Shown here in pieces: positions 1 through 64,000 of a DNA stretch of 64,000 nucleotides (its first letter is position 1; each line of letters opens with the position of its first letter). A program made the position numbers and the translations under genes. The stretch is from Nakamurella flava. GTDB lineage: Bacteria > Actinomycetota > Actinomycetes > Mycobacteriales > Nakamurellaceae. Under the pieces are notes generated by a model. The model did not search any database. It saw only the letters and a list, made by a program, of their open reading frames with translations, and had not been told where the DNA came from. Location of the stretch: assembly GCF_005298075.1 (NCBI RefSeq), contig NZ_SZZH01000001.1, forward strand, positions 1,674,001 to 1,738,000, given 5' to 3'.

Positions 1-46
1 CGAGCCACGGCCGGGGCCGGAGGTGATCCTGACCGTCGGGGAACGG

Positions 47-1198
47 TCAGGCCACGACCTCGGGCGTGTGGGGCTGGTCCATCAGGTATCCGAGCATCTG
101 CCCGGGCGGCAGGTGCCGATAGCAGACCTGGTAGACGCTCTCGGTGATCGGCATGTCGATGCGGTGCCGGAGCGCGAGGTCACGCACCGACCGGCAGGTC
201 ACCAGGCCCTCGGCGACCTGACCGTCGGACGCGGCCAACGCCGCTTCCAGACCCACGCCGGTCGCCAGCCGGTTGCCCAGCCGACGGTTGCGCGACAGCG
301 GGGACCAGCAGGTCGCCACCAGGTCGCCCAGACCGGCCAGACCGGCGAATGTCTCGGCCCGGGCGCCGAGTTCGATGCCCAGGCGGGTCATCTCGTGCAG
401 ACCGCGGGTGATCAGGGAGGCGGCCGTGTTGTACCCGAGCCCCAGTCCGTCGGCGATGCCGCAGGCCAGCGCGATGATGTTCTTCCCGGCTCCGGCGATC
501 TCGGCCCCGATGACGTCGGTGATCGTGTAGGGCTTGAAATACGAGGTGGCGCAAGCCATCTGGACGGCGACGGCGCGTTCGTGATCGACACAGGCGAGCA
601 CCGAGGCCGTCGGTCGGCCAAGGGCGATCTCCACCGCCAGGTTCGGCCCGGTGAGGACGACGATGCGGGCCGGGTCGATCTGGCCGACCCGCTCGACCAC
701 CTCGCTCATCCGCAGCCCGGTGCCGATCTCGACGCCCTTGGCCAGGGAGACGACCGGGACCCCGGCCGGCAGGGCGTCGCGGAACACCCGCAGGTTCTCC
801 CGGAGCGACTGGCTGGGCACCGCGAGCACCACCGCGTCGGCCCCGTCGAGGGCCTCGTCGAAGTCGGACGTGGCCGAGAGCGACGACGGCAGCACGACGT
901 TAGGCAGGTAGTCCGGATTGACGTGCTCGTCGGAGATCGCCGCGGCCAGGCTCTCCCGTCGGGCCCAGAGGGTGACGTCACGACCGGCATCGGCCAGCAC
1001 CTTGGCGAACGTCGTCCCCCACGACCCGGCCCCCAGCACCGCGACACGATGCACGGACCCGACTCCCGGCGCACCCGCCGTCGGTTCCGGCGGCGCGCCG
1101 GCCGCGGCGGCCGCGGCGACCCCGCCGGCCAGGGGCGAGGTGTCACCGGCCTCGGGGTCCCACCCCGGCTCGGTGACCGTGGGCTGCTCGGCCGTCAC
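47..1198 (-). CDS. gpsA: Glycerol-3-phosphate dehydrogenase [NAD(P)+]
   Basis: Reduces dihydroxyacetone phosphate to sn-glycerol-3-phosphate, the backbone of phospholipids, in the cytoplasm. The Rossmann glycine motif VAVLGAGSWGTT lies near residues 52-63, and the family signatures GPNLA and AGAGKNIIALACG follow. The catalytic lysine is expected in GAGKN. The GTG start at 1198 overlaps the plsC stop by four bases (GTGA) and gives 383 residues with an Ala/Pro-rich 48-residue lead. A second in-frame GTG at 1054, preceded by GGGAG at 8-base spacing, would give 335 residues, the usual GpsA length. I favour the longer form because the extension keeps coding-like third positions, but the start is unsettled. 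It is co-transcribed with the acyltransferase upstream, so glycerol-phosphate production and acylation are paired. Confidence 0.93.
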   Translation of the reverse strand: MTAEQPTVTEPGWDPEAGDTSPLAGGVAAAAAAGAPPEPTAGAPGVGSVHRVAVLGAGSWGTTFAKVLADAGRDVTLWARRESLAAAISDEHVNPDYLPNVVLPSSLSATSDFDEALDGADAVVLAVPSQSLRENLRVFRDALPAGVPVVSLAKGVEIGTGLRMSEVVERVGQIDPARIVVLTGPNLAVEIALGRPTASVLACVDHERAVAVQMACATSYFKPYTITDVIGAEIAGAGKNIIALACGIADGLGLGYNTAASLITRGLHEMTRLGIELGARAETFAGLAGLGDLVATCWSPLSRNRRLGNRLATGVGLEAALAASDGQVAEGLVTCRSVRDLALRHRIDMPITESVYQVCYRHLPPGQMLGYLMDQPHTPEVVA

Positions 1199-2007
1199 CG
1201 GGCCGCCCCGTCCTGACCCGCCGCCCCCGGCCGGCCGGAACCGTCGCCGGTCGAGGTCGCCGGGCGGGCCGCGCCCTTCTTCGGGTCGTACCAGGTCTTC
1301 GGGGCGGCCTCCCCCCGGACGTCGGCCAGCAGGTCGCGGACGGCGCCCATGATCAGCAGGGTGGCCTCCAGGGTGGTGCGCGCGTCCACCGGGCGGGACC
1401 GCAGCTCGCTCAGGTCGATGGGCGGACCGACCTTCACCTGGATGTCCTTGCGCGGCCACGGCCGGAACTTGCGGCCCTGCGCGTAGCTGTCGTAGACGGC
1501 GTGGGTGCCCCACTGGGCCAGCGGGATGACCGGGAAGTCGCCGGCCAGCGCGAGGGACGCCACCCCGGGGCGGGGCCGCATCGGCCAGCGATCCGGGTCC
1601 TTGGTGACCGTGCCGTCGGGGTAGATGAGCACGACCTGACCGGTGGCCAGGGCCTCGGTCGCGGCGGTCAGGCTGGCCTGACCGGCCCCGCGCGGCCCCC
1701 GTTCGACGGGAATCTGGGCGGTGCCCCGCAGGGCGTTGCCCAGCACGGGCACCTTCCACAGCGACGCCTTGGCCATGAACCGGGGGATGCGGCCGTGCTT
1801 TTTCATGATGACCGCGTCGTACAGCGGGTCGAGGTGCGAGATGTGGTTGGCCACCACGAGATAGCCGCCCGACCGGCGCAGATGCTCGCCACCGCTGACC
1901 CGTTCCCGCCCGAGCAGGAAAGCGGCCGGATACATGATCGTCTGGCAGAAGCCGATCCAGAGGCCGCCCCGCTCCGACGGACGGCCGGTCGACGATCTGC
2001 GCGCCAC
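1195..2007 (-). CDS. plsC: 1-acylglycerol-3-phosphate O-acyltransferase (PlsC family)
   Basis: Transfers an acyl chain from acyl-CoA or acyl-ACP to (lyso)phosphatidate at the membrane. The 270-residue protein has the acyltransferase motif NHISHLDP (HX4D form) near residue 54 and the motif-III-like YPDGTVTKDP near residue 150, where many relatives read EGTR. A PVIPLAQWG segment matches motif IV. The first hydrophobic stretch (about 16-34) could anchor it in the membrane. Its stop overlaps the start of gpsA by four bases, indicating one transcript for glycerophospholipid synthesis. I cannot tell acyl-donor or position specificity from the sequence. Start is the ATG at 2007. Confidence 0.9.
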   Translation of the reverse strand: MARRSSTGRPSERGGLWIGFCQTIMYPAAFLLGRERVSGGEHLRRSGGYLVVANHISHLDPLYDAVIMKKHGRIPRFMAKASLWKVPVLGNALRGTAQIPVERGPRGAGQASLTAATEALATGQVVLIYPDGTVTKDPDRWPMRPRPGVASLALAGDFPVIPLAQWGTHAVYDSYAQGRKFRPWPRKDIQVKVGPPIDLSELRSRPVDARTTLEATLLIMGAVRDLLADVRGEAAPKTWYDPKKGAARPATSTGDGSGRPGAAGQDGAAR

Positions 2008-2218
2008 GGTGGCTCCTTCGCGGTGGGACGGTGACCGCCGGCCGGCCGGGAGTTCCCGGGCCGGGGCGGTCGACGGGTTCGGGCCTGGTCAACCCTAGAG
2101 CAGGGCGCATTCCCCGTTCGGACGATGCCCCACCAGGTCCCACCCGACGGCGGCACCCCCAGGACCCGCCGGGGCACCCACCGTCGCCGGGACCGCCGCG
2201 AGGCGGGACAATGACGCG

Positions 2219-4471
2219 GTGACCTCCAGCGACACCGCTCCCACCCCGGCGAACGACCAGACGGCCGCCCCGGCGACCCCCGCGACCCCGGCGGCCGCCG
2301 CGAAACCGGCCCGGACCGGGGTGAAGCCGGAGGCCAAGGCCATCGAGCCGTTCCACACGAGCGCCGGCGACCGGGCGCTGGTCAGCGCCCCGGCCGTGGA
2401 GGAGATCGAGTCCGAACCGCTGCCCGCCGACCGGTTCTCCAACCGGGAGCTCAGCTGGCTGGACTTCAACGCCCGGGTGCTCGCCCTCGCCGAGGACGCC
2501 GGCCAACCGCTGCTGGAGCGGGCCAAGTTCCTGGCCATCTTCTCCTCGAACCTCGACGAGTTCTACATGGTCCGGGTGGCCGGCCTGAAGCGCCGCCAGG
2601 AGATGGGCCTGTCCGTCAAGAGCGCCGACGGGCTGACCCCGGCCGAACAGCTGACGCTGATCAGCGCCCGCACCCAGGAGCTGGTCGACCGCCAGGGGCG
2701 GTGCCTCGAGGACGAGGTGCTGCCCGCACTGGAGGCCGAGGGCATCCGCATCGTGCACTGGAAGACCATCGACAAGCCCGACCGCAAGCGGCTGTCGGAG
2801 TATTTCAGCGACCACATCTTCCCGGTGCTCACCCCACTCGCGGTCGACCCGGCCCACCCGTTCCCCTACATCTCCGGGCTGTCGCTGAACCTGGGCATCG
2901 TCGTCCGCGACCCGGTCACCAAGGAGGAGCGGTTCGCCCGGGTGAAGGTGCCCGACAACGTCGACCGGTTCGTCCGGGTCAAGCCGGGGGTCGACGACTA
3001 CCTGCCGCTCGAGGACCTCATCGCCGCCCACCTGGTCGAGCTGTTCCCCGGGATGGACGTCATCGAGCACCTGGTCTTCCGGGTCACCCGCAACGCCGAC
3101 CTCGACGTCGAGGAGGACCGCGACGAGGACCTGCTGCAGGCGCTGGAACGCGAGCTGGCCCGCCGCCGGTTCGGGCCGCCGGTCCGACTGGAGATTAACT
3201 CCACCGGCAGCAGTGAGGTCATCACCCAGCTGCTCGCCGAGCTGGACGTCGACCAGGGCGAACTGGTCGAGGTGGACGGCCTGCTCGACCTGTCGAGCCT
3301 CTGGCAGTTCTACGGCCTGAATCGCCCGTCCCTGAAGGACGCGCCGTTCGTCCCGGCCACCAACCCGGCCTTTGTCGAGGGCGAGACGCCCAAGAGCGTC
3401 TTCGCGACCCTGCGGGCCGGGGACGTCCTCGTGCACCACCCCTACGAATCCTTCGCCACCACGGTGCAGCGGTTCATCGAGCAGGCCGCCGCCGACCCCA
3501 AGGTGCTGGCGATCAAGCAGACCCTCTACCGCACCTCGGGTGACTCCCCCATCGTCGACGCCCTGATCTCCGCGGCCGCCGCGGGCAAGCAGGTCGTGGC
3601 GCTGGTCGAGATCAAGGCCCGGTTCGACGAGCGGGCCAACATCTCCTGGGCCAAGACGCTGGAACGGGCCGGGGTGCACGTCGTCTACGGTCTCGTCGGC
3701 CTCAAGACCCACTGCAAGACGGCCCTGGTCATCCGCCAGGAGGGGCGCACCCTGCGCCGCTACTGCCACATCGGCACGGGCAACTACAACCCGAAGACGG
3801 CCCGCATCTACGAGGACCTCGGTCTGCTCACCTGCGACGAGGACATCACCGCGGACCTCACGGACCTGTTCAACGTGCTGACCGGGTACTCGCGGCAGAC
3901 CGAGTACCGCAACCTGCTGGTCGCTCCGCACTCGATCCGCAGCGGGGTCATCGGCCGCATCGAGCGGGAGATCGAACACCAGCGGGCGGGCCGGCCGGGC
4001 CTGGTGCGGCTGAAGATGAACTCCATCGTCGACGAGCCGGTCATCGACGCCCTCTACCGGGCGTCGCGGGCCGGTGTGCAGGTCGACGTCACGGTCCGCG
4101 GGATCTGCGCACTCCGCGCGGGCGTGCCCGGGCTGAGCGAGAACATCACCGTCCGGTCCATCGTCGGCCGGTTCCTCGAGCACTCGCGGATCTTCCACTT
4201 CCGCAACGGCGGCGACGAGGAGTACTGGATCGGCAGCGCGGACATGATGCACCGCAACCTCGATCGCCGGGTGGAGGCGCTCGTCCAGGTCAAGGCACCG
4301 TCGGCGACGGCCCGGATGGCCGGCCTGTTCGATCTCTACGCCCGGCCCGACACCCGGTGCTGGCTGCTGGGTCCCGACGGCTGGGAACGCTCGCCCGGTG
4401 CGGAGTCGGGCCTGGCCCCGGTCGACATCCAGCACGAGCTGCTGCGCAGCGGCGCCGCGCGTTCGGAATGA
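2219..4471 (+). CDS. ppk1: Polyphosphate kinase 1
   Basis: Makes long-chain polyphosphate from ATP, and the reverse, through a phosphohistidine. The 750-residue protein begins with about 65 residues of Ala/Pro-rich disordered sequence. The conserved N-terminal domain follows ([16 protein letters not shown], about 73-88). The C-terminal phospholipase-D-like domains carry the expected autophosphorylated histidine in [10 protein letters not shown] (His517) and the second active-site histidine in LEHSRIFHF (His655). The start is GTG at 2219; upstream lies 211 bp shared with the divergent plsC-gpsA unit. Its stop overlaps the next start as ATGA, so the Nudix/phosphatase gene is translationally coupled, the same arrangement seen for ppk1 and mutT1 in mycobacteria. 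Confidence 0.96.
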
Positions 4472-5373
4472 CGCCGCCGCCCGACGGGGTCGTGCAGGCG
4501 GCGGGGACGGTGCTGTGGCGGCCGTCGCGCCGTCATGGCGTGCTGATCGCGCTCGTCCACCGTCCCCGCTACGACGACTGGTCGCTGCCCAAGGGCAAAG
4601 CCGAACCCGGTGAGCTGGCCCCGGTCACCGCCGCCCGGGAGACGGTCGAGGAAACGGGCTTCACGACGGCCATCGGCCGTTCGCTGACCACCGTCTCCTA
4701 CCGGACCTCGGCCGGCCCCAAGGTGGTGCAGTACTTCACGGGGCGGTGCCTGACCGGTGAGTTCACCCCCAACAAGGAGGTCGACCGCCTGGAGTGGCTG
4801 CCGCCGGCCAAGGCTCGCGACCTGATGACGTACGAATTCGACCGGGCGGTGCTCAACACGTTCGGTCTGGAGGACCCGGCGCTGCCGGGAGTGCTCCTCG
4901 TCCGGCACGCCCGCGCCGGCTCCCGGGACTCGTGGGACGGTCGGGACGCCGACCGGCCGTTGGACGGCAAGGGCCGGCGGCAGTCCGCCGCTCTGGTGCC
5001 CGTCCTGCGGGCGTTCTGCCCGACCGCCGTGCACACCGCTCCCCTGGAGCGCTGCTGGGCGACCGTCGATCCGACGGCTCGGGCGTTGTCCCTGCCGGTG
5101 ACCCCGCAACCCGCGCTGAGCGAGGAGGCCTACCGGGACGACCCGGCCGGGGCCCGCCGGGTGATCGTCGAACTGGCCACCAGCGCCGCACCGGGGAACA
5201 CCGTGGTGGCCTGCAGCCAGGGCGGGGTCATCCCCGGGGTCATCAAATCGTTGGCCGGGCGCTCCGGCGTGCCGATCGGTGCCGTGGGCACCCCGAAAGC
5301 CGCCTCCTGGTATCTGTGCTTCGAGGGGCGCCGGCTGATCCAGGCGGACGCCTACCCCGCCCCCTCGGTCTGA
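4468..5373 (+). CDS. mutT1: Nudix hydrolase fused to histidine phosphatase (MutT1-like)
   Basis: Two-domain protein of 301 residues. Residues 8-135 form a Nudix domain with a complete Nudix box at 43-65 (GX5EX7REUXEEXGU; REX2EEXG visible as RETVEETG). Residues 140-300 form a histidine-phosphatase domain starting with LVRHARAG, with the phosphoacceptor His147. Mycobacterial MutT1 with this architecture hydrolyses diadenosine polyphosphates and 8-oxo-GTP/8-oxo-dGTP, using the second domain to finish the reaction. The start ATG at 4468 overlaps the ppk1 stop (ATGA). Coupling to polyphosphate kinase fits a role in nucleotide and phosphate housekeeping. The exact substrate is inferred from the family. 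Confidence 0.9.
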
Positions 5374-5391
5374 ATCGGCCACCGCGCCGAC

Positions 5392-5430
5392 GCTGCGCGA
5401 CCCCCGGGATGACCCGGTGGGTCGCGCAGC
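5392..5430. terminator. Convergent terminator hairpin, mutT1/hupB
   Basis: A 12-bp perfect stem (GCTGCGCGACCC at 5392-5403 with its complement at 5419-5430) continues into an inner CCGGG/CCCGG stem and a four-base loop. It lies between two converging genes and can serve both strands. There is no T-run. Confidence 0.75.
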
Positions 5431-5451
5431 GACGCGGAAGGGGCCGCCCGA

Positions 5452-6171
5452 CTACTTGGCGGCGGCGGCCCGGGTCCGCCGGGCGGCCGGCTTGGCGGCC
5501 GTGGTGGACGGGGCCGCCGTCTTGGTGGCGCGCGGCGCCTTGGCCGCAGCGGCGCCGTTGGACGCCGCCGCGGTCGCCTTGGTCGCCCGGGTGCGGGTCG
5601 TGGTCGGCGCGGCCGGCGCCGCGTCCGCGGTCGCCTTGGTCGCCCGGGCCCGCGTCGTCTTCGGAGCAGCGGCCGCAGCGGTGCTCGTCTTGGCCGCAGC
5701 GGTACCGGACGCCGCCCGGGAACGCGTGGTGGTCTTGGCCGGAGCGGCTGCCTTGGTGGCCGTGGTCTTCGCGGCCGGGGTGGTCTTGGTGGCCCGGGCG
5801 GCCTTGGCCTCGGCCGCGGCTTCCGCGGCGGCCTTCGCGGCCGCGGCGGCGGCCCGCGCGCTCAGCGGCTGACCGGTCGCCTTCGGCAGCTTGACGGTGC
5901 CGGAGATGATGTCCTTGAAGTACTTTCCGGGCCGGAACGCCGGCACGGTGGTCTTCTTGACCTTCACCGACTCGCCGGTGCGCGGGTTGCGCGCGGTGCG
6001 AGCGGCGCGGGCGCGCTTCTCGAACACGCCGAATCCGGAGATCGACACGCTCTTGCCTCGCTGCACCTCTCGCTGGACGAGGTCGATGAAGCCTTCGACC
6101 GCCACCTGAGCGGTCTTCTTGTCGCCGTCCAACCGCTCAGCGAGCTGGTTGATCAGGTCGGTCTTGTTCAC
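5452..6171 (-). CDS. hupB: DNA-binding protein HU with long Lys/Ala-rich tail
   Basis: Nucleoid-associated protein of 239 residues. Residues 1-90 are a typical HU/IHF fold (VNKTDLINQLAERL at the start; the DNA-binding arm contains TARNPRTGE and VPAFRPGK). The last ~145 residues are a low-complexity tail of Ala, Lys, Thr and Arg with many KTT, RTR and ATKA units, like the histone-H1-like tail of mycobacterial HupB. The tail should bind DNA non-specifically and is a target for lysine modification in relatives. The GTG start at 6171 is chosen because a strong Shine-Dalgarno (GGGAGGGG, four-base spacing) sits directly before it; an upstream ATG at 6225 lacks conservation. It is monocistronic and bounded by hairpins on both sides. 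Confidence 0.96.
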   Translation of the reverse strand: MNKTDLINQLAERLDGDKKTAQVAVEGFIDLVQREVQRGKSVSISGFGVFEKRARAARTARNPRTGESVKVKKTTVPAFRPGKYFKDIISGTVKLPKATGQPLSARAAAAAAKAAAEAAAEAKAARATKTTPAAKTTATKAAAPAKTTTRSRAASGTAAAKTSTAAAAAPKTTRARATKATADAAPAAPTTTRTRATKATAAASNGAAAAKAPRATKTAAPSTTAAKPAARRTRAAAAK

Positions 6172-6386
6172 GGTGCCCCTCCCGGCGTCGCGCGGCCCGC
6201 GGCAGTGCTGGGGCCGATGGCGCACACGCTAAACCCGCAACCGGCCGCAGCGCCAGCGTGGCGCGCACAGAACCGACTGTCGGGTAACGCTTCTCGTCGC
6301 CCCCGTCACCGGATCGGGGAGTGCCTGCCGGAGCTCCGAACGGCCCGGGCGAGCCGGACGGAGGGGCCAGATCCGTTGTCAGATAA

Positions 6387-6452
6387 CGGTTCTCGGTGAG
6401 CTAAATCGGTCCCGACGGCCATTTGTTGGTGGCCGCCGGGACCCGAGAACCG
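6387..6452 (-). terminator. Nested hairpin downstream of leuD
   Basis: The core is a 14-bp stem with one A/C mismatch (6408-6421 with 6430-6443) and an 8-base loop. A second, outer pair CGGTTCTCGG (6387-6396) with CCGAGAACCG (6443-6452) surrounds it, sharing one base with the core. The leuD stop is just beyond at 6454, so on the minus strand this is the expected terminator; GATTTAG follows the core stem. The remainder of the 282-bp gap to hupB (6172-6453) holds no gene that I can support. Confidence 0.7.
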
Positions 6453-6453
6453 G

Positions 6454-7041
6454 TCAGCGCGTGGTGGGGGTGAAGGCCGGGCGAGCGGCCTCGAAACGCT
6501 CGATCTCGTCGGCATGTCGCAGGGTCAGGGAGATGTCGTCCCAGCCCTCGAGCAGCCGCCACCGGGTGTAGGGGTCGATCGAGAACGGCACGGTCAGCGC
6601 CTTGCCCGACACCGTCTGCTTGACCAGGTCGACGGTCAGCTCGGTGCCCGGCTCGTTCTCCAGGAGCTTCCAGATGAGCTCGACGTCATCCTGGGCGACC
6701 TCTGCCGCCAGCAGGCCGCCCTTCCCGGAATTGCCCCGGAAGATGTCGGCGAAGCGGGACGAGATGACGACGCGGAAGCCGTAGTTCATCAGGGCCCAGA
6801 CCGCGTGCTCCCGCGAGGATCCGGTGCCGAAGTCGGGTCCGGCCACGAGCACCGAGCCCGACGAGAACGCCGGCTGGTTCAGGACGAAGGTCGGGTCGTT
6901 GCGCCAAGCGGCGAACAGGCCGTCCTCGAAGCCGGACCGGGTGATCCGCTTGAGGTAGACGGCCGGGATGATCTGGTCGGTGTCGACGTTGCTGCGGCGC
7001 AACGGGACTCCGACGCCGGTGTGCGTGGTGAAGGCTTCCAT
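6454..7041 (-). CDS. leuD: 3-isopropylmalate dehydratase small subunit
   Basis: Small subunit of isopropylmalate isomerase, second step of leucine synthesis. The 195-residue sequence has the swivel-domain signatures [14 protein letters not shown] near residue 18 and [17 protein letters not shown] near residue 68. That serine/arginine loop contributes to substrate binding when the subunit docks on LeuC. A GGAG at seven-base spacing supports the ATG at 7041. It lies 118 bp downstream of leuC on the same strand and ends at a strong hairpin, so leuCD form one unit. Length is normal for the family. Confidence 0.96.
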
Positions 7042-7159
7042 CGGGATTCTCCGGGAGGTGGGGCCGCCCCGCGTCGTACGACGGGCGGGGCGGGAGGACT
7101 GGCGGGTGCGGGCGGTTCTTCGGGAACCACCCGCCCGCGGGGACGAAGGGCCGGGTGGA

Positions 7160-8623
7160 TCAGGAAGCGCCGACGAGGTCGCCGGCGGGCTCCAGATCGG
7201 CCGGGGAGGAAAGGGTTCCGCGCACCGCGGTGGCCGCGGCCACCAGTGGGGACACCAGATGGGTCCGTCCGCCCTTGCCCTGCCGGCCCTCGAAGTTGCG
7301 GTTCGAGGTGGATGCGCTGCGCTCCCCCGGAGCCAGCTGGTCGGGATTCATCCCCAGACACATCGAGCAGCCCGCCATCCGCCACTCGGCCCCGAAATCG
7401 GTGAAGACCCGATCCAGCCCCTCGGCCTCGGCCTGCGCCTTGACCCGCATCGAGCCGGGAACCACCATCATGCGGACGTTCTCGGCGACCCGCCGGCCAC
7501 GGATGACGTCCGCCGCCGCGCGCAGGTCCTCGATGCGCCCGTTCGTGCAGGAACCGAGAAAGACGGTGTCGACCCGGATCTCCCGCAGCGGCGTGTTCGC
7601 CTCCAGGCCCATGTACTCCAGCGCGCGCGAGGCGGCCAGCTTCTCGTTCTCGTCGGTGATGTCGGCCGGATCCGGCACCCGGTCCCCGAGCGGCACACCC
7701 TGTCCCGGGTTCGTGCCCCAGGTGACGAACGGAGTGAGCTCGTCGGCGTTCAGGACGACCTCGGCGTCGAAGACGGCGTCCTCGTCGGTGACGAGGGTCT
7801 TCCAATACTCGACGGCGGCGTCCCAGTCCGCCCCCTTCGGAGCGTGTTCCCGGCCCTGCACGTAGGCGAAGGTCGTCTCGTCCGGCGCGATCATGCCGGC
7901 CCGGGCACCCGCCTCGATCGACATGTTGCAGATGGTCATCCGGCCTTCCATCGACAGCGCCCGGATGGCCTCGCCGCGGTACTCGAGCACGTAGCCCTGG
8001 CCGCCGCCGGTGCCGATCTTGGCGATGACGGCCAGGATGATGTCCTTGCTCGTCACCCCGGGGGCCAGCTCACCCTCGACGGTGATGGCCATCGTCTTGA
8101 ACGGCTTGAGCGGCAGCGTCTGGGTGGCCATGACGTGCTCGACCTCGCTGGTGCCGATGCCGAAGGCCAGGGCACCGAACGCACCGTGCGTGGAGGTGTG
8201 GGAGTCGCCGCAGACGATCGTCATGCCCGGCTGGGTGAGCCCGGTCTGCGGGCCGACGACGTGCACGATGCCCTGCTCCCGGTCGCCCATGGGGAACAGC
8301 CGGACGCCGAACTCCTCGCAATTCTTGCGCAGGGTCTCCACCTGCAGCCGGGAGACCGGATCGGCGATGAACAGGTTGGTCGAACGGCCGCTCGGGCCGC
8401 CGGCACCGGACTCGGGGAACAGGGTGGGGACGTTGTGGTCCTCGGTCGCCACGGTCAGGTCCGGGCGGCGGATCTGGCGGCCGGCCAAGCGCAGGCCGTC
8501 GAAAGCCTGCGGGCTGGTCACCTCGTGGACGAGGTGCAGATCGATGTAGAGCAGGTCCGGTTCGTTCTCGGCCGAGTGCACGACGTGTGCCTCCCAGACC
8601 TTCTCGGCCAGTGTCTTGCCCAT
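7160..8623 (-). CDS. leuC: 3-isopropylmalate dehydratase large subunit
   Basis: Aconitase-family subunit carrying the 4Fe-4S cluster that isomerises 2- to 3-isopropylmalate. The 487-residue sequence starts [15 protein letters not shown], the usual LeuC N-terminus, and contains the cluster cysteines in [13 protein letters not shown] and [11 protein letters not shown]. The substrate loop [12 protein letters not shown] is present. The ATG at 8623 has an excellent AGGAGGT at seven-base spacing, which decides it over an upstream in-frame ATG that would add about 60 unconserved residues. The divergent NdgR-type regulator shares the 204-bp upstream region, an arrangement known in Streptomyces where NdgR controls leuCD. 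Confidence 0.97.
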
Positions 8624-8791
8624 GTGCCGGACCTCCTGCTGCGTCGCTGCGAGGTGTTGTCGCCTCGGTGCCGTCCCGTCGTGAGGGCCACCACGGGTCG
8701 CGATGCCGGCGGGCCGTATCGGCGGACGGCGGGCCGGCGGACGATCCCCGCCCTGCGAAGGGCCCGTCGCCGACCCGGGATGGGTCTGGAC

Positions 8792-8827
8792 TGGCAGTCT
8801 CAGCATTCGGGAATCTAGTATCGCTGT
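8792..8827 (+). promoter_or_regulatory. Probable leaderless promoter of the IclR-type gene
   Basis: A TGGCAG (-35-like, 8792-8797), an 18-base spacer and TAGTAT (-10, 8816-8821) are followed by exactly six bases and then the ATG. Transcription should begin at or next to the start codon, and there is no Shine-Dalgarno. The same 204-bp region must contain the leuCD promoter on the other strand and is the likely regulator-binding site; I could not assign an operator. Confidence 0.6.
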
Positions 8828-9529
8828 ATGGGACAGCTTAGCGGCATCGGCGTGCTCGACAAAGCGGTCGAGGTGCTCCGGGCGACCAGCACCACACCGC
8901 TGGGTCTGGCCGACCTCTGCACGACCACCGGGCTGCCCCGGGCGACCGCCCACCGCCTCGCCGTGGGTCTGGAGACCCACGGCCTGCTGGCGCGGGACTC
9001 GGCCGGCCGCTGGTGCCCCGGCCCGTACCTCGCCACCCTGGCGGCCAAGGCCCCGGACCCGCTCGTCGAGGCCTCCGGCGAGGTCCTTCCCCGGCTGCGC
9101 GACCGTACGGGCGAGAGCGTCCAGCTGTACCGGCCGGACGGCCGTCAGCGCGTCTGCATCGCCGTCGCCGAACCGGTGTCCGGCCTGCGCGACACCGTCC
9201 CGTTGGGGGCGCGGCTGCCGATGACCGCCGGCTCCGGGGCCAAGGTGCTCGCCGCCTGGGCCGAACCTGCCCTGATGCGGGCCCTGCTCAGCGATGCGGA
9301 GTTCACCGAACGATCACTGGCCGAGGTCCGCCGACGGGGGTGGGCCCAGTCGGTGGCCGAGCGGGAGGCCGGCGTCGCCTCGGTGTCGGCGCCGGTCCGG
9401 GACCGGCGGGGAGCCGTCATCGCCGCCGTCTCGGTGTCCGGACCCGTCGAGCGCATCGGACGCCGCCCGGGTGCCCGCTGGGCGGGCGATCTCATCGAGG
9501 CGGCCGAGGCGCTGACCCACCGGTTGTGA
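8828..9529 (+). CDS. ndgR: IclR-family transcriptional regulator (NdgR-like)
   Basis: Transcription factor of 233 residues. The N-terminal winged helix-turn-helix covers about 5-65 ([20 protein letters not shown] as recognition region). The C-terminal IclR effector domain covers about 80-233 and includes [19 protein letters not shown]. It is transcribed divergently from leuCD, the position held by NdgR in Streptomyces and by LtbR in Corynebacterium, which control leucine-biosynthesis genes and respond to amino acids. I infer the same role here. The small N-terminal lead before the HTH and the promoter geometry favour ATG 8828 with a leaderless transcript. Confidence 0.85.
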
Positions 9530-9640
9530 GGTCTGCCCGCCAGCCGGCAACGGCAGCCCCCAGTGATGAGCAACGCGCGTGTGCGGGGGACGATGTCGGG
9601 GCATGACGAAGTCCGGAAAGGACCAGGTGGGGATACAACA

Positions 9641-9675
9641 CAGCGCCCCATTCCCGAGCTGGGAATGGGGCGCTG
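9641..9675. terminator. Terminator after tRNA-Glu / iclR
   Basis: A perfect 15-bp stem (CAGCGCCCCATTCCC at 9641-9655, complement at 9661-9675) with a five-base loop. It lies four bases past the tRNA-Glu CCA end on the minus strand and also downstream of the plus-strand regulator gene, so it can stop both transcripts. Confidence 0.85.
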
Positions 9676-9678
9676 CCG

Positions 9679-9754
9679 TGGTAGCCCCGAAGGGATTCGA
9701 ACCCTCGCTACCGCCGTGAGAGGGCGGCGTCCTAGGCCGCTAGACGACGGGGCC
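9679..9754 (-). tRNA. tRNA-Glu (anticodon CTC)
   Basis: Folds as a complete cloverleaf on the minus strand. The 7-bp acceptor starts GGCCCCG and closes with a G-U pair at position 1-72, the D arm contains CTAGCGGCC, and the anticodon loop is CCTCTCA giving CTC. The T arm is GAGGGTTCGAATCCCTT-like. The discriminator is A and CCA is encoded (9679-9681). It is about 120 bases downstream of tRNA-Gln on the same strand. Confidence 0.97.
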
Positions 9755-9874
9755 CTAAGACTGGAACAACGACCGATCAACTGGGCTGACCTGCGGTGTT
9801 CCGGTGGACGATGTTACACGATCTGCTGGTCTGTTCCGAATCGGACAGCTGCGGTGACCGGTCTCCTCGTTCCG

Positions 9875-9946
9875 CTGGGGTACTAGGACTCGAACCTAGA
9901 ATGACGGAATCAGAATCCGTAGTGTTGCCAATTACACCATACCCCA
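9875..9946 (-). tRNA. tRNA-Gln (anticodon CTG)
   Basis: 72-nt cloverleaf on the minus strand: acceptor TGGGGTA/TACCCCA, D arm with GTGTAATTGGCAACAC, anticodon loop TTCTGAT giving CTG, T arm TAGGTTCGAGTCCTA, discriminator G. CCA is not encoded (CGG follows), unlike the neighbouring tRNA-Glu, so CCA-adding enzyme is needed. With GltX and GatCAB in this window it would be charged by the indirect Glu-tRNA-Gln route. Confidence 0.97.
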
Positions 9947-10273
9947 AGGTGACTCACCGTGACCGTCGGTCTCGGGCGCCGGTGGAGTACTTTACCGGTC
10001 GCACCGCCGGGAACGAAATCGGCAGCTCAGGGCCGTGATCCGTGCCCCGGGCCGGCACCGGAGGCGCGTCCGCCCGCCCCTAACGACCACCCGCTGCGCG
10101 GCCCGCGACGTCGGTGCCAGACTGGCGGCATCCCGGTTCAGCGTCCGGCACCGGACCCGTCCCGTCGACGGCCGTCCGACCGGACCGACCGGGTGGACAC
10201 GGATGGTCCGATGGCCACCGTGTCCGGATGCAGGCAGGAGCGGGCACGGCGCCCGCCGAGTGTGGGAGGTCCG
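9947..10273. other. Intergenic stretch between tRNA-Gln and Ig-like gene
   Basis: 327 bases without a supported gene. Besides the tRNA promoter candidate I see an in-frame ATG at 10211 that could extend the next gene by 21 residues, but it has no ribosome-binding site. Nothing else is recognisable. Confidence 0.5.
9989..10017 (-). promoter_or_regulatory. Candidate promoter of the tRNA pair
   Basis: TAAAGT (minus strand, 9989-9994) is a good -10, 43 bases before the tRNA-Gln 5' end. A weak -35-like TTCGTT lies 17 bases upstream (10012-10017). Confidence 0.4.
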
Positions 10274-11527
10274 GTGGCCCCGTCCACGTCACACAACCGT
10301 CCCGGGTCCGACGAGACACCGGCCGCGCCGGTGTCCTGGTGGCGCCGGTTGCTCTTCGGGCCGGGACAGCCCGATGCGGTGCCGGCCGCGGTCCAGGCGC
10401 CCGAGGAGGATCCGCCGCTCGGCGTACCCGATTCCGTCCTGGACCCGGACGGCGTTCGCGGCGAGGTCGACGGCGACCGGTCCGGCCAGTGGTACGAGGC
10501 CGACGTGACCGTCCCGTCCTCGCCGGACGGCGACCCCGAATCCGCCGCTGGAACGCCGGCGGCCACCGACCACGCCGAGGCCGCCCCGCCCGCGTCCGAC
10601 GACGCGCCGCCGGTCGACTCCACCGACCCGGTGTCCGGCGTACGCCGGCTCAGCAACCAGGCCGTGCTGGCCGGAGGGGTGACCGCCGGCCCGGACAGCC
10701 CCGTCGCCGGGGCCGTGCTGGTCGTGCTCGACCCGACCGGCACCGAGGTCACGCGCGGCCGCAGCGACGAGAACGGTCGCTACCAGCTCACCCTGCCGAC
10801 CGGGGGCAACTACCTGGTGGCGGTCAACACCGAGGGCCATCGGCCGAGCATCGCGTCGGTCACCGTCGCCGCCGACCGGGTCGACCGTGACTTCACCCTG
10901 TCGGCGATCAGCGCCCTGGGCGGGGTGGTCCGCGCCGCGGACGGCACCGGTTGTCCCGACGCGTCGGTCACGCTCATCGACGCCGGCGGCGACGTGGTCG
11001 CCGTGGCCCGGACCGGTCCGGACGGCGGCTACGAACTGAGCGACCTCTACCCGGGCGAGTACACCCTCACGGCCATCGTCCCGGACGCCGGAACGACCGC
11101 CCGGCCGGTCCAACTGGCCGGATCGGCCCGGGTGACGGTCGACGTCGACCTGCCGGCCACCGGCACCGTCCTGGGCGTCGTGACCCGGCAGGGCAGCGAC
11201 GAACCCATCGCCGACGCGCAGGTCGCCGTCCTGGACGCGGCCGGTCTGCCCGCCGCCTCCGCGGTCACCGGGGACGACGGCGCGTTCCGCATCGACGATC
11301 TGCCGTCCGGCACGTACACGGTGGTAGCGAGCGGCTACGCCCCCACCGCCCGTCCGGTGCGGGTGCAGGCCGGTCCGGGCGAGATGGTCGACCTGTCCAT
11401 CGGGCACCAGGCCGACACCACGGCCCTGCCCCGCGGGCGCCACGCCCGCACCGACACCGCGTCCACCACCGACGGGGACGGCTCCGCGACGGACGCCGCC
11501 CAGCAGAGCCCGGTGGGGTCCCGGTGA
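10274..11527 (+). CDS. Carboxypeptidase-regulatory/Cna-B-like multi-domain protein
   Basis: 417-residue protein of unknown function. The first ~115 residues are acidic and disordered after a short SWWRRLLFG segment. Then come three consecutive beta-sandwich repeats of the carboxypeptidase-regulatory-like/Cna-B type, at about 120-215, 215-295 and 295-375. Each has a recurring DxxGxY or DDGAFRI turn (DENGRYQLTLP, GPDGGYELSDLYPGEY, GDDGAFRIDDLPSGTY). No signal peptide, transmembrane helix or sortase motif is visible, which is odd because such domains usually work outside the cell. GGGAGG four bases before GTG 10274 supports this start; ATG 10211 is the alternative. The stop overlaps the next start as GTGA, so it works with the YceI-fusion partner. 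Confidence 0.75.
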   Translation: MAPSTSHNRPGSDETPAAPVSWWRRLLFGPGQPDAVPAAVQAPEEDPPLGVPDSVLDPDGVRGEVDGDRSGQWYEADVTVPSSPDGDPESAAGTPAATDHAEAAPPASDDAPPVDSTDPVSGVRRLSNQAVLAGGVTAGPDSPVAGAVLVVLDPTGTEVTRGRSDENGRYQLTLPTGGNYLVAVNTEGHRPSIASVTVAADRVDRDFTLSAISALGGVVRAADGTGCPDASVTLIDAGGDVVAVARTGPDGGYELSDLYPGEYTLTAIVPDAGTTARPVQLAGSARVTVDVDLPATGTVLGVVTRQGSDEPIADAQVAVLDAAGLPAASAVTGDDGAFRIDDLPSGTYTVVASGYAPTARPVRVQAGPGEMVDLSIGHQADTTALPRGRHARTDTASTTDGDGSATDAAQQSPVGSR

Positions 11528-12348
11528 CCCCCGCCGCGACCCTGCGCGCCCAGGTCACCGGGGCGCAGGGCTGGCCGCTGGCCGGGCTGGCCGTCACCGT
11601 CCTGGGACCCGACGGGTCCAGTCGGGGACGCGGCCACACCGACGACGAGGGCCGGCTGACGATCGCCCTGACCGACGGCGCCGGACCGGTCACCCTGGTG
11701 CTGGCCGGCGCCGGGCTGGCCCCGGTCGCCCGCAGCCTCGCCCTGCCCGCATCCGGGGGCGATCTGGACGCCGGGATCATCGCGCTCCCGGACGCCGGCG
11801 GCCGGCGCGAGGCCGGCCGCGGCCGGTGGGTCCTGGATCCGGATCACACCATCATCAAGGCCACCGCCCGGCACCTCGGGTTCTCCCGCATCGAGGGGCG
11901 TTTCACCGAGTTCGAGGGCGTCATCGAGATCGCCGATCCCATCGAGGGTTCGTCGGTGACCGTGTTGATCGCCACGGCCAGCCTGACCACCGGCAGCGCG
12001 ATGCGCGACGGCCACCTGACGTCGGCCGACTTCCTGGACGTCGAACGGTTCCCGGCCTTGACGTTCCGCAGCACCACCGTCCGCGACCTCTCCGGCGCGG
12101 GTGAGAAGCTGGCCATCGACGGCGATCTCACCATCCGGGACATCACCCGCCCCGTCACCCTGGACACCACCCGGGCGGGGACCGGACCGGACCCGTGGGG
12201 CGGCACCCGAACGGCGTTCACGGCGACGACCACGCTCAACCGGCGGGACTTCGAGATGGACTGGAACATGGGCATTCCCGGCGGCCTGCTGCTGCTCGGG
12301 CCCACCCTGACCATCGACCTGGACGTCCAGGCGGTCCTGCAGACGTGA
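11524..12348 (+). CDS. YceI-family protein with N-terminal Ig-like domain
   Basis: 274 residues. Residues 1-90 resemble one more carboxypeptidase-regulatory-like repeat, as in the upstream gene (LAGLAVTVLGPDG; TDDEGRLTIAL). Residues 97-274 are a YceI/lipocalin-type domain, recognised from WVLDPDHTIIKATARHLGFS, the segment MRDGHLTSADFLDVERFP, and FRSTT. YceI domains bind polyisoprenoid or other amphiphilic lipids in a beta-barrel. The usual signal peptide is absent, so the site of action is unclear. It is translationally coupled to the upstream repeat protein by a four-base overlap; the shared domain type suggests the pair arose by domain shuffling and acts together. Confidence 0.85.
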   Translation: MTPAATLRAQVTGAQGWPLAGLAVTVLGPDGSSRGRGHTDDEGRLTIALTDGAGPVTLVLAGAGLAPVARSLALPASGGDLDAGIIALPDAGGRREAGRGRWVLDPDHTIIKATARHLGFSRIEGRFTEFEGVIEIADPIEGSSVTVLIATASLTTGSAMRDGHLTSADFLDVERFPALTFRSTTVRDLSGAGEKLAIDGDLTIRDITRPVTLDTTRAGTGPDPWGGTRTAFTATTTLNRRDFEMDWNMGIPGGLLLLGPTLTIDLDVQAVLQT

Positions 12349-12350
12349 TC

Positions 12351-12385
12351 GGTGGGCCGGCGGGCCACGGGTCCGCCGGCCCACC
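12351..12385. terminator. Convergent terminator, YceI gene / gltX
   Basis: Perfect 13-bp stem (GGTGGGCCGGCGG at 12351-12363, complement at 12373-12385) with a nine-base loop between two converging genes. Confidence 0.8.
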
Positions 12386-12391
12386 GTCGTC

Positions 12392-13969
12392 TCACGGGGC
12401 CGGGATCGCCGCCAGCGCCGCCCGCAGCCGGTGGACGGACTGGTCCCGCCCGAGCAGTTCCATCGATTCGTACAGCGGCGGGGACACCGTGCGGCCGCTG
12501 ACGGCCACCCGCACCGGCGCGAACGCCAACCGCGGCTTGAGTCCCAACTCGTCGATGAGCGCCGCCTTGAGCGCCGCCTCCAGCGCCGGTGCGGCGAACT
12601 CCGCCACCCCGTCGATCGCATCCAGGGTGGCCTGCAGCACGGGCGCGGCCGCCGGCTTGAGCGTCTTGGCCGCCGCCGCCTCGTCCACCACGAAGTCCGC
12701 CGGGTCGACCAGCAGGAAGTCGAGCATGGACGCGGCCTCGGACAGCAGGTTCGACCGTTCCTGCACGAGGGGGGCGGCCGCGACCACCAGGGCCCGCTGC
12801 TCGGCGCTCGGATCGGCCGGCAGCCGCCCGGAGGCGACGAGATGGTCGGTCAGCCGCCGGGCGAAGTCGTCGGCCGCCAGCTGCCGGATGTGGGCGCCGT
12901 TGATGGCGACCGCCTTGGCCCGATCGAACCGCGCCGGGTTGCCGGAGATCCGGGTCCCGTCGAACGCGGCCGCGAGATCGGCCGCGCCGAAGATGTCGCG
13001 GTGCACCAGCTCGCCGGTCTCCGGATCGGTGGTGGCCGGCAGCGACCAGCCGAGCAGGGCCAGGTAGTTGACCATGCCCTCGGGCAGGAACCCGTCCTCG
13101 CGGTACTGGAACAGGTTGGACTGCGGATCCCGCTTGGACAGCTTGCGGTTGCCCTCGCCGGTGACGAACGGCAGGTGCCCGAACTGCGGGACCGCACTCG
13201 CCCGGCCGATGGCGATCAACGCCTCGTAGAGCGCGATCTGCCGCGGGGTGGACGGCAGCAGATCCTCGCCGCGCAGGACGTGGGTGATCCCCATCAGCGC
13301 GTCGTCCACCGGGTTCACCAGCGTGTACAGCGGCTCGCCGTTACCCCGCACCAGCACCGGGTCGGGAACCGTACCGGCCGGGAAGGTGATGGGGCCACGG
13401 ACCAGGTCGTCGAAGGAGATGTCCCGGTCGGGCATCCGCAGGCGGTACACCGGGGAGCGGCCGGCGGCCCGGGCGGCGGCGATCAACTCGGCGTCCGGGG
13501 TGCGGTCGTAGTTGTCGTAGCCGAGCTTGGGGTCGCGCCCGGCGGCGACGTGCCGGGCGACCGCGTCCTCCGCCGTGGACCACGATTCGTACAGGTGGCC
13601 CGCGGCGATCAGCTCGGCCGCCACCTCGCGGTAGGTCCCGCCGCGCTGCGACTGCCGGTAGGGCTCGTGCGGCCCGCCGACCAACGGCCCCTCGTCCCAG
13701 TCGAGCCCCAGCCACCGCATCGCGTCGATGATCGCGGCGTACGACTCCTCGGAGTCCCGGGCGGCGTCGGTGTCCTCGATGCGGAACACCAGGGCCCCGC
13801 CGTGGTGACGGGCGAACGCCCAGTTGAACAACGCCGTCCGGGCCAACCCCACGTGCGGGGTACCGGTCGGCGATGGGCAGAACCGGACCCGTACATCGGA
13901 ACCGGTGGCGGGAGCGGTCGGGTGCAGGGGCGCGGCAGTGGCGGGAGCGTCAGTCATGGCACCGCTCAT
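12392..13969 (-). CDS. gltX: Glutamyl-tRNA synthetase
   Basis: Class I aminoacyl-tRNA synthetase, 525 residues. The HIGH-equivalent lies in [16 protein letters not shown] (about 33-48) and the KMSKS-equivalent is NRKLSKRDP (about 255). Because the window carries GatCAB and tRNA-Gln, this enzyme is probably non-discriminating: it would charge both tRNA-Glu and tRNA-Gln with glutamate, and GatCAB would then amidate the latter (inference from pathway logic). Start is either ATG 13969 or ATG 13957. TAGCAT ending ten bases before 13957 looks like a -10, so the shorter form (MTDAPATA) is possible. The divergence from canonical HIGH (here PHVG) is normal for the family. Confidence 0.95.
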
Positions 13970-14045
13970 GCTAGAAGGGCGGGGGCCGATCGGTCGCCGT
14001 CCGGCCCCGATCGCTCCCCCGCCCTGCCCAGCGCTGGACCGGTAC

Positions 14046-14825
14046 CTACCGGTCGACGACCGGGTTGCTGAGCGTTCCGATGCCCTCGACGGTGACCGAC
14101 ACCGTCTGACCGGCCTCCATCGGGCCGACCCCGGCCGGGGTGCCGGTGAGGATGACGTCGCCCGGCAGCAGCGTCATGATCCCGGAGACGAACTCGATGA
14201 TCTCGCCGATGCCGAAGACCATGTCCGAGGTGCGGCCGTCCTGCTTCACCTCGCCGTCCAGCTCGGTGCGGACACCGACGTCGGACGGGTCGAACTCGGT
14301 CTCGATCCACGGCCCCAGCGGACAGAACGTGTCGTACCCCTTGCCCCGGGTGAACTGCACGTCCGCCTTCTGCTGGTCGCGCGCGGTCACGTCGTTGGCG
14401 ACGGTGTAGCCGAGGATCACCGAGGCCGCGTCGTCGGCGCGCACGTCCCGGCAGGGTCGCCCGATGATCGCGGCCAGTTCACCCTCGTAATCGACCCGCT
14501 GCGACGAGGCCGGCCGGGCGATCGGCACGTCCGGGCCGATCACCGACGTCGACGGCTTGAGGAAGATGATCGGCGACGTCGGCACGTCGTTGCCCATCTC
14601 GGCGGCGTGGTCGGCGTAGTTGCGGCCGATCGCCACCACCTTCGACGGCAGGATCGGGGCCAGTACCCGGACGTCGGCCAGCGGCCAGCGCCGGCCGGTG
14701 AACTCGGGGGCGCCGAACGGATGATCGGCGATCTCCCGGACGGTCACCCGGCTCAGATCGCCCAGGGGTCCGTCCACCGCGACGAAGGCCACTCCGTCCG
14801 GGGTCGCCACGCGGCCCAACCGCAT
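14046..14825 (-). CDS. Fumarylacetoacetate hydrolase family protein
   Basis: Cytoplasmic enzyme of 259 residues in the FAH superfamily, which cleaves or isomerises C-C bonds in 2-hydroxy-hepta-dienedioate-type or acylpyruvate substrates. Recognisable are [18 protein letters not shown] (about 62-79), [11 protein letters not shown], the metal-binding carboxylates in [12 protein letters not shown], and the C-terminal [14 protein letters not shown]. It sits four bases after cimA and just before gltX, the position of its mycobacterial homologue (annotated there as a hydroxyhepta-dienedioate isomerase). The physiological substrate is unknown. ATG 14825 has a GGTGAG a few bases upstream. Confidence 0.85.
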
Positions 14826-14829
14826 CAGC

Positions 14830-16638
14830 TCACCTGCTTCCTGCTCGGGCCCCGGCCAGCGGGGCGTCCTGATGACCACTCACGTTCCCGGTACCCGCGG
14901 CACCGGTTTCCGCACCGGCGTCGCCGCCCGGCAGCGCATACAGCAGGGCGTCGACCAGCGCCTGCCAGGATGCCTCCACCACGTTGGCGTGCACGCCCAC
15001 GGTGGTCCATTCCTTCGGACCCGACGGGCCCTGATCCGCGCTCGTGACGAGCACCCGGGTGATGGAGTCGGTGCCGGCGTTCCCGGCGAGGATACGGACC
15101 TTGTAGTCGGTCAGCTCCACGTCGTCGAGTTCGGGGAACTGCTCGACGACCGCGGCCCGCAGGGCCGAGTCCAGGGCGTTGACCGGACCGTTGCCCTCCG
15201 CGGTCGCGATGATCCGCCGGCCACCCACGTGCACCTTGACGGTGGCCTCGGAGTTGACGACCGGCGGCTCCGACGGGCCGGCGGCGAACAGGTCGCTCTC
15301 GACGATGACCCGGTAGGACTCCAGCCGGAACGGACGCCCCCCGGCCGACGGGGCCTGCCCGGTGCCGCGCTGCAGTTCGTCGCGGATCAGCAGCTCGAAC
15401 GAGGCGTCGGCGGCCTCGTAGGACCAGCCGGCCGCCTCCCGGCGCTTGACCTCGTCGACGATCCGCCCGACCACGGCCGGCCGTTCGGTGAGGTCGATGC
15501 CGAGCTCGCGGGCCTTGAGCTCGACCGAGGCGCGTCCGGCCATCTCGGTGATGAGGATGTGCTGCGCGTTGCCGACCCGGGTCGGGTCCAGGTGGTTGTA
15601 CAGCTCGGGGTCGACCTTGATCGCCGAGGCGTGCAGGCCGGCCTTGTGGCTGAACGCCGACGCCCCCACGTAGGCCTGGTGGGTGTCCGGGGCGATGTTG
15701 GCGAGCTCGGCGATGGCGTGGCTGACCCGCAGCATGTCGGCCAGTCCACCCTCGGGCAGCACCGGCCGGTCGAGCTTGGTGACGAGGTTCCCCACGACGG
15801 CGAACAGATCCGCGTTGCCGGCCCGCTCTCCGTACCCGTTGGCGGTGCACTGGACGTGGGTGGCCCCGGCCTCGACGGCGGCGACGGTGTTGGCGACCGC
15901 ACAGCCGGTGTCGTCCTGGCAGTGGATCCCGAGCCGCAGACCGGTGCGTTCGCCGACCTCGGCGACGATCCTGCCCAGGCCCATCGGCAGCATCCCGCCG
16001 TTGGTGTCGCAGAGCACGATGACGTCGGCCCCGGCGTCGGCCGCCGCGGCGGCCACCCGGACCCCGTAGTCCCGGTCGGCGTGGTACCCGTCGAAGAAGT
16101 GCTCGCAGTCCAGGAACACCCGGCGGCCGTGGTCGGTCAGGTACCGCACGGTGTCGGCGACCATGGCGAGGTTCTCCTCGCGGGTGGTGCGCAGGGCCCG
16201 CTCGACGTGCCGGACGTCGGACTTGGCCACCAGGGTCACGACCGGGGCACCGGAATCGAGCAGGGCCCGGACCTGGGGATCGTCCTGGACCCGGACCCCG
16301 GCCTTGCGGGTGGCCCCGAAGGCCACCAACTGGGCCGACCGCAGGTCGAGTTCCCCGCCGCGGAGCGCGCGGGCGAAGAACTCGGTGTCCTTGGGCATTG
16401 CGCCCGGCCAGCCACCCTCGATGAACCCGACGCCGAGCTCGTCGAGCAGGGTGGCGACGGCCAGCTTGTCGGCGACCGAGTAGCTGATGCCCTCCCGCTG
16501 GGCGCCGTCGCGCAGGGTGGTGTCGAAGACGTGGAAGGCATCGCCCAGCGGGGACGGACGGCTGATCGCCGACCGCACCACGGCGGGGATCGGCGACGAC
16601 AGGTCGGCGGCAGGCGGGCGCGAACCGGGGTCGGTCAT
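14830..16638 (-). CDS. cimA: Citramalate synthase / LeuA-like acyltransferase
   Basis: Condenses acetyl-CoA with pyruvate to (R)-citramalate, a threonine-independent entry to isoleucine. The 602-residue protein has the DRE-TIM barrel from about residue 37 ([18 protein letters not shown]), the CimA-type [17 protein letters not shown], and the C-terminal LeuA dimerisation/allosteric domain (about 470-575). That domain is expected to bind isoleucine or a related feedback inhibitor. The EGGWPG motif favours CimA over isopropylmalate or homocitrate synthase. It is followed four bases later by the FAH gene and preceded by leuB across a terminator-like hairpin. ATG 16638 has AGGAG at 11-base spacing, a little long. 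Confidence 0.9.
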
Positions 16639-16770
16639 GACGGGGTCAACTCCTGGACAGGCGGCGGGGGTGGTCGCACCCACACCGGCCGGCCGGGCGC
16701 GCGCCGCCGTCCAGTATCCCGCCACCGGGCCTTGGCCCGCGCCACGAGCATCTCGGAACCCGTGACAGCA

Positions 16771-16808
16771 CGACGCCCGCCCCGCGCCGGAGCGCGGGAC
16801 GGGCGTCG
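16771..16808 (-). terminator. Hairpin between leuB and cimA
   Basis: 17-bp stem with a single C/A mismatch (16771-16787 with 16792-16808) and a four-base CGGA loop, eleven bases past the leuB stop. It suggests that cimA has its own promoter in the rest of the 181-bp gap. Confidence 0.75.
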
Positions 16809-16819
16809 GGGAACTGCGG

Positions 16820-17842
16820 TCAGCTGGAGGCCAGCGCGGCCAGCCGGTCGCCGATGGCCGTGGTCCGGGAGACCGAACCGGACTGGCGGGTGGCCAGGTC
16901 GAACGCGACCGCGGCCTCGACCCGACGGGCCGCTTCCGGCAGGCCCTGGTGGTCGAGCAGCAGCGCGATGGACAGCACGGTGGCCGTCGGGTCGGCAGTC
17001 CCGGTTCCGGCGATGTCCGGGGCGGAACCGTGCACCGGCTCGAACATGCTCGGGTTGGTGCGGGAGACGTCGAGGTTGCCGGACGCGGCCAGGCCGATAC
17101 CACCGGAGACGGCGGCGGCCAGGTCGGTGAAGATGTCGCCGAACAGGTTGTCGGTGACGACCACGTCGAACCGGGCCGGGTCGGTGACCAGGTAGATCAT
17201 CGCTGCGTCGATGTGGCAGTAGGCCACGGTGACGTCCAGGTACTCCATGGAGACCTCCTCCACGACCCGGCTCCACAACTGCCCGGCGTGGGTGAGGACG
17301 TTGGTCTTGTGGACCAGCGTCAGGTGCTTGCGGGGCCGGCGGGCGGCGCGCTCGAAGGCGTCCCGCACGACCCGCTCGACCCCGAAGTAGGTGTTGAGCG
17401 ACACCTCGGTGGCGATCTCGTGCGGGGTGTCCTTGCGCAGCAGACCGCCGTTGCCGGCGTACGGGCCCTCGGTGCCCTCCCGCAGCACGACCAGGTCGAC
17501 GGCCTTGTCGCCGGCCAGCGGCCCGGCGACCCCGGGGTACAGGCGGGCGGGACGCAGATTTACGTGGTGGTCGAGTTCGAACCGCAGCCGCAGCAGCAGA
17601 CCGCGCTCGAGGATGCCGGACGGCACCGTCGGGTCGCCGACCGCACCGAGCAGGATCGCGTCGTGCTCGCGCAGTTCACGGAGCACGGAGTCCGGCAGCA
17701 GCTCACCGGTCCGGTGCCAGCGCGCCGCACCGAGGTCGTACTCGGTGAACTCGGCGGTCGGGACGACGCCCTGAAGGACCTTGAGCCCCTCCCGGACGAC
17801 CTCGGGCCCGATGCCGTCACCCGGGATGACCGCGAGCTTCAT
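16820..17842 (-). CDS. leuB: 3-isopropylmalate dehydrogenase
   Basis: NAD-dependent oxidative decarboxylase of leucine synthesis, 340 residues, actinobacterial short type. [16 protein letters not shown] begins the protein. Substrate-binding arginines lie in [20 protein letters not shown], the metal aspartates in [16 protein letters not shown], and the cofactor loop in [15 protein letters not shown]. It is bounded by a strong hairpin downstream and by a 316-bp gap upstream, so it is probably monocistronic. The Mtb neighbourhood (serA-leuB-gltX) is conserved. AGG lies nine bases before ATG 17842. Confidence 0.96.
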
Positions 17843-18158
17843 GGGAGAACCTTTCTGGCCGACGACCCGCGCACGTGCGCGGCCGGCGGAACACCTGTGT
17901 CGTCGCGGTCGGACCCTGGTCGGGTCGCGTTCCCGCAGTGGGACGGTCGGGATGCAACTGGTCTGCGAAGAGTGGTGCGATGGCGGCCGAATCCGGCCCC
18001 CGCCCCGGACCCCCCGGAGGGGTGATCGCCCGCCGGATGCCGGCTCAGATTACCTGGCCGGGGGTACGGAGTCCCGCGAACGGCGCATCGTGTCACCCGA
18101 TCGGCGGCACGAAGGAGTGACGCAGCTCGCAGCGCCGCGAAGATCGCCGCCGGCCGGC
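17843..18158. other. Intergenic stretch serA-leuB
   Basis: 316 bases with no credible gene. It must hold the leuB promoter on the minus strand; I cannot assign one. A short CCGCCGGC/GCCGGCGG inverted repeat straddles the serA stop (18147-18169) and could form a weak terminator. Confidence 0.4.
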
Positions 18159-19760
18159 TCAGCCGGCGGGGATCGCCCGGATCGCGTTGGCGTCCACCGC
18201 CGCCGCGATCCCGTCCAGCAGGTCGGACGACGGCGGGCCGTCGACCCGCAGGACCATGATCGCCGCGCGGCCGGTCAGCTCCTGGGAGATCTGCGCGGCC
18301 TCGATGTTGACGGCGGCCTCGCCCAGCAGCGAGCCGACCTTGCCCATGACGCCCGGGCGGTCGGCGTAGGCCAGGACGACGAGGTTGCCCTCGGCCCGGA
18401 TGTCGAAGTGCCGGCCGTTGACCTCCACCAGCTTGGCCACCTGGCGCGGCCCGGACAGCGTGCCGGTGACGGTGCGGGACGACCCGTCGGCCATCGCGGC
18501 CCGCAGCCGGACGACCGACCGGTAGTCGCCGATCTCCTCGGTCGAGGTCCCGGACAGGGTGAGCCCGTGCTCGGCGGCCAGGGTCGGGGCGTTGACGAAG
18601 GTGACCGCCTCGGTGATGACGCCGGCGAACACCCCGCGGACGGCGGCGAGCTGCAGGATCGTGGTGTCTTGCGCGGCGAGATCGCCGCGGACCTCGACGA
18701 CGAGCTCCTTCGGCACTGCCCCGGCCACCCCGGTGAGGATGGTGCCCAGCCGGGTCACCAGCGGCAGCCAGGGGCGCAGCTCATCGGAGACCGGACCGGC
18801 CGCCTGCACGTTGACCGCGTCGGGGACGAAATCCCCGCGCAGGGCCAGCCGCACGGAGCGGGCCACCGCGGTGCCCGCCTTGTCCTGGGCCTCCGTGGTG
18901 GAGGCGCCGAGGTGCGGGGTGAGCACGGTGTTCGGGGCGGAGCGCAGCGGGTTGTCGGCACCGAGCGGCTCGGTGGCGTAGACGTCGATACCGGCACCGC
19001 CGACCCGGCCCTCGGTCAACGCGTCGGCCAGGGCCTGCTCGTCGATGAGACCGCCGCGGGCGGCGTTGACGATGAGCACCCCCGGCTTGACCAGCTTGAG
19101 CTCCTCCGCGCCGATCAGCCCGAGGGTCTCCGGGGTGCGGGGCAGGTGGATGGAGATGGCGTCGGCCTCGGCCAGCAGGGTGTGCAGGTCGACCAGGCGG
19201 ACCCCGAGCGCGGCGGCCCGCGCCGGCTGCAGGTACGGGTCGTAGGCGATGACGTCGGTGCCGAAGGCGGCGATGCGGGCCGCGAACAGCTGACCGATCC
19301 GGCCCAGCCCGACGACGCCGACGGTCTTGTCGGCCAGCTCCACGCCGGTGAACTTGTTGCGCTTCCACTCCCCCGCGCGCACCGAGGCGTCGGCGGCCGG
19401 GATGCGGCGGGCGACGGCCAGCAGCAGGGCCAGCGCGTGCTCGGCGGCGGTGATGATGTTGGACTGCGGGGCGTTGACGACCAGCACGCCGCGGGCGGTG
19501 GCCGCGGGGACGTCCACGTTGTCCAGGCCGATGCCGGCCCGGGCGACGACCTTGAGCTGGGGGGCGGCGGCCAACGCCTCGGCGTCGATCTGGGTGGCCG
19601 AACGGATCAGGACGGCGTCTGCGTCGGCCAGAGCCGGCAGCAACGCGGACCGGTCGGCGCCATCCACCTGCCGGATCTCGAACTCGGTACCGAGGGCCTC
19701 GAGGGCCGACGGGGCGAGTTGCTCGGCGAGCAGCACGATGGGCTGAGGCACGGTGGTCAT
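18159..19760 (-). CDS. serA: D-3-phosphoglycerate dehydrogenase, long type
   Basis: First enzyme of serine synthesis, oxidising 3-phosphoglycerate with NAD. The 533-residue form has a split substrate domain, the Rossmann nucleotide domain (VGVVGLGRIGQLFAARIAAFG, about 145-165), the intervening ASB domain (about 320-455) and a C-terminal ACT domain (VLAYADRPGVMGKVGSLLG, about 463-533), which in relatives binds serine for feedback inhibition. The start is doubtful. GGAG touches ATG 19760 with no spacing, whereas GTG at 19751 has nine-base spacing and gives MPQPIVLLAEQL, closer to the mycobacterial N-terminus. I list the longer form. Three direct repeats occupy the leader upstream. Confidence 0.95.
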   Translation of the reverse strand: MTTVPQPIVLLAEQLAPSALEALGTEFEIRQVDGADRSALLPALADADAVLIRSATQIDAEALAAAPQLKVVARAGIGLDNVDVPAATARGVLVVNAPQSNIITAAEHALALLLAVARRIPAADASVRAGEWKRNKFTGVELADKTVGVVGLGRIGQLFAARIAAFGTDVIAYDPYLQPARAAALGVRLVDLHTLLAEADAISIHLPRTPETLGLIGAEELKLVKPGVLIVNAARGGLIDEQALADALTEGRVGGAGIDVYATEPLGADNPLRSAPNTVLTPHLGASTTEAQDKAGTAVARSVRLALRGDFVPDAVNVQAAGPVSDELRPWLPLVTRLGTILTGVAGAVPKELVVEVRGDLAAQDTTILQLAAVRGVFAGVITEAVTFVNAPTLAAEHGLTLSGTSTEEIGDYRSVVRLRAAMADGSSRTVTGTLSGPRQVAKLVEVNGRHFDIRAEGNLVVLAYADRPGVMGKVGSLLGEAAVNIEAAQISQELTGRAAIMVLRVDGPPSSDLLDGIAAAVDANAIRAIPAG

Positions 19761-19767
19761 CTCCGTC

Positions 19768-19855
19768 TGGTCGATCTGTCCGCGGCGTGGTCGTCCCGAC
19801 CGATCGACTTTCTCGCGGCGTGGTCACGTCGTGGTCGATCTGCGCGCGGCGGTCC
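19768..19855. repeat. Three direct repeats in the serA leader
   Basis: Imperfect ~25-bp copies at 19768-19792, 19801-19825 and 19832-19855, sharing TCGATCTG-like and CGCGGCG(T)GGTC parts. Start-to-start spacing is 33 and 31 bp, about three helical turns. They lie between the probable -10 and the serA start, so they are both transcribed leader and possible operator. Confidence 0.75.
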
Positions 19856-19863
19856 GGCGGCTG

Positions 19864-19893
19864 ATCCTAGTCGGCGGGCCACCCTGCCCCGAA
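19864..19893 (-). promoter_or_regulatory. Candidate serA promoter
   Basis: Minus-strand TTCGGG (19888-19893), 18-base spacer, TAGGAT (19864-19869). It would give a leader of roughly 97 nt containing the three repeats. The -10 is good and the -35 weak. The remaining 19894-20143 holds the divergent promoter of the membrane-protein gene, including an AT-richer block around 20040-20103 with a TACGCT hexamer (20098-20103). I see no gene in 19761-20143. Confidence 0.5.
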
Positions 19894-20143
19894 CCGTCAC
19901 GGTGGCCCCGCAGACCGGTCCGAGCCGGTCAGGACCGCTCCCGACCCACCGGTGGTGAGCCAGCCCACAACCGGGATCGGACTCCCGGACCCCGACGTGC
20001 CGATCCGAGACCGACGCCCCCGTGGCCGGTGCGACCGACTCATATACAGATCGAGGTATTTCCCCGAAAGATTCTCACTCTCAGTGATCACCAGGACTAC
20101 GCTTCGACGAGTCCGACATTCCGCACACAGATCGGGAAGCGAC

Positions 20144-20806
20144 ATGACCACGTCCGGCTCACCGGAACCGAGCAACTACGACCCGCAGGCCTACGGTTCC
20201 GCCGGCGCCCCCGGCGGGCAGACTCCGGGCAGCTACCCGCCTCCGCCGTCGGCCGGTGACTATCCCCCGCCGTCGGCCGGTTCCTATCCCCCGCCGCCGG
20301 CCGCCGGGTACCCGCCCGCACCACCCGCCGGCGGGTACGGCCAGCCCGGCTACGGACAGCCCGGGCACTACGCCGCCGCCCCCGGCTACCCGGTCGGCTC
20401 CGTCGGGGCCCGACCCGGGGTCGTGACCGCCGCCGGGGTCATGTCGTACATCATCGGCGGCCTCTCCCTGCTGCTGGGCATTCCGCTGCTGTTCGGCGGC
20501 GGCATCATCGCCGGCGCCGGGTGGCTCGGCGGGGGCGGCTTCGTCGTCCTGATGGCCATCGTCGTCATCGCCCTCGGCGCCCTGCACATCTGGGCCGGGA
20601 AGATGGCCATGGACGGCAAGGACTTCCGGATCCTGCTGGTGGTGTCGGCGATCTCCGCACTGGTCTCGCTGATCCAGCTCTTCATGGACTTCCGCGGCAA
20701 CAGCCTGCTCAGCCTGGCCATCCCGGTGATCATTATCGTGCTCCTGCTCCGCCCGGAGGCGACCGCCTGGATCAAGGCCCGCGGCGGTCAGACGTTCCAG
20801 AACTGA
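20144..20806 (+). CDS. Proline-rich four-helix membrane protein, unknown function
   Basis: 220 residues. The first ~85 are Pro/Gly/Ser/Tyr-rich with tandem units such as YPPPPSAGD, YPPPSAGS and YPPPPAAG, then GYGQPGYGQPGHY. Four hydrophobic segments follow at about 98-120, 128-150, 160-178 and 183-203, ending in a short charged tail (IKARGGQTFQN). No enzymatic motif is visible. Proline-rich cytoplasmic leaders of this kind are frequent on small actinobacterial membrane proteins. It is the only plus-strand gene in the amino-acid block and is insulated by a strong terminator. ATG 20144 is chosen because conservation-like composition starts there. Confidence 0.8.
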   Translation: MTTSGSPEPSNYDPQAYGSAGAPGGQTPGSYPPPPSAGDYPPPSAGSYPPPPAAGYPPAPPAGGYGQPGYGQPGHYAAAPGYPVGSVGARPGVVTAAGVMSYIIGGLSLLLGIPLLFGGGIIAGAGWLGGGGFVVLMAIVVIALGALHIWAGKMAMDGKDFRILLVVSAISALVSLIQLFMDFRGNSLLSLAIPVIIIVLLLRPEATAWIKARGGQTFQN

Positions 20807-20815
20807 CGCCCGCAG

Positions 20816-20862
20816 ACGACGACGGCCCGGCTCCCCTGGTGGGGGCCGGGCCGTCGTCGTTT
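20816..20862. terminator. Strong convergent terminator before ilvC end
   Basis: 15-bp perfect stem (20816-20830 with 20846-20860), an inner CCCC/GGGG stem and a TTT following on the plus strand. It lies between the membrane-protein gene and the ilvC stop and can act for both. Confidence 0.85.
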
Positions 20863-20877
20863 CTGGCGGGCGGAGCG

Positions 20878-22660
<1,783 letters not shown>

Positions 22661-22664
22661 CGGG

Positions 22665-24485
22665 TCAGTTCTCCTCGTCGAACAGCGGGCGGATGCCGCG
22701 GGCGGCCATGATCTGGTCGTTGCCGGTGCCGGCGGCGACCATCGGCCACACCTGCGCGTCCTTGCCGACGGTGAAGTCGACGACGACCGGGCGATCGTTG
22801 ATGGCCATCGCCGCCTCGATCGTGCGGTCGACGTCCTCCCGGGACTCGCACCGAAGACCGACGCAGCCCATCGCCTCGCTCAGCATCTTGAAGTCCGGGA
22901 TGCGGTGCTTGTGGGTGCCGAGGTCGGTGTTGGAGTAGCGCTCGCCGTAGAACAGCGTCTGCCACTGCCGGACCATGCCGAGGTTGCCGTTGTTGATGAC
23001 GGCGACCTTGATCGGGATGCCCTCGATGGCGCAGGTGGCGAGTTCCTGGTTGGTCATCTGGAAGCAGCCGTCGCCGTCGATCGCCCAGACGACCTTCTCC
23101 GGGGTGCCCATCTTGGCGCCCATGGCCGCCGGGACGGCGTAGCCCATCGTGCCGAGCCCACCGGAGTTCAGCCACGTGCGCGGCTTCTCGTACTTGACGA
23201 ACTGCGCGGCCCACATCTGGTGCTGGCCGACGCCGGCGGCGTAGACGGCGTCGGGGCCGGCGATCGCGCCGAGCCGTTCGATGACGTACTGGGGCGAGAG
23301 CGTGCCGTCGGCCGGCTCGTCGTAGCCCAGCGGGAACGTCTCGCGCAGCTCGTCCAGCTCGGCCCACCAGGCGGTGAGGTCCGCGACCACCCCGGCGGCC
23401 TGCTCGGCGGAAACGGCGGTGATCAGCTCGGTGATGACCTCCCGGGCATCGCCGACGATCGGCACGTCCGCGACCCGGTTCTTACCGATCTCGGCCGGAT
23501 CGATGTCGGCGTGGATGATCGCCGCCCGGGGAGCGAAGGACGACAGCTGGCCGGTGACCCGGTCGTCGAACCGCGCGCCGAGGGCCACGATGACGTCGGC
23601 CTTCTGCAGGCCGGCGACCGCCGCGACGGTGCCGTGCATCCCGGGCATGCCCAGGTGCTGGACGTGCGAGTCGGGGAACGCCCCGCGGGCCATCAGGGTG
23701 GTGACGACGGGAATGCCGGTCAGCTCGGCCAGCCGCAGCAGCTGGGCGCTGGCCTCGGCCTTGATCACTCCACCACCGACGTAGAGGACCGGACGGCGGG
23801 CGGCCGCGATGAGCTTGGCGGCCGCGGTGATCTGCCCGGAGTGCGGGCGGGTGACCGGCCGGTAGCCGGGCAGGTGGATCTCGTTGGGCCAGGTGAAGGT
23901 GGTCTGCGCCTGCAGGATGTCCTTGGGGATGTCGACCAGGACCGGGCCGGGACGACCGGTGGAGGCCAGGTGGAACGCCGCGGCGATGGTCCGCGGAATC
24001 TCGGCCGGGTCGGTGACCAGGAAGTTGTGCTTGGTGATCGGCATGGTGATGCCGCAGATGTCGGCCTCCTGGAAGCCGTCCGTGCCGATCAGCGGGGTGC
24101 CGACCTGGCCCGTGATGGCGACCAGCGGGACAGAGTCCATGTAGGCGTCGGCGATCGGGGTGACCAGGTTGGTCGCCCCCGGCCCGGAGGTGGCCATGCA
24201 GACGCCGACCTTGCCGGAGGCCTGCGCGTAGCCGGTGGCCGCGTGTCCGGCGCCCTGCTCGTGGCGGACCAGGATGTGACGGACGCGGGTCGAGTCGAGC
24301 AGCGGGTCGTAGACCGGGAGCACCGCGCCACCGGGGATGCCGAAGACGATCTCCGCCCCGACCTCCTCGAGCGATCGCACGACCGACGCCGCGCCGGTCA
24401 CCGATTCGGAGATGCGACCGGATGCGCTCGTCGTCGTGGGCGGAATGACCGCGGTCCGGCTGTCGGCCGCGCGGGTCTGCGTCAT
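22665..24485 (-). CDS. ilvB: Acetolactate synthase catalytic subunit
   Basis: Thiamine-diphosphate enzyme joining two pyruvates, or pyruvate and 2-oxobutyrate, at the branch to valine/leucine and isoleucine. The 606-residue chain has the N-terminal domain ([17 protein letters not shown]; catalytic glutamate in [14 protein letters not shown], about 75-88), a central FAD-binding domain, and the ThDP/Mg motif [15 protein letters not shown] ending in VINN. The first ~25 residues are Thr/Ser/Ala-rich. ATG 24485 has AGGTAGCG directly before it. It is preceded by a 300-base leader with a leader peptide and intrinsic terminator and is followed by ilvN after four bases. Confidence 0.97.
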
Positions 24486-24717
24486 CGCTACCTTCTTCGT
24501 CCGTGTTCGGAGATCTGTGGGTGGCCGGCCGCGGTGCGGAGGTCCGCTGCGGCCGGCCCCACCAGGGTCCTGCTGGGGGTGGTGCGGGTACTGCCTGTCG
24601 TGCGGTACAGCGGCGGTGCCGGTGCGGCCGGTGGGTGGTGGCCACGGTGTCCCGTTCCCCGGGGTTCGGGACGGACTTCCGGGATCTCCGGGAGCAATCG
24701 TCCTGGCCCTGGGCAAC

Positions 24718-24752
24718 AAAAAACCCCTTGCCACGGGTGGTGGCGAAGGGGT
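24718..24752 (-). terminator. ilvB leader attenuator terminator
   Basis: Minus-strand stem ACCCCTTCGCCAC with complement GTGGCAAGGGGT (one bulged base), a short loop, then six T residues. This is the only classical T-tailed intrinsic terminator in the window. It lies between the leader peptide and ilvB, so it must be bypassed for ilvBN expression. Confidence 0.9.
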
Positions 24753-24753
24753 G

Positions 24754-24786
24754 AGCGCGTCGGTGCCGGGTCGGCGACGACGCGCT
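24754..24786 (-). promoter_or_regulatory. Leader hairpin overlapping the leader-peptide stop
   Basis: A 9-bp perfect stem (AGCGCGTCG at 24754-24762 with CGACGCGCT at 24778-24786) encloses a 15-base loop. Its upstream arm on the RNA includes the leader-peptide stop codon region. It is in the position of the pause/protector hairpin of classical attenuators. Confidence 0.7.
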
Positions 24787-24811
24787 AGCTGATTACGAGG
24801 AGCTGGGACAC
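24785..24811 (-). CDS. ilvL: ilvBN leader peptide MSQLLVIS
   Basis: A nine-codon reading frame, GTG to TAG, encoding M-S-Q-L-L-V-I-S. Four consecutive codons specify leucine, leucine, valine and isoleucine, all three branched-chain amino acids made by the pathway. It is followed at once by a hairpin over the stop codon and then by a T-tailed terminator. Ribosome stalling on these codons when charged tRNAs are scarce should allow read-through into ilvB. The GTG lies six bases after the -10, so the mRNA is probably leaderless and no Shine-Dalgarno is needed. Too short for ordinary gene finders; supported by its position, codon content and the structures that follow. Confidence 0.88.
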
Positions 24812-24817
24812 ACGGGC

Positions 24818-24847
24818 AGAGTAGGCCGGGGCCGGCGAACGTGTCAA
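24818..24847 (-). promoter_or_regulatory. ilvBN promoter
   Basis: Consensus TTGACA (24842-24847), 18-base spacer and TACTCT (24818-24823) on the minus strand, the best -35/-10 pair in the window. The start is predicted at or next to the GTG of the leader peptide. The rest of 24486-24971 not covered by leader elements contains no gene. Confidence 0.85.
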
Positions 24848-24971
24848 ACATGTAAAACGAATGTCCCACATCGTGGGAACCGCTGGCCGCCGACGGACCG
24901 GCGCCCGGGTCGCGAAGACGCTTCCCGCACCGCGGGGCCGATCGGGTCGGTCGCGATGACACCATGGCCGT

Positions 24972-25529
24972 ATGGCTGCCCGCAGTGACGCCCCCTCCAC
25001 CGATCCGTCGGCCGAGCCGGCCCCGCAGCGGGCCGTCTTCCGGATGCCGCTCATCGCCGTCGTCCTGCTGCCCGTGCTGGCCGCGTTCTGCCTCGGGCCC
25101 ATCGCCACCGTCAACGTGTGGTGGTCGCTGCTCCTGCTGGTTCCCGTCCTCATCGGTGTCGCCGTCCTGCTGACCCGGACCGTCGTCGACGGGCAGGCCA
25201 TCAGCGTGCACGGGCTGCGGCCGACCCGCCGGTTGCGGTGGGAGGAACTGGACCGGCTCGAATTCTCCGGTCCGCGCTGGGCGGTGGCGGTGGGCACCGA
25301 CGAACGTCGCATCCGCCTGCCGATGGTCCGGCCCCGCGACCTACCGGTGCTGGCCGCGGTCTCCGGTGGTTATCTGACCTTCACCGCTCCCCCCGAGCCG
25401 GGGAGCGAGGCCGAACCGGCGGACGCCGACACCCCGGACGGCGAGACCCCGCCTGCACCGGCCCCCGCGGCGACGCCGCTGGCCGAACCGGCCGAGCCGA
25501 CGACCCCGTCCGGTGGACGCACCGGCTGA
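24972..25529 (+). CDS. PH-domain membrane protein (CFP6-like)
   Basis: 185 residues: two hydrophobic helices at about 26-44 and 47-66, then a bacterial PH-like domain (about 67-135; [26 protein letters not shown]), then a 50-residue Pro/Ala/Glu-rich acidic tail. It is divergent from ilvBN, exactly where mycobacteria have cfp6 (low-molecular-weight antigen 6), a PH-domain protein. Function is unknown; a membrane-associated scaffolding or lipid-facing role is a guess. A weak CACCAT six bases before ATG 24972 could be a leaderless -10. Two more PH-type membrane proteins lie 1-3 kb downstream. Confidence 0.82.
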
Positions 25530-25595
25530 CCGGCGTCCGGCGGCCGGTGGATCGGCCATCGTGCTGATGGGCCACCGGGTCCGGAGGGGGGTCAC

Positions 25596-26396
25596 ATGAC
25601 TGCATCACGATCGATCGACACCGGCGGCGGGCGGTTCGCCGATCAGGTCGTCCTGGTCACCGGAGGCGGGTCGGGCATCGGCCGGGCGACCGCCGTCGCC
25701 TTCGCCGCCGAGGGCGCACGGGTGGTCGTCCTCGGTCGCCGCGCCGAACCCCTGGCCGAGACCGTCGAACTCATCTCCGCGGCCGGCGGCGTCGCCGACG
25801 CCGTGACCGCTGACATCACCGTCGAGGACGACGTCCGGGCGGCCGTGGACCACACCGTCACGACGTTCGGTCGGTTGACCATCGCGTTCAACAACGCGGG
25901 CGCCGTGCTGGCCGGCCCGCTCACCGATCTGGACCGGGCCGCCTGGACCGCCAATCTGGATCTCACCGTCACCGGCACCTGGCTGTGCCTGAAACACGAG
26001 ATCCGGGCCATGCGTGCGAACGTCGACCACGGCGACGGACGAGGCGTCATCGTCAACACCGCCTCCAACCTCGGGGCGCACACCGTCCGGGCCGGGATGG
26101 GGGCCTACGTGACCGCGAAAGCGGCGGTCAGTGCCCTCAGCCGGGTCGCGGCGGTGGAAGCGGCCGCCGACGGGATCCGGGTCAACGCCATCAGCCCGGG
26201 ACCGGTCGACACCCCGATGTCCCTGCGGCCCGGCGAGACCCCGCAGGACCGGGCCGCCCGCCTGCGGGATGCCAGTCCGTTGGGCCGGGCCGCCACCCGC
26301 GACGAGATCGCCTCGGCCGTGCTGTGGCTCGCGTCGCCGGGTGCGGGGCCGGCGATCGGGCACGACCTGGTGCTCGACGGCGGCGCGTCGCTCTAG
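25596..26396 (+). CDS. Short-chain dehydrogenase/reductase (SDR)
   Basis: Classical SDR of 266 residues using NAD(P). Visible are the cofactor motif TGGGSGIGRA near residue 23, NNAG near 92, the catalytic serine in NTASNLG, the YXXXK pair in YVTAK near 172, and the C-terminal SPGPVDTPM motif. An arginine after the second strand (VLGRRAEP) hints at NADP preference. The substrate cannot be assigned. GGAGGGGGTCAC before ATG 25596 is a good ribosome site. It stands alone between two PH-domain genes, and I see no pathway context. Confidence 0.88.
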   Translation: MTASRSIDTGGGRFADQVVLVTGGGSGIGRATAVAFAAEGARVVVLGRRAEPLAETVELISAAGGVADAVTADITVEDDVRAAVDHTVTTFGRLTIAFNNAGAVLAGPLTDLDRAAWTANLDLTVTGTWLCLKHEIRAMRANVDHGDGRGVIVNTASNLGAHTVRAGMGAYVTAKAAVSALSRVAAVEAAADGIRVNAISPGPVDTPMSLRPGETPQDRAARLRDASPLGRAATRDEIASAVLWLASPGAGPAIGHDLVLDGGASL

Positions 26397-26489
26397 CACC
26401 CGAGCCTGCGAGGGCCAGAACGCACAGGAGAGCGATGTCCCCCTTCGTGTCCGACCGGCGGTACCGGCCGGCGGGCCACGACCAGCCCC

Positions 26490-26495
26490 TAGCCT
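26490..26495 (+). promoter_or_regulatory. -10 of a probable leaderless transcript
   Basis: TAGCCT followed by seven bases and ATG 26503, with no Shine-Dalgarno; start of the PH-lppZ operon. Confidence 0.5.
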
Positions 26496-26502
26496 TGGCC
26501 GA

Positions 26503-27042
26503 ATGACCCGGCCGACGAGCACCCCGCCGCCGGACCCGGGGACCGGGCACCGGCTCGCGGGCGACCGACCCGGGGCGCGCCGCCGACTGCCCGACCGGGT
26601 GGTGCCCTGCTGGCGATGGGCCCTCGTCGCCGCCCTGATCCCCCCGGTGGGGCTACTGGTCGCGGTGGCCGTGCTGGTGCCCGACGATCTGACCTGGATC
26701 GCCGCGGTGGCCTGGTCGCTGGCCGGTCTGCTCGTCGCGCTGGGCGCGGTCGCCGTGGTCGTCGTCCCGCCCGTCCGGCACGCCGTCTTCTGGTACGCCC
26801 TGTCCGACGACGAACTGGACGTCGGCCACGGCGTGCTGTTCCGGCGCCGCACGGTCGTCCCGATGGCGCGCGTGCAGAACCTGCGGACCGCGCGCGGGCC
26901 GTTGGCCCGCTGGTACCGGCTGACGACCGTCCGGGTCGGCACCGCGGCGGGTGCCGTCGTCGTCAACGGCCTCGAACTGGACGAGGCCGACCGGATCTGC
27001 GCGCTGATCAGCCGGCTGGCCAACGTGCACGACGACCTCTGA
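26503..27042 (+). CDS. PH-domain membrane protein (YdbS-like)
   Basis: 179 residues with two transmembrane helices (about 40-62 and 68-92) and a bPH2/YdbS-like domain (about 98-165) in which ALSDDELDVGHGVLFRRRTVVPMARVQ is characteristic (quoted in part: VVPMARVQNLRTARGPL). Proteins of this family occur next to a larger YdbT-type partner, as here: its TGA stop shares its last base with the ATG of the next gene, so they are coupled. Work on Bacillus YdbST links the pair to tolerance of antimicrobial compounds; the role in actinobacteria is undefined. The N-terminal 25 residues are Pro/Arg-rich. Confidence 0.85.
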   Translation: MTRPTSTPPPDPGTGHRLAGDRPGARRRLPDRVVPCWRWALVAALIPPVGLLVAVAVLVPDDLTWIAAVAWSLAGLLVALGAVAVVVVPPVRHAVFWYALSDDELDVGHGVLFRRRTVVPMARVQNLRTARGPLARWYRLTTVRVGTAAGAVVVNGLELDEADRICALISRLANVHDDL

Positions 27043-28562
27043 TGGCCACAGCCGTGGACCGGGAGGCACGGTCGGATGCGGGCACGGTGCCGAGCACCCG
27101 GCTGCACCCCATCTACCTGCTCACCGAGACCGCCCGGACCGCACGACGCGCGATCCCGTTCCTGGCGGTCACCGTGCTCGGCGGCGCACCGTGGGCGGTC
27201 AACGCCGCCCTGTTCGGCCTGATCATGGCTGTGGCCGTGGCGGAGTGGTCGGTGCGCCGGTACACGGTGACCGCGGGGCTGTTCCGGTTGTCGAGCGGAC
27301 TGCTGCACCGCACGGTCCGCACGGTGCCGCTGAGCCGCATCACGGCGGTCGCGGCCAACCGCAGCCTGACCCAGCGGCTGGTCGGGACCTGGACGCTCCG
27401 GATCGGGGTGCCCGGTGACCGACGCGGCGCGCTGGTCACCCTGCCCAGCCTGTCCACGCGGCGGATGGTCGAACTGCGACAGGCGCTCACCGATCCTCGG
27501 CGCGCCGGCCGGCCGGTCGGTGACGAGCCGCCCGCCGTCCCGCCGGTCACGCTGTCCCGGCTGTCCACCGTCGACCTGCTGGTGGCCGCGGCGACCAGCG
27601 CCCTCGTCCCGGTCCTGATCGTGGCCAGCGTGATGGGCTGGCTGTGGTTCTCCCGCTTCGTTCCGCCGGTCCCGCGCACCTTCATGGAGACCGCCGTCGA
27701 ACCCCGGGGGCAGGCCGCGGTGCTCGGTGCGCTCGTCGCCGTCGGGCTGGTCGCCGCGGTCGGCTGGACCGTGTCCCGCCAGTTCCGCTGGACGGCCGTC
27801 CGGGACGGGCCGCTCCTGCGCACGACCGCCGGACTGGTGACCCACCGGAGCGGGGTGATCGAGGTCGATCGGGTCCACGCGGTCCGCATCGTCGAGGGAC
27901 TCTGGCGCGGCCACCTGGGCTACTGCGCGCTGCAGGCCGAGGTCGCCGGGATGGGCCGGGTCAGCCCGCTGCGCAGGACGGTCGTGCCCCTGCTGCGCAC
28001 CGATCGGATGGCCACCTTCCTGCCGGCCGCGATTCCCGAGCTGGGGTGGCGGCCGACACCGCTGCACCAGGTCCCCCGCGAGCTGCGGCGGCGCTACCTC
28101 ACCGTGCCGACGGCCTGGGGCGCCGGGTTCGGTGTCCTGGCGACCGGCGGGTTGCTGCTGGTCGGCGCGGGCCCGGCGGCCGCGGCCGGTGCGGTGTTCC
28201 TCCCGCTCGGAGCGCTCCTGGGGTGGGTCCGGGCCCGGGAGGCGGGCTGGCGGATCGACGACGACGTCGTCGTGTTGCGTGCGCGGCGAGTGCTGAGCCG
28301 GCAGACCGTCATCGCCCGGCGGGGCGGGATCCAGTCGGCCCGGCAGCAGGCGTCACCGTTCAACGTCCGACGCGGCGTCAGCGGCGTCACCGTCCGGTTC
28401 TCCTCCCGCCGGTCGGCCACCGTCGCCTACCTCCCCGACGCCGTGGTCGCCGACCTGCTCGCAGCGATCCATCCGGGCCGTCCGCGACCACCGGCCGTGG
28501 AGCCGCCCGACCAGGTCACGACGCGCCGGGTGGCGCGGCGAGCTGCGTACGGTGGATCGTGA
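27042..28562 (+). CDS. PH-domain membrane protein, two repeats (YdbT-like)
   Basis: 506 residues. Two to three bPH2 domains alternate with transmembrane pairs: helices near 36-64, domain about 65-150 (VRRYTVTAGLFRLSSGLL; VPLSRITAVAANRSL), helices near 178-260, a second domain about 265-340 (LVTHRSGVIEVDRVHAVRIV), helices near 365-400, and a third domain about 405-475. This matches the YdbT partner of the preceding YdbS-like gene. Start and stop are both coupled (TGATG junctions) to the neighbours, so the three genes through lppZ form one operon. Likely an integral membrane complex; function unassigned. Confidence 0.83.
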   Translation: MATAVDREARSDAGTVPSTRLHPIYLLTETARTARRAIPFLAVTVLGGAPWAVNAALFGLIMAVAVAEWSVRRYTVTAGLFRLSSGLLHRTVRTVPLSRITAVAANRSLTQRLVGTWTLRIGVPGDRRGALVTLPSLSTRRMVELRQALTDPRRAGRPVGDEPPAVPPVTLSRLSTVDLLVAAATSALVPVLIVASVMGWLWFSRFVPPVPRTFMETAVEPRGQAAVLGALVAVGLVAAVGWTVSRQFRWTAVRDGPLLRTTAGLVTHRSGVIEVDRVHAVRIVEGLWRGHLGYCALQAEVAGMGRVSPLRRTVVPLLRTDRMATFLPAAIPELGWRPTPLHQVPRELRRRYLTVPTAWGAGFGVLATGGLLLVGAGPAAAAGAVFLPLGALLGWVRAREAGWRIDDDVVVLRARRVLSRQTVIARRGGIQSARQQASPFNVRRGVSGVTVRFSSRRSATVAYLPDAVVADLLAAIHPGRPRPPAVEPPDQVTTRRVARRAAYGGS

Positions 28563-29830
28563 TGTCGACGACCAGTCCGGGACCCTCCGCCCGAGCGCCG
28601 CGGTCCGCGCGCGCCGGCCGCCGGGCCGCCCGTCTGCTCGCCGCGTCGGGCGTGGTCGCCCTGCTGCTGACCGGGTGCGCCGACTTCTCGGCCGAGGAAC
28701 CCACCTTCACGGTGCAGCCGTCGCTGACCGCGCGGGAGGTCGAACCGCAGCAGGAGACCCGGGTGGTCCCGTCGCCGGGGGCCACCACCGCTCCGTCCAC
28801 GTCGGCGTCCGACCAGAGCGCCCCCGTGCCGTCCGGGTCCGCCTCCGCTGCACCGGACCCGTGCGCACCGACCGATGCCGCCGTCATCGCCACCTGCCTG
28901 GCCGCGCCGTGGGGGCTCGCCCCGCTGCCGGACGGCAGCGCGGCCCTGGTCGGCGAACGGACCACCGGGCGCATCCTGCAGGTCGCACCGCAACAGGACG
29001 CCCAGGTGCTGTTCGAGCTGAGCACGGTGGGGATCGACTCCGCCGGCGACGGCGGCCTGCTCGGGCTGGCCCTGTCCCCCTCGTACACCGAGGACGGGCT
29101 GCTCTACGCCTACGTGACCACGGCGACCGACAACCGGATCATCCGCATCGCCGCGGGAGACGAGCCCAAGGCGATCTTCACCGGCATCCCCAAGGGCACC
29201 GAGCACAACGGCGGTCGCATCGGGTTCGCCGCCGATCGCAGCCTGTACGTCGGCACCGGGGACACCGGCAACCCGGCGCTGGCGGCCGATCCGACGTCGC
29301 TGGCCGGAAAGGTGTTGCGGCTGGACGAGTTCGGCAAACCGGCGGCCGACAACCCCACTCCGGGATCCGCCGTCTACGCGTCCGGCTTCACCCAGGTCGC
29401 CGGGGTGTGTCCCCTGACCGACGGGACCATGGCCGCCCTGGACCGGCGCACCGACGCCGACGTGCTGCTACCGCTGGCCGCCGGCGGGTCGTACGCCACC
29501 CCGGCCGCGGGAGCGGTGCTGTGGACGTGGCCGCGAGCGGAGGGCGGGGCCGCTGACTGCGCGATCACCGGCACCACCCTGGCCACCACATCGCTGGACA
29601 AGCAACAGGTCTCGGCGCTCCGGCTCAATCCCGACCGGACCTTTTCCGGCACCCCGACCCAGGTGCTCGACAACCGTTACGGCCGGCTGCTGACCGTCAC
29701 CCCGGACAGCAAGGGCCTGCTGTGGGCCACGACGTCGAACAAGGACGGGTTCGGCACCCCGGTGCCCAGTGATGACCGGGTGATCGTCATCCCGACCGAC
29801 GGCGGCGGGGCGGACGGCGGACCGGACTGA
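28562..29830 (+). CDS. lppZ: LppZ-like lipoprotein, glucose/sorbosone dehydrogenase fold
   Basis: 422-residue exported lipoprotein. The signal peptide has Arg-rich residues 11-24, a hydrophobic core and a lipobox LLTGC with Cys39 as the lipidated residue. A Ser/Thr/Pro-rich spacer (40-100) leads to a six-bladed beta-propeller of the PQQ-type glucose/sorbosone dehydrogenase family (PWGLAPLPDGSAALVGER; HNGGRIGFAADRSLYVGTGD, with the family histidine). Mycobacteria have lppZ in the same position near ilvB and gatB. Whether PQQ is bound is unknown; no PQQ genes are seen here. It is translationally coupled to the YdbT-like gene. Confidence 0.85.
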   Translation: MSTTSPGPSARAPRSARAGRRAARLLAASGVVALLLTGCADFSAEEPTFTVQPSLTAREVEPQQETRVVPSPGATTAPSTSASDQSAPVPSGSASAAPDPCAPTDAAVIATCLAAPWGLAPLPDGSAALVGERTTGRILQVAPQQDAQVLFELSTVGIDSAGDGGLLGLALSPSYTEDGLLYAYVTTATDNRIIRIAAGDEPKAIFTGIPKGTEHNGGRIGFAADRSLYVGTGDTGNPALAADPTSLAGKVLRLDEFGKPAADNPTPGSAVYASGFTQVAGVCPLTDGTMAALDRRTDADVLLPLAAGGSYATPAAGAVLWTWPRAEGGAADCAITGTTLATTSLDKQQVSALRLNPDRTFSGTPTQVLDNRYGRLLTVTPDSKGLLWATTSNKDGFGTPVPSDDRVIVIPTDGGGADGGPD

Positions 29831-29838
29831 TCCGCGCG

Positions 29839-29865
29839 CGGCCGGCGAAGGGTTGTGCCCGGCCG
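29839..29865. terminator. Candidate hairpin after lppZ
   Basis: CGGCCGG (29839-29845) pairs with CCGGCCG (29859-29865) across a 13-base loop, nine bases past the lppZ stop, between convergent genes. Short stem, no T-run. Confidence 0.5.
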
Positions 29866-29999
29866 GGACGCCGCGTGCGGCTGAGGCCGACACCCGACTT
29901 TCCGCGTGCGACTGGGCGGAACACGCCGTCTCCGCGACAAAACAGCGTCAGGCTTTACCAAGTCGGACGGTCAGGTGTCGCGTCCGGGCGCGGCGAGTG

Positions 30000-30791
30000 T
30001 CAGAAGCGGCGGTTGACCAGCACCGGCAGTACTGCCCGCACCTGGGCGACGCGTTCGAGATCCAGGTCGACGACCAGGGTTCCGGGGGCCTCGTCGAGCT
30101 GGTCGACCATGCTCCCGTCCGGGGCCACGACGATGCTGGCCCCGATGCCGGTGGGCGCCGTCCCGTAGGTGGGCACCCCGGCCGTCGCCGGTCGCGCCTG
30201 GTCGCAGGCGGCCACGAATGTCGTGGAATCCAGGGCGCGGGCCCGGGTCAACAGGTCCCACTGTTCCCGCTTGCCGGGACCGGCCCCCCAGGACGACGGC
30301 ATGACGACCACCTCGGCGCCGCGGTCGGCAAGGGTCTGGAACAGGCCCGGGAACCGGACGTCGTAGCAGGTGGCCAGGCCGACCGTGACGCCGTCGACGG
30401 TGAACGTCATCGGCGCGGTTCCCGGCGCCACCGTGGTCGACTCGCGGAACCCGTGGGCGTCGTACAGATGGATCTTGTCGTAGCTGGTCTCGACCCCCCG
30501 GCCGGTGGCCAGCAGGGTGTTGCGCACCCGTCCCCCCGACGCGGGGGTGAACATGCCCACCACCGCGCACACGTCGTGCTCGTCGGCCACCTCCCGGACG
30601 GCGGTCGCCCACGGGCCGTCCAGCGGTTCGGCGACCGGGGCCAGCGCCACGCCGAACGCGCACATCGCCGCCTCCGGGAAGACGACCAGCGCGGCGCCGG
30701 CGTCGGCCGCCGCCCGGATGCCGTCGGTGACCAGCCGCAGGTTCACGGCCGGGTCGATCCGACTGGCGATCTGGGCGACGGCGATGCGCAC
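30000..30791 (-). CDS. Carbon-nitrogen hydrolase (nitrilase superfamily)
   Basis: Cytoplasmic amidase of 263 residues with the complete nitrilase triad: Glu40 in FPEAAM, Lys106 in YDKIHLYD, and nucleophile Cys142 in ATCYDVRFP. Sequence style (DKIHLYD, CYDVRFPGLFQTLADRGAE) resembles the Nit1/Nit2 and deaminated-glutathione-amidase branch rather than true nitrilases, so omega-amidase or metabolite-repair activity is the best guess. It starts 13 bases after the gatB stop on the same strand and is probably the last gene of the gatCAB operon. Normal length. Confidence 0.87.
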   Translation of the reverse strand: MRIAVAQIASRIDPAVNLRLVTDGIRAAADAGAALVVFPEAAMCAFGVALAPVAEPLDGPWATAVREVADEHDVCAVVGMFTPASGGRVRNTLLATGRGVETSYDKIHLYDAHGFRESTTVAPGTAPMTFTVDGVTVGLATCYDVRFPGLFQTLADRGAEVVVMPSSWGAGPGKREQWDLLTRARALDSTTFVAACDQARPATAGVPTYGTAPTGIGASIVVAPDGSMVDQLDEAPGTLVVDLDLERVAQVRAVLPVLVNRRF

Positions 30792-30804
30792 GGAGCGGCC
30801 CCCC

Positions 30805-32331
30805 TCAGCCTTCGACGCCGAAGCGCTTGAGGATCAGCGCGCGGACCTTGGCCGCATCGGCCTGTCCCCGGGTCGCCTTCATCACCGCGCCGACGATGGC
30901 GCCGACGGCCTGGACCTTGCCGGAGCGGATCTTGTCGGCGACGGCGGGTTGAGCCTCGATGGCCTCGTCGATCGCCTTCTCCAGGGCCGAGTCGTCGGAG
31001 ACGACAGCCAAGCCGCGGGCGGCGATGATCGCGTCCGGTTCACCCTCGCCGGCCAGCACGCCGTCGACGACCTGCCGGGCCAGCTTGGTGGTCAGCGAAC
31101 CGTCCCCGACCTTGCCGATGACGACAGCCAGCTGGGCCGGCGTGATGGCCAGCTCGGTCAGCGGGATGCCGCTCTCGCGGGCCTTCTGACCCAGGTAGGA
31201 CGTCCACCAGGACCGCGCCTCGCCCGGAGTCGCGCCGGCGGCCACCGTGCTGGCGACCAGGTCCACCGCACCGGCGGCGACCAGGTCACGCATCTCGAGA
31301 TCGCTGTAGCCCCACTCGTTCTGCAGCCGGGCCCGCCGGACCCACGGCAGCTCGGGCAGGTTCGCCTTGATCTCCGCCACCCAGGACGGGTCGGGGGCGA
31401 TCGGCACCAGGTCGGGCTCCGGGAAGTACCGGTAGTCCTCCGCGGTCTCCTTCTTGCGTCCGGCCGACGTCGTCCCGGTGGACTCGTCGAAATGCCGCGT
31501 CTCCTGGGTGACGGAGCCGCCGGCATCGAGAACCCCGGCCTGCCGGGAGATCTCGTACCGCACCGCCCGTTCGACCGAGCGGAGCGAGTTGACGTTCTTG
31601 GTCTCGGTGCGGGTGCCGAACACCGGGTTGCCGGCCGGGGTGAGCGAGACGTTGGCGTCGCAGCGTAGCGACCCCTGGTCCATCCGGACGTCCGAGACAC
31701 CCAGCGACAGCAGCAGATCGCGCAGCGCACCGACGTAGGCCCGGGCGACCACCGGAGCGGACGCCTTGGTGCCGACGATCGGCTTGGTGACGATCTCGAC
31801 CAGCGGGACACCGGCCCGGTTGTAGTCCAGCAGCGAGTACTCGGCGCCGTGGATGCGCCCGGTGGACCCGCCCACGTGGGTGGACTTGCCGGTGTCCTCC
31901 TCCATATGGGCACGCTCGATCTCGACCCGCACAGTCTCCAGACCCCCGTCGGGGGTGGGCACCTCGACGTCGAGCCAGCCGCCGTAGGCGATCGGCTCGT
32001 CGTACTGGGAGGTCTGGAAGTTCTTCGGCATGTCCGGGTAGAAGTAGTTCTTCCGGGCGAACCGGCACCAGGACGCGATCTGGCAGTTCAGCGCCAGACC
32101 GATGCGGATCGCGTACTCGATGGCCCGGCTGTTGACCGCGGGCAGCGCCCCGGGCATCGCCAGACACACCGGGCACACCTGGGTGTTGGGCTCGGCGCCG
32201 AACGTCGTCGGGCAGGCGCAGAACATCTTGGTGGCCGTACCCAGCTCGACGTGCACCTCCAACCCGAGCACCGGGTCGTAGCGCTCGATCGCGTCGTCGT
32301 AGTCGACCAGTTCCGTTGCCACGGCGCTCAC
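30805..32331 (-). CDS. gatB: Aspartyl/glutamyl-tRNA amidotransferase subunit B
   Basis: Kinase/tRNA-binding subunit of GatCAB: activates the side chain of misacylated Glu-tRNA-Gln (or Asp-tRNA-Asn) with ATP before amidation. The 508-residue protein has LEVHVEL at the active site, zinc-site cysteines in FCACPTTFG and CPVCLAMPG, the conserved [32 protein letters not shown], and the C-terminal YqeY-like tail domain (about 360-508). GTG 32331 overlaps the gatA stop by four bases. With the non-discriminating GltX and tRNA-Gln in the same window it completes the indirect pathway. Confidence 0.97.
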
Positions 32332-33884
32332 GCCACGACCTCCAGATCGGGAGCAGCGTCCGGGACGAGCCCGGAATGGGTTGCCGCGTAGGCGGTCTCG
32401 AAGGCGGAGGCGACCTGGTACATCGCCGTCTCACCCAGCGCCGGGGCCATGATCTGCAGGCCGACCGGCAGTCCGGTGTCCGACGCGAGCCCGCTGGGCA
32501 CGCTCATGGCCGGGATGCCGGCCAGCGAACCCGGAATGGTGGCCAGGTCGTTGAGGTACATGGCCATCGGGTTGTCGACCTTCTCGCCGATCCCGAACGC
32601 CGTCACCGGCGACGACGGCGAGATCAGCACGTCGGCGGCGGCGAAGGCGGCCTCGAAGTCCTGCTTGATCAACGTGCGGACCTTCTGGGCCGACCCGTAG
32701 TAGGCGTCGTAGTAGCCGGCGGACAGGGCGTAGGTGCCCAGGATGATGCGGCGCTTGACCTCGGCGCCGAACCCGGCGCCCCGGGTGGCCGACATGACCT
32801 GCTCGGCCGACACCGGACCGGCCTTGCGGGCGGCGGCACCGGTCGGCTCAACACGCAGGCCGTAACGCATGGCGTCGAACCGGGCCAGGTTGGACGAGCA
32901 CTCGCTGGGCAGGATCAAGTAATAGGTCGCCAGCGCGTACTGGAAGTGCGGGCAATCGACCTCGACGATCTCCGCCCCGGCCGCCCGCAGTGTCTCCACC
33001 GCGGCGGCGAACGACTCCAGCACGCCGGGCTGGTAGCCCTCGCCGGACAGCTGCCGGACGACGCCGATGCGCATCCCGGCCACGCCCTCGGTGGCGCCGC
33101 GGCGGACGGCGTCGACCACCGCCGGCACCGGGGCCGGGATGGAGGTCGAGTCGTGCGGGTCGTGCCCGCCGATCACCTCGTGCAGCAGCGCGGTGTCCAG
33201 CACCGTCCGGGCGCAGGGCCCGACCTGGTCCAGGGAGGACGCCAGCGAGATGACGCCGTAGCGGGACACCCCGCCGTAGGTGGGCTTGGCGCCGACGGTT
33301 CCGGTGACCGCGGCCGGCTGGCGGATCGATCCGCCGGTGTCGGTGCCGATGGCCAGCGGGGCCTCGAAGGCGGCCAGCGCGGCGGCCGAACCGCCGCCCG
33401 AGCCGCCCGGGATGCGGGACAGGTCCCACGGGTTACGGGTCGGCCCGTACGCCGAGTTCTCGGTCGAGCTGCCCATCGCGAACTCGTCGAGGTTGGTCTT
33501 CCCGAGGATGACGACCCCGGCGTCGAGCAGCCGGCGGGTCACCGTGGCGTCGTACGGCGGGATCCAGCCCTCGAGGATCTTCGAACCGGCCGTCGTCGGC
33601 ACACCCTGCTGGACGAGGATGTCCTTGAGCGCCAGCGGCACGCCGGCCAGCGGCGACGCGGCCGGTTCCCCGGCGGCGACCTGCTGGTCGACCGCGGCCG
33701 CCTGGGCGAGCGCCGACTCACCGGAGACGTGCAGGAAGGCGTGCACCGCGCCGTCGACGGCGGCGATCCGGTCCAGGTGGGCCTGCGCGACCTCGACCGC
33801 GCTGACCTCCTTGGCCTGGATGGCGGCGGCCAGGTCGGCGGCGGTGCGGCGGGTCAGGTCGGTGGTGTTGTCCACTGCAGTCAT
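32328..33884 (-). CDS. gatA: Aspartyl/glutamyl-tRNA amidotransferase subunit A
   Basis: Glutaminase subunit of GatCAB, an amidase-signature protein of 518 residues. The Ser-cisSer-Lys triad is visible: Lys in [11 protein letters not shown] (about 82), and the serines in [15 protein letters not shown] and [13 protein letters not shown] (about 160-182). It releases ammonia from glutamine and channels it to GatB. ATG 33884 lies one base after the gatC stop; the stop overlaps gatB (GTGA). The order gatC-gatA-gatB is the standard one. Length is normal. Confidence 0.97.
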
Positions 33885-33885
33885 C

Positions 33886-34191
33886 TCATTCCTCGCCGAG
33901 GATCTGCGGCACGCGGAACTGGCCGTCCTCGGCGGCCGGCGCCTGGTCCAGGGCCTGCTCACGGGTCAGGCCGGGGCGCACCTCGTCGGCCCGGAACACG
34001 TTGGTCAACGGCACCGCGTGCGATGTCGGCTCGATCTGCTGGTCACCGACCGCGTCGGTGACCTCGGCGACCGAGGACAGGATCACCGACAGCTGATCGC
34101 CGTAGCGGTCCAGCTCGGAGTCGGTGAGCTCGAGCCGGGCCAGGTGGGCCAGGTGCGCGACGTCGTCGCGGGTGAGTGCGGGGCGTGACAC
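33886..34191 (-). CDS. gatC: Aspartyl/glutamyl-tRNA amidotransferase subunit C
   Basis: Small stabilising subunit of GatCAB, 101 residues, wrapped between GatA and GatB in known structures. The family pattern [19 protein letters not shown] opens the protein and the C-terminal LREDEV-like region appears here as [17 protein letters not shown], followed by [13 protein letters not shown] 34191 is chosen over an upstream ATG because GGGAG lies four bases before it and conservation starts there. First gene of the gatCAB operon. Confidence 0.96.
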
Positions 34192-34662
34192 GGTTCTCCC
34201 GGTGGGGTCGGACGCCGGGCGGTGCCACACCGAACGCGGCAACCGGACCCGGACGGACTGCTGCGGGCTGTCGGCCCACAGCGCTCCGATGCTATCCCGC
34301 GCCGCCGCGCCGACCGGCGTTGTCGCCCGGCCCGCTCGGCGGGCCCGGCTCGCAGCGGGCCGTCGTGCGCTTCGCCACACCGACGCCGGCCCGTCCGGCC
34401 GACGGGAGTCACCCGCTGTCCTGGCGAGCACCCCATCGGACGAATCGGACACCGCCGCTGTCCCACCCCGATGGCCCCGCCACCCCTTCGAGGGGTGTCC
34501 GGAACGAGGATCACCGGGGCCGCAGCGTGTCCGACGCGTCCCGGTGATGTGTCGGAAACGCGAAACGAGGACACTTCAGCCGCGACAATGGAACGGCATC
34601 CGGCGGGACGACGGCGTCCCGGCCCGGAACGCACCGACGTCTTTGGGAAGTGAGCGACCGCT
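34192..34662. other. Divergent intergenic region gatC / ACT gene
   Basis: 471 bases without a credible gene. It must hold the promoters for gatCAB (minus) and the ACT-protein gene (plus). It contains a CACCCCT/AGGGGTG hairpin at 34481-34497 and a 9-bp inverted repeat ATCACCGGG (34510-34518) / CCCGGTGAT (34540-34548) with a 21-base centre. Function unknown. Confidence 0.6.
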
Positions 34663-35352
34663 ATGTCCTATGTCCTACGCCTGGAACTCCCCGACCGTCC
34701 CGGCACGCTCGGGGCCGTGGCGACCGAGCTGGGCAAGGTGGACGCCGACATCCTGGCCATGGACATCGTGGAGCGCTCCCCCGACCTCGCGGTCGACGAC
34801 ATCGTCGTGGAGCTGCCCAGCGGGCGGCAGCCGGACGTCCTGATCACCGCGGCCGAGAGCGTGCCCGGGGTCCGGGTCGAATCCGTGCGCCCCGATCCCG
34901 GCGTCGCCGCCCGGCACCGCGAGTGGGAACTGGTCGAGGCGATCGCCGCCGATCCCAAGAACGCCGTCGCCACCCTCGCCCGCATGCTCCCCCAGGTGCT
35001 GCGGGCCGGCTGGGCCGCGGTCGTCCGGGTCGAGCGCATCGGTGACCGGCATACCGTCGAGCTGCTGGCCGGCGGGGGCGGCACTCCCGATCTCGAAGGG
35101 GTGGAGCCGGGTTGGGCCCCGGTGCAGCACGCAACGGTGCTGGATCCCGAGGCTGCCTGGGTCCCGGACGACTGGAAGGCCGTCAGCACGGAGATGGCCG
35201 CCGCCCCGCTGTGGGACCCGGACACCGTGGTGCTGGTCGGCCGACCCGGCGGGCCGGCCCTGCGCGACTCGGAGATCGCCCGCCTCGGCCACCTGGCCGG
35301 GCTCACCTCGGTGGTCACCGGGCGGTCGCCGGCCGCGCTGTTCGCCGACTGA
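34663..35352 (+). CDS. ACT-domain regulatory protein
   Basis: 229 residues. An N-terminal ACT domain (about 3-72: YVLRLELPDRPGTLGAVATEL) should bind an amino acid or similar small effector. The C-terminal ~120 residues (from RHREWELVEAIAADPKNAV) form a conserved actinobacterial domain without known function. There is no catalytic or DNA-binding motif. Homologues in mycobacteria lie between gatC and ligA, the same context. I would call it an amino-acid-sensing protein whose partner is unknown. No good Shine-Dalgarno is seen at the expected spacing; GGAAGTGAG is 10-18 bases upstream. Confidence 0.8.
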   Translation: MSYVLRLELPDRPGTLGAVATELGKVDADILAMDIVERSPDLAVDDIVVELPSGRQPDVLITAAESVPGVRVESVRPDPGVAARHREWELVEAIAADPKNAVATLARMLPQVLRAGWAAVVRVERIGDRHTVELLAGGGGTPDLEGVEPGWAPVQHATVLDPEAAWVPDDWKAVSTEMAAAPLWDPDTVVLVGRPGGPALRDSEIARLGHLAGLTSVVTGRSPAALFAD

Positions 35353-35382
35353 CCGTGCGCCGCACCCCCTCGGCCCCGTCGG

Positions 35383-36510
35383 TCAGCCGGCGGTCGGGTC
35401 GAAGGCGGCGACGGTCCCGACGACGGTGATGGCCGGCGGGCGGATCCCGGCCGCGTCCCCGACCTCGGCGATCCGGTCCAGCGTCGCCCGCACCACCCGC
35501 TGACCGGGCAGCCCGCCGTCGGCGATCGTGGCCGCCGGCGTGTCCGCCGGTAGTCCGTGCTCGATGAGCGTGCGGGCGATCGCCGGCAGGGTCCGCACGC
35601 CCATCAGGATGATCAGCGCCGTGCCGGTGCGGGCGAGCGCCGGCCAGTCGAGGTTCGACCGGGGGTCGCCGGGCGGGACGTGCCCGGAGACCACGGTGAA
35701 TCCCTGGTTGAGGTCGCGGTGGGTGACCGGGATGCCGGCCAGACCGGGCACCGCCACGGCCGACGACAGGCCCGGGATCACCGAGACCGGTAGACCGGCG
35801 GCCGCGCAGGCCTGCCACTCCTCGGCGCCGCGGCCGAAGACGAAACCGTCGCCACCCTTCAGCCGGACGACCACCTTCCCGGCCAGACCCCGCTCGACCA
35901 GGATCCGGTTGATCTCGTCCTGACCGGTCGTCGGCCCGGCCGGCACCTTGGACACGTCGACGATCTCGGTGCCCGGCCGGACCTCGTCCAGCAGGGCCAA
36001 CGGAGCCAGCCGGTCGGTGACGACGACGTCGGCCTGCCGCACGGCCCGTCGGCCGGCGACGGTGATCAGGTCCGGGTCGCCAGGCCCGCCGCCGACGAGA
36101 ACCACCCGGCCGCCCCGCTCGGTCACGGGCCGGTCACCGGGTGCCGTCGTCGCGAACCCGCTCACCGCGGGCAGGCAGAGGAGCCGATGGGTCGCCGCGG
36201 TGGCCGCGACCGCGGCATCGCCGGTCGGGTCACCGGTCGCGGCGGCGACAAGCCACGGTGTGGTCCAGTCCCCGGGGTCGGTCGGTCGCCGATGCAGTCG
36301 GAGCAGGCCGCGATCGGCGAGATCGGTGACGGCGTCGGCGACCTCACCGTCGCCGCCGCCCGGTTCGGACAGCCCGGTGGTCACCACGACATCGGCACCG
36401 GCGGCCCGCAGCCCGGCGATGCGGGGCAGTGCGGCGGGACCGGCCCCCACGACCAGGACCTCGCGTCCGGTCAGGTCCAGTGCGGTGCGCAGCGGTGCCG
36501 TCTCGGCCAT
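35383..36510 (-). CDS. cobA: Uroporphyrinogen-III C-methyltransferase with CysG-N-like domain
   Basis: 375 residues in two parts. Residues 10-125 resemble the NAD-binding precorrin-2 dehydrogenase part of CysG (GREVLVVGAGPAALPRIAGL), shortened. Residues 135-375 are the SAM-dependent methyltransferase (VVLVGGGPGDPDLITVAG; GGDGFVFGRGAEEW), which adds two methyl groups to uroporphyrinogen III to give precorrin-2 for siroheme or cobalamin. The short N-terminal domain lacks the usual ferrochelatase helical part, so it may give only sirohydrochlorin or be degenerate. AGGAG four bases before ATG 36510 supports the start. No other cobalamin or sulfite-reductase gene is nearby. Confidence 0.87.
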   Translation of the reverse strand: MAETAPLRTALDLTGREVLVVGAGPAALPRIAGLRAAGADVVVTTGLSEPGGGDGEVADAVTDLADRGLLRLHRRPTDPGDWTTPWLVAAATGDPTGDAAVAATAATHRLLCLPAVSGFATTAPGDRPVTERGGRVVLVGGGPGDPDLITVAGRRAVRQADVVVTDRLAPLALLDEVRPGTEIVDVSKVPAGPTTGQDEINRILVERGLAGKVVVRLKGGDGFVFGRGAEEWQACAAAGLPVSVIPGLSSAVAVPGLAGIPVTHRDLNQGFTVVSGHVPPGDPRSNLDWPALARTGTALIILMGVRTLPAIARTLIEHGLPADTPAATIADGGLPGQRVVRATLDRIAEVGDAAGIRPPAITVVGTVAAFDPTAG

Positions 36511-36682
36511 GGTGCTCCTGTCGTCGGCGGTTCCGGGACCGGTGCGGGGGTTGGTGTGCGGCTCCTGCCTACCCGGTCGCGGCCACCATCCTGGTCGATG
36601 GGCAGGCGCGCCGGCGCACCGGGCGGTGCGGCGGGCCCGCTGCGGGATCCACCCCACCGGGTGAACGTGAGAGGGTCGGGAG

Positions 36683-37057
36683 GTGCCCAGCAGCCTGCGG
36701 ATCGAGATCTTCGTCCAGGACGTGAACGCCTCCGTGCGCTTCTACGTCGACACGCTGGGTTTTCGCATCGCGGTCGACCAGCGCGCCGAGGCGCAGCCCT
36801 ACCTGGAACTGGTCCGGGACGCCGTCCGGATCGGTGTGGTGGCCCGACCGGGCGAGGGGCTGCCGCAGTTCCGCCGACCACCGACCGGGGTCGAGATCGT
36901 GCTGGAGGTCGACTTCCTGCACGCCGAACGCGACCGGCTGCGGCTGGCCGGGTGGGTGATCGACGAGGACATCCAGCGGCGGCCGTGGGGCCTGCAGGAC
37001 TTCCGGGTCTTCGATCCCGACGGCTACTACCTGCGGTTCACCCACCGGCGCCGCTGA
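36683..37057 (+). CDS. VOC/glyoxalase-bleomycin resistance family protein
   Basis: Small 124-residue protein with two beta-alpha-beta-beta-beta modules of the vicinal-oxygen-chelate superfamily (IEIFVQDVNASVRFYVDTLGFRI in the first, quoted in part as VNASVRFYVDTLGF; VFDPDGYYLRF in the second). The usual metal triad is incomplete: the first-strand position is Glu8 and the last motif lacks the expected Glu, so this is more likely a binding or resistance-type member than glyoxalase I. GTG 36683 has GAGGG at seven-base spacing. Isolated gene. Confidence 0.78.
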   Translation: MPSSLRIEIFVQDVNASVRFYVDTLGFRIAVDQRAEAQPYLELVRDAVRIGVVARPGEGLPQFRRPPTGVEIVLEVDFLHAERDRLRLAGWVIDEDIQRRPWGLQDFRVFDPDGYYLRFTHRRR

Positions 37058-37115
37058 GCGGTCCCGGCGCCTGGTCGACCGGGCAGTACCGCGGCGGTGG
37101 GGTGTCCGCCGGGGA

Positions 37116-37811
37116 TCAGCGGAAGAAGACGACAAACGCGATGTAGACCAGAGCCAGCAGCACGAGCGTCATGGCGACGAGCAGGACGATGCCGCTGGCG
37201 GACCGTTTGGCGGCCGGCGGGCGACCGTCGGCGGTGTGCAGGATCAGCGGATACCGCTCGGTGAGCGACTCCGGGGTGAACGCCCCGGACAGTCGGTCGA
37301 CGGTGGCCGGACGGATGAGATCGACGATGTCGTCGAAGGTCTCGGCCGCGAAGAGCAGACCGGGGACGAGCAGCAGGGTCCGTCCGCGCGCATCGAGCAG
37401 GATCAGGTCGGTGGTCCGGGGCAGGGTCGCCCGCCGGCGCAGGCCCTGGACGATCACGGCGGTGCGGATCTCGGCCCGGTCACAGGCGTTGCCGGTCTTG
37501 CCGTTGCTCACGGAGACGACGTCGTCACTGACCTGCACGCGGATGAGGCGGGCCCGGGTCATCCCGTAGAAGTACGCGGCGAGAATGGCCAGCGGCGTCG
37601 AGACGGCCAGCAGGATGCCCAGCAGTGGGAAGAAGAACGCGAAGATCACGGCGATGACGAGCAGCCCGAGAGCGATGGGCCATCCGTTCAACGCCATCGC
37701 CCGGTAGGGGTGGTCCGCCGACCGTTCGTAGAAGTCCGGCACCTTGCCCGACGGCGAGGGCTGGTCCCAACGGCGGGCGGGCTGCGGCGAAGCGGATGTC
37801 ACCCAGGTCAC
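37116..37811 (-). CDS. Membrane protein of unknown function downstream of ligA
   Basis: 231 residues. Two closely spaced transmembrane helices (about 43-83) are followed by a soluble ~110-residue domain (IRVQVSDDVVSVSNGKTGNACDR onward, with LILLDARGRTLLLVPG) that resembles a PH-like beta fold. A single helix (about 207-230) ends in FVVFFR. I do not recognise the family firmly. GTG 37811 follows the ligA TAG by one base, so it is in the ligA operon; an ATG inside ligA at 37850 is an alternative start. Confidence 0.7.
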   Translation of the reverse strand: MTWVTSASPQPARRWDQPSPSGKVPDFYERSADHPYRAMALNGWPIALGLLVIAVIFAFFFPLLGILLAVSTPLAILAAYFYGMTRARLIRVQVSDDVVSVSNGKTGNACDRAEIRTAVIVQGLRRRATLPRTTDLILLDARGRTLLLVPGLLFAAETFDDIVDLIRPATVDRLSGAFTPESLTERYPLILHTADGRPPAAKRSASGIVLLVAMTLVLLALVYIAFVVFFR

Positions 37812-37812
37812 G

Positions 37813-40879
<3,067 letters not shown>

Positions 40880-40924
40880 AGAGCGTCACGCTCCGTCCCG
40901 GAATGTCCTACGCATGGCTAGAGT

Positions 40925-40936
40925 TTGAGTATTCAA
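40925..40936. promoter_or_regulatory. Palindromic operator candidate
   Basis: TTGAGTATTCAA, one mismatch from a perfect 12-bp palindrome, in an AT-rich patch unlike its surroundings, 24 bases before the reductase start. MarR-family repressors of quinone/flavin reductases often bind TTGA-N4-TCAA boxes (family knowledge). Confidence 0.5.
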
Positions 40937-40959
40937 CTACATGCCGTCGGAGGTTCGCC

Positions 40960-41538
40960 ATGAGCACGTTGAAGATCGTCGTCAGCTCCACCCGTCCCGG
41001 ACGCATCGGCGCCGCCATCGGAGCGTGGGTCGCGGAACGGGCCCGGACCGTAGGCGCCTTCGACCGCGTCGAGATCCTCGACCTGGCCGAGATCGCATTG
41101 CCGCTGTTCGACGAGCCGCACCACCCGCGCAGCGGCCAGTACACCCAGCCGCACACCCAGGCGTGGGCGGCCGCCGTCGCTGACGCCGACGCGCTGGTGA
41201 TCACCACCCCCGAGTACAACCACTCCTTCCCGGCCACCATCAAGAACGCGCTCGACTACCTGCACGCCGAATGGCGCGACAAGGCTCTCGGACTCGTCGG
41301 CTACGGCGGTGTCTCCGGCGGCCGCGGCGCCGTCCAGGGCCTCACCACCGTGACCGACGCCCTCGGCCTGGTGCAGGTCGAGCCCGTCGCCCTGGTCAAG
41401 GCGATGACGTTCGTCGTCGAGGGCGAGTTCCTCGGCTCCGAGCAGGACGCCGCAGCGGTCGACGCGATGATCACGCAGCTCGCCGACCTCGATCGGGAGC
41501 TGGCACCCCGCCGCTCGGCGGCCGCGCTCGTCTCCTGA
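40960..41538 (+). CDS. NAD(P)H-dependent FMN reductase / quinone reductase
   Basis: Flavodoxin-fold enzyme of 192 residues in the NADPH-dependent FMN reductase family. It has the phosphate loop SSTRPGRIGAAIGAWV (about 9-24), the FMN-contact PEYNHSFPATIKNALDYL (about 86-103) and the glycine loop GYGGVSGGRGAVQGL (about 117-131). Such enzymes reduce quinones, azo dyes or free FMN and protect from redox stress. GGAGG six bases before ATG 40960. A palindrome upstream suggests inducible control, and a strong hairpin follows. Confidence 0.87.
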   Translation: MSTLKIVVSSTRPGRIGAAIGAWVAERARTVGAFDRVEILDLAEIALPLFDEPHHPRSGQYTQPHTQAWAAAVADADALVITTPEYNHSFPATIKNALDYLHAEWRDKALGLVGYGGVSGGRGAVQGLTTVTDALGLVQVEPVALVKAMTFVVEGEFLGSEQDAAAVDAMITQLADLDRELAPRRSAAALVS

Positions 41539-41558
41539 CCGTTCCCACGGCACCCACT

Positions 41559-41605
41559 GAGGCCGATACCCCGCGACCCACCACTCGTCGCGGGGTGTCG
41601 GCCTC
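41559..41605 (+). terminator. Terminator after the FMN reductase
   Basis: Nineteen-base arms (41559-41577 with 41587-41605) with one mismatch and a nine-base loop, 20 bases past the stop. Confidence 0.85.
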
Positions 41606-41642
41606 CGTCGTCCCGTCGGGGCCCGCCTGGCAGGGTGGGCCC

Positions 41643-42059
41643 GTGAGCATCGACCCCCACAATCCACCGGCCGACGTCCTGCAGTTCCTCACCGACCGCC
41701 ACCTGGCGTCGCTGACCACGGTGCGCCGCAACGGGTCGCTGCACGTCGTCGCCGTCGGCTTCACCTACGAGCCGGCCACCGCCACCGCCCGCATCATCAC
41801 CTCGGACGGGTCGGTGAAGGTGCGCAACGCCGAACGCCCCGGGCCGGACGGCGCCGCCCCCCGAGCCGCGGTCTGCTCGGTCGACGGCCCCTCGTGGATC
41901 AGCCTGGAAGGCCCCTGCCGCGTGCTACGGGAGCCGGCGGCGATCGCCGACGCCGAGCGCCGCTACGCCGCTCGCTACCGGGAGCCGCGTCCCAACCCGC
42001 GCCGCGTGGTCGTCGCGATCACCGTCGAGCGGATGCTGGGGTCAGCCCGACTGCGCTGA
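41643..42059 (+). CDS. PPOX-class F420-dependent oxidoreductase
   Basis: 138-residue split beta-barrel protein of the pyridoxamine-phosphate-oxidase-like superfamily, probably the F420H2-dependent group common in actinobacteria. Recognisable are FLTDRHLASLTTVRRNGSLH (about 17-36) and ITSDGSVKVRNAERPG (about 57-73). Substrate unknown; relatives reduce biliverdin or detoxify xenobiotics. GTG 41643 follows GGGTGGG. It lies after a terminator, so it has its own promoter or read-through expression. Confidence 0.8.
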   Translation: MSIDPHNPPADVLQFLTDRHLASLTTVRRNGSLHVVAVGFTYEPATATARIITSDGSVKVRNAERPGPDGAAPRAAVCSVDGPSWISLEGPCRVLREPAAIADAERRYAARYREPRPNPRRVVVAITVERMLGSARLR

Positions 42060-42072
42060 CCCCGGCGTGGTG

Positions 42073-43128
42073 TCACGGCCGGTCGACGTGCTGCCGCCGG
42101 CGCGCCCGCGACCGACCACGGCCCAGCACGACGATGCCGGCGAGGACGCCGGCCAGACCCAGCACCGACAGGCCCCACCCCGGAGCCACGAACCCCTGGC
42201 GCAGGGCGAAACGACCACCGGCCAGCACGATGGCCCCGAACAGGACGAGGACCGATCCACCCACGACACTGGATCGCGAGGCGGCCGGTCCGGTCAGGGC
42301 AGCCGCGGACCGGCCGTCGGCACCGAGGCCCGTGACCCACCAGGCCCCGTCGACCCGGCGGCGGACCGCCGCCACCCGTCCGTTCGACCAGACGTCGAGC
42401 TGGTCACCGACGGCCGGCGGCCGGGTCGACCCGCCGGCCGTCGGGGCCTCCAGCATGACGACCGTCGACTCGGCGTCGACGGGCTGTCCAGTGCGGACCG
42501 GTACGACCTGGCCGCGGTGGGCCGGTGCGAAGCGGGATGACCGGAGCCGGACCCGGTCGCCGGGACCGACGACCGTCATCCTCTGCGGCTCGGCGACTCC
42601 GACCAGTCGCGGTAGTGACGACCAGGCCCGGGAACGCCACCAGAACATCGCCGCGACGACCAGACCGATCAGCGTGAACGCTCCCGCCAGAGCAAGGACC
42701 CACCAGGCCTCGCCGGGCTTCTTCATCGTGATGTCGTCGCCGTACACGCCGATCTCGACCCGCTGGCCGACCACGTAGGGGGCGGCGGCAGAGGTCACGA
42801 TGTCCGAGCCCTCGTGGGGGGAGCCGTCAGCGCCGGTCCAGCTGACCGTCACCGACCACCGCGGACGCTTGTTGGAGCTGTCCCGCAGGCGCTGGCGGTC
42901 GACGACCTGGACGACGGCCGGGATCCGCTCGGTCAGTCCGACCGCGTCCGCTGCGACCGCCGGCACGATGAGGACGAGCAGCACCGGGATGAGCAGGACG
43001 ACCGCCAGGAACAGCAGCGCCGCCCGGCTGTATCCCCGCCCCGCCGATCGGACCGCACTCGACAAACCCTCAACCGACCACCCGGCGCTCGGCACACTGC
43101 TGTTCTGCACCGGGACAGGGTCACCCAT
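42073..43128 (-). CDS. Four-helix membrane protein, unknown function
   Basis: 351 residues. Helices are predicted at about 36-62, 142-166, 283-303 and 312-332. An extracytoplasmic beta-rich domain (about 65-135; VQVVDRQRLRDSSNKRPRW, DGSPHEG) lies between the first two helices, and a second soluble region (170-275) before the last pair. The C-terminal tail is Arg-rich. The first segment recalls DUF3592-like proteins but I am not certain. No catalytic motif. ATG 43128 lies 45 bases after the stop of the MetE-like gene that reads in the other order (same strand), so it is not obviously coupled. Confidence 0.75.
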   Translation of the reverse strand: MGDPVPVQNSSVPSAGWSVEGLSSAVRSAGRGYSRAALLFLAVVLLIPVLLVLIVPAVAADAVGLTERIPAVVQVVDRQRLRDSSNKRPRWSVTVSWTGADGSPHEGSDIVTSAAAPYVVGQRVEIGVYGDDITMKKPGEAWWVLALAGAFTLIGLVVAAMFWWRSRAWSSLPRLVGVAEPQRMTVVGPGDRVRLRSSRFAPAHRGQVVPVRTGQPVDAESTVVMLEAPTAGGSTRPPAVGDQLDVWSNGRVAAVRRRVDGAWWVTGLGADGRSAAALTGPAASRSSVVGGSVLVLFGAIVLAGGRFALRQGFVAPGWGLSVLGLAGVLAGIVVLGRGRSRARRRQHVDRP

Positions 43129-43173
43129 CTGCTGCGACGCAAGGAAATCGTGAGCCGAGCCGGATTCGGTCGC

Positions 43174-44250
43174 TCACCAGCCGGCCGGCGGGTCGCTCAG
43201 CGCCCGGGCCAGCTCCTGCGCGCGTTTCATCGCCGCGGTCGCCCAGGCCGGGGTAGCCCCGGCCAGACCACAGGTGGGCGCCGGCACGACGCTGTCGGGC
43301 AGCCGTTCCCGGCTGAATCCGAGCCGGTCCCAGACGGCGAGCAGCGGGTCGACGGCCTGCCGCAGGGTCGGCGTCCGGCCCGGGGCGGGAGCCGTGACCG
43401 GCACGATCCCGGCGACCAGCACACCCCCGTCTTCGATCAGTTCGCCGATGGGGTCCAGCCGCGCGGCGCTCGACCCGATGATCGTCAGGTCGAGGGCGAC
43501 CGCGTCGAACCCGACCGATCGCAGCAGCCGCACCGGCGAGTCCGCTGCGCAGCAGTGGGCAAGGGTGGGCCGATCGGCCACCCCGGCCCGGGCGGCGGCG
43601 AGCACCGACTGTGCCCGCTCGGAACCGACGGACCGCAGGGTGCCGAACCCGGACGCCGTGGGTATCCGGGCGGCCAGCACGCCGGGCAGGGCCGGTTCGT
43701 CGAACTGGACGACCACCCCCGCGCCGGGCACCCGGGCGCTCACCTCGGCGACGTGCGCGGCGACCCCCTCGGCGAGCGACGCCGCCAGGTCGTCGACGGC
43801 GCCCTGGTCGATGAGCATGCGGTTGCCGTCCGGCAGTTCGAGCATCGCAGCCAGCGTCCACGGCCCGCACACCTGCACCTTGACCCAGCTCGCCCCGGCG
43901 TAGTGCTGCTGCACGGCGTCCAGGTCCCAGGCCATCAGGTCGGTCGCCCTCCGCAGGTCGCGACCCGGGCGCCGGGTCACCCGCCAACCGGACGGCACCA
44001 CTTCGGCGGCGATGTCGACCAGCAGACCGGCGGTCCGGCCGATCAGGTCCGCACCGACCCCGCGAGCCGGGAGCTCGGCCAGGTGCGGCAGTTCCGGCAG
44101 CTCGCCGGCGACCATCGACGCGGCCTCATCGGATGACGTGCCCGGCAACGAACCGATCCCGGTCGCCGCGCCGCGATGCCACGGCCGCACCGGTGCCGGG
44201 GCATCGACCCCCGGCACGTCCTGTGGAGCCCCCACCACCAGACCGCTCAC
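43174..44250 (-). CDS. MetE C-terminal-domain-like protein
   Basis: 358-residue TIM-barrel protein of the UROD/cobalamin-independent methionine synthase C-terminal superfamily. GIGSLPGTSSDEAASMVAGE starts the domain; QVCGPWTLA, VVQFDEPALP, and the zinc-ligand positions HCC (in LAHCCAADSP) and Cys in APTCGLAG are present. The N-terminal half of MetE is missing, so it is not an ordinary methionine synthase but the short actinobacterial form, found next to mnmA in mycobacteria. A methyl-transfer or sulfur-related role is inferred. GTG 44250 lies 13 bases after the mnmA stop, so the two are probably one operon with iscS. Confidence 0.82.
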   Translation of the reverse strand: MSGLVVGAPQDVPGVDAPAPVRPWHRGAATGIGSLPGTSSDEAASMVAGELPELPHLAELPARGVGADLIGRTAGLLVDIAAEVVPSGWRVTRRPGRDLRRATDLMAWDLDAVQQHYAGASWVKVQVCGPWTLAAMLELPDGNRMLIDQGAVDDLAASLAEGVAAHVAEVSARVPGAGVVVQFDEPALPGVLAARIPTASGFGTLRSVGSERAQSVLAAARAGVADRPTLAHCCAADSPVRLLRSVGFDAVALDLTIIGSSAARLDPIGELIEDGGVLVAGIVPVTAPAPGRTPTLRQAVDPLLAVWDRLGFSRERLPDSVVPAPTCGLAGATPAWATAAMKRAQELARALSDPPAGW

Positions 44251-44263
44251 GTCACCGTCACCT

Positions 44264-45334
44264 TCAGCTCGTCCGGATGATCGTCCCGGCCCCGATGACG
44301 TACTCGTCGTCCGGGTCGTACAGCACCGCCGTCTGTCCCGGCGCGATGCCGCGGACCGGGTCGTCCAACGTGATGACCAGCCGGCCGTCGACCAGCTCCA
44401 CAGTCGCCGGCACCGCGGCGCCGTGGGCCCGCAACTGCACCCGGCTGCGCAACGGCATCGGCGGCGGCGCCCCCGTGGAGAACACCACACGCTGCGCGGT
44501 GAGCACCGAGACGTCCAGTCCCTCCGCTGGTCCCACCGTGACCGTGCCGGAGACCGGCTCGATGCCGAGCACGTACCGCGGTCGACCGTCCGGTGCGGGA
44601 CGGTCCAGACCGAGACCCTTGCGCTGGCCGATGGTGTACCCGTGCACGCCGCCGTGGCGACCCAGCACCGCGCCGGTGGTCGCGTCGACCAGTTCGCCGG
44701 TGCGGGCGCCGAGCTTCTCGGTGAGGTACTCCTGCGTGTTGCCCTCGGGGATGAAGCAGATGTCGTACGAGTCCGGCTTGGCCGCGACCGCGAACCCGCG
44801 GCGGGCCGCCTCCGCGCGCACCTGCGTCTTCGTCCATTCGCCCAGCGGAAAACGACTGTGCGCCAACTGGTCTGCGGTCAGCACGGCCAGTACGTACGAC
44901 TGGTCCTTCGCCGCGTCGGCCGAGCGGTACAGGATGCCGTCCCGCAGCTTGACGTGGTGCCCGGTGACCACGGCGTCGAAGCCGAGCGCCACGGCGCGGT
45001 CCAGCAACGCGGCGAACTTGATCTTCTCGTTGCAGCGCAGACACGGGTTGGGTGTACGGCCGGCGGCGTACTCGGCCAGGAAGTCGGCCACCACGTCCTC
45101 GGCGAACTCGGCGCTGAAATCCCAGACGTAGTAGGGGATGCCGAGCAGGTCGCAGACCCGCCGGGCGTCGAACGCGTCCTCGACGGTGCAGCAGCCGCGC
45201 GATCCGGTACGCAACGTCCCGGGCGATCGGGACAACGCCAGGTGGACGCCGGTGACGTCGTGCCCGGCATCGACGGCCAGCGCCGCGGCCACGGCGCTGT
45301 CGACTCCCCCGCTCATGGCGGCCAGCACCCTCAT
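44264..45334 (-). CDS. mnmA: tRNA-specific 2-thiouridylase MnmA
   Basis: Installs 2-thiouridine at wobble U34 of tRNA-Gln/Glu/Lys using sulfur passed from a cysteine desulfurase. The 356-residue protein has the PP-loop [13 protein letters not shown] (7-19), the first catalytic cysteine in [12 protein letters not shown] (about 103-114), the second in [11 protein letters not shown] (about 195), and the C-terminal barrel domains. It lies 43 bases downstream of the desulfurase gene on the same strand, a functional pair. Start ATG 45334; only weak GGGG upstream. Confidence 0.96.
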
Positions 45335-45377
45335 CGTCGATCGACCCCCGACGACGGACCCCCGGTCGGATCGCCGT

Positions 45378-46610
45378 TCACGGCCGTTCGGCCGCCGCGG
45401 CGACCCGGGCACGACGGGCGGCCGCCGCCTGCCCGGCCTTGCGGGCCCGCTCCACCACCGGACCGATGACCGCCAGCACGGCTTCCACGTCCTGCGCGGT
45501 CGAGGACGACCCGAGCGAGAACCGCAGGGCACCGCGGGCGTCGTCCTCGGGGACCCCCATGCCGATCAGGACGTGCGACGGCCGGGAGACCCCGGCGGTG
45601 CACGCCGAGCCGGTCGAGCATTCAATGCCGTGGGCGTCGAGGAGCATCAGCAGCGAGTCCCCCTCGCAGCCGGGGAAGCGCAGATGTGCGTTGCCCGGCA
45701 GCCGCGACGGGCCGCCGTCGACGAGGGACTGGCCGGGATCGCCGGACAGCGCGGCATCCGGCACCTGGGCCTGCACCCCGGCGATCAGTTCGTCACGCAG
45801 CCCGGTCAGCCGCGCCGACTGGGAGGACAGATCGCCCACCGCCGACTCGGCCGCCACGGCCAGACCGACGACGCCCGCCACGTTGAGCGTCCCGGACCGC
45901 ACTCCGCGCTCCTGACCGCCCCCGAACAGCAACGGCTCGACCACGGCGTCCCGACGGAGCAGCAGTGCCCCAACCCCGGTGGGTCCGCCGAACTTGTGAG
46001 CCGACAGCGACAGGGCGTCGGCCCCGCAGGCGGCGAAATCGAGCGGAAGCTGGCCGACGGCCTGGACGGCGTCGGTGTGCAGCGGGACGCCGGCCGCGTG
46101 GGCGACCGCGGCCAGCTCGCGGATGGGGTTGACCGTGCCGACCTCGTTGTTGGCCCACATCACCGAGACCACCGCGACGGTCTGCGGGTCCTCGGCGATC
46201 GCCGCGGCGAGGGTGTCGGCGTGGACGCGCCCGAAGTCGTCGACCTCGAGCCAGCCGATTTCGGCCCCCTCGCGGGCCGCGAGGTGCTCGACGGTGTCCA
46301 GTACCGCGTGGTGCTCGATGGCCGGGACCAGGATCCGTCGACGACGGGGGTCCGCGGCCTGGCGGGCCCGGAAGAAACCGGTGACGGCGAGGTTGTCGGA
46401 CTCCGTGCCGCCCGAGGTCATCACGACCTCGCTGGGCTGCGCCCCCAGGGTGCCGGCGATCCGCTCACGCGACTCCTCGACCCGGCGACGGGCGGCCCGA
46501 CCGGCCGTGTGCTGCGACGACGCATTACCGGTCTCGCGCAGGGCGGTCGCGACGGCGTCGACGACCTCCGGCAGGACCGGGGCGGTGGCAGCGTGATCGA
46601 GGTAGGGCAT
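45378..46610 (-). CDS. iscS: Cysteine desulfurase (IscS/NifS type)
   Basis: PLP enzyme of 410 residues taking sulfur from cysteine for tRNA thiolation and Fe-S clusters. [11 protein letters not shown] begins the protein; [11 protein letters not shown], the histidine in [11 protein letters not shown], the PLP lysine in [14 protein letters not shown] (about 200), and the persulfide cysteine in [10 protein letters not shown] (about 325) are all present. It is upstream of mnmA and the MetE-like gene. ATG 46610 has no Shine-Dalgarno but TACTCT ends eight bases before it. Confidence 0.95.
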
Positions 46611-46618
46611 CAGGGTCC

Positions 46619-46624
46619 AGAGTA
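46619..46624 (-). promoter_or_regulatory. -10 of the iscS-mnmA transcript
   Basis: Minus-strand TACTCT, eight bases before ATG 46610; identical hexamer to the ilvB leader -10. No clear -35. Confidence 0.45.
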
Positions 46625-46812
46625 GGTCGCCGGCGGCCGTCAGACCCAACCCGGCGCCGATCCAGGTCGCGACAGTGACGGACAGTCACCACCCGTTGGG
46701 AGGGTGAACAACCGTTGTCCGTCCCCGCGCACACCGTCATGCTGGGGCGGCACGACGAACCGCCAACCCGGCACCGGCCGGCCGCGGTGTCGCCGCTCCT
46801 GGGGGGAACGAC

Positions 46813-47037
46813 ATGGCCGTCTCGGTCGACTTGGCGAAGGCGCTCGACAAGGCATGGGAAGACAAGTCCCTGCCCGAGATCCTGGCCGCGCCGCCGTCCG
46901 CCCTCGCCGGGTTGACCCCGGCCCACGATCAGGCCCTGGCCGACGCACTCGGCATTCGCACCATCGCCGATCTGGGCTCGAACAAGTACTTCGCCTTGGC
47001 GGGCGTCCTCGTCGCCTTGGGCAACAAGACCGGCTGA
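46813..47037 (+). CDS. Small helical protein, unknown function
   Basis: 74 residues, MAVSVDLAKALDKAWEDK at the start. The middle (LPEILAAPPSALAGLTPAHDQAL) and end (LGIRTIADLGSNKYFALAGV) resemble the short helix-hairpin-helix-like pattern used in proteins that count DNA or protein steps, but I do not recognise a family. G-rich GGGGGG lies before ATG 46813. It is bounded by the divergent iscS and a convergent terminator, so a real small gene is likely; codon use is typical of the region. Confidence 0.7.
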   Translation: MAVSVDLAKALDKAWEDKSLPEILAAPPSALAGLTPAHDQALADALGIRTIADLGSNKYFALAGVLVALGNKTG

Positions 47038-47179
47038 GCCACCGCCGGACGCGTGCTTCGCCGGACGGCTGTTCGGCCGGGACGCGTTTCCCCGGTTCGA
47101 TGCCCGGGCATTGACCGGTCTGCCTCCGCCGGAGTCCCCCGGACTCCCGGAGCCCCGATTTTCACCGACTCTCCGCCGA

Positions 47180-47217
47180 GAGCACGCGACCGTGGGTGCG
47201 CCCGCGGTCGCGTGCTC
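47180..47217. terminator. Convergent terminator, small protein / etfA
   Basis: Perfect 13-bp stem GAGCACGCGACCG (47180-47192) with 47205-47217 and a 12-base loop, followed by AATATT. No gene in 47038-47236. Confidence 0.85.
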
Positions 47218-47236
47218 AATATTCGCCGGGTGGTCG

Positions 47237-48229
47237 TCAGGCCTGACGGGCCTTCACCGCCTCGGCGAGCTGCGGGACGACCGTGAACAGGTCCCCCACG
47301 ACACCGAGGTCGGCGATCTCGAAGATGGGCGCGTCCGCGTCCTTGTTGACCGCCACGATGGTCTTGCTGCTCTGCATGCCGGCGCGATGCTGGATAGCCC
47401 CGGAGATGCCCAACGCGACGTACAACTGCGGGGCCACGGTCGTCCCCGTCTGCCCCACCTGGAACTGCGGCGGGTAGTAGCCGGAATCGACGGCCGCCCG
47501 GGACGCACCGACCGCACCCCCGAGGGCGTCGGCCAGTTCTTCGACCACGGCGAAGTTCTCGGCCGAACCGACGCCCCGACCGCCGGAGACGACGACGGAG
47601 GCCGCGCCCAGCTCCGGACGGTCACCCACCGGTTCCGGGTGCTCGGCCAGCACCTTCGTGGCCGTGGCCGGGTCGACCACGAGTTCGACCGTGGTCACCT
47701 CGGGCGAAGCGGCCGCCGGCTCGTCCGGGACGGGGAAGGAGTTGGGCCGAACGGTCACCACGGCCGGTCCGGCCGACTGCGAAGCGGCCCACCGCACGGT
47801 GTACTCCCCGCCGAAGACCGACTGGGTGGCGACGACCTGACCGTCGGCGAGCTCGAGGTCGACCGAGTCGGCCAGCAGGCCGCCCCCGAGCCGGACGGCC
47901 AGCCGGCCGGCGATCTCGCGTCCGGTGACGGTGGCCGGCACCAGCACGGCGATCGGATCGGCCACCGCGGCCGCCGCCGCGAGTCCGGCGACCTCCGGGG
48001 TGATCAGGTGGGTGCCGACCTCGTCCGCCTCGGCCGCGTACACGGCGGTCGCACCCAGCGCTCCCAGCGCGGGGGCGAGCGCGGCGGCCGTGCCCGGGGC
48101 ACCGACAACCACCGCGGCGGGCTCACCCAGGCGGGCCCCCGCGGCCAGCAGTTCTGCGGTCAGCTTGCCGATGGTGGTGGGGACGGTGGCGGAGGTGGTG
48201 GCATCGACCAGGACGAGGACCTGTGCCAT
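47237..48229 (-). CDS. etfA: Electron transfer flavoprotein alpha subunit
   Basis: FAD-carrying subunit (330 residues) that passes electrons from acyl-CoA dehydrogenases to the quinone pool. The C-terminal FAD domain shows [19 protein letters not shown] (about 204-222) and [20 protein letters not shown] plus [17 protein letters not shown]. It follows etfB by 79 bases on the same strand; the order matches mycobacterial fixA-fixB. Normal length. Position in a fatty-acid or amino-acid oxidation route cannot be told from neighbours. Confidence 0.96.
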
Positions 48230-48308
48230 CTCGAGGAACCCTTCGGGAATCGGGCCGGCGTGGCCCGGAGTACGGAGACTACGGAGGAGGACGGGGCGAT
48301 CAGCCCGG

Positions 48309-49088
48309 TCAGACGAGGCGGTGGGCCACCAGGAACTCGGCGACCTTCGTGCCGGCGGACCCGTCGTCGGCGACCTTCTCGCCGGCCGTCCGGGGCGGCT
48401 TGGCCGCGCCGTCCACCGGCTGGGTGGCCGATGCCGCGCCGCCGACGGATGCCGGGTCGAGCCCGAGATCGGCGACCGTGAGGGTCTGCACCGGCTTCTT
48501 CTTCGCCGCCATGATCCCCTTGAAGTTCGGGTAGCGGGGGTCGTTGATCTTCTCGGTCACGGAGACCACCGCCGGCAGCTGAGCGCTGACCTCGCTCCAC
48601 CCGGTGTCGTGCACCCGCTCGGCGACGACGGTCGACCCGTCGATGGTCAGCTTGCGGACCGCGGTCACCTGCGGACGGCCGAGGCGCTCGGCCAGCATCG
48701 CCGCCAGCGCACCGGTGCGGCCGTCGGTGGACTCGTTGCCGGTGATCACCAGGTCGGCACCGAGGGTCGAGATCGCGGCCGCCAGCACGGCGGACGTCTG
48801 GACGGCGTCGGCCCCGGCCAAGGCGTCGTCGACGACGTGCACGGCCTTGTCCGCGCCCATCGCCAGCGCCTTGCGCAGGGTCTCGGTCGCGCGGTCCGGG
48901 CCCATGGTCAGCACGGTCACCTCGCCGCCGTGCTCCTCCACCAGCTGCAGGGCCGCCTCGACCCCACGGCTGTCGATCTCGTCGATGACGGCGTCGGACG
49001 CGTCCCGGTCGATGACCCAGGTGTCCGGTACGAGCTTGCGCTCGCCCCAGGTGTCGGGCACCTGCTTCACCAGCACGGTGATGTCCAT
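48309..49088 (-). CDS. etfB: Electron transfer flavoprotein beta subunit
   Basis: AMP-binding partner of EtfA, 259 residues. [19 protein letters not shown] opens the protein; the family signature is [32 protein letters not shown] region (key residues [10 protein letters not shown] and [12 protein letters not shown]). ATG 49088 has GAGG five bases upstream; a GTG/ATG further upstream is not conserved. First gene of etfBA. A perfect TACTGGCCAGTA palindrome lies 175 bases upstream and may be an operator. Confidence 0.96.
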
Positions 49089-49262
49089 CTCTGCCTCGCC
49101 TCCAGCTGTTCGTCCCGGCGGGAGCTGCGCTCCTACTCCGGGGTCATCGGCCGCGGGGCTCGCCCCGAGCGCCATGTGACGTGCGCCGGGGGCGCGGACA
49201 CGCTCCCCCGGGTTGACCATTGTGCCTGGTGCGGGGACTGACCCGCGGCCCGGGCCTCATGT

Positions 49263-49274
49263 TACTGGCCAGTA
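49263..49274. promoter_or_regulatory. 12-bp palindrome upstream of etfBA
   Basis: TACTGGCCAGTA, a perfect palindrome in the divergent region between etfB and the nucleoside hydrolase. TetR-type regulators of fatty-acid oxidation commonly bind sites of this kind (family knowledge). Confidence 0.55.
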
Positions 49275-49390
49275 GCTTAGGTCAGCCTACTCCCGACTCA
49301 GCGCGACCGGTCGGACGCGACCCCGTCCGCCCGGCAGGTCCCGATCGCTAGGCTCGCGGTCCCACCGTCTCCACCCTCCGGGAGGGCCCC

Positions 49391-50353
49391 GTGGCCGAGC
49401 CGACACCGATTCTGCTGGACGTCGACACCGGCATCGACGACGCGTTCGCCCTGCTGTTCGCCGTGCGGTGCCCGGATCTGGACCTGCGCGCCGTGACCTG
49501 TGTGGGCGGCAACACCGGCGTCGACCAGGTCGTCGCCAACACCCGGTACGTCCTGGACGCCGCCGGGGCCCCCGACGTCCCCGTCGGACGCGGCGCCGCT
49601 CACCCGCTGCTGCACGACGCCCCCGACAGCGGCGCCTTCCACGGCGTCGACGGACTGGGCGGGTTCTCCCGGCCGTCCGATCGGCGGACCAGCCCGTTGG
49701 CCGCCATCGACCTGCTGCGCCACGAACTGCAGTCCGCCATCGCGAACGGGGAACCGGTCACCCTGGTCGCCACCGGCCCGCTGACCACCGTCGCCCTGCT
49801 CCTGCGGGCCCACCCGGACGTCGCCGCCGGCATCGAGCGCATCGTGTTCATGGGCGGTTCGGCCTCGCGGGGCAACATGACACCCGTCGCCGAGCACAAC
49901 GTGCTGCACGACCCGGAAGCCACCGCGATCGTCCTGGCCGCCGCCCGGGACCTCGACATCCCGATCACGATGTACGGCCTGGACGTCTTCGACCTCCCGC
50001 GCATCCCGCTGGACCGGGCCGGTGAACTGGCCGACCGACTCGACCCGGCCTGTCAGCTGGCCGCGGCGCTGCTGCGGTTCCGGGGGCGGGGCGAGGACAG
50101 CGCCGGGATCGGGGACGCCGGCACGCTGTGCGCGCTGGTCCGACCGGAAGGACTGACGGTCGAACGGCTGCCGGTCACGGTCGACACCGGCTTCGGGCCC
50201 GGGCGCGGACAGACCATCGTGGACCGGCGTCCCGGCTTCGTCGGACGGTCGGTCACCGACCCGTTCAGCACCCATTGGACCTCGGTGGACGTCGCCGTCG
50301 CCGTCGACGCCACTGGCTATGCCGACCTGTGGTGGTCGACCATCACCGGCTGA
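49391..50353 (+). CDS. Inosine-uridine-preferring nucleoside hydrolase
   Basis: Ca2+-dependent N-ribohydrolase of 320 residues that splits nucleosides to base and ribose. The calcium-binding LLDVDTGIDDAFALLFAV is at 8-25; the family patterns GPLTTVALLL, VFMGGSASRGNMTP and HNVLHDPEATAIVL (active-site region) are present. GGAGG five bases before GTG 49391 supports the start. Cytoplasmic; purine or pyrimidine preference cannot be told. Divergent from etfBA. Confidence 0.9.
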   Translation: MAEPTPILLDVDTGIDDAFALLFAVRCPDLDLRAVTCVGGNTGVDQVVANTRYVLDAAGAPDVPVGRGAAHPLLHDAPDSGAFHGVDGLGGFSRPSDRRTSPLAAIDLLRHELQSAIANGEPVTLVATGPLTTVALLLRAHPDVAAGIERIVFMGGSASRGNMTPVAEHNVLHDPEATAIVLAAARDLDIPITMYGLDVFDLPRIPLDRAGELADRLDPACQLAAALLRFRGRGEDSAGIGDAGTLCALVRPEGLTVERLPVTVDTGFGPGRGQTIVDRRPGFVGRSVTDPFSTHWTSVDVAVAVDATGYADLWWSTITG

Positions 50354-50367
50354 CGGTGCCGGGCCGG

Positions 50368-50406
50368 GCCCGCCCGACGGCCAGAGCCAGGGCCCACCGG
50401 GCGGGT
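50368..50406. terminator. Convergent hairpin, nucleoside hydrolase / PAL
   Basis: Nine-bp stem GCCCGCCCG (50368-50376) with CGGGCGGGT (50398-50406, one G-U pair on RNA) and a 21-base loop. Confidence 0.55.
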
Positions 50407-50414
50407 CGCCGCGC

Positions 50415-51539
50415 TCAGGCCAGACGGAGGTCGGTCAGCCGGCTGAGCTGCTGGTCCCGCTCCACCCGTTCGGTGACGTCCAGCTGGTAGCCGATGTAGT
50501 GGGTGAGCCGGCCCGCCTTGTTCCGCACCGGGGACAGGTGGAACTCGTTCCAGAACTCGGCACCGTTGCGCTTGATGTTGCGGATCAACGTATCGATCGA
50601 ACGCCCGGCGACGATGGCGTCCCGGATCTCGTGCCGCAGCCGGGGGTCGCCGTACGGCCCCTGCAGGAACCGGCAGTTGCGGCCCAGCACCTCCTCGGCG
50701 GAGTACCCCGTCAGCCGCTCGAACGCCGGGTTGACGTACACCAGCGGCTGGTCCTCGGCGAGGATGTCGGCCACGGTGATCGCCACCGACGCCTCGTGCG
50801 TGGCCCGGGTCAGGATGCCGGGCAACAGGGCCTGCGGGATGAGACCGGAGGTCGGCGAGGACCCCGTCTCGGCCGACGGCGCCGACCACCCCTCGGTCAG
50901 CGGGGCCGGACTGCCCAGTCCCTCGAAGACCGCGGACACCCGCTGCCGCAACGGCATCCCCGGGTCGGCCACCGCCCAACCCTCGACCAGGGCGGCGCCC
51001 AGATCGCGCAGCTTGCGGTTGGTGTGGGAGGAATGCCACTTGAGCAGGTCGAACGCCTGCTCGGCGTCGAGATCGTAGGCCGCCATGATCATGCCCTTGG
51101 CCTGGTCGATCTGACTGCGCGTCGCCGCCGAGGCGCGCACCGCCTGGGTGATCTCCGAATCGGTGGCCGCGCGCAGACGGTTGGTCAGATCGGTCACCAC
51201 GCCGGTCACCGTGCGGGTCCGGCCGATGGTCGGACCGGCCGCGAAAGTCGTCGTCGCCGTCCGCTCGCTGCGGTCGGCGGTGACCAGCCGATGACCGATG
51301 ACCACGGCCTCACCGGTGGTCAGGCACCGCTGGAGCGCGGTCTGCCAGGCCACCCGGTCGACCGCGTGCACATGAGCGGACAGCATGACCGCCGTGAAGA
51401 GCACCTCGCCCGGGGTGAAGCCCAGCACCGTCGCCAGATCGTCGGATCCGCTGAAACGCGACACCTCGCCGTCACTGTCCACCTCGACGACGAATGTCCC
51501 GAACGACAGCCGTCCGGTCGGTTCGTCCACAGTGAGCAA
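50415..51539 (-). CDS. PAS-ANTAR-LOV blue-light receptor (PAL-like)
   Basis: 374-residue three-domain protein. Residues ~12-115 form a PAS domain. Residues ~138-190 are an ANTAR RNA-binding domain (SQIDQAKGMIMAAYDLDAEQ; NRKLRDLG). Residues ~250-360 form a LOV domain with the flavin photochemistry motif GRNCRFLQG; Cys289 is the adduct-forming cysteine. FMN-contact residues follow in IRNIKRNGAEFWNEF and YIGYQLDVTE. This order is that of PAL from Nakamurella multipartita, shown to bind RNA stem-loops in blue light. Here the ANTAR domain lies between the sensors instead of at the C-terminus. Start is TTG 51539, chosen for GGAGG at eight-base spacing. No histidine kinase partner is nearby. Confidence 0.9.
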   Translation of the reverse strand: MLTVDEPTGRLSFGTFVVEVDSDGEVSRFSGSDDLATVLGFTPGEVLFTAVMLSAHVHAVDRVAWQTALQRCLTTGEAVVIGHRLVTADRSERTATTTFAAGPTIGRTRTVTGVVTDLTNRLRAATDSEITQAVRASAATRSQIDQAKGMIMAAYDLDAEQAFDLLKWHSSHTNRKLRDLGAALVEGWAVADPGMPLRQRVSAVFEGLGSPAPLTEGWSAPSAETGSSPTSGLIPQALLPGILTRATHEASVAITVADILAEDQPLVYVNPAFERLTGYSAEEVLGRNCRFLQGPYGDPRLRHEIRDAIVAGRSIDTLIRNIKRNGAEFWNEFHLSPVRNKAGRLTHYIGYQLDVTERVERDQQLSRLTDLRLA

Positions 51540-51606
51540 CGGTCACACCTCCAGCCTTCAACCACCGGCGAACGGCCGTCTGTTTGACCGAAGCACTCCC
51601 AGCTTA
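51540..51606 (-). promoter_or_regulatory. PAL leader: -10 and start-flanking inverted repeat
   Basis: Minus-strand TAAGCT (51601-51606) is a plausible -10, giving a leader of about 55 nt. In it CGGTCA (51585-51590) can pair with TGACCG (51540-51545), which ends immediately before the TTG start and leaves the Shine-Dalgarno in the enclosed loop. A smaller CGGC/GCCG hairpin lies inside. Confidence 0.4.
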
Positions 51607-51672
51607 GTTGGCCCCTGGGTTTCGTGGGTGCGGAACGGGGCAGGGCCACACGGAACGGCCCCCAGACGAAGC

Positions 51673-51710
51673 ACGGCGGGTCCGCCCCTGCCTCCCCCGG
51701 GTTCCGCCGT
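51673..51710 (-). terminator. Hairpin after the GT4 gene
   Basis: ACGGCGG (51673-51679) pairs with CCGCCGT (51704-51710), with further GC pairing inside, two bases past the stop of the glycosyltransferase. Confidence 0.5.
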
Positions 51711-51712
51711 CC

Positions 51713-52900
51713 CTAATGCGACAGGCTCCGTCCCGAGCCGGCGGGGCGACCGGCAAGTCGGGCCGCGCGGGCGTACTCGCCGTCGAGCCTGGTCAGGACG
51801 GTGGCCCAGGCCGTCGGCGGCTCGGTCCGGCGGTTGTGGCGCTGGATCGACCGTCGCAGGGTCTGGTCGGTGGCCAGCCGGACGATCGCCTCGACCATGC
51901 CGTCGTCACCGTCGGCGATGAGGCCCTCCCGGCCGTCGGCGACGAATTCGGTGACGCCGGTGTCGCTCATCGCCACGACCGGCAGACCCGCACACCGGGC
52001 CTCCAGGGCGGCGATCCCGAACGACTCCAGGAAGGCCGGGGCCAGGAACAGGTCCGCGGCGGCGTACTCCGTCAACAGGGAGGCCCGATCGATGCGGCCG
52101 GCCAGCCGCACCGCGCCGGTCAGGCCCTCCCGACGCAGGTACCGCTCCATCCGGGGGCGCAGCTTGCCGTCACCGAACACGGTGAGCCGCAGATCGACGC
52201 CGGACCGATCGGCGGCCAGCCGGTCACGGGCGGCGGCCACGATCTTCAGCAACGGCAGCGGTCGTTTCCGGACCGACAACCGCATGGTGGCCACCGCATG
52301 GACGGGTGTCGTCCCGACCGCCCCGGCGGGGGCCGACGGTTCACTCGCCCCGTCGACGGCGGCGACCCGCCACTCGCCGGGATCGAGGCCGTTGGGCAGC
52401 ACCGTCACCGGCACCCCCGTGCGCTCCCGCAACGGGGCGGCGGCGGCCTCGCTGACCGCGGTGAGCGCGAACCCCGGGGCCAGCCGGCGGTCGAGCCACG
52501 GGGTGAGGATCAACGGCAGTCGGAAGGGCGGCCGCAGACAGTGCACCGTCACCACCGTCGGCAGACCGAGGTCCAGGGCGACCCGCAGACCGGCGGCCGC
52601 GAAGGGCGACCCCACCCCGGCGTGCACGTGCACGGCGTCGAAGTTCCCGGCCCGCAGCACCTTGCGGATCGGGCGGGACGGGAACGGGTTGTTGGCGATC
52701 TCCGCGGGGATCGGCAGACCGGAACGGTGGATCGGCACCCGCGGGTCGGCTCCCGCCGCCCCGGCCGGCCCACCGGGCGTCGCAGTGATCACCTCGGGAT
52801 GGTGCCCGGCCGCCGCCTGCCGGCGGGTGAGGTCGTTGACCTGCATCTCGATGCCCCCGAGACGGGGCAGGAAGCAGTCGGAGACGTGGGCGATCCGCAC
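51713..52900 (-). CDS. Glycosyltransferase family 4
   Basis: Retaining GT-B glycosyltransferase of 395 residues. The N-terminal domain starts VRIAHVSDCFLPRLGGIE, the typical GT4 glycine loop, with VHVHAGVGSPFAAAGL. The C-terminal domain has MRLSVRKRPLPLLKIV and the donor-binding EX7E motif in FLESFGIAALEARCAG. Sugar and acceptor are unknown. GTG 52900 has GGAGG at ten-base spacing; an ATG at 52981 adds an unconserved Arg/Gly-rich lead. The divergent PIG-L deacetylase suggests a GlcNAc transfer and de-acetylation pair (inference). Confidence 0.88.
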   Translation of the reverse strand: MRIAHVSDCFLPRLGGIEMQVNDLTRRQAAAGHHPEVITATPGGPAGAAGADPRVPIHRSGLPIPAEIANNPFPSRPIRKVLRAGNFDAVHVHAGVGSPFAAAGLRVALDLGLPTVVTVHCLRPPFRLPLILTPWLDRRLAPGFALTAVSEAAAAPLRERTGVPVTVLPNGLDPGEWRVAAVDGASEPSAPAGAVGTTPVHAVATMRLSVRKRPLPLLKIVAAARDRLAADRSGVDLRLTVFGDGKLRPRMERYLRREGLTGAVRLAGRIDRASLLTEYAAADLFLAPAFLESFGIAALEARCAGLPVVAMSDTGVTEFVADGREGLIADGDDGMVEAIVRLATDQTLRRSIQRHNRRTEPPTAWATVLTRLDGEYARAARLAGRPAGSGRSLSH

Positions 52901-52990
52901 CCGGTATCCGCCTCCCCCGCGTCCGGTGGCCCACGCCGGCGCTCGCCGGGGTGGCCCCCGGGCCGATCGGGCCTGGGTCATGCTAGCCCC

Positions 52991-53866
52991 GTGCCGCTGC
53001 CTTCACTCCGTCGTCGCCCCACATCGCCGCCCGATCCCGACCCGTCGCTGCCCACCGCCGTCTTCCTGCACGCCCACCCCGACGACGAGGCGCTGCTGAC
53101 CGCGGGCACCATGGCCACGCTCGCCGCGCGGGGGCACCGCGTCGTTCTCCTGGTGGCCACCGCCGGCGAGGCCGGCCTGGCCGACGCCGCCCTGCAGGCC
53201 ACGGACCTGGGGGCCCGACGCACCGCCGAACTGGCCGCCTCGGCCGCCGCACTGGGCGTCGCCCGGACCGAGGTCCTCGGGTACGCCGATTCGGGGCTGG
53301 GGCCCGAACCCGGCCCGGTCCCACCGCCCGGGCACCTCCCCCGCCTGGCCGACGCCGCCGTCGACGACGTCGCCGTCCGGGTCGCCGCCGTGCTGGACGC
53401 CGAGGACGCCGCCCTGCTGACCAGCTACGACGCGGCCGGCGGGTACGGACACCCCGACCACGTCGCCATCCACCGGATCGGCGCCCGGGCCGCCCAGCTG
53501 GCGGCACGCACCCCGGTGCTGCTGGAGGCCACCGCTCCGCGCGACCGGCTGCTGGCCGCCGCGACGCGCGTCAACCGGCTGCTGCCCCGCCGCCACCGGG
53601 TGGACCTGGGTCCCTGGCAGTCGGCCTACAGCGCGACCACCGACATCACCCACGTCATCGACGTGCGCGGGCAGGCCCGCGCCCGGCGGGCCGCGATGGC
53701 CGCCCACGCCAGCCAGGCGACGGGCGGCATCCGCACGCTCGGGGTGTTCCGCCGGATCCCGTCGCCGCTGTTCGGCTGGGCGTTCGGCCGGGAGTGGTAC
53801 CGGCAGCCCGGACTGCCGCCCCGGGACCCCCGGGACCGTTACCGGGACGTGTTCGCCACGCTCTGA
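52991..53866 (+). CDS. PIG-L family zinc deacetylase
   Basis: Zn-dependent N-acetylglucosaminyl deacetylase/amidase of 291 residues, the family of MshB and Mca. Metal motifs are AHPDDEALLTAG (about 28-39) and GHPDHVAIHR (about 155-164). Only one MshB-type domain and no signal peptide. It could act on GlcNAc-inositol for mycothiol, on a mycothiol conjugate, or on a lipid-linked GlcNAc made by the neighbouring GT4; the context favours the last. GTG 52991 lies six bases after CATGCT, compatible with a leaderless start. Its last 28 bases overlap the end of the convergent membrane-protein gene. Confidence 0.86.
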   Translation: MPLPSLRRRPTSPPDPDPSLPTAVFLHAHPDDEALLTAGTMATLAARGHRVVLLVATAGEAGLADAALQATDLGARRTAELAASAAALGVARTEVLGYADSGLGPEPGPVPPPGHLPRLADAAVDDVAVRVAAVLDAEDAALLTSYDAAGGYGHPDHVAIHRIGARAAQLAARTPVLLEATAPRDRLLAAATRVNRLLPRRHRVDLGPWQSAYSATTDITHVIDVRGQARARRAAMAAHASQATGGIRTLGVFRRIPSPLFGWAFGREWYRQPGLPPRDPRDRYRDVFATL

Positions 53867-55005
53867 ACCGTGCGGCCCTGGCGTCCGGACAACCAGACCA
53901 GCCAGGCGATGACCCCGAACGGGATCTCCAGGACGTGCGTGAAGATCGTGAACAGCAGGACCCCACCCGCCGTGGCGGCCGGGTCCGCGCCCATCGCGAC
54001 CAGCAGCGCCACTGTTCCGGCCTCGACGACGCCCAACCCGCCCGGGGTGACGGCCACCGACGTCAGCAACCGGCCGAGCGCGAACGCGGCGAGCAACGAG
54101 CCCACCCCGGCCGAGACTCCCACCGTGGCCAGGCACCAGCAGAACAGGCCGAAGTAGACGGCGAAGTAGCCGGCGGTGCCCAGGCTCATCGGCAGCCAGC
54201 CGGCCGTCAGGACGTCCCGCGTCTGCCGACGCAGCTGTTCGACGCCGTCCTGCCAGGCCAGCCGGCGGGGCCGGCCCACCGCCCGCAGCACCGCCTGGGT
54301 GGCCCGCTGCGCACCACCGGTGATCCGTCGTGCGGCCGTCGGGCTGATCAGGACCACCACGAACAGCACCAGCACGGCCGACAGGGTCAGCACCCCGGCG
54401 ATCGCCGCGTCCCGCAGGGTGTCGCTGAGGGTTCCGCCCTGCAGCACGAGGGCGGCCAGGCCCAGCAGCGGGACGACGATCTTCCCGGCGCTGGCGAAGA
54501 CGCCGCCCAACACCACCGACACCCCGATGGCCGACCGCGAGAACCCCCAGGACCGGCAGAAGGCGTACGTCACGCCGACCCCGAGCGCCCCACCGAACGG
54601 CAGCGTGTTGGCGACCAGCGACCCGGCGAGGTTCACCGTCAACGCCTGACGGTGGGTGATCCCCGGGAGGGCGCCGGTGATGGTGAAGGTGAAGGCGATC
54701 AACGCGCTCAGCTGCAGGGCGGCCAGGCCGGCCACCTCGATGCCGGACAACCGGCCGAGCGGGGCGACGATCTCCGCCCACCCGACACCGGCCACCCGGG
54801 GCAGGCCCCAGATGAGGAGAGCGGCCGCGGCGCCGAGGGAGACGAGGTCACGCAGCACCCGGAACCAGATCCGCGGGCGCCGCCACCACGGCCGGAGGTC
54901 AGCGTCGGGCGCGGCCGGACCGATCGGGCCGGTCCGATCGTCGTCCGCACCGGATCCGTCGCCGGCCGATCCCCCCGGATCGATCACCGTCCCACCGTCT
55001 TGCAC
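53839..55005 (-). CDS. Lysylphosphatidylglycerol synthase TM region / flippase-like protein
   Basis: 388-residue polytopic membrane protein of the UPF0104/AglD-like family, with about eight hydrophobic helices between residues 50 and 375 and a soluble loop near 220-255. Characteristic elements are NLAGSLVANTLPFGGALGVG (about 125) and VTPGGLGVVEAGTVALL (about 322). Only the transmembrane part of MprF is present, without the aminoacyl-transferase domain, so a lipid or glycolipid flippase role is likely. The N-terminal 40 residues are acidic. It converges on the PIG-L gene with a 28-bp overlap and lies next to the exporter. Confidence 0.85.
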   Translation of the reverse strand: MQDGGTVIDPGGSAGDGSGADDDRTGPIGPAAPDADLRPWWRRPRIWFRVLRDLVSLGAAAALLIWGLPRVAGVGWAEIVAPLGRLSGIEVAGLAALQLSALIAFTFTITGALPGITHRQALTVNLAGSLVANTLPFGGALGVGVTYAFCRSWGFSRSAIGVSVVLGGVFASAGKIVVPLLGLAALVLQGGTLSDTLRDAAIAGVLTLSAVLVLFVVVLISPTAARRITGGAQRATQAVLRAVGRPRRLAWQDGVEQLRRQTRDVLTAGWLPMSLGTAGYFAVYFGLFCWCLATVGVSAGVGSLLAAFALGRLLTSVAVTPGGLGVVEAGTVALLVAMGADPAATAGGVLLFTIFTHVLEIPFGVIAWLVWLSGRQGRTVQSVANTSR

Positions 55006-55073
55006 GCGGTCACACTCTCATGCGCCCCCACCGGATCGGGGCCGAGTCGCGTCGGCCTGTCGGTGGCCGCGGT

Positions 55074-55079
55074 TACCGT
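55074..55079 (+). promoter_or_regulatory. -10 of the ABC exporter gene
   Basis: TACCGT followed by seven bases and GTG 55087; no Shine-Dalgarno, leaderless geometry. Confidence 0.45.
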
Positions 55080-55086
55080 GACGACC

Positions 55087-58000
55087 GTGTCCGCCGCTCC
55101 CTCCGGCTCGGATGCGCCCGCCGCGCAGTCCCCGTCCGTTTCGCCCTCCACTCCTTCGCCGACGTCACCCGGGTCACCGACGGCACCGCCCGACCAGGGC
55201 AGCCGATGGATCCGCCGTATCTGGTCCTACTGCTGGCGGCACCGCACCATCACGCTGCTCGCGGCGCTGTCCGCGGTCGTCGGGGTCGGTCTCGGCGCGC
55301 TCGTGCCGTTGCTGACCCAGGTGGCGATCGACGACGCCACCGCGGGGTCCACCGCCGGCCTGGGCTGGGTGGTCGCCGGCCTGGTGGGCCTCGCGGTCGT
55401 CCAGTTCGGTTCCTCGTTCCTGCGCCGGTGGGCCGGCGGTCGACTGTCCCTGGACGTCCAGCACGACATGCGGCAGGACGTCTTCTCCGCCCTGCAACGA
55501 CTGGACGGCGCGGGCCAGGACCGGCTGCAGACCGGTCAGGTCGTGTCCCGCGCCTCGTCGGACCTGCAGATGGTGCAGTCGCTGCTGGCGATGGTGCCGT
55601 TGTCGGCCGGCCAGGTGGTGCTGTTCGTCGCCTCGCTAGCGATCATGCTCACGCTCTCGCCGCTGCTCACCCTGACCGCGCTGATCGTGGTGCCGGCGGT
55701 GGTCGTGGTGAGCCGGGCCACCCGCACCGTCCTGTTCCCGGCGACCTGGTCGGCCCAGCAGTCGGCCGCCGAGGTGGCGGGGATCGTCGAGGAGAACGTC
55801 ACCGGGGTCCGGGTGGTCAAGGGCTTCGGGCAGGAGGAGCGGGAGGTCGGCCGACTGGACGCCGGCGCGCGCCGGCTGTTCGCCGACCGCATGCGGGCCG
55901 TCCGGCTGACCGGGTCGATCACCCCGGCACTGCAGGGCCTGACCGCGCTGGGCCAGGTCGCCGTCCTCGGGATCGGCGGGTATCTGGCCCTCAACGGCAC
56001 CATCACCCTCGGGACCTTCCTGGCCTTCACCCTCTACCTCGCCCAGCTGGTCGCCCCGACCCGGATGCTGACCCTGCTGCTCGTCACCGCCCAGCAGGCC
56101 CGCGCCTCGGTGGAGCGGGTGCTGGAGATCATCGACACACTGCCGGTGATCACCGACCCGGAGGATCCGCAGCCGTTGCCGGACGGGCCACTGGACGTCG
56201 CGTTCACCGGCGTCCGCTTCGGCTACGCGCCCGACCAGCCGGTCCTGGACTCCTTCGAGCTGCACGTGCCCGCCGGCCGCACGGTCGCCGTCGTCGGGTC
56301 GTCCGGGTCCGGGAAGTCGACCCTGTCGCTGCTGCTCCCCCGGTTCTACGACCCGCAACGCGGCACGGTCGCCGTCGGGGGGCGGGACGTCCGCGCGGTG
56401 GGCCTGCAGGAGCTGCGGGGCAACGTCGGGGTGGTGTTCGAGGAGGCGTTCCTGTTCTCCGACACGATCGCGGCGAACATCGCGTACGGCCGTCCCGACG
56501 CCGACCGCGAGCAGGTCCGGGCCGCCGCCCGGGCCGCCGAGGCGGCGGACTTCATCGAGGCCCTCCCCCAGGGGTACGACACCGTGATCGGCGAACGCGG
56601 TCTGACCCTCTCGGGCGGCCAACGCCAGCGCCTGGCGCTGGCCCGGGCCATGATCACCGACCCGCGGGTGCTCGTCCTGGACGACGCGACGAGCGCGGTG
56701 GACCCGGTGACCGAGGCCGCCATCCTGGCCACCCTGGGCCGGCTGACGGCGGATCGCACGACCCTGCTCATCGCCCACCGCCGGTCGACCCTGCTGCTCG
56801 CCGACGTGGTCGCGGTGATGGACCGCGGCCGGGTCGTCGACATGGGCCCACACGACGAACTACTCACCCGATGTCAGGCCTACCGCGACCTGCTGGGCGG
56901 CGCCCTGGCCCCGGCCGAGCCGTCGGGACCGGCGCCGGCCCCGACGACCGCCCCCGATCCGGTGCCGGCGGAACCCGCCGACGCCGGATCGGATCCGACC
57001 GGTCTCACCCCCGAGCTCTGGCCCGACCCGACCGACGCCCCGGCGCCCGGACGGGCCGTCCGCGCCGCGGCCGAGCGCATCGGCCCGCGGGGCGGCGGTG
57101 GCATGGGCGGGTTCCTCGGCTCCGGACCGGCCACCCCGGAGCTGCTCGCCCGGGTCGACGCGCTTCCTGCTGCCCGCGACGAACCGCTGGCCCTCAGCGG
57201 GCCCACCGACGACCCCGGCGACGAGTCCGCACCGGTCGAGCCCGGCACCCCGACCCCGCCGTTCTCGTTGTGGCGCACCCTGCGGCCGGTCCGCTGGCTG
57301 CTGGCCCTGGCCCTGCTGCTCGTCGCGCTGGACGCCCTGGCCGGGCTCGCCCTGCCCGCCCTGGTCCGCTACGGCGTCGACCACGGCGTGTCGGCCGGTT
57401 CCCTCGGGGTCATCCTCGGCGCCACCGGGGTGAGTCTCGTCGTCGTCGGGGCGACCTACCTGATCCAGCGCTGGCAGTACATCGCCGCCGGCCGGGCCGG
57501 GGAGAACGTCCTCTACCGGCTCCGGCGGCGCGAGTTCGTCCACCTGCAGCGGCTCGGGCTCGACTACTACGAGCGCGAGATGGGCGGCCGCATCCTGACC
57601 CGCATGACGACCGACGTCGACGCCCTGTCGACGTTCCTGCAGACCGGGCTGGTCACCGCGGTCGTCTCACTCGCCACGTTCGTCGGGATCGCCGTCGTCC
57701 TGCTGGTGATGAACGCGGGTCTCGCGCTGATCGCGTTCAGCGTGCTGCCCGTGGTGCTCGTCTCCACCATCGTCTTCCGCCGGTACTCCGCCCGCGCCTA
57801 CAACGACGCCCGCGACAAGGTCAGCGTGGTTAACGCGGACCTGCAGGAGAACGTGGCCGGGCTCCGGGTGGCGCAGGCCATGGGCCGGGAGCGGACCAAC
57901 GCGGACACGTTCGCGGCGAGGTCCGAGGCCTACCGGCGGTCACGGATGCGCGCCCAGACGGCGATCTCGCTCTACTTTCCGCTGGTCGCGCTGCTCTCCC

Positions 58001-59121
58001 AGCTGTCTGCCGCGGCCGTCCTCGGTATGGGCACGGTCTGGGTGGTGGCCGGGACCCTCTCGGTCGGGACACTCATCGCGTTCGTGCTCTACCTCGACTC
58101 CTTCTTCACACCCATCCAGCAGCTGTCGCAGATCTTCGACTCCTACCAGCAGGCCCAGGTCGGTCTGCGCCGGATCGGCGAGCTGCTCGACACCCCGACC
58201 ACCACCCCGCCGCATCCGAACCCCATCGCGGTGACCCGGGCGGACGGCGACGTCCGGGCCCAGGACGTGACGTTCCACTACGGCGCCGGGCCGGTCGGCA
58301 CCGCGGCGTCCGGTCGGCCGGTGGACGGCGGGCAGCGGTCGGCCGCGGCCCTGGACGGGGTCACCCTCGACCTGCGGTCCGGCAGCACGGTCGCCGTGGT
58401 CGGCTCGACCGGCGCCGGGAAGTCCACGCTCGTCAAGCTGATCGCCCGCTACTACGACGTCACCGGCGGGGCCATCCAGGTCGACGGCCGTGACATCCGC
58501 ACCTTCGACCTGCCGTCCTACCGCCGCCGGCTCGGGGTGGTGCCGCAGGAACCGCACCTGTTCAGCGGCACCGTGCGCGACAACATCGCCTACGGACGTC
58601 CGGACGCCACCGACGCCCAGGTGGAGGCGGCGGCCCGCGCCGTCGGAGCGATCGGGGCGATCGGCCGCCTCCCCGGTGGCTTCCGCCATCCCGTCGACGA
58701 ACGCGGCCGCAACCTCTCGGCCGGGCAACGGCAGCTGCTGTCCCTGGCCCGGGCCGAGCTGGTCGACCCGGACATCCTGCTGCTCGACGAGGCCACCGCC
58801 GCCCTCGATCCGGCCGCCGAGGCAGCGGTCCTGACCGCGACCGAACGGCTGGCCCGGGGGCGGACGACCGTGGTCGTCGCCCACCGGTTGACGACGGCGG
58901 CGCGGGCCGACCAGATCGTGGTCATGGAACACGGGCGGGTGGCCGAGGTCGGGCGCCACGACGAGCTGCTGGGCACCGGCGGGGCCTACCACCGGCTGTA
59001 CGCCGAGCTCACGGCGGCCAGCGGAGGACCATCCCCCACCGACGGGACCAACTCGGTCGGCCCAGTAACCAACCGGAGCGCCGGCGAGGCGTCCATCACC
59101 TCGATCGGTTCAGCCCCGTGA
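55087..59121 (+). CDS. Fused heterodimeric-type ABC exporter (TMD-NBD-TMD-NBD)
   Basis: 1344-residue full ABC exporter in one chain. Half 1: Walker A GSSGSGKST (404-412), LSGGQ (508-512), Walker B followed by Asp533 where the catalytic Glu is expected, and a Q-loop altered to FEEAF. Half 2: Walker A GSTGAGKST (1106-1114), the variant LSAGQ (1210-1214), and canonical Glu1235. The non-catalytic substitutions all fall in one composite site, as in asymmetric exporters such as TmrAB and BmrCD. A Pro/Ala-rich linker of ~130 residues (about 605-725) joins the halves. Substrate unknown; lipid, drug or peptide are options. GTG 55087 is preferred, GTG 55078 possible. Confidence 0.92.
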   Translation: MSAAPSGSDAPAAQSPSVSPSTPSPTSPGSPTAPPDQGSRWIRRIWSYCWRHRTITLLAALSAVVGVGLGALVPLLTQVAIDDATAGSTAGLGWVVAGLVGLAVVQFGSSFLRRWAGGRLSLDVQHDMRQDVFSALQRLDGAGQDRLQTGQVVSRASSDLQMVQSLLAMVPLSAGQVVLFVASLAIMLTLSPLLTLTALIVVPAVVVVSRATRTVLFPATWSAQQSAAEVAGIVEENVTGVRVVKGFGQEEREVGRLDAGARRLFADRMRAVRLTGSITPALQGLTALGQVAVLGIGGYLALNGTITLGTFLAFTLYLAQLVAPTRMLTLLLVTAQQARASVERVLEIIDTLPVITDPEDPQPLPDGPLDVAFTGVRFGYAPDQPVLDSFELHVPAGRTVAVVGSSGSGKSTLSLLLPRFYDPQRGTVAVGGRDVRAVGLQELRGNVGVVFEEAFLFSDTIAANIAYGRPDADREQVRAAARAAEAADFIEALPQGYDTVIGERGLTLSGGQRQRLALARAMITDPRVLVLDDATSAVDPVTEAAILATLGRLTADRTTLLIAHRRSTLLLADVVAVMDRGRVVDMGPHDELLTRCQAYRDLLGGALAPAEPSGPAPAPTTAPDPVPAEPADAGSDPTGLTPELWPDPTDAPAPGRAVRAAAERIGPRGGGGMGGFLGSGPATPELLARVDALPAARDEPLALSGPTDDPGDESAPVEPGTPTPPFSLWRTLRPVRWLLALALLLVALDALAGLALPALVRYGVDHGVSAGSLGVILGATGVSLVVVGATYLIQRWQYIAAGRAGENVLYRLRRREFVHLQRLGLDYYEREMGGRILTRMTTDVDALSTFLQTGLVTAVVSLATFVGIAVVLLVMNAGLALIAFSVLPVVLVSTIVFRRYSARAYNDARDKVSVVNADLQENVAGLRVAQAMGRERTNADTFAARSEAYRRSRMRAQTAISLYFPLVALLSQLSAAAVLGMGTVWVVAGTLSVGTLIAFVLYLDSFFTPIQQLSQIFDSYQQAQVGLRRIGELLDTPTTTPPHPNPIAVTRADGDVRAQDVTFHYGAGPVGTAASGRPVDGGQRSAAALDGVTLDLRSGSTVAVVGSTGAGKSTLVKLIARYYDVTGGAIQVDGRDIRTFDLPSYRRRLGVVPQEPHLFSGTVRDNIAYGRPDATDAQVEAAARAVGAIGAIGRLPGGFRHPVDERGRNLSAGQRQLLSLARAELVDPDILLLDEATAALDPAAEAAVLTATERLARGRTTVVVAHRLTTAARADQIVVMEHGRVAEVGRHDELLGTGGAYHRLYAELTAASGGPSPTDGTNSVGPVTNRSAGEASITSIGSAP

Positions 59122-59232
59122 CGCCCCCGGTCTCCGGCAGCCACGGGACGACGCCGAGCGATAGCCTGAATGCATACACCCTCTAACTCACATCGACCAC
59201 ACACCTAGCCTCAGAACGGGCGGAGAAACGTA

Positions 59233-62200
59233 GTGTCGTCAACGACCGCGCCAGAGTTCGGACCCAACGACTGGTTCGTCGAGGAGAAGTACCAGCAGTA
59301 CCTCGCCGACCCGGACAGCGTCGATCCGATCTGGCGCGAATTCTTTTCCGCCAACTCCGGGGGCGCCGCCGCACAGGCGGCCAAGGCCACGTCCGCCCCG
59401 ACGAACGGTGCCTCCGGCAACGGGGCCACCGCCCCCGCTGCCCCCCGCCCGTCGACCCCGCCGCCGCCCCCGCCGCCCGTCCGGAGCGCTGGCAAGCCCG
59501 CGGCCGCTCCCCCCTCCCCGGAGGCCCGGCCCGCCGACTCCCCGCCCGCCGCCAGCAACGGCAGCGCCGCCAACGGCGCGGCCCGGTCCCGCCCGGCCCT
59601 GGCCAACACCCAGACTCCGAAGGCCGGCGGCAAGGAACTCGCCGACGCCCCGCCCGCGGCCCGTCGCCGTTCGGCCACCGCCACGCCGAACGACATGGTC
59701 GCCGCCTCCGCCGCGACCGCCGCCACCGCCGCGAAGGCGGCCGAGGGCACCGGCGAGACCGCCACCCCGCTGCGCGGCGCCGCCGCCGCGGTCGTCCGGA
59801 ACATGAACACCTCGCTGGAAGTACCGACCGCCACCTCGGTCCGGGCCGTGCCGGCGAAGTTGATGGCCGACAACCGCATCGTCATCAACAACTTCCTCAA
59901 GCGGAACCGCGGCGGGAAGATCTCGTTCACCCACGTCATCGGGTACGCGATCATCCGGGCGGTCCGCGACCTGCCGAACATGAACCGCCACTACGGCGAG
60001 GTCGACGGCAAGCCGCAGCTGATCACCCCGGCCCACGTCAACCTCGGCCTGGCCATCGACCTGCCCGGCAAGGGCGGTACGCGCAACCTCGTCGTCGTCC
60101 CCATCCGCAACGCGGAGTCGATGACGTTCACCCAGTTCTGGAACGGCTACGAGCAGCTGGTGCGCAAGGCCCGCGCCGGTCAGTTGACCGCCGAGGACTA
60201 CGCCGGCACCACCATCTCGCTGACCAACCCGGGTGGCATCGGCACCAACCTGTCGGTGCCGCGGCTGATGGCCGGCCAGTCGGCCATCGTCGGCGTCGGG
60301 GCGCTGGAGTACCCGGCCGAGTTCCAGGGCGCCTCCGAGCAGACGCTGGTCGACCTGGGCATCTCCAAGATCGTCACGCTGACCTCCACCTACGACCACC
60401 GGGTCATCCAGGGCGCCGAGTCGGGCGAGTTCCTCAAGCGCATCCACCAGCTGCTGATCGGCGAGGACGGCTTCTACGACGACATCTTCGCCTCGCTGCG
60501 GATACCCTACGAGCCCGTCCGCTGGGTCCAGGACCTGGACTCCGGCCGCTACGGCGCCGCGGTCGACCGCACCGCCCGGGTGCTGGAGATCATCGACGCG
60601 TACCGCACCCGCGGTCACCTGATGGCCGACACCGACCCGCTGAACTACCGCCAGCGCAAGCACCCCGACCTGGACGTGCTCTCGCACGGCCTGACCCTGT
60701 GGGACCTGGAGCGCGAGTTCCCGGTGGGTGGCTTCAACGGCCGGCAGTACATGAAGCTGCGTGACGTCCTCGGCGTGCTGCGCGACTCCTACTGCCGCAC
60801 CGTCGGTGTCGAGTACATGCACATCATGGATCCGGCCCAGCGGCGCTGGATCCAGCAGCGCGTCGAGGTCAAGCACGACAAGCCCGCCGTCGAGGAGCAG
60901 AAGTACATCCTCGGCCGGCTGAACAGCGCCGAAGCGTTCGAGACGTTCCTGCAGACCAAGTACATCGGCCAGAAGCGGTTCTCGCTGGAGGGCGGCGAGA
61001 CGGTCATCGCGCTGCTCGACGCGGCGCTCAACCGCGCGGCCGAGTGCGGCATGGACGAGGTCGTCATCGGGATGGCCCACCGTGGCCGGCTGAACGTGCT
61101 GGCCAACATCGTCGGCAAGCCGTACTCGCAGATCTTCCGCGAGTTCGAGGGCAACATGGACCCGGGGCAGGCCCACGGTTCCGGTGACGTCAAGTACCAC
61201 CTGGGCGCCGAGGGCAAGTACATCCGCCCGTTCGGCGAGGGCCAGGTCGAGGTGACCCTGACGGCCAACCCGTCGCACCTGGAGGTCGTCGACCCGGTGT
61301 TGGAGGGTGTCGCGCGGGCCAAGCAGGACCTGATCAACCTCGGCGAAGAGGGCTACACCGTGATGCCGCTGGCCATCCACGGTGACGCCGCGTTCGCCGG
61401 GCAGGGCGTGGTCGCCGAGACGCTGAACCTGTCGCTGCTGCGCGGGTACCGCACCGGCGGCACCGTGCACGTGATCATCAACAACCAGGTCGGGTTCACC
61501 ACCGCGCCCGAGCAGTCGCGGTCCAGTGAGTACGCCACCGACGTGGCCAAGATGATCCAGGCGCCGATCTTCCACGTGAACGGTGACGACCCCGAAGCCG
61601 CCGTGTGGGTGGCCAAGCTGGCCGTCGACTACCGGCAGGCGTTCGGCCGGGACGTCGTCATCGACATGATCTGCTACCGCCGGCGCGGTCACAACGAGGG
61701 CGACGACCCCTCGATGACCAACCCGCTGATGTACCAGATCATCGACGGCAAGCGGTCGGTCCGGCGTCTCTACACCGAGGCGCTCATCGGGCGCGGCGAC
61801 ATCACGCCCGAGGACGCCGAGGAGGCGTTGCGGGACTACCACACCCAGCTGGAGCGGGTCTTCAACGAGGTCCGCGAACTGGAGAAGGCGGCGGCGGCAC
61901 CGTCGCCGTCGGTGGAGTCCGAGCAGGCCATCCCGCCGCGGGTGGAGACCAAGGTGTCGAAGGCGACGCTGGAGCGCATCGCGGACGTAGCGCTGGACTA
62001 CCCGGAGGGCTTCACCCCGCACCCGCGCGTCAAGACGGTGCTCGAACGCCGGGTCGAGATGGCCCGTCAGGGCGGGGTCGACTGGGCGTTCGGCGAGCTG
62101 CTGGCCTTCGGTTCGCTGGCCATGGAGGGGCGGCTGGTCCGGCTGTCCGGGCAGGACTCCCGGCGCGGCACCTTCGTGCAGCGGCACTCCGCGCTCATCG

Positions 62201-63102
62201 ATCGCAAGACCGGCGCGGAATACCTGCCGCTGCAACACCTCTCGGACGACCAGGGCCGGGTCATGATCTACGACTCGGCGCTGAGCGAGTACGCGGCGGT
62301 CGGCTTCGAGTACGGCTACTCGGTGGCCAACCGCGAGGCGCTCGTGCTGTGGGAAGCGCAGTTCGGGGACTTCGTCAACGGTGCCCAGTCGGTCATCGAC
62401 GAGTACCTCTCGTCCGGTGAGGCCAAGTGGGGCCAGCAGTCGGGTGTCGTGCTGCTGCTGCCGCACGGTCACGAGGGCCAGGGCCCGGACCACACCTCCG
62501 GCCGGATCGAGCGCTTCCTGCAGCTGTGCGCCGAGGGCTCGATGACGGTGGCCGTGCCGTCCACCCCGGCCAATTACTTCCACCTGCTGCGGCGCCACGT
62601 GCTCGACGGTGTCCACCGGCCGATGGTCGTCTTCACCCCGAAGTCGATGCTGCGCAACAAGGCCGCGGTGTCGTCGGTGGAGGACTTCACCGAGGGCAAG
62701 TTCGAGTCGGTCATCCCGGACACCGCCCTGGACCCGTCCGAGGTGAAGCGGGTCCTGCTGACCAGCGGCAAGCTCTACTACGAGCTGGAGAACTACCGGC
62801 GGACGCACGACATCACCGACACGGCGATCCTGCGGATCGAGCAGATCTACCCGGTGCCCCGCCGCAAGCTGGCGCACTACCTGGAGGCCTACTCGGGGGT
62901 CACCGACGTGCGGTGGGTGCAGGAGGAGCCGGCCAACCAGGGTTCGTGGCCGTTCCTGGCCCTGGCGCTGCCGGAGATGCTGCCGCAGCTCGCCGGGATC
63001 AAGCGGATCTCCCGTCGCGCCATGGCCGCCCCGTCGGCCGGTTCGGCCCGGGTGCACGAGGTCGAGCAGGCTGCGGTGATCGCCGCCGCGTTCCAGGCCT
63101 GA
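59233..63102 (+). CDS. kgd: Multifunctional 2-oxoglutarate metabolism enzyme (OGDC E1/E2-type)
   Basis: 1289-residue actinobacterial Kgd/SucA. Residues 1-40 ([19 protein letters not shown]) form the E1 N-terminal helix. A 100-residue Ala/Pro/Ser linker follows, then an E2-type succinyltransferase domain (about 185-425, active-site DHRVIQGAE at 388-396), then the ThDP-dependent E1 core ([42 protein letters not shown]). There is no lipoyl domain, as in the mycobacterial and corynebacterial fusions that work with separate AceF and Lpd. It decarboxylates 2-oxoglutarate in the TCA cycle and is inhibited by the FHA protein GarA/OdhI in relatives. GGAG at seven-base spacing supports GTG 59233. Confidence 0.97.
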
Positions 63103-63108
63103 TCCACC

Positions 63109-63148
63109 CGCGAAGGGCGGGCGCCGGCGACGGTGCCCGCCCTTCGCG
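63109..63148. terminator. Convergent terminator, kgd / ridA
   Basis: Perfect 14-bp stem CGCGAAGGGCGGGC (63109-63122) with 63135-63148 and a 12-base loop, seven bases after the kgd stop. Confidence 0.9.
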
Positions 63149-63168
63149 CGTTCCGGGGGTTCCGCCGT

Positions 63169-63567
63169 TCAGCGTCCGTTGATGACCGCGTCGGCCTCGA
63201 TCTCGACCAGCAGAGCCGGGTCGATCAACGCCGCGACCTGCACCATCGTGGCGACCGGACGAACCGCGGCGAAGAACTCGCCGTGCGCCCGGCCGACCTC
63301 CTCCCAGCGCGCGATGTCGGTGACGAACATCCGGGTGCGCACCACATCGGCCAGGCCCGCGCCGACCTGGTCCAGCGCCGCGGCGATCCGCCCGATCGCC
63401 TCCCGGGTCTGACCGGCGGGATCGCCCGGAGCGACGACGCCGCCGTCCGGTAGCGCCGCCGTCGTCCCGGCGACCCAGACGTGATCACCGACCCGGACCG
63501 CCCGCGAGTACCCGACCGCGGCCTCCCAGGGACCACCGGATCCGACTGTCCTGCGCTCGTCCACCAT
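63169..63567 (-). CDS. RidA/YjgF family protein
   Basis: 132-residue trimeric-fold protein of the RidA superfamily, which hydrolyses reactive enamine/imine intermediates. VGYSRAVRVGDHVWVAGTTA opens the domain and RTRMFVTDIARWEEVGRAH covers the conserved arginine region; the C-terminus is IEADAVINGR. The standard Rid0/RidA catalytic arginine position appears present (VVRTRMF). It lies next to an imidazolonepropionase gene, which may be a coincidence or a histidine/amide-degradation link. ATG 63567 has TACTGT seven bases upstream and no Shine-Dalgarno. Confidence 0.85.
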   Translation of the reverse strand: MVDERRTVGSGGPWEAAVGYSRAVRVGDHVWVAGTTAALPDGGVVAPGDPAGQTREAIGRIAAALDQVGAGLADVVRTRMFVTDIARWEEVGRAHGEFFAAVRPVATMVQVAALIDPALLVEIEADAVINGR

Positions 63568-63574
63568 GCCGAGC

Positions 63575-63580
63575 ACAGTA
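63575..63580 (-). promoter_or_regulatory. -10 of the ridA transcript (leaderless)
   Basis: Minus-strand TACTGT, seven bases before ATG 63567; no ribosome-binding site. Confidence 0.45.
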
Positions 63581-63602
63581 GAAGGCCCGGTCGGCGCCCC
63601 GG

Positions 63603-64000
63603 TCAGATGGACTCGAGGTTCGGCGGGCCGTAGCGGATCACGCCGTCCTGCAGCACCGCCCAGGTCAGCGGAGCGCCGGGACGGAACACCAGGTGCTCGA
63701 CGAAGGGCGCGTCCAGCACGTGCAGGTCGGCCCGGGAACCGACCGTCAGACGACCGACGTCCGACCGTCGCAGAGCCTGCGCCCCGCCCGCGGTGGCCGC
63801 CCAGATGGCCTCCTCCGGCGTCAGCCCGCACCAGCTCACCCCGAGGGCGACGACCAGGTTCATCGCGAACGACCCGACGGACCCCGCATTCCCGTCCGAG
63901 GCCAGGGCGAGCGTGGCACCGGCGTCGGCCAGCGCGCGGCCCGGGGGCGGCGGGCGCCGCGTCGCGAGATTGGACAGCGGCAGCAGGGTCGCCACGGTGC
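63603..64000 (-). CDS. hutI: Imidazolonepropionase, C-terminal part (cut by window edge)
   Basis: The last ~132 residues of an amidohydrolase whose start lies beyond position 64000. TVATLLPLSN, LADAGATLALASDGNAGSVGSFAMNL and LTPEEAIWAATAGGAQAL match HutI, which opens imidazolonepropionate to formiminoglutamate in histidine degradation. The metal-site Asp is expected in ASDGNAG. The window GTG near 63995 is internal, not the start; the frame stays open to the edge. Whether hutU/hutH lie beyond is unknown. Confidence 0.85.
   Translation of the reverse strand, partial: TVATLLPLSNLATRRPPPPGRALADAGATLALASDGNAGSVGSFAMNLVVALGVSWCGLTPEEAIWAATAGGAQALRRSDVGRLTVGSRADLHVLDAPFVEHLVFRPGAPLTWAVLQDGVIRYGPPNLESI

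Follow-up and report, generated by a model that had tools for sequence, protein, structure and literature searches.

A probable PAL-type photoreceptor of Nakamurella flava and a candidate RNA hairpin for its recognition

The window, a stretch of 64,000 nucleotides of the Nakamurella flava genome, encodes an ortholog of the photoreceptor PAL of N. multipartita (NmPAL), and a hairpin elsewhere in the same genome closely matches Nm60, a published candidate RNA of N. multipartita. We consider it likely that the protein is an NmPAL-type receptor acting in trans and that this hairpin is its most likely cognate RNA. The hairpin may also be a physiological target of PAL, a claim to which we give slightly less than even weight. 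The protein itself belongs to the known PAL kind; the value of the find is comparative evidence on the natural PAL RNA. Now that a second species is seen to have both a close PAL ortholog and a hairpin that matches, and a third a related hairpin, the native-target question becomes directly testable.

PAL serves as a tool for the light control of RNA (PMC10966536, PMC11381354). PMC10966536 (2024) states the natural RNA of NmPAL to be unknown, in agreement with the initial annotation, which had called the natural targets unclear. A 2022 review likewise describes natural PAL targets as not identified and considers antitermination likely (PMC9614035), and no native PAL target is named in the openly licensed papers surveyed, judged by titles and the beginnings of abstracts. 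In vitro selection with NmPAL from a random library is reported to have yielded a hairpin with the loop AGCAGC (aptamer 58, motif 3), bound at 3.5 nM in the lit state and at more than 3 uM in the dark, values that belong to aptamer 58 and not to Nm60 (PMC10966536). Nm60 (UUCAGCAGCGAG) is a genomic candidate from N. multipartita with the same AGCAGC loop, and its published placing is in a 5'-UTR (PMC10966536).

The PAL protein and its relatives

The PAL gene occupies positions 50415-51539 of the window on the minus strand and encodes 374 amino acids in an intact reading frame, as supported by the open reading frame, the match to NmPAL and the alignment. Its start codon is TTG, and a Shine-Dalgarno-like GGAGGT, read by eye, lies 7 nt 5' of it (51547-51552, minus strand). 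The initial annotation had described PAS, ANTAR and LOV domains in one protein with GRNCRFLQG and Cys289, in the domain order of N. multipartita PAL; Pfam, phmmer and a 21-row alignment confirm both points. NmPAL (PDB 6hmj chain A) aligned end to end with residues 3-371 (502 bits, E 7.1e-150, phmmer), with 62.5% identity across 368 residues; by part, 56 of 107 residues were identical in the PAS domain, 46 of 66 in the ANTAR domain (residues 125-190) and 88 of 118 in the LOV domain. The ANTAR RNA-binding domain (residues 134-185; 50985-51140, minus strand) scored 56.3 bits with PF03861 against a cut-off of 27.3, and the LOV domain (residues 243-360; 50460-50813, minus strand) was recognized by PAS-fold families scoring 74.8 bits against a cut-off of 27 at residues 260-357. 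All of the best Pfam PAS stretches fell within the LOV domain, and it is the end-to-end phmmer alignment that covers the N-terminal PAS domain (residues about 10-120; 51180-51512, minus strand). In a single-chain AlphaFold2 model, block means of pLDDT were 86-95 at residues 11-120, and the whole model (mean pLDDT 70.8, pTM 0.36) was too weak for the LOV-ANTAR autoinhibitory interface. NCBIfam held no PAL-specific model, and PAL fell below every equivalog cut-off there, passing only that of the sensory_box domain.

Cys289 (codon at 50673-50675, minus strand), the expected flavin-adduct cysteine within the LOV core GRNCRFLQG, corresponds to C284 of NmPAL. N288, C289, R290, Q293, N321, N331 and Q352 were invariant in all 21 rows, and R306 was present in 20. 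The initial annotation had proposed an alignment to NmPAL and an inspection of the FMN-contact residues; the adduct cysteine and the positions that we take to be the flavin (FMN) contacts are kept. Q352 is equivalent to Q347 of NmPAL, the signalling glutamine studied in PMC9098866. Judged from sequence, the window protein is an ortholog of NmPAL, the pattern being neither chance nor an artefact, and it is very probably a working PAL-type photoreceptor.

Seventeen genomes of one family, all of the genus Nakamurella, were compared. Matches over most of PAL were found in four of them: the window genome (G000, 4.84 Mb), N. multipartita (G009), N. endophytica (G005) and N. deserti (G004), the last with two copies. 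Three further genomes matched in the LOV part only, and the lack of a match in G015 is less sure because that genome is 88% complete. A search of 298 genomes of the order at E 1e-60 gave the same four and no others. In the protein database, a search that scored the 7994 candidates sharing most words found at least 271 relatives at E 1e-30; 68 of the 120 homologs listed from these 271 carried ANTAR and PAS families, and the seven organism-named members among the 68 were all from Nakamurella. Close relatives in this database, P0001-P0004, were 85-98% identical. The viral contigs searched gave five LOV-type matches and no full-length PAL. Four database proteins (P0065 and P0067-P0069) combine a LOV-like PAS with HATPase_c_2 (PF13581) and are possibly light-controlled anti-sigma type kinases.

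The PALs of N. deserti, two diverged copies (L142:8393-10159 and L143:7950-9596), and of N. endophytica keep the PAS-ANTAR-LOV core, with 50-52% identity over it, and are longer at the C-terminus than the window PAL. The N. endophytica protein P0028 (L144:8522-10135) reads PAS-ANTAR-LOV-GGDEF, its GGDEF-like part scoring 30.3 bits with PF00990 against a cut-off of 23.8; C-terminal extensions of similar length occur in other PALs of the alignment. The same N. endophytica locus contains a c-di-AMP riboswitch (RF00379, L144:17745-17939, 42.4 bits). Within the ANTAR domain, residues 174-176 (window 51012-51020, minus strand) read N-R-K in seven close PALs, with Arg175 at the center. All 14 more distant rows have a hydrophobic residue at this position (N-[I/V/L/M]-K), as does N. 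endophytica P0028 (Ile); N. deserti P0025 and P0038 have Val and Ile. Arg175 is a candidate specificity residue of the ANTAR domain.

The GT4, PIG-L, flippase and exporter genes around PAL, to which the initial annotation had looked for a clue to its role, did not serve as a functional guide. Matches among the five PAL loci were limited to PAL itself and ABC-type ATPases, in a comparison whose simple gene caller missed some genes, such as the window flippase. The GT4/PIG-L/flippase surroundings thus seem to say little about the role of PAL, and since the neighborhood is not conserved, PAL looks like a solitary gene that probably acts in trans. PAL is one of 14 ANTAR matches that exceed the Pfam family cut-off in the window genome. 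Another is a PAS-ANTAR paralog (G000:C7:38649-39254; L002:1246-2112, plus strand) that lacks a LOV match and is 40% identical to PAL residues 28-223.

A counterpart of Nm60 in the window genome

A search for TTCAGCAGCGAG found 42 sites in the 17 Nakamurella genomes; the reversed pattern gave 26. Stem lengths, with the three pairs that the pattern itself imposes included, were 3-7 bp at 40 of the 42 sites. The other two were Nm60, with a 13 bp stem (G009:C1:2302300-2302331, L266/L046, plus strand), and a 32 nt hairpin of the window genome with a 14 bp stem (G000:C1:940414-940445, L264/L029, minus strand), which lies about 784 kb from PAL and has the loop AGCAGC, with UUC/GAG at the top of its stem. 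When left flanks were paired with the right flanks of other sites, 8 bp or more formed in only 4 of 1722 combinations, one of which was the window-genome hairpin crossed with Nm60. The two hairpins are identical at 30 of 32 bases and differ by one compensatory pair, U-A against G-C. The top blastn match between the surrounding 16 and 17 kb covered exactly these 32 nt (93.75%, E 2.5e-7). No collinear match lay beside them, the flanks being non-homologous; the runner-up (53 bases, E 3.6e-5) was non-collinear and lay at a DUF305 gene or look-alike in both regions. The predicted folding energies were -28.8 kcal/mol for the window-genome hairpin and -29 kcal/mol for Nm60, with z about -5.9.

A covariance model built from these two sequences (R1) gave 54 and 53.5 bits to its own training hairpins. 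The next match in the genus, a palindrome with another loop, scored 36 bits in a search of 150 first-look candidates per genome (29 in G003). The background, taken from 1.8 Mb of other loci with each strand counted and Nm60 removed, comprised 59 hexaloop hairpins with at least 11 bp, and the loop AGCAGC occurred in none of them. In an order-wide R1 search of the 298 genomes with stricter filters, 12 genomes matched at E 0.001, and only the two training hairpins exceeded 46 bits. Of the ten loci from the other ten genomes, four (L232, L233, L236 and L237) carried AGCAGC on a long stem, in genomes outside the four that match PAL at E 1e-60; long AGCAGC hairpins are therefore not confined to PAL genomes. 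What is special about the window-genome hairpin and Nm60 is their match at 30 of 32 bases. Neither hairpin belonged to an Rfam family at gathering scores, and a 20-nt core had no match in the viral contigs. Closeness of the two species was considered as the reason for the common hairpin and rejected, since an EtfA tree grouped the window genome with G004 and N. multipartita with G015, with weak support.

A second long hairpin with a larger loop stands just upstream of the PAL-type hairpin of the window genome (L029:1541-1586, minus strand). Its loop holds CGCTGCTG, the exact complement of CAGCAGCG in the loop and closing pair of the PAL-type hairpin, and a loop-loop contact between the two is possible. 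No such complement was noticed in N. multipartita, and the folded N. multipartita stretch had no clear second hairpin.

A related hairpin and the genes downstream

N. endophytica has a related hairpin with a 14 bp stem and the loop AGCCAA (G005:C3:679161-679192, L263/L162, minus strand). It has the same top as the window-genome hairpin and Nm60 and is a weak R1 match (33.3 bits); GC-rich hairpins with other loops in genomes without PAL scored equally or nearly so (33.3 bits in G010 and 32.0 in G014). The pattern GGTTCAGCNNNGAGCC, chosen post hoc after this hairpin had been seen, occurred at 15 sites in the 17 genomes, against 4 for the pattern read backwards. Stems were 14, 13 and 14 bp long in the window genome, N. 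multipartita and N. endophytica and 5-8 bp at the other 12 sites. The long-stem hairpins, one copy per genome, were thus found in three of the four PAL genomes and in none of the 13 without a PAL match. N. deserti, with its two PALs, had no hairpin of this pattern in the GGTTCAGCNNNGAGCC search. Three genomes picked at random would all be PAL-bearing ones with a chance of 4 in 680 (3 in 120 with N. multipartita given); because the pattern was post hoc, this co-occurrence of PAL and hairpin is suggestive only. All 39 pair cells of the three-sequence stem are standard, and 3 of the 13 pairs change on both sides, which 18 of 500 shuffles equalled. The outer stem resembles that of N. endophytica no more, in our judgement, than GC-rich stems would by themselves. 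All three hairpins have U-G as their third pair, counted from the loop, as the search patterns demanded.

All three hairpins apparently lie between divergent genes, in the sense of the nearer downstream gene. In N. multipartita this gene encodes a PAS-SpoIIE-HATPase-STAS protein. Its first GTG stands 31 nt downstream of the hairpin, but translation may start later, because resemblance to the window-genome relative sets in about 50 residues inside the extended frame. A PAS-ANTAR-STAS gene (L159:10389-11411) adjoins it, and the pair hints at a stress partner-switching module. In the window genome, the ATG of a DUF3072 gene stands 79 nt downstream in the sense of the hairpin. A TACGAT box resembling a -10 element, read by eye, lies 7 nt before this ATG and suggests a leaderless DUF3072 transcript, so that the hairpin would fall outside the mRNA. 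In N. endophytica an APH-family kinase follows, with a plausible GTG 38 nt on; its divergent partner was chosen by eye and has no Pfam match. The N. multipartita and N. endophytica sites were scored as coding by script because open frames run over both, and the opposite-strand frame over the N. endophytica hairpin is taken as spurious.

Several other candidates were tried and rejected. The SpoIIE gene does not appear to be a common target: no AGCAGC was found on the coding strand within 1.5 kb upstream of its window-genome relative (C6:57605-59509, 41% identity), and relatives occurred in 2 of the 16 genomes searched. DUF3072, present in 9 of the 17 genomes, is absent from N. multipartita, and the other eight DUF3072 genes had no such hairpin within 600 nt upstream. 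Autoregulation at PAL through AGCAGC was rejected as well, as no AGCAGC loop in the window stands on a stem of at least 6 bp. The best R1 match in the window (11099-11133, plus strand, 22.4 bits) was at background level, a GC-rich hairpin whose loop differs. A generic-stem model built from 24 synthetic hairpins (R2) was of little use, because for each genome it scored 150 out of 2093-7305 first-look candidates, and it missed the known window-genome hairpin; its top match, in N. endophytica, lay inside an apparent coding ORF.

It is conceivable, and to us a serious though not the favored possibility, that PAL is a photoreceptor while the hairpin is a DNA inverted repeat that serves some dimeric regulator as its operator, or else a small palindromic element between divergent genes. 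The apparent position of all three hairpins is where operators belong, in the window genome a possible promoter separates the hairpin from the gene, homology ends at the hairpin edges, and the compensatory changes keep a palindrome intact in DNA just as they do a stem in RNA. However, the hairpin top is the 12-mer that in vitro selection linked to NmPAL (PMC10966536). The U-G third pair is a mismatch in a palindrome, although the search patterns required it, and the single copy found per genome is unlike a spreading repeat. It is unlikely that the hairpin is instead the target of another ANTAR protein common to these genomes and its link to PAL coincidental. The 14 ANTAR matches of the window genome, with the PAS-ANTAR paralog among them, and the PAS-ANTAR-STAS gene next to the hairpin-bearing SpoIIE gene would provide such proteins, but NmPAL itself selected the hairpin top from a random library (PMC10966536). 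An ordinary intrinsic terminator is more doubtful still: GC-rich perfect hairpins are common, as the 59 of the background show, but none of those had the AGCAGC loop, no U-run follows the hairpin, and it apparently lies between divergent genes in all three genomes. That the window PAL is a relic without light-gating or RNA binding is very improbable in view of its intact reading frame, its conserved LOV and ANTAR residues and its close relatives P0001-P0004.

Proposed mode of action and comparison with known systems

Among these readings we prefer an NmPAL-type receptor that acts in trans on the window-genome hairpin. In NmPAL, the dark LOV domain reportedly restrains ANTAR, and the adduct formed in blue light frees ANTAR to bind RNA. 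We infer light-gating, binding of the window-genome hairpin and a regulatory effect for the window protein. By homology with NmPAL, the C-terminal LOV domain would hold the central ANTAR domain inactive in the dark, formation of the flavin-Cys289 adduct under blue light would release this inhibition, and the freed ANTAR domain would bind a specific RNA hairpin. The lit protein is expected to bind a single hairpin whose loop begins with A. The distance from the hairpin end to the start codon may be 31-38 nt in N. multipartita and N. endophytica, and there PAL on the hairpin could interfere with the loading of ribosomes. Antitermination is the general mode of ANTAR proteins; no terminator was identified.

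More tentatively, PAL targets could be a small family of hairpins, each of 13-14 bp and topped by GGUUC-AGCNNN-GAGCC, that three or more PAL-bearing species share, one receptor in trans controlling genes that vary between lineages. If this is true, hairpins lying between divergent genes and kept by compensatory changes precede genes for a SpoIIE-type phosphatase, a DUF3072 protein and an APH-family kinase, and a single, non-canonical hairpin serves as the ANTAR ligand.

The window protein resembles NmPAL in its domain order, similar length, adduct and flavin-contact residues and signalling glutamine. It differs in its genomic neighborhood, and the N-terminal PAS domain is the most diverged part. 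The loop and top of Nm60 and motif 3, UUC AGCAGC GAG, are identical in the window-genome hairpin, but Nm60 precedes a PAS-SpoIIE-HATPase-STAS gene whereas the window-genome hairpin sits 79 nt upstream of DUF3072. The initial annotation had cited the usual ANTAR rule of paired stem-loops that prevent termination, a rule that need not extend to PAL, whose reported ligands are short single hairpins. Canonical ANTAR RNAs are described as dual stem-loops, with A1 and G4 in their hexaloops (PMC8164766, PMC7496416). The PAL-type candidate has in common with canonical ANTAR RNAs a hexaloop with A1 closed by C-G. In place of G4, however, it has A in the window genome and N. multipartita and C in N. endophytica, and it appears to be a single hairpin where the canonical RNAs are paired.
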